This document shows, in pieces, positions 1-26,113 of a stretch of 26,113 nt of DNA. A program made the translations under genes and the position numbers. Under the pieces are notes generated by a model that was not told where the DNA came from, made no database searches, and worked only from the letters and a program-made list of their open reading frames with translations. Location: positions 1 through 26,113 of the IMG/VR virus record IMGVR_UViG_3300044642_001083; one strand, written 5' to 3'. The DNA comes from a virus. Position 1 is the stretch's first letter. Each line of letters begins with the position of its first letter.

Positions 1-111
1 GGCATTATATCATATTTTGTAGCCTGCGGGCGGGCACAACGAGCCTAGGTTGAGTGGCGCGGCATTTAAAAAGCTGGGCCTATATGCCCCAATGTGTTAT
101 CCGAGGGATAA

Positions 112-328
112 TTGTCACAATTCCCCGATTGTGGGACATGCCTACATGGCGGGATCTAGATAGCCTTAAACTGTGTCACTTGTCTCATAATCTTTAAACG
201 AGATGCGTTTGGGTTCCCTAATATTATATACCACCTGTTTAGACCTGTCAATTCCCGCCGGGCCAGTTTGTCCATTGTCACAATATTGTCACAAAAGCCA
301 GGTTTTATTGTCCAGAGTTTTGTCACAA
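112..328. repeat. Four TTGTCACAA boxes
   Basis: Exact TTGTCACAA occurs at 112-120, 275-283, 286-294 and 320-328. The box is a 4-1-4 dyad (TTGT C ACAA), so it could bind a dimeric protein or act as an iteron. Start-to-start distances for the last three are 11 and 34 bases, close to one and three helical turns. The last two boxes each begin a longer 25-base similar block (286-310 and 324-348 share GTCACAAA, GCC and GGTTTTATTG). Confidence 0.7.
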
Positions 329-353
329 ATGCCGGGTTTTATTGACACAGGGG

Positions 354-420
354 CCCCCCTCACATTTTGACTAAAAACTGCACAAAACTGAACGTTTTTG
401 CAAAAAATGTGAAGGGGGGG
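354..420. repeat. G-tract/C-tract inverted repeat 1
   Basis: CCCCCCTCACATTTT at 354-368 is the near-perfect reverse complement of AAAATGTGAAGGGGGG in 404-419, with one bulged A. The loop of about 35 bases is A-rich. A third arm, GTGTGAAGGGGGG, lies at 433-445. No U-run follows, so it is unlikely to be a plain terminator. Confidence 0.65.
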
Positions 421-551
421 TGGTCGGCAAAAGTGTGAAGGGGGGCAAAAATTGGCCTTTTTGACCGGTTTGCAAAATGTAAAACCCTTGCGGTGTCTAG
501 GCCGCATTTGGCTGGTAAGTCCACCTCACGAAAACCAAATATGTTGGGGGA

Positions 552-596
552 CCCCCCCTCTTCACATTCTTTTTAGCTGCTTTTGTGAAGGGGGGG
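552..596. repeat. G-tract/C-tract inverted repeat 2
   Basis: CCCCCCTCTTCACA at 552-565 pairs with TTGTGAAGGGGGG at 583-596, with a two-base bulge. It is the same motif family as the repeat at 354-420, so the TGTGAAGGGGGG element occurs three times forward and twice reversed between 354 and 596. Confidence 0.65.
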
Positions 597-729
597 TATA
601 GGCGATTTTTGGTGGAAAACATTACGAAAAATCTCTATCGATGAGTAGGACATTTGCATATTTTTTTAATCGTAAAACAATTACCAACTAACCATTAACA
701 GTTTAAAGCTGATTAGATATGGGATTCGC

Positions 730-1827
730 ATGGCTAAAGATACAGAGATAATTCTCTTATCAGATACCTACAAACTAGCGGAGATAACCCTCCCCGAGGC
801 CCGTGAGCAGCTTGTCGCATCGCTCCGAGACCTGGATAGTAAACTCCTATCTGACATCGAGATACGCCGATACTTCGATACCCTGAAGCTGGCGATGGGC
901 GCCTTTGTCCAAAAGGTAAACATTCTTGAGGCAAACATCTATGACCTCCGCCGTGAGCAGAGAGCGGCCGAGAGCCGGATGGAGTCTATGTACCTCAAGG
1001 CCCAACTTGAAATCCAGTCGCTGAAGCAAGAGATTACAGAGATAAAACTTTCCAAAGGCCGGATTAATCAGATTGTTAGAGTGGCCGAGGCATTACAAGG
1101 CAATGCCTACGCCCCTTATGCCATCAAGTCTTTAGTCGATGGTGTAGTTGGCCAGCCAGTTGGTAATAACAATATAGGCAATAATAAATTACGCGGAGAT
1201 GCCAAACTACCAACCGACTATCCCAACCGCCTTGAGTTTGCTCAGCATAATGGCTTTAAGTGGAATCAGAATAATCGCGAGCCGGCCAAAGATTATAAAA
1301 AACTCCAGCTCCTTGAGGAGTGGGAGGATCAGTTCTGCAAGATCCAGAGTTTGACAATAGAGCAGATATTAGACAAGAAGCTTATCTCGATGTTGGGTGC
1401 CGGGGCTATAGCCGGCGCGTTAATGTACCTCGAGCGGGAGTTAGGTCAGACTCTTGAAGCTAGAAAGTCCCTCTCAGTATTTAATTGCTATCAAAAAGCT
1501 ATAAAACTTTACCAACAAAAGCAACTAGACTCTCAACCTTTACCAACTAACTATTTTAATTTTAAAGCCCTAGTTTCGGCCAGTTTTATGCATTTATCCA
1601 CCGATGAGGTGGAACTACTCGTAAAACGGCTTGAAACTCGGGAGTTAGGCACGGTAGAGCAGGCCATCTCATGCCTTAAAAAGTTACTATCTAAAAAAAT
1701 ACTCCCCACCGTAATCAAATACGATGAGGAGCATGGCACCGACTCGGCGAGATTATACGCAATCCAAGCTGGTCACTATGACAGCCAACTAGCGGATATA
1801 CTCAATAGACATATGTCGAATCACTGA
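730..1827 (+). CDS. Coiled-coil hypothetical protein
   Basis: A 365-residue protein of unrecognised family. Residues about 55-125 look like a long alpha-helical coiled coil rich in Glu, Gln, Leu and Lys. A short Asn/Gly-rich linker near residues 140-155 separates it from a mostly helical C-terminal half. There is no signal peptide, membrane segment or recognisable catalytic motif. The ATG at 730 gives the longest frame, and no strong ribosome binding site is visible. It is the first gene after the repeat-rich region and faces the leftward gene ending at 1802, with the two frames overlapping by 26 bases tail to tail. A structural or DNA-associated role would fit the coiled coil but is a guess. 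Confidence 0.75.
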   Translation: MAKDTEIILLSDTYKLAEITLPEAREQLVASLRDLDSKLLSDIEIRRYFDTLKLAMGAFVQKVNILEANIYDLRREQRAAESRMESMYLKAQLEIQSLKQEITEIKLSKGRINQIVRVAEALQGNAYAPYAIKSLVDGVVGQPVGNNNIGNNKLRGDAKLPTDYPNRLEFAQHNGFKWNQNNREPAKDYKKLQLLEEWEDQFCKIQSLTIEQILDKKLISMLGAGAIAGALMYLERELGQTLEARKSLSVFNCYQKAIKLYQQKQLDSQPLPTNYFNFKALVSASFMHLSTDEVELLVKRLETRELGTVEQAISCLKKLLSKKILPTVIKYDEEHGTDSARLYAIQAGHYDSQLADILNRHMSNH

Positions 1828-3043
1828 TAGTAATAATTTTTCTCATGCTACACTCCCTAAACAAGAGTCTTTTTGATACCCCGCTTTCCTCGTAAATAGC
1901 ATCATTCACTTGGTTGAAGATCCTGCAGCGACCATCCGACTCTCCTACCGGGACCCAAGAACCCAGCGACTCACACCTCACGAGAAAGTTTTTTACCTCT
2001 ATAGGGCATTTTTCAATCTCCTTAACCCATCCCTCATGTCTAAAGTTAAGCCCGGAACGATTAGCGATGATCGCTTCCACGATTCCATATGACTTAAAGA
2101 AATCATAGATTGCTTTAAAGTCTGAGGCTTCTTGCTTCGAGCGGTTGAACTTTTCCCTAGCATAGTAGCAGAGAATATTGCTAAGAGTTCGCCTATGGTC
2201 AGATGTGAGATACTTATCCATAGTGGTATCAACTATGATTTTAAATGCTCGCGCGATAAAATCGATGAATACCTCTCTGTTTATACTTGAGGAGTATGGG
2301 TCAATCCATCCAAGTGTATGACTCCTTGAGACAATAAGGACCCTTGAGAACAACTTTACAAAGAAACTTTTCTTGCTCTCGTCTTTCTCATAGGCGTATT
2401 TTTGGATGGTTTTATTAAAAAAGTCACTATACACCCGTTTCTTTGCCGAGACGGACGCCATGCCAAACTTAGACACCGCGATAGAGAGATCTTGGTCGTT
2501 GATCACATCTCGTTTGTGAAGACAAAGCAACCCCTCAATTTCATATGGGAAGTATGCATTTGCCTCAGAGGTAAAGGTCTGTCTTACAAGAGCCTGGATA
2601 TTAGAAAGTACTACCTTGTTTTTTAAGGCTCTATCCAACGCAGTCCTTGAGCCATAGCAAAGGCAACAGTTAAGGGCCTCTGGGGTTAGTTTCTTGCTAA
2701 GCAGAACTGCCCTGGTGAAGAGATCCCCGTTAATCCCGATGCTAGTGTACTTGCCGTATTTGACAAAGAACACATTCGGATCTTCATAGGCCTCGGAGAT
2801 CTTTGTGATCCAAGGATCAGAGTCGAAAAGCTTAAGCATTTCAAACCCTGGGTTCTCAAGCACCTCCTCAAGGTATAGCCTTGCGGCCATCTTAAGGACC
2901 TCTGTGCCTGAGTTCGGATTGGATGCAATAGCTTTTCTAATCTTCACCGACTTGGATGAATACCAGATGTCTTGAAGTTCTTTCTTAGAAGCAGACTCAT
3001 CTTGTGCCTTCTCAAGGAGCAGGCTCAAATGCTCTTTTTTCAC
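1802..3043 (-). CDS. Hypothetical protein with LRV-like N-terminus
   Basis: A 413-residue leftward protein. The N-terminal 60 residues include IRKAIASNPNSGTEVLKMAA, which resembles a leucine-rich-repeat-variant (LRV) unit (the pattern around ASNPNTPPEVL). The remainder is helical, with no motif I recognise and no membrane segment or signal. It is the last gene of a leftward group: its ATG at 3043 overlaps the stop of the preceding 74-residue gene in an ATGA junction, which argues for translational coupling. Its 3' end overlaps the opposing coiled-coil gene by 26 bases. LRV-like modules are usually protein-interaction surfaces; the function here is unknown. Confidence 0.75.
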   Translation of the reverse strand: MKKEHLSLLLEKAQDESASKKELQDIWYSSKSVKIRKAIASNPNSGTEVLKMAARLYLEEVLENPGFEMLKLFDSDPWITKISEAYEDPNVFFVKYGKYTSIGINGDLFTRAVLLSKKLTPEALNCCLCYGSRTALDRALKNKVVLSNIQALVRQTFTSEANAYFPYEIEGLLCLHKRDVINDQDLSIAVSKFGMASVSAKKRVYSDFFNKTIQKYAYEKDESKKSFFVKLFSRVLIVSRSHTLGWIDPYSSSINREVFIDFIARAFKIIVDTTMDKYLTSDHRRTLSNILCYYAREKFNRSKQEASDFKAIYDFFKSYGIVEAIIANRSGLNFRHEGWVKEIEKCPIEVKNFLVRCESLGSWVPVGESDGRCRIFNQVNDAIYEESGVSKRLLFRECSMRKIITISDSTYVY

Positions 3044-3264
3044 TTGCCGCGCTTGCGATCGGTCAGAAGCTTAACAAAGATGTCATACCACATTTCCTGT
3101 GAGCACTCTTCACTGCAGCAATATTCCACTGCATATACAGATTTATAATTGGTCTTTTTGCCACACACCCCGCAATACCCCTGAGTAGGTTGCTGACGAT
3201 AAACGTCATTTTGATACTCTACCCAGGGACGGTTGCGGAAAAGCTTTTTAAGTTGTTGGGCCAT
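3040..3264 (-). CDS. Small Cys-rich, zinc-ribbon-like protein
   Basis: A 74-residue protein with two cysteine pairs: CGVCGK at residues 32-37 and CCSEEC further on (about residues 49-54). The CxxC...CxxxxC arrangement suggests a zinc-binding treble-clef or ribbon fold like those of small phage regulators or nuclease subunits. It starts 23 bases downstream of the RHH-like gene and overlaps the next leftward gene by four bases, so the three genes probably form one transcript. The zinc binding is inferred from spacing only, and no partner or function is known. Confidence 0.7.
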   Translation of the reverse strand: MAQQLKKLFRNRPWVEYQNDVYRQQPTQGYCGVCGKKTNYKSVYAVEYCCSEECSQEMWYDIFVKLLTDRKRGK

Positions 3265-3287
3265 TTTTCTTTGGCTTGGTTACCTTC

Positions 3288-3635
3288 TTATTCTACCCCA
3301 GCTTCTTTCCCTATGTCAATCACTGATTCGCCATTATCCCGTTCTGTAACAAATCTCTCGCGAACTTTGCGTTTTTTATCCCGCACTCGCTTAAGCTCCC
3401 TACGAGCCAAAGCAAAAATCCGCCACATAACCTCGGACATTGATGCGTCCTCGAATAAATCCCTCCATTCATCGAGTTGGAGAGCAACTTCTTCTCGGAC
3501 TCTAATCGTCCGGTACTTAATCGACTTGGGCCTAGATTCCTTTTGAAAAACCACGAGATTAAATGCAGGTAAACAGTTTATGGTAGTATAGCCATCATCC
3601 AACCTTAAACCGTTAGAATGAAAAAAGAAAGACAA
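3288..3635 (-). CDS. Ribbon-helix-helix-like small protein
   Basis: Up to 115 residues. The middle section YRTIRVREEVALQLDEW followed by a second helix starting at SMSEVMWRIFA has the strand-helix-helix pattern of Arc/MetJ-type DNA-binding proteins, and the C-terminal third is highly basic and charged. The ATG at 3635 makes the first 18 bases overlap the start of the rightward gene at 3618. A GTG about 28 codons further in (near 3552) would remove the overlap and still keep the whole putative domain, so the true start is uncertain. A transcriptional regulator of the divergent gene pair is plausible but unproven. Confidence 0.6.
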   Translation of the reverse strand: MSFFFHSNGLRLDDGYTTINCLPAFNLVVFQKESRPKSIKYRTIRVREEVALQLDEWRDLFEDASMSEVMWRIFALARRELKRVRDKKRKVRERFVTERDNGESVIDIGKEAGVE

Positions 3636-3986
3636 TGGCCTGAGGTCTTTGTCGAGATTGAGTTCCTTAAAAGAACTGATATCATCAACAAAGTGCTAAG
3701 AGTCGATTCTACTACATACAATGTAAATTTTGAACATCCAGTTCTTGGCCAGATTGTCGAGATATATGAGATCTATGATAGGGACACCCTGTGTCTTAAA
3801 TCGGTCTATCCGGTGGAAATGCAGGACGAGTTTGAGGGTATAGATATCGTAAAAGATTACTACAACAACTTCCTACTTGATGGCCACGAAACCTACCTGG
3901 AGTACTTCAATCAAGAGATCGGGTACTTCCTCCTATCAAGAAATGTAAAAGAAGTCCAAAGTCCTTTCGGATCTAAGGTAAAATAG
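3618..3986 (+). CDS. Hypothetical protein
   Basis: A 122-residue acidic soluble protein rich in Glu, Asp, Tyr and Val, predicted by eye to be mixed alpha/beta. I recognise no family. It begins inside the 5' end of the divergent leftward gene and ends 24 bases before the topoisomerase gene, so it may be cotranscribed with it. No signal peptide, membrane segment or metal-binding cluster is visible. Confidence 0.65.
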   Translation: MKKERQWPEVFVEIEFLKRTDIINKVLRVDSTTYNVNFEHPVLGQIVEIYEIYDRDTLCLKSVYPVEMQDEFEGIDIVKDYYNNFLLDGHETYLEYFNQEIGYFLLSRNVKEVQSPFGSKVK

Positions 3987-4010
3987 TTGTAGTTTCGTGA
4001 AACAAACGCA

Positions 4011-5900
4011 GTGTCAACAGAATTCCTTCCAGTCTCCCTATCCAAAGAACTCCAGCAAAGTTACCTAACGTACTCTGTTGCGATCTTCAACCGGGCGCTT
4101 CCTTCAGCAATCGATGGACTCAAATCCGCCCAACGCCGTATCATCCTCGGCCTTAAAGACCTAAACCTCCGCTCCGATGGCCAATATAAGAAAGTCTCAA
4201 GGCTCGAGGGGCATGTCCTCGGCTCCTATCACCCTCAAGGTGGATGCGCAGGAACAGCGATCAACATGGGCCAGGCAGATGGCTTTAGGTATCTACTTAC
4301 TGACATACACGGGAATGTTGGTGGTAGTATTCAATCCGGGCCGAGTGTTGGACAATCCATCTCTGAAGATGCTCCGGCCGCTGCACGATACCTTGAGGTA
4401 AAGAGCACCAGTCTCACTCAAGCCCTCTATATCGGTGAGATTGATAAGCATAGTTGCCAATGGAGGGATAACTACGATGGTTCTACGCAAGAAGTAATTG
4501 AGGTAATCCCCACCATCCCGGCACTTCTCATCAACGGAGCCCAAGGCATTGCAGCTGGTTATGCATGTAATCATGTCTCTTATAACCTTTCCGAGGTAAT
4601 CAAAGGCACGGTAGAATACATTAAAAATCCCCGCATCACCTCTAAACGCCTATTCTCCTTCATCAAAGGACCAGATCTCCCCAATGGTGCTCGCATCCTC
4701 TCTGATGACGCAGTGTTTAATGCTTTTGAGAAGGGAAGCGGAACTCTCAAGACCTATGGTACTTGGGAGGTTAAAAAAGTCCCACATGGAAAACGTTCAA
4801 CTCGAGATGCTATTATTATTACCTCTTTGGCTAGCGGGAGTTCAGAAAGATTCCTTGAAAAACTCAAAGACGCAGTCGAATCAGAAAAAATTATTGGAGT
4901 TATTGACGCCCAAGACCACTCATCCCGCGTCGGTATTGAAATCCAAGTCATCCTAAAGACCGGAGCAGATGCAAATACTGTAGTTTCCCAGCTTCTTGCC
5001 TTTACGAACCTATCCGATAGCATCGGTGTCAACGCCACTGCCATCTCAAGTGGTCTTCCCACAATCTTCGGGGTAAAAGACATCATCTCCGAATGGTATG
5101 GGGCCCGGTGCGAGGCTTTGCGTAATCGCTATAGTGCCGAATGCGACCGGTTAAATGGCAAAATTCATATCCTGGAAGGCCTACTCACCATCCTCGCTGA
5201 CATCGATGAGGTAATCAAGCTCATCAAGGGCTCAAAGACTAAGGAGATTGCCGTTGGTAAGCTCAAAAAACGGTGGAAACTGACCGATGTCCAGGTCCAG
5301 GCAGTTCTCTCCATGCCACTCAGCCGACTTGTGGGGGTGGAAAAGCTTGAACTGGAGACCGAAAAAAACGAACTCCAGGCAAAAGTCGATGAACTGACTC
5401 TAATTATCACAGACCCCACCAAGATGGATGAGCATATCATCTTCCAGGTCCAAGAATTTAAGAAATTCGCCGATCCTCGCCGGAGTCAGTTAGTCACCAT
5501 GAGTGATATCGGCGTCGAGAAGGCTAAAACCACCACTATTTCTGGTACGCGTAGGGTGAAGATGCCTAGTCCTAAGGACAGGATTAAGGAAGAAGGGAAG
5601 AAGATCGGTATGAAGAGGGTAGAATTGACAAAATTCTTTGCTTCAGTGGCCGGAAAGACTAACATTAAGGCTGAGTGGGATCAATTTAAGGACGATTGGA
5701 ATCATTCCCAACAACTCTCGACTCGTAAAGGGCGCGTAGAACGCAAAATCCAACTCGATAAGATAAAAGAGGGAGCGATTAAGAACGGAATGCCTAAGCG
5801 TGGCCAAAGGTCTTGGAATGCCTTTATGGAAGGGCGCGAAGAGGCCAAGATTAAGGACATCGAAGCCGATCTCAAGGCATGGATGTCGAGTCCTAAATAA
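4011..5900 (+). CDS. DNA topoisomerase II medium subunit (gp52/GyrA-like)
   Basis: The DNA breakage-reunion subunit of a phage type II topoisomerase. Residues 5-130 follow GyrA/ParC and T4 gp52: SYLTYSVAIFNRALP, then DGLKSAQRRI, then GSYHPQGG, ending in the active-site pair Arg126-Tyr127 in AAARYLEV. NGAQGIAAGYACNH at about 175-188 is the second GyrA signature. A coiled-coil arm spans about 360-465. The start is GTG at 4011; it leaves the conserved N-terminus intact, although no good ribosome binding site precedes it. T4 gp52 is about 440 residues, so 629 is long: about residues 500-629 form a basic extension with an internal repeat (522-544 and 582-605). The ATPase subunit is not in this window. 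Confidence 0.93.
   Translation: MSTEFLPVSLSKELQQSYLTYSVAIFNRALPSAIDGLKSAQRRIILGLKDLNLRSDGQYKKVSRLEGHVLGSYHPQGGCAGTAINMGQADGFRYLLTDIHGNVGGSIQSGPSVGQSISEDAPAAARYLEVKSTSLTQALYIGEIDKHSCQWRDNYDGSTQEVIEVIPTIPALLINGAQGIAAGYACNHVSYNLSEVIKGTVEYIKNPRITSKRLFSFIKGPDLPNGARILSDDAVFNAFEKGSGTLKTYGTWEVKKVPHGKRSTRDAIIITSLASGSSERFLEKLKDAVESEKIIGVIDAQDHSSRVGIEIQVILKTGADANTVVSQLLAFTNLSDSIGVNATAISSGLPTIFGVKDIISEWYGARCEALRNRYSAECDRLNGKIHILEGLLTILADIDEVIKLIKGSKTKEIAVGKLKKRWKLTDVQVQAVLSMPLSRLVGVEKLELETEKNELQAKVDELTLIITDPTKMDEHIIFQVQEFKKFADPRRSQLVTMSDIGVEKAKTTTISGTRRVKMPSPKDRIKEEGKKIGMKRVELTKFFASVAGKTNIKAEWDQFKDDWNHSQQLSTRKGRVERKIQLDKIKEGAIKNGMPKRGQRSWNAFMEGREEAKIKDIEADLKAWMSSPK
5893..5899 (+). promoter_or_regulatory. 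CTAAATA late-promoter-like box
   Basis: CTAAATA, 40 bases before the glycosyltransferase start and overlapping the topoisomerase stop. It resembles the T4-type late promoter (TATAAATA) and variants reported for cyanomyoviruses. Similar boxes are CTAAATA at 10048-10054 (before the 57-codon gene) and CATAAATA at 8471-8478 (before the 66-residue gene). Such short AT-rich words arise by chance, so this is weak. Confidence 0.3.
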
Positions 5901-5918
5901 ATAATATTGTTTAAAGCA

Positions 5919-5938
5919 TTACGTATAAAACTACGTAA
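5919..5938 (+). promoter_or_regulatory. Inverted repeat abutting the glycosyltransferase start
   Basis: TTACGTA (5919-5925) and TACGTAA (5932-5938) form a perfect 7-base inverted repeat with a six-base loop, and the ATG follows immediately at 5939. It occupies the place where a ribosome binding site would be. It could be an RNA hairpin affecting initiation or an operator; no T-run follows, so it is not a terminator. Confidence 0.4.
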
Positions 5939-7204
5939 ATGATTCTCCCAAAGGTAGCAATATTACTTCTTAGAGGAGTGGAAGGGTGTGGGGTAAGTGC
6001 CTACGCCCGCCACTTTAAGGCATTTTATGATGATAAGAATGTTAAATGTGATATTTATGCGTTAGATATTAACGTCGGAAGGCCAGATACATCGACAGAC
6101 CTAGAAGTCAATAGGTTTTCTATAGAAGAAGCAGAAAAGTTAGTTGGTAAAGTTAATGCAGAGTATGATTTAACTCTCATTTTTTCTGTTCCAGCTAAAA
6201 ATGCTTCTGAGGAGATAACATCCACCTACGTGGATAAAATTCTTTGCCCTATAAAATCCCCGAAGTGGATGATCAACCATGATCACCACTATCTTTCTAT
6301 TGGAAGAAACGCAGATTTTAAAAATGCTATTGAAGCTTGCGATGGCGTTCTATGTCACTCACTCGTAGATACAAAGAGTGGGTTTATAAGATGGATGAAT
6401 AAAAAGGATATCGTAAAACGTACAGAAAAGCTTGATACTTTTTTTCATATCCCCCTAATTGAGAAGTACGTGTCCTTTGATAAAGATCAAAGACATAAAA
6501 GAGTCATAAATGCTTGTAGAGCAGTAGCGTGGAAACGCTCTAGTCTACTTTTAAATCTCCAGTCTTACCTAGAGAAAAAAGACTTTGTTAGCGAGATGAT
6601 AGGATTTGAACGATCGATTGCTGGATATTCGCAATTAAAAAACTATGAAGGAAGGTTAGATTGGTACACTACAGACAAGTTTGAAAAACCTATCAAAACA
6701 CCCTCGGCGTTTTCAAACGCAAAGTTAAACGAGAAACTATTTGACTTCATAGATAACGAGGGCCAGAATCCCCAGAAGATGTACGTTTTCGGTTCTTATG
6801 ACTACAGACGTGGTCTGGAAAGAATATCGAGAAGTGCATTTGCAACACACTTTAGGTCTTTTGAGCATAATAACTTAGATTACGGAAATAACCACGAGTA
6901 CCAGGGGCTTGAAGCCGCGTTGCTTTCTGTCCCTATTTTTCATAGGCATTTCTTAGACACAGTCACTCTCCCAGAGACTTGCATCCCGCTCTCAAGTTTT
7001 GAGTCATTTGTGCCTATAGACGATGATAATAACCACTTAAATCTAGGAGGGCCAAATGTCCTCAACCCAGAGGAGTTTGTAGATAGACTGGATAATATTT
7101 GGAGCAATAAGTACTCCGAGTATAGAAAAGAGTCCTTCTCAATCATCAATACCTACTACTCCTCTGATACGCTCATCCCTAAGATGCTAGAGAGGATCCT
7201 TTAG
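5939..7204 (+). CDS. GT-B-like glycosyltransferase
   Basis: A 421-residue soluble protein that reads like a two-domain GT-B glycosyltransferase. The N-terminus has a beta strand and then the Gly-rich turn GVEGCGVSAYARHF (residues 13-26), where family GT4 enzymes bind the acceptor. Towards the C-terminus HEYQGLEAALLSVPIFH (about 318-334) resembles the E(x)nE nucleotide-sugar-binding segment of GT-B enzymes. A C-terminal helix (FVDRLDNIWSNKYSEYRK) matches the closing helix of this fold. Phage GT-B enzymes glycosylate DNA bases, virion proteins or host surface sugars; which applies here cannot be told. It follows the topoisomerase after 38 bases and sits before psbA. Confidence 0.6.
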   Translation: MILPKVAILLLRGVEGCGVSAYARHFKAFYDDKNVKCDIYALDINVGRPDTSTDLEVNRFSIEEAEKLVGKVNAEYDLTLIFSVPAKNASEEITSTYVDKILCPIKSPKWMINHDHHYLSIGRNADFKNAIEACDGVLCHSLVDTKSGFIRWMNKKDIVKRTEKLDTFFHIPLIEKYVSFDKDQRHKRVINACRAVAWKRSSLLLNLQSYLEKKDFVSEMIGFERSIAGYSQLKNYEGRLDWYTTDKFEKPIKTPSAFSNAKLNEKLFDFIDNEGQNPQKMYVFGSYDYRRGLERISRSAFATHFRSFEHNNLDYGNNHEYQGLEAALLSVPIFHRHFLDTVTLPETCIPLSSFESFVPIDDDNNHLNLGGPNVLNPEEFVDRLDNIWSNKYSEYRKESFSIINTYYSSDTLIPKMLERIL

Positions 7205-7229
7205 ATTAGTTTAAGGATTATTACATGTC

Positions 7230-7258
7230 TTGATTTCCTAACATTGGCATGTTATAAT
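7230..7258 (+). promoter_or_regulatory. Sigma70-type promoter of psbA
   Basis: TTGATT at 7230-7235, a 17-base spacer, and TATAAT at 7253-7258 with an extended -10 TG at 7250-7251. It lies 61 bases upstream of the psbA ATG and is well matched to the cyanobacterial housekeeping sigma factor consensus. psbA is therefore likely expressed from its own promoter by host polymerase. Confidence 0.75.
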
Positions 7259-7319
7259 TATAGAGTCGAGGGCAGTCTTCTCTCGGTTCTAATTAACTGA
7301 ACATCGAAATCTTAATACT

Positions 7320-8402
7320 ATGACAGCTTCTTCAATTGCTCAGCCTCGTGTTGGCAATACATGGGAACAGTTCTGCGAGTGGGTAACATCCACCAACAAC
7401 CGTCTCTATGTCGGTTGGTTTGGTACTCTGATGATCCCTACCCTCCTTGCCGCAACTGTTTGCTTTATTGTTGCCTTTATCGCTGCTCCGCCCGTTGACA
7501 TTGACGGTATTCGTGAGCCAGTTGCTGGTTCGTTAATGTATGGTAACAACATCATCTCAGGTGCTGTGGTTCCGTCGTCTAACGCAATTGGTCTACACTT
7601 CTATCCCATCTGGGAAGCTGCCTCGCTTGACGAATGGCTTTACAATGGTGGTCCCTATCAACTTGTGGTTTTCCACTTTCTCATTGGTGTATTTTCCTAC
7701 ATGGGCCGGGAATGGGAACTTTCTTACCGACTCGGTATGCGTCCTTGGATTTGTGTTGCCTACAGCGCACCCGTGGCTGCTGCTTCTGCAGTGTTCCTCG
7801 TATATCCATTTGGACAAGGTTCCTTCTCTGATGGTATGCCTCTTGGCATTTCAGGTACATTTAACTACATGCTTGTTTTCCAGGCGGAACATAATATCCT
7901 CATGCACCCCTTCCATATGCTTGGGGTGGCTGGTGTATTTGGTGGTTCTCTTTTCTCTGCTATGCATGGATCTTTGGTCACTTCATCCCTCGTTCGTGAA
8001 ACCACAGAAGTAGAGAGTCAAAATTATGGATACAAATTCGGACAAGAAGAAGAGACCTATAACATCGTCGCAGCCCATGGCTACTTCGGACGCCTCATCT
8101 TCCAATACGCAAGCTTCAACAACTCTCGCAGTCTTCATTTCTTCCTGGCTGCTTGGCCTGTTGTTGGTATTTGGTTCGCTGCTCTGGGAGTTAGCACGAT
8201 GGCCTTCAACTTGAATGGTTTTAACTTTAACCAGTCATTGCTTGATAGTTCTAATCGTGTCATCCCGACTTGGGCGGACATCCTCAACCGCGCTGGACTT
8301 GGCTTCGAGGTGATGCATGAGCGCAATGCTCACAACTTCCCTCTTGATCTGGCTGCTGCAGAGTTGACACCAGTCGCTCTCAAAGCTCCTACAATTGGTT
8401 GA
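7320..8402 (+). CDS. psbA: Photosystem II D1 protein
   Basis: The full-length 360-residue D1 reaction-centre protein, inserted in the host thylakoid membrane, where phage D1 replaces the photodamaged host copy and keeps electron flow going during infection. The sequence is almost wholly D1-like: [20 protein letters not shown] at the N-terminus, then GREPVAG-type loops and [16 protein letters not shown] near the end. Numbering is one higher than in Synechocystis: Tyr162 (TyrZ), Asp171, His191, His199 (P680), His216, His273, His333, Glu334, His338 and Asp343 are all present. Processing should occur after Ala345. Glu131 (position 130 in the standard numbering) is the residue typical of high-light D1 isoforms. 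There is no intron or frameshift. It has its own promoter upstream and a terminator after it. Confidence 0.99.
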
Positions 8403-8416
8403 GTTTATATACATTT

Positions 8417-8443
8417 AAGGTCCCTATAAGGGGCCTTTTTTTT
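8417..8443 (+). terminator. Rho-independent terminator of psbA
   Basis: AAGGTCCC (8417-8424) pairs with GGGGCCTT (8430-8437), an 8-base stem with one T-G wobble and a five-base loop, followed by a run of T to 8443. It lies 15 bases after the psbA stop. Confidence 0.85.
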
Positions 8444-8513
8444 ATGTCTTGAATTCTTGACAAAGCGTCCCATAAATAAAAAACTCTTTTATAGTTAGTA
8501 GGGACCTAGTAAA

Positions 8514-8714
8514 ATGCATAAGGAAAGTCAATGCTGGCACTTTGTAATGTCTTCATTTGCGAGGATTTATGGAGTCAAAAAAGTAATGAGTGACCCAACA
8601 TTTAGTTCTGTTGCTTCTCAATGGTGTGAAGAACACGGAGATGTATGCGATATAGAACTAGAAAGTCTGTCTAAAGTCGATGTGTATTTCAGAAAAATCT
8701 ATGAAGAACTTTGA
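8514..8714 (+). CDS. Small hypothetical protein between psbA and gnd
   Basis: A 66-residue acidic protein with no recognised family. It contains WCEEHGDVC (about residues 37-45), but its spacing of six residues between cysteines differs from the eight in CP12, so CP12 was not called. AGGGA at 8500-8504 is a reasonable ribosome binding site for the ATG at 8514. Its stop lies eight bases before the preferred gnd start, suggesting cotranscription with gnd from somewhere after the psbA terminator. Its position within a photosynthesis/carbon cassette hints at a metabolic link, but that is inference. Confidence 0.65.
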   Translation: MHKESQCWHFVMSSFARIYGVKKVMSDPTFSSVASQWCEEHGDVCDIELESLSKVDVYFRKIYEEL

Positions 8715-8721
8715 GTCTGTA

Positions 8722-9747
8722 ATGAGAGTCGGTTTGATAGGACTCGGGCGAATGGGCGAAGGAATGTCCCGTCGTATGATGAAGGCAGAAATAGAAGTTT
8801 GGGGTTATCGTAGAAGTTACGAAAAAGCGCAAGAAGCATTCGAAAAAGGTTATGTAAATGGCGTTGTAACTTCTATTGAAAATCTTGTCAAAGTAGTAAA
8901 AAAAGATGGGCAACAACCAGGAATCTTTCAGATGGTTGTACCTGCTGAAACAGTAGAAGAAACTATCGATGAGTTACTACGATATTGTAGCGAAGGAGAT
9001 ATTATCATTGACCATGGCAATAGCAATTTTAAAGATAGTCGGAAGAGAGCTGAACGACTCGCAAAGCAGGGCATCCAGTACATCGACTGTGGTACTTCTG
9101 GCGGTGTTTATGGCCTGGATCGTGGATACTGCCTTATGGTCGGTGGTGAGAATACTGCTGTTGCCGTCTGTGCAAAGATTTTTGATGCCCTCTCCCCAGG
9201 AATCAATGCCGCCACTAGGACTCAGTTTGATTCTGATGTAACCTCTGCTGAGTTCGGGTGGCTGCATTGCGGACCTCCAGGTGCTGGACATTTTGTAAAA
9301 ATGGTGCATAATGGCATTGAATATGGCATGATGCAAGCATACGCAGAAGGATTTAACATCATTAAGAACGCTAATGCAGGGGCTCAATATGTCAGAGAAG
9401 GAGATGCAGAGGTTGCCCCAATGGCAGATCCAGAAAGTTATTGCTATGACATTGACGTTGCTGAGGTTGCTGAGTTATGGCGTCGTGGTAGCGTGGTTGG
9501 GTCTTGGTTACTCGATCTTACTGCTGATGTGCTACGCAGGGATGGTAGCCTTAAACAGTTCTCTGGAGGCGTATCCGACAGCGGCGAGGGTCGTTGGACT
9601 GTTTCTGCCGCTGTGGATCTGGGGGTTCCCGCTCCTGTCATTACTACTGCACTATTTGAAAGATTTAACTCACGCAATCTCGGATCGTTCGGAGCAAAGA
9701 TCTTAAATGGCATGAGGTACATGTTCGGAGGACATCATGTTAGGTAA
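8722..9747 (+). CDS. gnd: 6-phosphogluconate dehydrogenase (decarboxylating)
   Basis: Converts 6-phosphogluconate to ribulose 5-phosphate, CO2 and NADPH in the oxidative pentose phosphate pathway. Residues 1-20 carry the NADP-binding turn GLGRMGEGM (Gly7, Gly9, Gly12). The substrate loop IDCGTSGGVYGLDRG is at about 121-135. The catalytic signature KMVHNGIEYGMMQ at 193-205 supplies Lys193, His196, Asn197 and Glu200. At 341 residues it matches the short single-domain-tail form typical of phages and some bacteria, not the 470-residue enterobacterial form. In-frame ATGs at 8680 and 8701 also exist but overlap the upstream gene; the start at 8722 places the dinucleotide fold right at the N-terminus. 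In cyanophages this enzyme is thought to provide NADPH and pentoses for nucleotide synthesis. Confidence 0.96.
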   Translation: MRVGLIGLGRMGEGMSRRMMKAEIEVWGYRRSYEKAQEAFEKGYVNGVVTSIENLVKVVKKDGQQPGIFQMVVPAETVEETIDELLRYCSEGDIIIDHGNSNFKDSRKRAERLAKQGIQYIDCGTSGGVYGLDRGYCLMVGGENTAVAVCAKIFDALSPGINAATRTQFDSDVTSAEFGWLHCGPPGAGHFVKMVHNGIEYGMMQAYAEGFNIIKNANAGAQYVREGDAEVAPMADPESYCYDIDVAEVAELWRRGSVVGSWLLDLTADVLRRDGSLKQFSGGVSDSGEGRWTVSAAVDLGVPAPVITTALFERFNSRNLGSFGAKILNGMRYMFGGHHVR

Positions 9748-9763
9748 ATTTTTACCAAAGATG

Positions 9764-9772
9764 TGGTATAAT
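9764..9772 (+). promoter_or_regulatory. Extended -10 promoter
   Basis: TGGTATAAT, a perfect extended -10, 21 bases before the ATG at 9794. No matching -35 is visible at 17-18 bases. The same element recurs before several genes in this window (12858, 14779, 19047 and others). Confidence 0.5.
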
Positions 9773-9793
9773 GGTACTAAACGCTAAGAATCA

Positions 9794-10030
9794 ATGGAAT
9801 ATTATTTATATTATTACGCTTTATTATTCGTATTTGGTGTAATAGCATATATGATAGTTGTAGATAAAAACGTCGCAACATTCATTATCCTTCTTGGCAA
9901 AATGGCCAGAGTGAGTATCTCCAGGTTTATTTTCTGGGTAAAGTTTTATCCTAAACTTCGGTATGATACTTTTTGGTTAAAAAGAAAGTCAAAGAAAGCA
10001 TTAAATGCTTTGAAACAAGAGCGATCCTAG
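9794..10030 (+). CDS. Small single-pass membrane protein
   Basis: 78 residues. Residues about 4-36 are strongly hydrophobic (LLFVFGVIAYMIVV and AFIILL-type stretches), and the C-terminal half is very basic (RKSKKALNALKQERS), giving a membrane anchor with a positive cytoplasmic tail. The family is unrecognised. It opens the AT-rich small-gene run behind an extended -10 promoter. A holin or inner-membrane modulator is conceivable, but nothing specific supports it. Confidence 0.6.
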   Translation: MEYYLYYYALLFVFGVIAYMIVVDKNVATFIILLGKMARVSISRFIFWVKFYPKLRYDTFWLKRKSKKALNALKQERS

Positions 10031-10063
10031 GTTAAAATAAAGAGGTACTAAATATACGTTATT

Positions 10064-10237
10064 ATGCTCCAAGAAGAATGGGATGAACTAAATGAAATGC
10101 ACGCTAAAATCTGTAGCAACGGACTTACTTCGTTCTCCTCTGATTTTTTGGAGAGATATTCAGAACTTTTCGCAAAATCTCTCCAGGGTAAGGGAGACCC
10201 AATTTCCAACTTTGGACCCAACAACTCCATGGTATGA
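10064..10237 (+). CDS. Small hypothetical protein, 57 residues (possibly 5' half of a frameshifted gene)
   Basis: The ATG at 10064 opens a 57-codon frame beginning MLQEEWDELNEMHAKICSNG, an amphipathic, acidic, protein-like sequence. From about residue 45 it becomes Gly/Asn/Pro-rich and stops at 10235. The frame one base ahead then encodes a protein-like stretch up to 10343. Either this is an independent small gene overlapping the next, or the two are halves of one gene separated by a +1 shift around 10190-10235. A CTAAATA late-promoter-like box is 10 bases upstream, at 10048-10054. Confidence 0.5.
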   Translation: MLQEEWDELNEMHAKICSNGLTSFSSDFLERYSELFAKSLQGKGDPISNFGPNNSMV

Positions 10238-10343
10238 ATGGCATTCTTATCTTGAATGCTGCGCAAGTTTAGGTATGACTCCATCGCTTCGGAGATTTAT
10301 GGCATATAACGCTTATTTTAAATCAGTGATTTCAAATGATTAG
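10092..10343 (+). CDS. Small hypothetical protein, overlapping frame
   Basis: An 83-codon frame from an ATG at 10092. Only its C-terminal part, from about DPTTPWYEWHSYLECC onward (10215-10340), looks protein-like, with Trp, Tyr and Arg spread normally; the N-terminal part overlaps and is probably a shadow of the 10064 gene. A TTG at 10212 would give a 43-residue product, or the segment may be reached by frameshift from the upstream frame. The end overlaps the next ATG at 10336 by eight bases. Confidence 0.4.
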   Translation: MKCTLKSVATDLLRSPLIFWRDIQNFSQNLSRVRETQFPTLDPTTPWYEWHSYLECCASLGMTPSLRRFMAYNAYFKSVISND

Positions 10344-10494
10344 TACTCTTATCCAACTCAGTAATATATCTCAAAAAATTGAAGAGATAGATAAAAAACT
10401 TAAGGCAATCCAAGAGGACTTACTTGTGCTTAAAGCTCAATCTTCCAAGGTGCGTAATCCTTGGGAGGCTGAATTTTCTCTAGGAGATAAGTAA
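10336..10494 (+). CDS. Small coiled-coil protein, 52 residues
   Basis: MISTLIQLSNISQKIEEIDK begins an almost perfectly heptad-patterned helix covering about residues 5-37, followed by a short tail RNPWEAEFSLGDK. It shares a TAATG junction with the next gene (stop 10492-10494, start 10494), a sign of translational coupling. The family is unrecognised; small helical proteins of this kind are common in cyanomyovirus accessory regions. Confidence 0.6.
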   Translation: MISTLIQLSNISQKIEEIDKKLKAIQEDLLVLKAQSSKVRNPWEAEFSLGDK

Positions 10495-10697
10495 TGTACG
10501 AAGATCTTACTGCGTTTGAAAGAGCTCTTGCTCGATTTGGCGATAAAGTTGCTCTAATTGCAGGGTTGGAAATTGCCGATAAAATGTCTCCAGAAGACGC
10601 CTATCAAGAAATTAAAAAACTCTATAGGGGTCTAAAGAAGTTACGTAAGAAAGAACGTGATTCTTGGAGTCTGGACAACGAAAATGATTTTGAATGA
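10494..10697 (+). CDS. Conserved small cyanophage-type protein
   Basis: 67 residues, with a hydrophobic-helical first half (FERALARFGDKVALIAGLE), the segment KMSPEDAYQEIKKLYRGLKK, and a very basic then acidic tail. The pattern of FGDK...L...K.SPEDAY..IK.LY is, from memory, typical of a small conserved hypothetical found in cyanomyoviruses; no function is known. It is coupled to the gene before it (TAATG) and overlaps the preferred bilin-reductase start by 14 bases. Confidence 0.65.
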   Translation: MYEDLTAFERALARFGDKVALIAGLEIADKMSPEDAYQEIKKLYRGLKKLRKKERDSWSLDNENDFE

Positions 10698-11346
10698 GTT
10701 GGTAACAAACGTATTCCAGGACTGGAGGGTGGTGAATGAATTACCTTCCGGTCTTTCTCATATTGAGAGATCGGGCATTACCGAGATAAAATCGTGGACA
10801 TGGGATGGAGACGGGATCAGACGTGCACGACTTTGTCAACTAATTGTCCCAGAGAAGTTTACTGCGGAGACCTTGGTCATCTACCCCACAGAGTTTTGCG
10901 AGGCTCCGATATTTGGTTGTGAGTATCTACGTATAGGCAATAAAAAATTTTTTGGTGGCATAGATTTTCATCCGCTTAGTCAATCGGAAACTTATTTGCG
11001 GGAGTATATAGACAATTACTTAGACGACATGCCTGATACTGAAGCTGAAACCTCTAAGTTCTACGATTTAAGTACCTATTTTTCAAAAAAGTTTTGGCTT
11101 AAGAAGGAAAACTATGACTTTTATCCTAGTTTCTACCAACAAACCTACGAATATCTGATAAGATATAGACAACTACTCGAAGAGATAGAATCAACCCATT
11201 CTATGTGGGGACTTCATAAAAAATATGACCTACATATGGGTAAACATGACCCTGCTCATGGCATCTTAAAGGCCTATTTTTCAGAAAAGTTTGCTGATTT
11301 CTACATTAGGAAGTTTCTATTTGATTTAATGGACGAGGAATCATGA
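10684..11346 (+). CDS. Ferredoxin-dependent bilin reductase (PebA/PebS-like)
   Basis: A 220-residue member of the HY2/ferredoxin-dependent bilin reductase family, which reduces biliverdin IXalpha or its products towards phycobilins using host ferredoxin. IKSWTWDGDGIRRARLCQL (35-53) matches the PebA segment IQSWLWD..GFRRWR. FGGIDFHPL (90-98) contains the central catalytic Asp94, and KYDLHMGKHDPAHG (180-193) contains the second catalytic Asp189. AYFSEKFADFYIRKFLFDL is the family's C-terminal helix. These features look closest to PebA (biliverdin to 15,16-dihydrobiliverdin); a PebS-type four-electron enzyme cannot be excluded by eye. The ATG at 10684 is preferred over 10657, which lies deeper in the upstream gene. 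No heme oxygenase is in the window. It overlaps the next gene by four bases (ATGA). Confidence 0.85.
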   Translation: MILNELVTNVFQDWRVVNELPSGLSHIERSGITEIKSWTWDGDGIRRARLCQLIVPEKFTAETLVIYPTEFCEAPIFGCEYLRIGNKKFFGGIDFHPLSQSETYLREYIDNYLDDMPDTEAETSKFYDLSTYFSKKFWLKKENYDFYPSFYQQTYEYLIRYRQLLEEIESTHSMWGLHKKYDLHMGKHDPAHGILKAYFSEKFADFYIRKFLFDLMDEES

Positions 11347-11747
11347 AAATTGTTACAAGGTCAGACATTTATGCCCAAATCAAACCAAAACATATCTTTA
11401 ATCTCAGAGAATTAGCAAATTCTTCAAATAAGCATTCTTATTATCAGTTCTACGGAAATATCTCCAAGGGATACGCTAGTTATGACCTTGATTTGCAGGA
11501 ATCTGTAATAAATTCTGCGCATGCGCTCAGATTTACAAACCTAGAGGTTTATAAGATACTGGAAAAAGCAATAAAAATAGTTGAAAATACCGAGCAATAT
11601 ACAGAATACCTTCTCAGTGAGACATTTGGCGAACCAAAATTTATAATTAATCCCCCTGGTACTGTGAGAATTTACTCTCAGGATCTAATTTGTTTTTATA
11701 ATGGGAAAAACTGGAGGAAACTTGATAGATCAACTGTTCACATTTAA
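11343..11747 (+). CDS. Hypothetical protein
   Basis: 134 residues, AT-rich codon use, predicted soluble, no recognised motif. Helical around residues 50-85 and strand-rich at the end (FIINPPGTVRIYSQDLICFY). It starts in an ATGA overlap with the bilin reductase and its last 47 bases overlap the Dam-like gene, so all three are on one transcript. Its function is unknown. Confidence 0.6.
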   Translation: MKIVTRSDIYAQIKPKHIFNLRELANSSNKHSYYQFYGNISKGYASYDLDLQESVINSAHALRFTNLEVYKILEKAIKIVENTEQYTEYLLSETFGEPKFIINPPGTVRIYSQDLICFYNGKNWRKLDRSTVHI

Positions 11748-12531
11748 ATATCCTGGTAGAGAACCAAAATTCCTAAAAGAATTCCTAGAGGAGAGGCCAG
11801 ATATACTGGATTATTACATCTACGACGTAAATCTTACTTCTGGGATGCTTTTGTACCTCTCTAGAGGGGGAATTGGAGTGACAAAAGAGCCATATATTGC
11901 TAAAATGCATGATTGGATAAAAACTTCGACAGTTAAGTCGACGTTGGAATACACGTATAAGACAAGGTACAGAGATGATATTGGTAAGTGGAAATATTTA
12001 AAACTTAGAGAAAGATTTAATGAAATACATGATAAACTTGAGAATTGGGAGCAATGTGCTGAACTCTATTTGCTATGGGTAGGGTCTAACTTTACGCATA
12101 GGTACAGAACTAATGGATACGATGGGATATTTTTTCCTACTCAGTTAAAAACCAACCAACTTATAAACGCCTCACGAACAAGTCGTGAGAAAAACCTTCT
12201 CTTTAGGGAGGAAGATCTATTTTCCTTTAAAGAAAGCATTATTAATGATAACGTCATAGTATATGCCCATCTCCCAAGAGAATTTGGGACGTTTGGAGCC
12301 GGATGGGTATGGAATAAACCCAATCTAGACCGATTCACAAGGGTAATATCAGAATTTGCCTTATCCCGTAAAAAAATATTAATTTCTGCTCAGTTTGAAC
12401 TCCGTGGAAGAGTCGATTTAGACTATAGGCAATACTTTCCAGAATTCAACCATCTTATAGTTCCTGAGTTTAAAGACTCTACGTCATTTCTCGGTTCAAG
12501 AAACTCGGAAATATATCTTTTTAACTTTTAA
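11701..12531 (+). CDS. Degenerate D12-class (Dam-like) adenine methyltransferase homologue
   Basis: A 276-residue protein whose order of segments follows T4 Dam. TGGNLIDQL (4-12) matches T4's TGNKQSLLPEL. YLKLRERFNEIHD (about 99-111) matches EFLKLREDYNKTRD. LYLLWVGSNFTHRYRTNG (about 122-139) matches LYVLHFHGFSNMIRINDKG, followed by FFPTQ against TTPFG. VIVYAHLPREFG (about 188-199) sits where FVYVDPPYL should be. SRNSEIYLFNF at the C-terminus matches TDEVYIFN. Two key motifs are missing: the FxGxG SAM-binding loop and the catalytic DPPY, replaced by AHLP. It is thus probably inactive as a methylase, or a binding-only derivative. The ATG at 11701 is supported by TGGN falling at the N-terminus. 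Homology is by eye. Confidence 0.5.
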   Translation: MGKTGGNLIDQLFTFKYPGREPKFLKEFLEERPDILDYYIYDVNLTSGMLLYLSRGGIGVTKEPYIAKMHDWIKTSTVKSTLEYTYKTRYRDDIGKWKYLKLRERFNEIHDKLENWEQCAELYLLWVGSNFTHRYRTNGYDGIFFPTQLKTNQLINASRTSREKNLLFREEDLFSFKESIINDNVIVYAHLPREFGTFGAGWVWNKPNLDRFTRVISEFALSRKKILISAQFELRGRVDLDYRQYFPEFNHLIVPEFKDSTSFLGSRNSEIYLFNF

Positions 12532-12533
12532 CT

Positions 12534-12860
12534 ATGGGAAAACATTTTCTGCTTAACATTCATGGTGTAGACGCCCTACTTCTGACCGAGATGGACGGGT
12601 TTATTGATTTTATTAGGCCTATGCTGGACGAATGTATGGCAGAAGTTGTCGGAGAGTCATCCCATAAATTCGAACCTGGTGGATATACCTATCTAGCGCT
12701 TTTAAGTACATCGCATTTCTCCATTCATACCTGGCCCGAGGATAACTGCGCAGCAATTGATATGTTCTCCTGTGGAGAGATTTTGGCAGACGCACTTATC
12801 TCGTGTGTGATTAAATATTTTGCCCCTGAATCTTATGATGTAAAGATGATCAAAAGATGA
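12534..12860 (+). CDS. speD: S-adenosylmethionine decarboxylase proenzyme
   Basis: A pyruvoyl-dependent enzyme that makes decarboxylated SAM for spermidine synthesis. 108 residues, slightly short of the bacterial class 1B length (about 120-130). The core signature STSHFSIHTWPE (58-69) gives the self-cleavage serine Ser60 and His65. DMFSCGE (76-82) gives Cys80, so the Ser/His/Cys triad of the Thermotoga enzyme is complete. The residue before the cleaved serine is Thr59 where most homologues have Glu, which could affect processing speed. HKFEPGGYT is also conserved. It starts two bases after the Dam-like stop. speD occurs in other cyanophages. Confidence 0.92.
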   Translation: MGKHFLLNIHGVDALLLTEMDGFIDFIRPMLDECMAEVVGESSHKFEPGGYTYLALLSTSHFSIHTWPEDNCAAIDMFSCGEILADALISCVIKYFAPESYDVKMIKR

Positions 12861-12866
12861 TATAAT
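12858..12866 (+). promoter_or_regulatory. Extended -10 promoter
   Basis: TGATATAAT, overlapping the last three bases of speD (its stop) and ending 23 bases before the ATG at 12890. No clear -35. Likely drives the small basic protein gene. Confidence 0.45.
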
Positions 12867-12889
12867 ATCTGAGTAGTTGATTAGAATCT

Positions 12890-13033
12890 ATGGCAAAATT
12901 CACGATGAAGAATGGCAAAAAGCTCATTCTTACAATTCCTAAGAACACTCGCCAAGGACTATCTCGGAATACTAAATTGGCCGCTACTAGTCGTAACGGC
13001 CGAAAGAAGAGATATAGAGGTCAAGGGCGCTGA
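12890..13033 (+). CDS. Small very basic protein, 47 residues
   Basis: MAKFTMKNGKKLILTIPKNT, then RQGLSRNTKLAATSRNG and KKRYRGQGR. About a third of the residues are Lys or Arg, with almost no acidic residues. The KNTRQG.S.NTK...SRN.RKKRYRGQGR pattern is, from memory, a conserved small protein of cyanomyoviruses. A nucleic-acid-binding role is suggested by charge only. It lies between its own extended -10 promoter and a strong terminator, whose stem overlaps the last codons. Confidence 0.7.
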   Translation: MAKFTMKNGKKLILTIPKNTRQGLSRNTKLAATSRNGRKKRYRGQGR

Positions 13034-13049
13034 GGCGCCTTTTTTTTTA
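13023..13049 (+). terminator. Rho-independent terminator
   Basis: GGCGC (13026-13030) pairs with GCGCC (13035-13039), extended by G-T and A-T pairs, with a four-base TGAG loop and a run of nine T. It ends the rightward block from 9794 and separates it from the convergent structural gene. Confidence 0.85.
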
Positions 13050-14723
13050 TCAGGCTGTCAGTGTAGTTCTGAGAATTCTTACTCCGATGATTGTATTCTC
13101 AGCCACTGCAGCAGCTGTGGGGGTCAGAGTTAGATTTACATTCCCACTGGCAATATTTGCATCAAGAGTACCGATAATAGCATCGTTGTACACTGCAGCA
13201 TACTCAGTCATGTATACATTTCCGCCTGCATGCATTAGAAGAACTTCTGCGATATGATAGTCGGTTCCTTGTTTGATCTGGACGAGGTACTTACCACTTA
13301 CAAAGGTTGCTGTTGCAAACGAGTTGATTGTCGTTGCAGTACTTGCCCCAGCCGCTATAGTTACATATGTTGTCTGGAGTTGGGTATTATCTTCATAAGT
13401 CCCAGCACCATTGGGACGGGTTTGTACTGTTATGGAATCTTCGAAACTTCCAGGTCCGTTGAAGGTTGCAGTTCCTTCAACTGTTAGGTCTCCAGTGGCA
13501 TATACATCGCCATCCTTATCGACACTAAACTTAGTGACCCCACCGACTTCTAGATCTAGGAGGAGGGAGTTAGCAGCAGAAGAAGTATCAGTTACATCAA
13601 GCTTAATGGCAGTTTGTAGAGTACCACCAGTAAACTCAACTCTATTGCTAATTTTTCCGTAGGCATCTACAAAGAAGTCTCTATTAACCCCGCCATCAAG
13701 GTTGAGGAGTTTTGACCCCGCAGCAAATGCTGTCTCAGTGATCTGAAGATCAATGCCTGTGAATACAGTTCCAACAGCATTCCAAGTAGAGGCCGCGTAG
13801 ATTGTTGTATCTTCAGCAACTCCGGCAATCGTTAGGGCAGCTTCAATAGTCCCGGTGTTGATAGCAACAGCACCGTCTTTTCTAACTAAGAACTCCTGTA
13901 CACCACCAACAGAAATATCAATCAGGCTCGATGCGGCAGCGGAGGCCGTATCTGTGATGTCGATGTCGATCGCTCTGAATGTTACTCCGGCACCATTCCA
14001 TGTCTGATCGATGTCTAGAGCAGGGAGGGAGGTTGTTAAAGCGTCGGTGGGTTGGAGTTTGATATATTTTGCCTCAACACCACCCTTCTTACCAGTAAAT
14101 ACAGGAAGAGGAGAGCCATCATCTGCTTCTGTACTAGAGCCACCATAAGTGGTTTCAAGAAGGAAAGTGAAATGACCGGTAGTATCTTGGTAACCAAAGA
14201 AACCTTTCTTAGCAGTTCCACTTACGTAGTTAAACTCAATACCAAGATCTTGGTCTAGATCACGGAGAGGATTGAGAGTAAAGGAATCTGTTCCTGTAAT
14301 GGTCTCAGAAAGCCCAGTAATGGCCGTTCCGCCCTGAGTAGTAGCAACTTGTACTCCTCTGTAATTAGAAGAAGTTACATCGGTAATTTTAGCAACAACG
14401 TAATAAGTTGTTCCTGCAGTTAACCCGGTGATATCCCCAGAGTTATACTTGATTGCGTCTCCGACAGCGATATCATCAAACGCTTCTGCGGGGAACTTGA
14501 CATAAGTTCCACCAAGTAATGCTTCTGCTGTGTATGTCTTTCCAGCAGCTCCGAGGGTAATAATCGGATCTACGGCGGTGATTGTTCTTGTATCTACAAT
14601 TGTAGACACACCTTGAACTGTTAAGTCATTGACAACAACATTGCGATTCTGGTCAACAAACGGAAGCCCATTGACGCTTATGCCATGTTTTACGTCAAAT
14701 CTTTTGTAATTGGCAGTGGCCAT
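13050..14723 (-). CDS. Virion structural protein, tail-fibre-like
   Basis: 557 residues, rich in Thr, Ala, Gly, Val and Asp and poor in Cys, as in phage fibre and adhesin shafts. The N-terminus contains HGISVNGLPFVDQNRNVVV, a start I associate from memory with cyanomyovirus structural proteins. Three related beta units lie at about 242-287, 314-357 and 371-406, each with (D/Q)ITDTASAA.SLIDI-type and GGV..FLV.KDG-type segments. The C-terminal 100 residues are a probable beta domain ending GVRILRTTLTA. It is the only leftward gene between 3636 and the window end and is flanked by accessory genes, so it was probably acquired or rearranged as a unit. A role in host attachment is likely but inferred. 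Confidence 0.75.
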   Translation of the reverse strand: MATANYKRFDVKHGISVNGLPFVDQNRNVVVNDLTVQGVSTIVDTRTITAVDPIITLGAAGKTYTAEALLGGTYVKFPAEAFDDIAVGDAIKYNSGDITGLTAGTTYYVVAKITDVTSSNYRGVQVATTQGGTAITGLSETITGTDSFTLNPLRDLDQDLGIEFNYVSGTAKKGFFGYQDTTGHFTFLLETTYGGSSTEADDGSPLPVFTGKKGGVEAKYIKLQPTDALTTSLPALDIDQTWNGAGVTFRAIDIDITDTASAAASSLIDISVGGVQEFLVRKDGAVAINTGTIEAALTIAGVAEDTTIYAASTWNAVGTVFTGIDLQITETAFAAGSKLLNLDGGVNRDFFVDAYGKISNRVEFTGGTLQTAIKLDVTDTSSAANSLLLDLEVGGVTKFSVDKDGDVYATGDLTVEGTATFNGPGSFEDSITVQTRPNGAGTYEDNTQLQTTYVTIAAGASTATTINSFATATFVSGKYLVQIKQGTDYHIAEVLLMHAGGNVYMTEYAAVYNDAIIGTLDANIASGNVNLTLTPTAAAVAENTIIGVRILRTTLTA

Positions 14724-14734
14724 AACAATTTAAC

Positions 14735-14764
14735 TCTATATCTCTCCTATCTTTAAACTACCAA
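14735..14764 (-). promoter_or_regulatory. Possible promoter of the structural gene
   Basis: On the minus strand TTGGTA (14764-14759) is followed after 18 bases by TATAGA (14740-14735), 12 bases before the ATG at 14723. It is short of consensus and only 12 bases from the start, so weak. Confidence 0.3.
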
Positions 14765-14778
14765 CCCTAGGTGGATTA

Positions 14779-14787
14779 TGGTATAAT
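14779..14787 (+). promoter_or_regulatory. Extended -10 promoter
   Basis: TGGTATAAT, 27 bases before the ATG at 14815; no clear -35. It lies in the 91-base gap between the divergent structural gene and the GlcG-like gene. Confidence 0.5.
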
Positions 14788-14814
14788 CTTATTTGATAAA
14801 CACAACGGACTTTT

Positions 14815-15237
14815 ATGTATTTTGCAGCAGCAATCCAGGCAGTAAACGCCGGGCTTAAGAAGAGCAATGAACTTGGCACTAAGATGAATATTGCCGTGGT
14901 TGATCGTGGTGGGAACCTAGTTGCCTTTGCCCGTGAAGACGGGGCATGGGTCGGAAGTGTGGATATCTCGGTTAAGAAGGCAAAAACTGCAACATTCTTT
15001 GACATGGAGACTCAAGAAATTGGAAAACTATCTCAGCCGGGTGGTAGTCTGTATAATATTGAACATTCTAATGGCGGCCTTATTACTTTTCCTGGCGGGA
15101 TCCCTCTGACTGCGCCCGATGGCACGATTCTTGGTGGGGTTGGTGTTTCTGGGTCGACTGTTGAGGATGATAAAGTTGTTGCTAATGCTGCCGCCGAAGG
15201 GTTTAAAACCGCTTTTGTAGAAACTTCCGCAGAATAG
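14815..15237 (+). CDS. GlcG/HbpS family (DUF336) heme-binding-type protein
   Basis: 140 residues, the normal full length of the GlcG/HbpS/PduO-C family. Family segments in order: [20 protein letters not shown] (24-43), [13 protein letters not shown] (50-62), [20 protein letters not shown] (75-94), [17 protein letters not shown] (104-120) and a final helix VANAAAEGF. HbpS homologues bind heme and take part in redox sensing or heme breakdown; others have no known activity. There is no signal peptide, so it is cytoplasmic. It sits near, but not in an operon with, the bilin reductase. A role in supplying or sensing heme for bilin synthesis is speculation. Confidence 0.85.
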
Positions 15238-15248
15238 GTTAAAGATTG

Positions 15249-15263
15249 GGGGCTACGTGCCCC
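15249..15263 (+). terminator. Weak hairpin after the GlcG-like gene
   Basis: GGGGC (15249-15253) and GCCCC (15259-15263) enclose a TACGT loop, 11 bases after the stop. The following sequence is T-rich (TCTTCCT) but has no real T-run, so termination is probably partial and may let transcription continue into the tRNAs. Confidence 0.4.
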
Positions 15264-15274
15264 TCTTCCTATAG

Positions 15275-15350
15275 GCCTCTATAGCTCAGTGGCCAGAGCA
15301 CTCGCCTTGTAAGCGAGCGGTCCTCGGTTCAAATCCGAGTGGGGGCTCCA
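15275..15350 (+). tRNA. tRNA-Thr (anticodon TGT)
   Basis: A complete cloverleaf: acceptor GCCTCTA with TGGGGGC, D stem GCTC/GAGC, anticodon stem CTCGC/GCGAG around CTTGTAA, and T arm CTCGG/CCGAG. It is the only tRNA here that encodes its own 3' CCA. Reads ACA. Confidence 0.95.
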
Positions 15351-15422
15351 CGGGATGTAGCGCAGCGGTAGCGCGCCTGCTTTGGGAGCAGGATGTCGCA
15401 GGTTCGATCCCTGCCATCCCGA
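15351..15422 (+). tRNA. tRNA-Pro (anticodon TGG)
   Basis: Cloverleaf with acceptor CGGGATG/CATCCCG, anticodon stem CCTGC/GCAGG around TTTGGGA, and T arm GCAGG/CCTGC. It begins on the base after tRNA-Thr, so the two are processed from one transcript. No CCA is encoded. Reads CCA. Confidence 0.95.
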
Positions 15423-15436
15423 TCGTTTAAGTTTAA

Positions 15437-15457
15437 AGTATCTAGTATCTAGTATCT
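15437..15457 (+). repeat. Triplicated heptamer AGTATCT
   Basis: Three exact tandem copies of AGTATCT, starting 15 bases after tRNA-Pro and ending seven bases before the ATG at 15465. A short slippage-type repeat occupying the leader of the next gene. Confidence 0.7.
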
Positions 15458-15464
15458 CACTAAA

Positions 15465-15959
15465 ATGGCTATCAATTACACTCTGAATATCGGCTCGGTG
15501 AAGAAAAGACTCACTGAAGGCGAATTTTCTAACGTTATTGTCGAGGCATCTTTTGGCGTTTCGGCAAACTCTGATTCTGTGACTACAACTGACTCAGAAG
15601 GAAATGAGATCATTACCACCCCAGCTTTTTCATACTCGTGCGGTGGGACAAAAACCTTCTCTGTAAGTGGTCTTGACGCTGAAAATTTTGTTGAGTTTGA
15701 AAGCGTAACTAAGGACACTATTGTTCAGTGGCTCCTTGCTGAGGAAGGCGTAACTTCCGTTGAAGATTTTAGTTATGTTAAGAGTTCTATTCAAAATATT
15801 GCTCAGAGAATCTATGAGCATACTCTAGAGGTTCCTGAGAGTATTGCAGGTCAAGATCCTGCCGGCGCTTCGGACTATGTATATACTCCTCCTGCCCCCG
15901 CTCCAGAAGTTCCTGCTTCCGAAGAAATTATTAATGCTCCCGCTGAACCAATTGCATGA
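15465..15959 (+). CDS. Small structural-type phage protein
   Basis: 164 residues. The first 80 are strand-rich (INYTLNIGSVKKRL, VIVEASFGVSA, SYSCGGTKTFSVSG), followed by a helical part FVEFESVTKDTIVQWLLAEE and a Pro/Ala/Glu-rich tail ending at PAEPIA. The layout of beta N-terminus, then a V(T)xDTV.xW helix, then a short tail is reminiscent of small virion or tail-associated proteins common in cyanophages and other tailed phages; I cannot name it. It overlaps the glycosyltransferase start by four bases (ATGA). Confidence 0.65.
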   Translation: MAINYTLNIGSVKKRLTEGEFSNVIVEASFGVSANSDSVTTTDSEGNEIITTPAFSYSCGGTKTFSVSGLDAENFVEFESVTKDTIVQWLLAEEGVTSVEDFSYVKSSIQNIAQRIYEHTLEVPESIAGQDPAGASDYVYTPPAPAPEVPASEEIINAPAEPIA

Positions 15960-16633
15960 ATCTAACTTACCAATCATACTTAGGTAAGACAATCGTATTT
16001 TGCCTCCCAGGGTCTCATTATTCTGGGAGGTTTTTAGTAAGTTTTACCGAACTCATACTTACTTGTAAGCAACTTGGAATGAGTACTATCATCTCCCAAG
16101 ACTATAGCTCCATGGTTAATTACGCCAGATGCAAAGTTGCCGGGGCTGATGTCACTAGAGGCAAAAACCAAGCACCTTTTGGCGGAAAAGTTAACTATGA
16201 TTACATGATGTGGATTGATAGTGACATAAGATTTAATACTGAGAATTTTATGTCATTACTCAAGATGGACAAAGATATTGCCTCTGGTTGGTACTCCCAA
16301 CCTGGTGGTATGACGCCTGTTGTTGAGACAATGGACGAGGAGTACTTCAAATCCCATGGGTATTTTGAATTCATCTCTTCAGATGAGATGTCCAAACGCT
16401 CAGACCTCTTTAAAGCTGACTATGTAGGTTTTGGATGGGTGTTGATTAAACGTGGAGTATTTGAATCAATTTCCTATCCGTGGTTCGCACCAAAATTGCT
16501 AAAAATAGGTGAAGATTTAGAAGATATGTGTTCGGAGGACGTGTCCTTTTGCATAGACGCAAGACAAGTTGGACATGAGATATGGGTAGATCCGACCGTA
16601 AGAGTCGGGCATGAAAAACTATTGACCATTTGA
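15956..16633 (+). CDS. GT-A glycosyltransferase (GT2-like)
   Basis: 225 residues. YDYMMWIDSDIRF (81-93) contains the metal- and nucleotide-sugar-binding DxD (Asp88, Asp90) after a hydrophobic strand. The segment SSMVNYARCKVAGADVTRG (51-69) matches the region ahead of the DxD in GT-A enzymes of this type. YVGFGWVLIKRGVFESI and SEDVSFCIDARQVGHEIWVD near the C-terminus correspond to the acceptor-site ED and the conserved core. No membrane segment, so a soluble cytoplasmic enzyme. The acceptor is unknown; virion-protein or host-glycan modification are both possible. Its stop lies inside the promoter for the following tRNAs. Confidence 0.8.
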   Translation: MNLTYQSYLGKTIVFCLPGSHYSGRFLVSFTELILTCKQLGMSTIISQDYSSMVNYARCKVAGADVTRGKNQAPFGGKVNYDYMMWIDSDIRFNTENFMSLLKMDKDIASGWYSQPGGMTPVVETMDEEYFKSHGYFEFISSDEMSKRSDLFKADYVGFGWVLIKRGVFESISYPWFAPKLLKIGEDLEDMCSEDVSFCIDARQVGHEIWVDPTVRVGHEKLLTI

Positions 16634-16650
16634 GGTTTTTCTGATAGAAT
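16622..16650 (+). promoter_or_regulatory. Sigma70-type promoter of the Arg/Asn/Gly tRNA group
   Basis: TTGACC at 16622-16627, a 17-base spacer, and TAGAAT at 16645-16650 with extended -10 TG at 16642. The -35 lies in the last codons of the glycosyltransferase gene. It is the nearest upstream signal for the tRNAs from 16737. Confidence 0.65.
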
Positions 16651-16736
16651 ATTCTCATGAGCAGCAAAGGTCCAAACTTTGCGTAAGTCTCGCCCCTCCT
16701 AAGCCTCTCAATGATGCTCAAATCTGGAGGTCTCTT

Positions 16737-16810
16737 GTCTCAGTAGCTCAGATGGATAGAGCATCTCACTTCTAATGAGTTGGTCGGGGGTTCGAGTCCC
16801 TCCTGAGACG
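16737..16810 (+). tRNA. tRNA-Arg (anticodon TCT)
   Basis: Acceptor GTCTCAG/CTGAGAC, D stem GCTC/GAGC, anticodon loop CTTCTAA, T arm GGGGG/CCCTC. The top pair of the anticodon stem is a T-T mismatch. No CCA is encoded. Reads AGA, a codon frequent in the AT-rich genes of this window. Confidence 0.93.
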
Positions 16811-16836
16811 TTGGAAACCAATAGGTTTTCAAATAT

Positions 16837-16908
16837 TCCACAATAGCTCAGCGGTAGAGTAGGTGACTGTTAATCACTTTGTCCCTGGTTCGAATCCAGG
16901 TTGTGGAG
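16837..16908 (+). tRNA. tRNA-Asn (anticodon GTT)
   Basis: Acceptor TCCACAA/TTGTGGA, D stem GCTC/GAGT, anticodon arm GGTGA/TCACT around CTGTTAA, T arm CCTGG/CCAGG. No CCA is encoded. Confidence 0.94.
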
Positions 16909-16935
16909 TTGGATGGACTTTAGTTCTTCCATACG

Positions 16936-16958
16936 AACCGGGATCATCATATCCGGTT
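16936..16958 (+). repeat. Hairpin between tRNA-Asn and tRNA-Gly
   Basis: GAACCGGGAT and ATCCGGTTC pair over nine bases with one bulged G and a short loop. No T-run follows. It may be a processing site between the two tRNAs. Confidence 0.4.
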
Positions 16959-16964
16959 CATCCT

Positions 16965-17035
16965 GCGGGCATGGTGTAGAGGTAACATCTCAGCCTTCCA
17001 AGCTGCAGTCACCGGTTCGATCCCGGTTGCCCGCT
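16965..17035 (+). tRNA. tRNA-Gly (anticodon TCC)
   Basis: Acceptor GCGGGCA/TGCCCGC, D stem GTGT/ACAT, anticodon stem TCAGC/GCTGC around CTTCCAA, T arm ACCGG/CCGGT. No CCA is encoded. Reads GGA. Confidence 0.94.
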
Positions 17036-17037
17036 TC

Positions 17038-17057
17038 CCCACAGCATTTTGTGGGGT
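17038..17057 (+). terminator. Hairpin after the tRNA group
   Basis: CCCCACA and TGTGGGG form a 7-base stem with a short loop two bases after tRNA-Gly. The following TTCATTTGA is only moderately T-rich, so it may be a weak terminator or a processing stem. Confidence 0.5.
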
Positions 17058-17085
17058 TCATTTGACCAATAATTATTAAAAAATA

Positions 17086-17967
17086 ATGAAACTTCAAACA
17101 ATTTTTGCCGCTGGTATTGTTGCTGCTACTGCAGTCTCTCCTGCCATGGCCCAAGTCACCAGTGTCACTCAATTGCGTGATGTTCAACCCACCGAGTGGT
17201 CCTATCAGGCCATTTCTAATCTGGTATCGCGTTATGGTTGCGTTGCTGGTTATCCCAATGGCACCTTCCAACCTGGTCAACCTGCTACTCGTGCTGAACT
17301 CGCAGCTCTGACCAATGCTTGCCTTGATCGCATTGTAGAGTTCCAGACAGTCACTGATGCCCAACTCGCTGCAGCACTTCGTGCTGAGTTTGCTAAAGAA
17401 CTGGGTGCAACTAATGTTCGTGTAGCCCGCCTTGAAAAGGCCGCTGCTCAAAAGGCCCAAGGCGTTGGCAACTACGTTGGCATCGGTGTTCTTCTGAATA
17501 AGCAGGGTGTTGATGGTGGTGGTTATACCGAAAACCGCACTATCTCTGGTGGTACTCTTCAGACCCGTTACGCAGCAAAAACCTTTAAAAACCTGAATGC
17601 AGTATCTGTTCGTCCTTACCTGAATGCTGTTGCTGGTCCTAATAGTGACATTGGTACTGCTGGTGGCGCTCTGATCTCCTATGACTGGAGTATTGCCAAA
17701 GCCAAATCTGGTGTAAGTAGCGCTAACATCTATACCGGCGTTGGTTACCAAGTCCCCTTCACCAATGATACCCAGGCCAACTATCAGTCCGCTATCGGCG
17801 AGAAAGGTCAAGTAGTCCTGGCACTCGGCATTGAAGGTCGTCTCACCAACTCCTTGGTTGGTTTCGCCGATCTGAAATTCCCCACCACTAACGCCGGTAA
17901 CGCCTACGGTGGTAGTAACGCTGCCTACTCGCCTGTCTTCACCACTGGCCTTGGTTTCAAGTTCTGA
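17086..17967 (+). CDS. Cyanobacterial-type SLH-domain outer-membrane porin
   Basis: 293 residues with a clear signal peptide: basic start, hydrophobic core and an AMA|Q cleavage after about residue 22. Residues about 27-83 are an SLH domain (DVQPTEWSYQAISNLV, GCVAGYPNGTFQPGQPATRA), which binds pyruvylated peptidoglycan-linked sugar in cyanobacteria. A short coiled-coil linker follows (about 88-120), then a beta-strand-rich C-terminus ending GLGFKF, with the terminal Phe recognised by the outer-membrane assembly machinery. Cyanobacterial SomA/OprB-type porins are usually over 500 residues, so the barrel part (about 170 residues) is cut down. A phage copy would place a small pore or decoy in the host outer membrane; that role is inferred. 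Codon use is GC-richer than in neighbouring genes, consistent with host origin. Confidence 0.85.
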   Translation: MKLQTIFAAGIVAATAVSPAMAQVTSVTQLRDVQPTEWSYQAISNLVSRYGCVAGYPNGTFQPGQPATRAELAALTNACLDRIVEFQTVTDAQLAAALRAEFAKELGATNVRVARLEKAAAQKAQGVGNYVGIGVLLNKQGVDGGGYTENRTISGGTLQTRYAAKTFKNLNAVSVRPYLNAVAGPNSDIGTAGGALISYDWSIAKAKSGVSSANIYTGVGYQVPFTNDTQANYQSAIGEKGQVVLALGIEGRLTNSLVGFADLKFPTTNAGNAYGGSNAAYSPVFTTGLGFKF

Positions 17968-18185
17968 TGACTGTTACCTCTAACGAGTTCGGCCAACAAA
18001 ACATGTGGGCTAAAGAGCCCGAAATGTACATCGATCCTATCATCCAAGAAAAAATGCAAAAAGAAGCCTACCAAACTCACAACGAACGCGCAGAGATGCT
18101 CAATGGCCGACTGGCTATGCTTGGCATCATCGCGGCCTTTGGCTCCTACGCCCTAACCGGTCAGATTATCCCTGGCATCTGGTGA
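17967..18185 (+). CDS. hli: High-light-inducible protein (Hli)
   Basis: 72 residues, a single-helix chlorophyll/carotenoid-binding protein of the LHC-like family that sits in the thylakoid membrane and protects photosystems. The signature AEMLNGRLAMLGIIAAFGSY (about 42-61) carries the Glu/Arg charge pair and the Asn that bind chlorophyll, followed by LTGQIIPGIW. The N-terminal half is polar. Its ATG shares a base with the porin stop (TGATG), so the two are translationally coupled. It is followed by two tandem terminators. Confidence 0.96.
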   Translation: MTVTSNEFGQQNMWAKEPEMYIDPIIQEKMQKEAYQTHNERAEMLNGRLAMLGIIAAFGSYALTGQIIPGIW

Positions 18186-18210
18186 TGGTTGAGACCATCT
18201 TCACAATTAC

Positions 18211-18237
18211 GAGCATCAGCTTCCTGGTGCTCCTTTT
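18211..18237 (+). terminator. Rho-independent terminator 1 after hli
   Basis: GAGCATCA (18211-18218) pairs with TGGTGCTC (18225-18232) with one T-G wobble and a six-base loop, followed by CTTTTT. It ends the porin-hli transcript. Confidence 0.8.
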
Positions 18238-18260
18238 TCACTCTATCAATCAACTCTCTG

Positions 18261-18286
18261 AGACCTACTGACTTAGGTCTTTTTTT
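18261..18286 (+). terminator. Rho-independent terminator 2 after hli
   Basis: AGACCTA (18261-18267) pairs perfectly with TAGGTCT (18274-18280), followed by six T to 18286. tRNA-Ser begins on the next base, so the T-run forms its immediate leader. Confidence 0.8.
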
Positions 18287-18373
18287 GGAAGGTCAAGCAG
18301 ATTGGCGACTGCAGCGCTCTTGAAAAGCGTCGAGGTGTTAAAGCCCTTGGGAGTTCGACTCTCCCACCTTCCG
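18287..18373 (+). tRNA. tRNA-Ser (anticodon TGA)
   Basis: A class II tRNA of 87 bases: acceptor GGAAGGT/ACCTTCC, anticodon stem GCGCT/AGCGT around CTTGAAA, a long variable arm, T arm GGGAG/CTCCC. No CCA is encoded. Reads UCA. It lies immediately after a terminator, so it depends on read-through or an unseen promoter. Confidence 0.93.
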
Positions 18374-18420
18374 TTGTTTAAAGATACTATTGAGAATAGT
18401 TTGTATTTATATATACCAAA

Positions 18421-18837
18421 ATGGCCATTCCATTTAGGGGCCCAGATGTAAGACTGGCCGTTTTAGAGGAGAAACTTGGCGTCTATGAGGAACTCTCAAA
18501 AGAGATGTTAGCAAAACTCGAGACAGCAGTAGATAAGATTTCCGAAGCTAATCAGAATGTTGCTAAGATCTTGGTTCGTCATGAGGAGCGACTTGATCAG
18601 ACTATTCAATCTGATAATGCTATAATGAAACTACTTGAGGAATTAAAAAAATCTCACGAGAAGGATAATGAGAAGATGGGAGATGAGATTGTAGCAATAA
18701 ATACAAGGATTGATGAGTTATCCAAATTTCGTTGGATTCTCGCCGGGATATTATTAGTTGTTGGTATTGTAGCTGGTCAGGTAAACGTCTTAGAGTCTAT
18801 GTTCCCTCAACCTCCATCAGTTCATTCCTCACAATGA
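18421..18837 (+). CDS. Coiled-coil protein with C-terminal membrane anchor
   Basis: 138 residues. From about residue 8 to 105 it is a continuous heptad-patterned helix (LAVLEEKLGVYEELSKEML, AVDKISEANQNVAKILVRHE), then a single hydrophobic segment ILAGILLVVGIVAG (about 108-121) and a short polar tail. The layout resembles phage XhlA/holin-accessory or small membrane-tethered coiled-coil proteins that occur in many cyanophages; the lysis role is unproven. It overlaps the next gene start in an ATGA junction. Confidence 0.7.
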   Translation: MAIPFRGPDVRLAVLEEKLGVYEELSKEMLAKLETAVDKISEANQNVAKILVRHEERLDQTIQSDNAIMKLLEELKKSHEKDNEKMGDEIVAINTRIDELSKFRWILAGILLVVGIVAGQVNVLESMFPQPPSVHSSQ

Positions 18838-18995
18838 GAGGACAACGCGTAGGGTTTATATATAACAAAGCCTGGAAAAGTGGTATAATACAGTGCGTAT
18901 CTGTTGAATTTCCAGGTTATTATGCCGTATTTCTTGTCAAAGACTCCACTGGCGCAGTTATCCCCGTGGATTCACGAGACATTTCATACCTATAG
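18834..18995 (+). CDS. Small beta-rich hypothetical protein
   Basis: 53 residues from the ATG at 18834 (MRGQRVGFIYNKAWKSGIIQ), ending VIPVDSRDISYL. Short alternating strands and Gly turns suggest a small SH3-like barrel. The start is chosen for its four-base overlap with the upstream stop; a longer in-frame extension upstream is a shadow of the coiled-coil gene. An extended -10 word TGGTATAAT occurs inside it at 18881-18889 and may be fortuitous. Confidence 0.6.
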   Translation: MRGQRVGFIYNKAWKSGIIQCVSVEFPGYYAVFLVKDSTGAVIPVDSRDISYL

Positions 18996-19026
18996 AATTG
19001 AAATCATAGGAGTTTTAAGTTTTCTA

Positions 19027-19055
19027 TTGATATTTGTTCCTATCTATGGTATAAT
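19027..19055 (+). promoter_or_regulatory. Sigma70-type promoter of the Ile/Met/Leu tRNA group
   Basis: TTGATA at 19027-19032, a 17-base spacer and TATAAT at 19050-19055 with extended -10 TG at 19047. It ends 32 bases before tRNA-Ile and is the best promoter in the window. Confidence 0.8.
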
Positions 19056-19087
19056 GGTCATACACCAGAAACCTGGTAAATGAGTTC

Positions 19088-19159
19088 GGGACTGTCGCCT
19101 ATTGGTTAAGGCCCACTGCTTATAACGGTGTGAAGAGGGTTCAATTCCCTCCAGTCCTA
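19088..19159 (+). tRNA. tRNA-Ile (anticodon TAT)
   Basis: Acceptor GGGACTG/CAGTCCT with a G-U first pair, D stem GCCT/AGGC, anticodon stem CACTG/CGGTG around CTTATAA, T arm GAGGG/CCCTC, variable loop of four. The UAU anticodon reads AUA directly; bacteria normally use a lysidine-modified CAU tRNA instead. No CCA is encoded. Confidence 0.88.
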
Positions 19160-19162
19160 TCT

Positions 19163-19235
19163 GCTCCTTTAGCAATCTGGCGAATGCAATCGACTCATAA
19201 TCGATCGGAGGTGAGTTCGATCCTCACAAGGAGCA
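19163..19235 (+). tRNA. tRNA-Met or tRNA-Ile2 (anticodon CAT)
   Basis: Acceptor GCTCCTT/AAGGAGC, anticodon stem ATCGA/TCGAT around CTCATAA, T arm GTGAG/CTCAC. The paired first base of the acceptor makes it not an initiator. Elongator Met is the default; because the neighbouring tRNA already reads AUA, a lysidine-type Ile is less needed but cannot be excluded. Confidence 0.85.
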
Positions 19236-19238
19236 CCT

Positions 19239-19321
19239 GCACGAGTGGCGGAATTGGTAGACGCCCGGGTTTTAGGTACCCGTATCCTTGCGATGTGGAG
19301 GTTCAAGTCCTCTCTCGTGCA
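19239..19321 (+). tRNA. tRNA-Leu (anticodon TAG)
   Basis: A class II tRNA of 83 bases: acceptor GCACGAG/CTCGTGC, anticodon stem CGGGT/ACCCG around TTTAGGT, long variable arm, T arm with TTCAAGT loop. No CCA is encoded. Reads CUA. Confidence 0.93.
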
Positions 19322-19355
19322 TTTTTAGGTTAAAGGTTGTTATTGCAAGGGGTTT

Positions 19356-19664
19356 ATGCTCTCTACACAAACAAGATTAAGGCTCGAAGCGATTGCTGAA
19401 AAAATTGCTTTTCATCAAGAAGTTTCTTTTGAAGAGATGCAATGGGCGCAAAAATGGGCCGAGAATAATCGCTCAGCCGCTTCAATTCTTAACAAAGCCC
19501 GCAGAATTGCAGTCAATGGTATACCAGAAAAAGACTCACTCGATGAGTTTATGAATGATCTCGATCTTGGTGATCCTGATCCTTCCAATCACCTCATCGG
19601 ACCACAAGACCCAGATACCTTAGCCAGATGGTTTAAAGCTCCGCCATGGCTGAAAAACGATTAA
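19356..19664 (+). CDS. Conserved cyanophage hypothetical protein
   Basis: 102 residues. The N-terminal half is helical and charged (TRLRLEAIAEKIA, EMQWAQKWAENNRSAASIL), and the C-terminal half has the acidic segment LDEFMNDLDLGDPDPSNHLI followed by GPQDPDTLARWF. I recognise the DLGDPDPSNHL.GPQDPDTL pattern from memory as a conserved small cyanomyovirus protein of unknown function. The ATG at 19356 has AAGGGG about ten bases upstream. Confidence 0.75.
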   Translation: MLSTQTRLRLEAIAEKIAFHQEVSFEEMQWAQKWAENNRSAASILNKARRIAVNGIPEKDSLDEFMNDLDLGDPDPSNHLIGPQDPDTLARWFKAPPWLKND

Positions 19665-19789
19665 TCACAGAAGAGGAGTTTAAGAGGCTATCAGAGATGG
19701 CTAATAGTCTCAAACTCCGAGAACTATTCGAAGAACCATCCACCTACGAAGACGAGTTAGAGGACGAACGCTATGGGTTTATTATCTAA
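19646..19789 (+). CDS. Small acidic hypothetical protein, 47 residues
   Basis: MAEKRLITEEEFKRLSEMAN opens a helical, Glu-rich peptide ending DERYGFII. It overlaps the upstream gene by 19 bases and the next gene by 17 bases, typical of compressed phage operons. No family is recognised. Confidence 0.6.
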   Translation: MAEKRLITEEEFKRLSEMANSLKLRELFEEPSTYEDELEDERYGFII

Positions 19790-19922
19790 GCAAGACTATG
19801 ACCGCGTTATAGAAGCCCTTGAGTATTACCTGGAGTCACATCAAGAGGCTCCAGATTTTGACTCTTTAGGGTATAATAATTTAGTTAATTGGTTAAAAAT
19901 TTGCGTCTCAAAGGGCGATTAA
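19773..19922 (+). CDS. Small hypothetical protein whose stop lies in a tRNA
   Basis: 49 residues: MGLLSKQDYDRVIEALEYYL and then a short helical C-terminus NNLVNWLKICVSKGD. Its last three sense codons and its stop overlap the first ten bases of tRNA-Val (19913 on); the TAA is formed by the tRNA's own position 8-9 region. No family is recognised. Translation and tRNA processing from the same transcript would be mutually exclusive. Confidence 0.6.
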   Translation: MGLLSKQDYDRVIEALEYYLESHQEAPDFDSLGYNNLVNWLKICVSKGD

Positions 19923-19984
19923 CTCAGCGGTAGAGTGCCTCCTTTACACGGAGATGGTCACTGGTTCGAATCCAGTATCGCCCA
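19913..19984 (+). tRNA. tRNA-Val (anticodon TAC)
   Basis: Acceptor GGGCGAT/ATCGCCC, D stem ACTC/GAGT, anticodon stem CCTCC/GGAGA around TTTACAC, T arm ACTGG/CCAGT. No CCA is encoded. Reads GUA. Overlaps the 3' end of the preceding small gene. Confidence 0.94.
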
Positions 19985-20013
19985 TGTCAGAAGATCCTGA
20001 CAAATGCTTTTTT
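19985..20013 (+). terminator. Terminator-like hairpin after tRNA-Val
   Basis: TGTCAG and CTGACA pair as a 6-base stem immediately after the tRNA, followed by AATGC and a run of six T. Confidence 0.55.
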
Positions 20014-20028
20014 GTTTAAAGTAACCGT

Positions 20029-20214
20029 ATGGAAGATATTACTTTTTCAGACAGTATAAAAATTAAACCCGGCGGGAGCATTAGTTTTACCGGTGATGCT
20101 AAAGCTACCCTCATTATTGACGATGAGGTAATCACTCTATCGGCCTCCACGTCACTAGAGACCTATTGCGAAAAACATCCAGGGGCGCCTGAATGCAAAA
20201 TTTACGATGTGTAA
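20029..20214 (+). CDS. CP12-like C-terminal tail peptide
   Basis: 61 residues. The last 20, SLETYCEKHPGAPECKIYDV, match the C-terminal GAPDH-binding tail of CP12: Tyr-Cys, eight residues, then Cys, with Pro, Glu before the second Cys, and Tyr-Asp near the end (Cys47, Cys56). In CP12 this disulfide loop locks GAPDH and PRK in an inactive complex and stops the Calvin cycle. Normal CP12 has an N-terminal helical PRK-binding half; here residues 1-40 instead look strand-rich (ITFSDSIKIKPGGSISFTG). So it is at best a hybrid, and only GAPDH binding is predicted. It is the last gene before a strong terminator. The match is by eye and rests on one short segment. Confidence 0.6.
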   Translation: MEDITFSDSIKIKPGGSISFTGDAKATLIIDDEVITLSASTSLETYCEKHPGAPECKIYDV

Positions 20215-20221
20215 ACTTCTC

Positions 20222-20251
20222 TTGACATGACCCTCATCCCTGGAGTATGAT
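20222..20251 (+). promoter_or_regulatory. Sigma70-type promoter overlapping a terminator
   Basis: TTGACA at 20222-20227 (perfect -35), an 18-base spacer, and TATGAT at 20246-20251. The -10 forms the loop of the terminator at 20236-20270. Transcription would start near 20258, in the 3' arm of that hairpin, about 15 bases before the ATG at 20274. Confidence 0.6.
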
Positions 20252-20270
20252 TGCTCTAGGGATTTTTTTT
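20236..20270 (+). terminator. Rho-independent terminator after the CP12-like gene
   Basis: ATCCCTGGAG (20236-20245) pairs with CTCTAGGGAT (20254-20263) over ten bases with one G-T wobble, eight-base loop, and a run of T to 20270. Confidence 0.85.
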
Positions 20271-20273
20271 GTC

Positions 20274-20798
20274 ATGAACATCTTCTTCCTTGATCACGAT
20301 CCTAAAACTGCTGCGGAGTACCACTGCGATAAGCATGTTAACAAGATGATTATCGAGCATCTCCAGATGATGAGTGTTGCTCTTGCGCATCACGGGTTTG
20401 ATCCGGCTCGGAAGAAAGATGGAGAGTTTTATAAGGTTCGTGGTTTTAAAAACCATCCTTGTACGCTTTGGGTTAAGGAATCCATGCCAAATTTTGTCTG
20501 GACATGGAAACTTACTTGGTATCTATGTGAGGAATTCAAGACCAGATATGGCAAAGAGCATTCTGGTAAAAATAGTCTAAAATCCATTGATCTTGAGTCG
20601 GTACTACGTGACTACCCTGAGGTAGGTTTTACCTCTCCTGCCCAGGCCATGCCTGATTTTTGTAAAGTTCCTCATAACCCGGTTAAAGCCTATCGTAATT
20701 ACTATAACTGGATGAAGTGGCGATTTGCCACATGGAAAACCGAAGAACCGGATTGGTGGGCCCCCAGTTGTCTTCTAGAAGCAAAAAATGAATACTAA
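20274..20798 (+). CDS. Conserved phage protein, possible pyrimidine-dimer glycosylase-type family
   Basis: 174 residues from the ATG at 20274; an upstream in-frame ATG at 20247 lies inside the terminator hairpin and is rejected. The N-terminus MNIFFLDHDPKTAAEYHCDK, then HVNKMIIEHLQMM, is a widespread phage pattern (FLDxDPxxxAxxxCDKHVxKMxxE). Later NHPCTLWVKES, RNYYNWMKWRFATW and SPAQAMPDFCKV follow the same family. Such proteins are sometimes annotated as pyrimidine-dimer DNA glycosylase related, but I am not sure of that assignment and see no proven catalytic residues. The many conserved His, Asp, Cys and Trp suggest an enzyme. It overlaps the next gene by 11 bases. Confidence 0.65.
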   Translation: MNIFFLDHDPKTAAEYHCDKHVNKMIIEHLQMMSVALAHHGFDPARKKDGEFYKVRGFKNHPCTLWVKESMPNFVWTWKLTWYLCEEFKTRYGKEHSGKNSLKSIDLESVLRDYPEVGFTSPAQAMPDFCKVPHNPVKAYRNYYNWMKWRFATWKTEEPDWWAPSCLLEAKNEY

Positions 20799-21432
20799 AT
20801 ATTGCCTGATCGGAGATCTTCATGGTCGAGTAGATACACTAGATAAGATACTTGACAAATCCAGTGGGTACAAGTACGTATTTATGGGTGATATTATCCA
20901 CCACAAGCCATTCTTTAGAAGATCTAAGCGCTCCTCCCCGCTCAAAATGATGAGTAAGGTGAAGAGGTTGGTAAAGTCCGAAGATGCTCTGTTCATCTTA
21001 GGTAATAATGAAAATTATATTCTTAAAAACCTCCTCTTACCCGAGGAGGATATTCTTCAAAAAGAAGTTAAGTATACTCTTGGATGCCTAAGAGACCTTT
21101 CCCTTGAGGAGAGACTTGATTACCTCCATTGGTTAACCACCTCCCCATTAACTTTGGAGTTTGAGTCATATGGTAAGGTTTACCGTTGCGCCCATGCCTA
21201 CTATAACCCCAACTACACACCAGAGACACGTAACTCTGTACTTACTGGGATAGGTTATCCTTGGTTTAAATTGGACAAACTTGAAGATCACATTAAGCCT
21301 GATGCTGAGTATTTCTTTGGCCATTATGGATACCCCTACTTCCGTAAGAACTTAAAGATCATTGATGCGACCAACTTCGAAGGCGTCGGGGTATATTACA
21401 CAGATCGTGAAGAGTTTTTAATCTACTACTAA
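20788..21432 (+). CDS. Calcineurin-like metallophosphatase with altered motifs
   Basis: 214 residues with the full PPP-type metallophosphoesterase order: GDLHGR (9-14), GDIIHHK (34-40), GNNENYIL (72-79), a conserved His in CAHAYYNP (His136) and GHYG (178-181). The metal-binding Asp9-or-10, His12, Asp35, Asn73, His136 and His179 are present. Two changes stand out: GDxxDRG is GDIIHH, and the catalytic-acid His of GNHE is Asn74. Phage homologues such as lambda NinI are protein phosphatases; ApaH-type enzymes cut dinucleoside tetraphosphates. Either is possible, and the Asn substitution may lower or change activity. No membrane segment. Confidence 0.8.
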   Translation: MNTKYCLIGDLHGRVDTLDKILDKSSGYKYVFMGDIIHHKPFFRRSKRSSPLKMMSKVKRLVKSEDALFILGNNENYILKNLLLPEEDILQKEVKYTLGCLRDLSLEERLDYLHWLTTSPLTLEFESYGKVYRCAHAYYNPNYTPETRNSVLTGIGYPWFKLDKLEDHIKPDAEYFFGHYGYPYFRKNLKIIDATNFEGVGVYYTDREEFLIYY

Positions 21433-21447
21433 CTGGCCTTCTGGCTA

Positions 21448-21456
21448 TGATAAAAT
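21448..21456 (+). promoter_or_regulatory. Extended -10 promoter of the polymerase gene
   Basis: TGATAAAAT, 22 bases before the polymerase ATG at 21479, in a 46-base gap. No clear -35. Confidence 0.4.
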
Positions 21457-21478
21457 ATTCCTATCCGCCATCTCCTCT

Positions 21479-24169
21479 ATGTCAAAACTAAACTCTCTTG
21501 GGTACGTTGTTCTTTCCGATGCAATGAACTCAAAGGTATTTGGTGAGGATACCAACTGTGCCTCTGTGTCCGATAAGAAACTCTCCTCTATTAAAGAAGA
21601 GATGGAGAAGTTTGGCGTTGAGTTTCCTATTAAAAACCCAGACAACTTCTTTATCGAGGACTTCTCCCTTCCGCAGTTAAAATCTGGAAATATTAAGGAT
21701 CATTTTGACAAGATCTCAAAAGATCTCGCGGAGGATAACATCAAAGTGATGAAGGACTTTGCGTACACAGAGATCCCTGACGCACCTGATAAAACCGAAT
21801 TCTTTTTATATGCCGGTTGGGTCAAGTATCCTTTTGATGGTTCTCCAGAGGTAGTAGATGGCATTGAGGAGGATATCGCCATCTATGACTGTGAGACTTT
21901 TGTTAAGGGTAGTGAATTCGGCCATCCCATCATGGCTACTGCAGTTACTCCTAAAGCTTACTATATCTGGATGCATCCAGCATTTGTAAATACAAACCTT
22001 GATTACCAACCAACTCTTGTACCTATTGGTAGTAAGGATAAGATTCTTATTGCTCACAACGTAGCATTTGACCGGGCTCGCACCCAAGAAGCTTATACTC
22101 TTGGTAAGACTAATCTTTGGTTTGACACAATGTCCGCTCATATTAACGTGAGTGGGTTGGCATCTGGACAACGATGGTGGTATTTACAAAAAGCTGCTAA
22201 GAAAGCATCTTACAAAGCCGATCCCGTATGGGCTGATAAGGGTTCGATGAATAACCTCATCGACTGTTATAACTTCCATTGCCAACCCATGGTCCCCCTT
22301 GAGCAGGAAGACAAGAAGATTCGTAATATCTTTGTAGATGCTTGCTCTATGCAGGAGTTTGTACCCGAACGTGACGAGCTTATTGCCTATGCACTCAACG
22401 ACGTAAAAATTACCTTCGAGTTATACTCAATCCTCTTCCTCAAGTACATCCAAAACAACCCTTCGCTCACGACTCTGATTGGACATTTTGGTATCGCTTC
22501 TGCCCATCTTCCTGTGGTCAATGATTGGGAAAAATGGTTCGCGGACTGCGAAAAGCAATGGGAGGATTCGATCTCGCGTCAGGAGGATATTCTCAGTCAA
22601 ATGGCCCAAGAGGTATATCAGTCGTGGAATGAAGGGGAACTGACCGACGAGGATATTAAAGCGGATCCATGGCTCTCACAACTTGATTGGGAGGCTAATT
22701 TTAAACTCACTAAGGCTGGGAAACCCAGTTCGAAGTGGTATGGGGTGCCTAAGTGGGTAAGGAGTGCCTCATCAAAAGATCTTGTGGATGGAAAACCTGT
22801 TATCCAGGGTATCTCCACTAAAAACCGTCTATCTCATATCCTTCTCCGCCTTAAGTGGAACGATCAACCAATCCACTATTTCACTGACAAGGGTTGGTGC
22901 TTTATGGACGAGGAGTTGGGAGATTATATCCGTATTCCGCATACTGACGGGGAGGGGGTCAATGTTGGTGGTGTACTTACTAAGGATTATGCTGATGACT
23001 TTGAATCGGGACAGTTGAGTTCCGATCTTGAAGAGGCTAGGGAACTCATCAAGTTAGCAATTAATGTTGCTTATTGGACTTCGGTGAGGAGCAGGGTGAG
23101 AGAACAACTTGTGGAAGTAATCAAAACCCCAGAAGGTAATTCTTTTAAGATGATTGTTCCCGCTGCAGTACCCCATAACACTTCTACTAACCGAGCCGGA
23201 GAGAATCTATGGTTGACTGTCCCAGATCCTAAGTACGATAAGATTGGTAGCGAAATCAAGACTCGGGTCCAGGCCCCTGAAGGTTATGTATTCGTCCAGT
23301 CCGACTTTGACGCCCAAGAAGCCGTAGTTGCCTCGATCTTTGCCGACTCATACCACAAGGTGGCCGGGAGCACTCAGTTCTCTCACTCGATCCTTGCCGG
23401 GAGTAAAGACGATGGGACTGACATGCACTCTATGACTGCAAAGGCCATCGGAATCTCTCGTGCTATTGCCAAAGGTTGTAACTACGGAATGCTTTATGGA
23501 TGTGGAGCTAAGACTCTTGCCAATACCATTCGCAAGGGGAATAAAAACATCCCGATGAAGCAGGCCATTGACATGGGCAATAAACTCATTAAGATTAAGA
23601 AGGGAGAGAAGGCCTCACGGACTTCTCAGACGCTCATCGGTGGGTCTGACTCCTATGCCTACAACGAGATGGCCCGTATCGCCAACCTACCTTCCCCCAT
23701 CAACCCTCTCAGTGGTACTAAGATGTCCACGGCTTTCCGTCCTACATCAGTGGGTACTGATTTCTGGACCATGCGTAATAACTGGTGCATTCAATCCACA
23801 GGGAGCGCTATGCTCCATGCCTTCATGACGGCCATGGAGTGGTTGAATAAGGAGTACCGACTTGATGCGGAGTTCTGCATGAGTGTCCATGACAGCATCC
23901 TCTATCTCTGCCCTGAGGCTCAGGCCGAGAAGGTTGCAGCCCTTTTCCAGGTAGCTCATGCTTGGTGTTGGGCCTGGATGCGGTATAATTACGACATCTA
24001 TGAGCTCCCAGTGGCAAATGCCTGGCTCTCTTCTATCGAGATCGATAGCATCTTCCGTAAAGCAGCCACAGCAAATACCAAAACTGTTTCTCAACAAAAA
24101 ACTGAATCCGATGGACAATCAAGAACAATCCAAGAACTCATCCCAGTCCTCAACTCCCTCTTCGGGTAA
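21479..24169 (+). CDS. DNA polymerase, family A, mitochondrial gamma-like
   Basis: 896 residues with an N-terminal 3'-5' proofreading exonuclease and a C-terminal polymerase. Exonuclease: Exo I IYDCETF (Asp137, Glu139), Exo II AHNVAFDRA (192-200, Asp198), Exo III YALNDVK (304-310, Asp308). Polymerase: motif A SDFDAQEAVVAS (608-619, Asp609), motif B SRAIAKGCNYGMLYG (Arg661, Lys665, Tyr669), motif C MSVHDSILYL (His804, Asp805). The whole chain is collinear with human POLG: DTMSAHINVSGLASGQR, KADPWLSQLDWE, LKWNDQPIHYFTDKGW, NRAGENLWLTVPDPK and IGSEIKTRVQAPEGYVFVQS all have clear counterparts in the same order. This is not the family B polymerase of T4-like phages. Motif C has Ser where Glu is usual. 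It is probably the replicative polymerase of the phage. Confidence 0.95.
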   Translation: MSKLNSLGYVVLSDAMNSKVFGEDTNCASVSDKKLSSIKEEMEKFGVEFPIKNPDNFFIEDFSLPQLKSGNIKDHFDKISKDLAEDNIKVMKDFAYTEIPDAPDKTEFFLYAGWVKYPFDGSPEVVDGIEEDIAIYDCETFVKGSEFGHPIMATAVTPKAYYIWMHPAFVNTNLDYQPTLVPIGSKDKILIAHNVAFDRARTQEAYTLGKTNLWFDTMSAHINVSGLASGQRWWYLQKAAKKASYKADPVWADKGSMNNLIDCYNFHCQPMVPLEQEDKKIRNIFVDACSMQEFVPERDELIAYALNDVKITFELYSILFLKYIQNNPSLTTLIGHFGIASAHLPVVNDWEKWFADCEKQWEDSISRQEDILSQMAQEVYQSWNEGELTDEDIKADPWLSQLDWEANFKLTKAGKPSSKWYGVPKWVRSASSKDLVDGKPVIQGISTKNRLSHILLRLKWNDQPIHYFTDKGWCFMDEELGDYIRIPHTDGEGVNVGGVLTKDYADDFESGQLSSDLEEARELIKLAINVAYWTSVRSRVREQLVEVIKTPEGNSFKMIVPAAVPHNTSTNRAGENLWLTVPDPKYDKIGSEIKTRVQAPEGYVFVQSDFDAQEAVVASIFADSYHKVAGSTQFSHSILAGSKDDGTDMHSMTAKAIGISRAIAKGCNYGMLYGCGAKTLANTIRKGNKNIPMKQAIDMGNKLIKIKKGEKASRTSQTLIGGSDSYAYNEMARIANLPSPINPLSGTKMSTAFRPTSVGTDFWTMRNNWCIQSTGSAMLHAFMTAMEWLNKEYRLDAEFCMSVHDSILYLCPEAQAEKVAALFQVAHAWCWAWMRYNYDIYELPVANAWLSSIEIDSIFRKAATANTKTVSQQKTESDGQSRTIQELIPVLNSLFG

Positions 24170-24506
24170 GATGGGGTGGGTGGAGTACTACGTCACTCAC
24201 GTCTTTCCAACTGGCTGGAGGACGATTGGCTCAGCATTTAAGATCTGGAAAGACCTTATGGCCAATAACTTCGCCGATTATACCCTTCTCCATACCGATG
24301 ATCCATTTGAAGAATGCTACGGGTGGTTCTGGGCCACTCTTGGTGAAGATGATGTGTACCCCAAGGAGTTTCTTGAGTACCTCCAAGATCTTTGTGATAG
24401 GATTGATAGAGGTGAGGAAGAACTTATCCCTCTTGATATGGATCAGATGCAACGGATTATGGACCTTGTAGGCGATGTGGAGTTGGACGACAATGACTTT
24501 AATTGA
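24111..24506 (+). CDS. Hypothetical protein
   Basis: 131 residues from the ATG at 24111, overlapping the polymerase 3' end by 59 bases. The first 20 residues are Ser/Gln/Asn-rich and disordered, then VEYYVTHVFPTGWRTIGSAF leads into an acidic helical region ending DVELDDNDFN. An alternative start at 24171, one base after the polymerase stop, would give 111 residues and keep all the ordered part; the choice is uncertain. No family is recognised. It overlaps the next gene by 14 bases. Confidence 0.6.
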   Translation: MDNQEQSKNSSQSSTPSSGKMGWVEYYVTHVFPTGWRTIGSAFKIWKDLMANNFADYTLLHTDDPFEECYGWFWATLGEDDVYPKEFLEYLQDLCDRIDRGEEELIPLDMDQMQRIMDLVGDVELDDNDFN

Positions 24507-24738
24507 CATCAAGCATAAGTATGATTTTGGCCATGAGTTGATATTTTCCCTACTCAAGGGGAAAACATATTCTGCTTTCCAACTCTCCCTTGACTGGAAC
24601 GATTGTGGTGGTTGGCCTTATCTTCAAATGAGCGCTGGCATGGGGAGGGCATTTAGCTTCCTTCTCAGCATTGGAAGATTCGGTATCTCATTTGACATCA
24701 TTGGGTATACTTGGCCAGATGATTATTTACAGGATTAA
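24493..24738 (+). CDS. Hypothetical protein
   Basis: 81 residues from the ATG at 24493. The segment LDWNDCGGWPYLQMSAGMGR and then FSFLLSIGRFGISFDI gives a compact, aromatic and glycine-rich protein, with hydrophobic strands but no long membrane helix. I recognise no function, though small proteins with a DWN.CGGWPYLQ pattern may be conserved in phages. Part of the packed 24111-26113 operon. Confidence 0.6.
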   Translation: MTLIDIKHKYDFGHELIFSLLKGKTYSAFQLSLDWNDCGGWPYLQMSAGMGRAFSFLLSIGRFGISFDIIGYTWPDDYLQD

Positions 24739-24741
24739 TAA

Positions 24742-24990
24742 ATGATTTTCTTATCAAAGTTGATGAATTCGATTGAGATTAATCTCATGCAGATTGAACT
24801 GACTTATGATCTTTGGCAAGGGGTCATGATGTCATATAGTTGTACGCCATCTTATCAGCAACTTCTCCGCAGGGATTTTTTTGAAGAATTAAACTATGGT
24901 TGGTACGCAGAGTACATCTATCCATACGACGATCTTTATGTACCCATAGTATCTAAAGAAAGAAAACTTCGTATCGGAGGTGCGATTTAA
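24742..24990 (+). CDS. Hypothetical protein
   Basis: 82 residues: mostly helical N-terminus (FLSKLMNSIEINLMQIELTY), aromatic middle (YGWYAEYIYPYDDLY) and basic tail KERKLRIGGAI. No family is recognised. It shares one base with the next start (TAATGG) and starts three bases after the previous stop. Confidence 0.6.
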   Translation: MIFLSKLMNSIEINLMQIELTYDLWQGVMMSYSCTPSYQQLLRRDFFEELNYGWYAEYIYPYDDLYVPIVSKERKLRIGGAI

Positions 24991-25334
24991 TGGACATTTT
25001 AAGATCGATAAATAAATGGGTAATTGGATATTCCCCAATTAAACATACGATTTTATGGAATTGGTACAGACTTATTAACCACCGAGGTTGGAGACTTGAC
25101 GATAGGCACCTCTACTATGATTTTTGGTATGTTTTAAATCATGGTTGGGAGCATATGACCTATGTTCACAAGTTTGAGGAATTTTGGGGTAAGGGATCTT
25201 ATCCTCCTGAACGCATTGTCCTTTCGTCAAAAAACTTTGATGCCCTGATAGAGCGTCTAAATGCCCCTCCAGATCCTAAAGTCCAGGCAAGAATAAAGGA
25301 ACTACTTGAACGTAAAGCACCATGGGAAATTTAA
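24990..25334 (+). CDS. Small protein with antitoxin-like C-terminus
   Basis: 114 residues. The N-terminal 70 are Trp/Tyr-rich (WVIGYSPIKHTILWNWYRLI, YDFWYVLNHGWEHM) and unrecognised. The last 40, RIVLSSKNFDALIERLNAPP then a DPKVQARIKELLERKAPWEI-type end, follow the C-terminal pattern of DUF1778/TacA-type antitoxins: a short strand LS...F..L...L..PP.P, then a helix ending in L..RKAPWE. In those antitoxins this tail wraps around and blocks a GNAT-type toxin. No toxin gene adjoins it, so it may neutralise a host toxin, or the match may be coincidental. It overlaps the next gene by 13 bases. Confidence 0.6.
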   Translation: MDILRSINKWVIGYSPIKHTILWNWYRLINHRGWRLDDRHLYYDFWYVLNHGWEHMTYVHKFEEFWGKGSYPPERIVLSSKNFDALIERLNAPPDPKVQARIKELLERKAPWEI

Positions 25335-25486
25335 ACTTTACTCACGAGCAATTAAAACTTATTTTTAATTCTGTAAGACGATATCAGATTGAAAAATGCT
25401 CGGTGGGTGGGCAAGATTATGAACTCTGTGATTCTGTTCTCAATGTATTCTATCCGTTTGTATACACGCAATCTAAAGAAAAATAA
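25322..25486 (+). CDS. Small hypothetical protein, 54 residues
   Basis: MGNLNFTHEQLKLIFNSVRR then helix and loop to FVYTQSKEK. It has the shape of a small helical phage protein. The stop TAA and the next ATG share a base at 25486. No family is recognised. Confidence 0.6.
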   Translation: MGNLNFTHEQLKLIFNSVRRYQIEKCSVGGQDYELCDSVLNVFYPFVYTQSKEK

Positions 25487-25698
25487 TGACTTACGATGAA
25501 CTCTATGGACACATCATCAACTATGTTGCAGATCCACATACTACTATTGTAGAGCACGATCATCGTCGTACTTGTTTAATTCTTGGCGCATTTATGGAGT
25601 TTATTCTTGATTGTCAAGATGATGGTGTTGATGCGAATACTATTGATATCACTGATTTTATTCATGAAAAACTTGACGTCTTGGAAGGTAAAAAATGA
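25486..25698 (+). CDS. Small hypothetical protein
   Basis: 70 residues, acidic and helical, with CLILGAFMEFILDCQDDGVD near the middle. No family is recognised. It overlaps the following gene start by four bases (ATGA), continuing the coupled series of the polymerase-downstream operon. Confidence 0.6.
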   Translation: MTYDELYGHIINYVADPHTTIVEHDHRRTCLILGAFMEFILDCQDDGVDANTIDITDFIHEKLDVLEGKK

Positions 25699-26113
25699 AA
25701 ACCTACAATCTCACCATCACTGAAAAGCAGGCACGAGCACTTGTAGATGCTACTGATTTGCTTCAAAGAGTTCAACTTGGTCAGTGGAGGGAAATTCAAG
25801 ATAATCTACCTCTTCAAAAACCAATTGATTATGAGGAACTCCATCAAGACATGAGAATTATTGGAGCAATTCTATCCAAACATATGATTGATGGTATTGA
25901 TGGTGGTGCTTCCTCACTTGGAGTAGGACATCCAAACCTTCCAGAAAGCAATGGTATTCTTTACGACCTTCATCGGGTTATTCGTAGGAAACTTTCTGTG
26001 GAACGAGCAGTAGAACAGGGCATTATTGAGAATGAAAATGTTTCCAGAAATGAAATGCCTATCACAGTAGATTTTGATTTACCTATGAAATGGGGCAATG
26101 AACCACTTGCTAA
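25695..26113 (+). CDS. Conserved phage hypothetical protein, cut by the window end
   Basis: 139 codons from the ATG at 25695 run off the right edge, so the C-terminus is unknown. MKTYNLTITEKQARALVDAT begins it, with LLQRVQLGQWREIQ next and GASSLGVGHPNLPESNGILY later. The pattern Y.LT.TEKQA.A..DA.DL..R...GQ...I is, from memory, a recurring family of small phage proteins of unknown function, in which the middle GIGH-type segment is conserved. Coupled to the preceding gene (ATGA). Confidence 0.65.
   Translation, partial: MKTYNLTITEKQARALVDATDLLQRVQLGQWREIQDNLPLQKPIDYEELHQDMRIIGAILSKHMIDGIDGGASSLGVGHPNLPESNGILYDLHRVIRRKLSVERAVEQGIIENENVSRNEMPITVDFDLPMKWGNEPLA

Follow-up and report, generated by a model that had tools for sequence, protein, structure and literature searches.

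A cyanophage POLG-type DNA polymerase of the S-TIM5 lineage and its relation to mitochondrial POLG

The stretch of DNA analysed here (the window) is a linear IMG/VR fragment of 26 kb (26,113 nucleotides). It carries an intact open reading frame of 2691 bp with an ATG start and no internal stops, whose 896-residue product is a family A DNA polymerase of the mitochondrial POLG type. The polymerase gene, its two upstream neighbours and the motifs within it are as follows.

20247-20798 (+): PHROG "DNA binding protein" with a weak pyrimidine-dimer glycosylase match; 56% identity in S-TIM5
20788-21432 (+): calcineurin-like metallophosphoesterase; 53% identity in S-TIM5
21479-24169 (+): POLG-type family A DNA polymerase (896 aa), likely replicative, of an S-TIM5-like cyanomyovirus
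21884-21901 (+): Exo I motif YDCETF (D137, E139), aligned with Mip1 and mouse POLG
22052-22081 (+): Exo II motif AHNVAFDRAR (N194, D198), aligned with Mip1 and mouse POLG
22385-22414 (+): Exo III motif AYALNDVKIT (Y304, D308), aligned with Mip1 and mouse POLG
22664-22924 (+): POLG-type linker core DPWLSQLDW...WYGVPKWVR...LRLKWNDQPIHYF...GWCF, from the alignment; accessory-subunit insert missing
23294-23323 (+): Pol motif A VQSDFDAQEA (D609, E614), aligned with Mip1 and mouse POLG
23459-23506 (+): Pol motif B RAIAKGCNYGMLYGCG with the mitochondrial-type tyrosine (alignment; PMC7156551)
23879-23902 (+): Pol motif C MSVHDSIL, from the alignment, with HDS in place of the HDE of mitochondrial POLG

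Polymerases were assigned to the mitochondrial/phage POLG type when PF18136 ("DNA mitochondrial polymerase exonuclease domain") above its curated cut-off was followed by a family A domain above its own, and both domains were found in this order in the window protein (PF18136, E 1.3e-55, 189 bits, cut-off 26.7; PF00476, E 5.2e-14, 52.4 bits, cut-off 34.3). The top match in a sequence search of the PDB was yeast Mip1 (E 1.9e-120), followed by mammalian POLG (E ~1e-90), while the next family A match, bacterial Pol I, reached only 1e-4. Residues 3-476 and 482-895 were collinear with Mip1 13-484 and 523-955, which bears out the preliminary description in its claim that the chain follows POLG from the exonuclease through the linker to the C-terminus. 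Both segments quoted there also had counterparts in the mitochondrial enzymes: LKWNDQPIHYF aligned with LSWENSPVIWS in Mip1 and LTWDGFPLHYS in mouse POLG, and IGSEIKTRVQAPEGY with IGSELKTQVKAPPGY (Mip1) and VGSELKAMVQAPPGY (mouse). Judged from these alignments, the similarity lies far beyond chance, and we confirmed that the window polymerase is a true homologue of mitochondrial POLG.

The full set of catalytic aspartates in Exo I-III and Pol A-C was kept in the alignment. The motif C glutamate is replaced by serine throughout the S-TIM5-type clade (HDS in 99 of 99 sequences, 63 of them distinct), and because HDS stands in place of HDE, full catalytic activity of the window polymerase is uncertain. 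This change is not unique to the S-TIM5 type, since HDS or HDA was found also in unrelated phage family A polymerases. The motif B tyrosine is common to Mic1 and S-TIM5 (PMC7156551).

Comparison of the spacer with the PDB sequences showed where the resemblance ends. Mammalian POLG has ~66 additional residues ahead of the P.W.R block, and its accessory-subunit contact insert of ~120 residues (588-709) is reduced to ~5 residues (478-483) in the window, so that the insert characteristic of the metazoan two-subunit holoenzyme is missing. The HGTP_anticodon domain of POLG2-like proteins was detected in none of the 21 POLG phage records, including the window as a 26-kb fragment, with all 14 controls positive. 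The shrunken insert and the lack of this domain in the 21 records point to a Mip1-like single-subunit enzyme. The "full-length POLG architecture" proposed initially thus holds for the Mip1-like core but not for the complete mammalian enzyme, and the accessory-subunit contact region named for comparison has no equivalent in the window. An AlphaFold model of the polymerase (mean pLDDT 86, pTM 0.85) agreed with the alignments: ranks 1-36 of the structure comparison were all POLG (E to 2e-58, TM 0.75-0.89), whereas T7 polymerase was matched with E 1.8e-12 and a TM of ~0.35.

The rest of the window identified the virus. Its genes include psbA, a topoisomerase II/gyrase subunit, an alpha-glucosyltransferase, gnd, speD and a baseplate/tail-fibre connector, and ten tRNA genes (Thr, Pro, Arg, Asn, Gly, Ser, Ile, Met, Leu, Val) lie within 4.7 kb (15275-19984). 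When the 36 window ORFs were compared with S-TIM5 1-54 kb, 22 had counterparts there (S-TIM5 0.8-39 kb) in conserved order save for gnd. By polymerase, S-TIM5 was also the nearest isolate (72% identity along the full length), and the two polymerases were sisters in the maximum-likelihood tree (support 100/100). The virus, known here from 26 kb of gene sequence, therefore belongs to the S-TIM5 cyanomyovirus lineage (Aurunvirus), the group that had been named as a possible home for it, and its polymerase gene is ordinary for that lineage. An IMG/VR search yielded 44 close polymerase loci and profile scans yielded further ones, so members of this polymerase family occur commonly among environmental phage sequences; single-protein scans with the S-CBWM1 and A-HIS1 POLGs added almost no new loci.

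Two regions of the window differed from S-TIM5. The gnd gene (6-phosphogluconate dehydrogenase; 8680-9747, +) adjoins psbA at a place occupied by psbD in S-TIM5, whose own gnd lies at 31.5 kb. A divergent ferredoxin-dependent bilin reductase-like protein is encoded at 10657-11346 (+); it scored below the curated NCBIfam cut-offs, had at most 28% identity to the listed phage bilin reductases and was without a counterpart in S-TIM5 1-54 kb.

In the maximum-likelihood trees, the outgroup consisted of T7, Pol I and further phage polymerases, and mitochondrial POLG was represented by the aligned parts of two eukaryotic sequences and Mic1 by the products of its two ORFs placed side by side, an arrangement with which the uninterrupted genes of L220 and L221 agreed. 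All POLG-type enzymes formed a single group (100/100) that excluded T7 and Pol I; in it the window stood with mitochondrial POLG and its cyanophage relatives, as had been predicted. Five phage branches were resolved (S-TIM5 type, S-CBWM1 type, A-HIS, Mic1-like and L225/L234), with mutual identities of mostly ~26-38%. It could be argued that the protein belongs with the family A polymerases of T7 or with bacterial Pol I and resembles POLG only at the level of motifs, since it does have the family A palm motifs and matched further phage polymerases weakly (E 1e-7 to 1e-3). However, its alignment with POLG takes in the PF18136 exonuclease and the linker core along the whole length, the predicted fold is far closer to POLG than to T7 polymerase, and the AU test rejected a union of the S-TIM5 type with T7 gp5 (p 4e-5). 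We regard such an identity as ruled out by tree and structure, with a negligible residual chance; a firm T7-like or Pol I-like placement with an unalignable linker, which would have undone the original reading, is the opposite of what was observed.

The relation to mitochondria proved more distant than originally suggested. Mitochondrial POLG was placed with the Mic1-like phages in three trees (support 82/99, 88/85 and 95/90, with two eukaryotic sequences), which makes these phages its favoured sister. A descent of mitochondrial POLG from S-TIM5-type phage stock could draw on the motif B tyrosine that this type shares with mitochondria (alignment; PMC7156551). Against it, the Mic1-like enzymes are closer to mouse POLG (41% identity versus 30% for the S-TIM5 type), and AU tests with two eukaryotic sequences rejected the S-TIM5 type as nearest kin of the eukaryotes (p 0.004, 0.0047 and, on full length, 6e-52), so that this descent is very improbable and the closeness of the window branch to mitochondria had been overstated. 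Full-length AU tests likewise rejected joining mitochondria with the S-CBWM1 type (p 7e-4) or the A-HIS type (p 4e-4), while a union of L225/L234 with eukaryotes (p 0.056) or with Mic1 was only marginally worse (p 0.054-0.056 for the two); the L225/L234 lineage is perhaps nearer to mitochondria than the window's branch. Phage monophyly was not rejected (p 0.44 and 0.26, with two eukaryotic sequences), which leaves either direction of transfer possible; a nesting of eukaryotes within phage POLG diversity was not proven (p 0.26-0.44), and the trees are no proof that mitochondria acquired POLG from phage. The gene could instead have moved from eukaryotes into phages, rather than in reverse or from an older common source, and a monophyletic phage group with eukaryotes as its sister is compatible with the AU tests. 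The five deep phage lineages at such low mutual identity exclude a recent capture, however, and the rejected union of the window branch with eukaryotes also speaks against this direction. An ancient eukaryote-to-phage transfer is still conceivable, and we consider it, like the eukaryote-to-phage direction as a whole, unlikely.

Several further POLG loci were encountered in the wider set. The L225/L234 lineage is a deep one, with an 844-aa ORF (L234 4192-6726; L225 1446-3980) at no more than ~30% identity to the others; it belongs to a contractile-tail phage, and L234 encodes a distant phrog_25243 primase upstream of its polymerase. The reading of this lineage as a non-cyanobacterial phage was unsupported, the L234 portal being closest to those of a Leptolyngbya phage and Mic1. 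Group I introns interrupt motif A of phage POLGs in L048 (7815-8087), L108 (7463-7684) and L218 and L219 (5629-5847), as called from Rfam RF00028 matches (E 1e-8 to 1e-4) that fell short of the gathering score. The 298-bp intron of the Mic1 POLG is published; no description of those in L108, L218 and L219 was found in the literature searched. The L108 POLG is in three pieces, its second gap being without explanation, and L220 and L221 are intronless relatives with uninterrupted Mic1-like genes. A search of genome contigs for POLG in heterotrophic bacteria gave one truncated match, an N-terminus at L122 5001-5978; the contig had been assigned to a Microbacteriaceae bin and is possibly a mis-binned phage contig.

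The POLG phages were also searched for other replication proteins. The S-TIM5 "DNA primase" belongs to phrog_25243, and the DUF5906 domain at its centre contains Walker A/B-like motifs; its predicted model was weak (pLDDT 67, TM ~0.3) and resembled SF3/D5-type primase-helicases, with weak matches to ASFV PrimPol, SaPI5, NrS-1, poxvirus E5/D5 and papillomavirus E1. Among 50,697 phage records, tblastn found phrog_25243 in nine, exactly the full-genome POLG-bearing records, which represent seven phages of four lineages. The HMM detected it in 21 of 26 POLG records (the other five being incomplete) and had no match in T7. In the reverse direction, four long new primase records (G025, G027, G028, G030) all contained POLG, as did 10 of the 10 primase records of at least 99 kb; all these counts come from records of common ancestry rather than from independent events. 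DnaB_C, the family to which T7 gp4 belongs and TWINKLE is related, was found in none of the 21 POLG phage records, although the model recognises T7 gp4, and T7-type RNA polymerase was likewise found in none of the 21, with a positive T7 control. Each POLG phage record had one PF00476 locus, and PolB was detected in none of those tested. The primase gene lies outside the window; in S-TIM5 it is at 143.6-145.5 kb, beyond the collinear stretch. That phage POLG is accompanied by a single SF3/D5-type primase-helicase is possibly a new observation. It could reflect a gene set inherited together rather than a working complex, and the idea that the two form an obligatory, vertically kept replication module, apart from the T7-like set, is put forward tentatively, as something we hold to be possible but doubtful.

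Taken as a whole, the window polymerase is very probably the sole replicative polymerase of an S-TIM5-lineage phage, a Mip1-like POLG homologue with phrog_25243 as its partner. The ORF would serve as the only replicative DNA polymerase of the cyanomyovirus, most likely as a single-subunit, proofreading family A enzyme like yeast Mip1 that works without a POLG2-like accessory subunit; its fork partner would most likely be the phage SF3/D5-type primase-helicase and not a TWINKLE/DnaB helicase. The analysis establishes homology, intact catalytic aspartates, predicted fold, phylogeny and co-occurrence; that the enzyme polymerises and proofreads, is processive and works with the primase-helicase is our inference.

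Of the known relatives of mitochondrial POLG outside eukaryotes, the phage enzymes are the closest. The preliminary description was right about the POLG type and the cyanophage lineage, and overstated the novelty as well as the nearness to mitochondria. PMC7156551 lists POLG genes in A-HIS1/2 (Chan 2011), S-TIM5 (Sabehi 2012), S-CBWM1 (Xu 2018) and Mic1 and gives the phage POLGs a common origin with opisthokont mitochondrial POLG; such viruses have accordingly been known since 2011-2012, and the window gene is not new in kind. By itself the window copy adds little. Its value lies in the wider comparison, which makes the origin question more testable by identifying the phage branch closest to mitochondria and adds the new deep lineage of L225 and L234 as well as the uninterrupted Mic1-like genes of L220 and L221. 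Nor did the 21 POLG phage records contain a DnaB-type helicase or a T7-type RNA polymerase, the two remaining components of the mitochondrial replisome that are T7-like. If the proposed module were real, the mitochondrial replisome would be a composite instead of a gift of all three parts from one phage donor: POLG would come from, or be shared with, Mic1-like cyanophage ancestors, and an unrelated, T7-like source would have supplied TWINKLE and the mitochondrial RNA polymerase.

Among known systems, T7 gp5 and bacterial DNA polymerase I share the family A palm motifs with the window polymerase but are without the POLG-type exonuclease and linker and form a separate clade. The mammalian POLG catalytic subunit agrees with the window enzyme in its core fold (TM up to 0.89) at ~30% identity; the accessory-subunit contact insert is present in the mammalian enzyme and missing from the phage one. 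Yeast Mip1, which is active without an accessory subunit, shares the collinear exonuclease-linker-polymerase core at ~31% identity; unlike the window it has HDE in motif C, and it is longer than the match, the alignment stopping at 955 of a 1240-aa PDB chain. The POLGs of S-CBWM1, A-HIS1, A-HIS2 and Mic1 resemble the window in their PF18136-type exonuclease, linker core and family A domain, and the primase phrog_25243 is common to the full genomes. They differ in BLAST identity (31-35%), in motif C (HDE, found in all S-CBWM1- and A-HIS-type sequences), in motif B (F in the S-CBWM1 and A-HIS types, tyrosine in the window) and, for Mic1, in a group I intron. According to PMC7156551, the polymerase, flap endonuclease, helicase and primase of Mic1 are common to A-HIS1/2 and S-CBWM1. 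The closest known system is the S-TIM5 polymerase (AEZ65654.1; Aurunvirus, with S-TIM54, S-TIM61 and S-TIM66), which differs from the window enzyme at ~28% of residues and shares with it the HDS motif C, the NYG motif B and the gene order around the polymerase.
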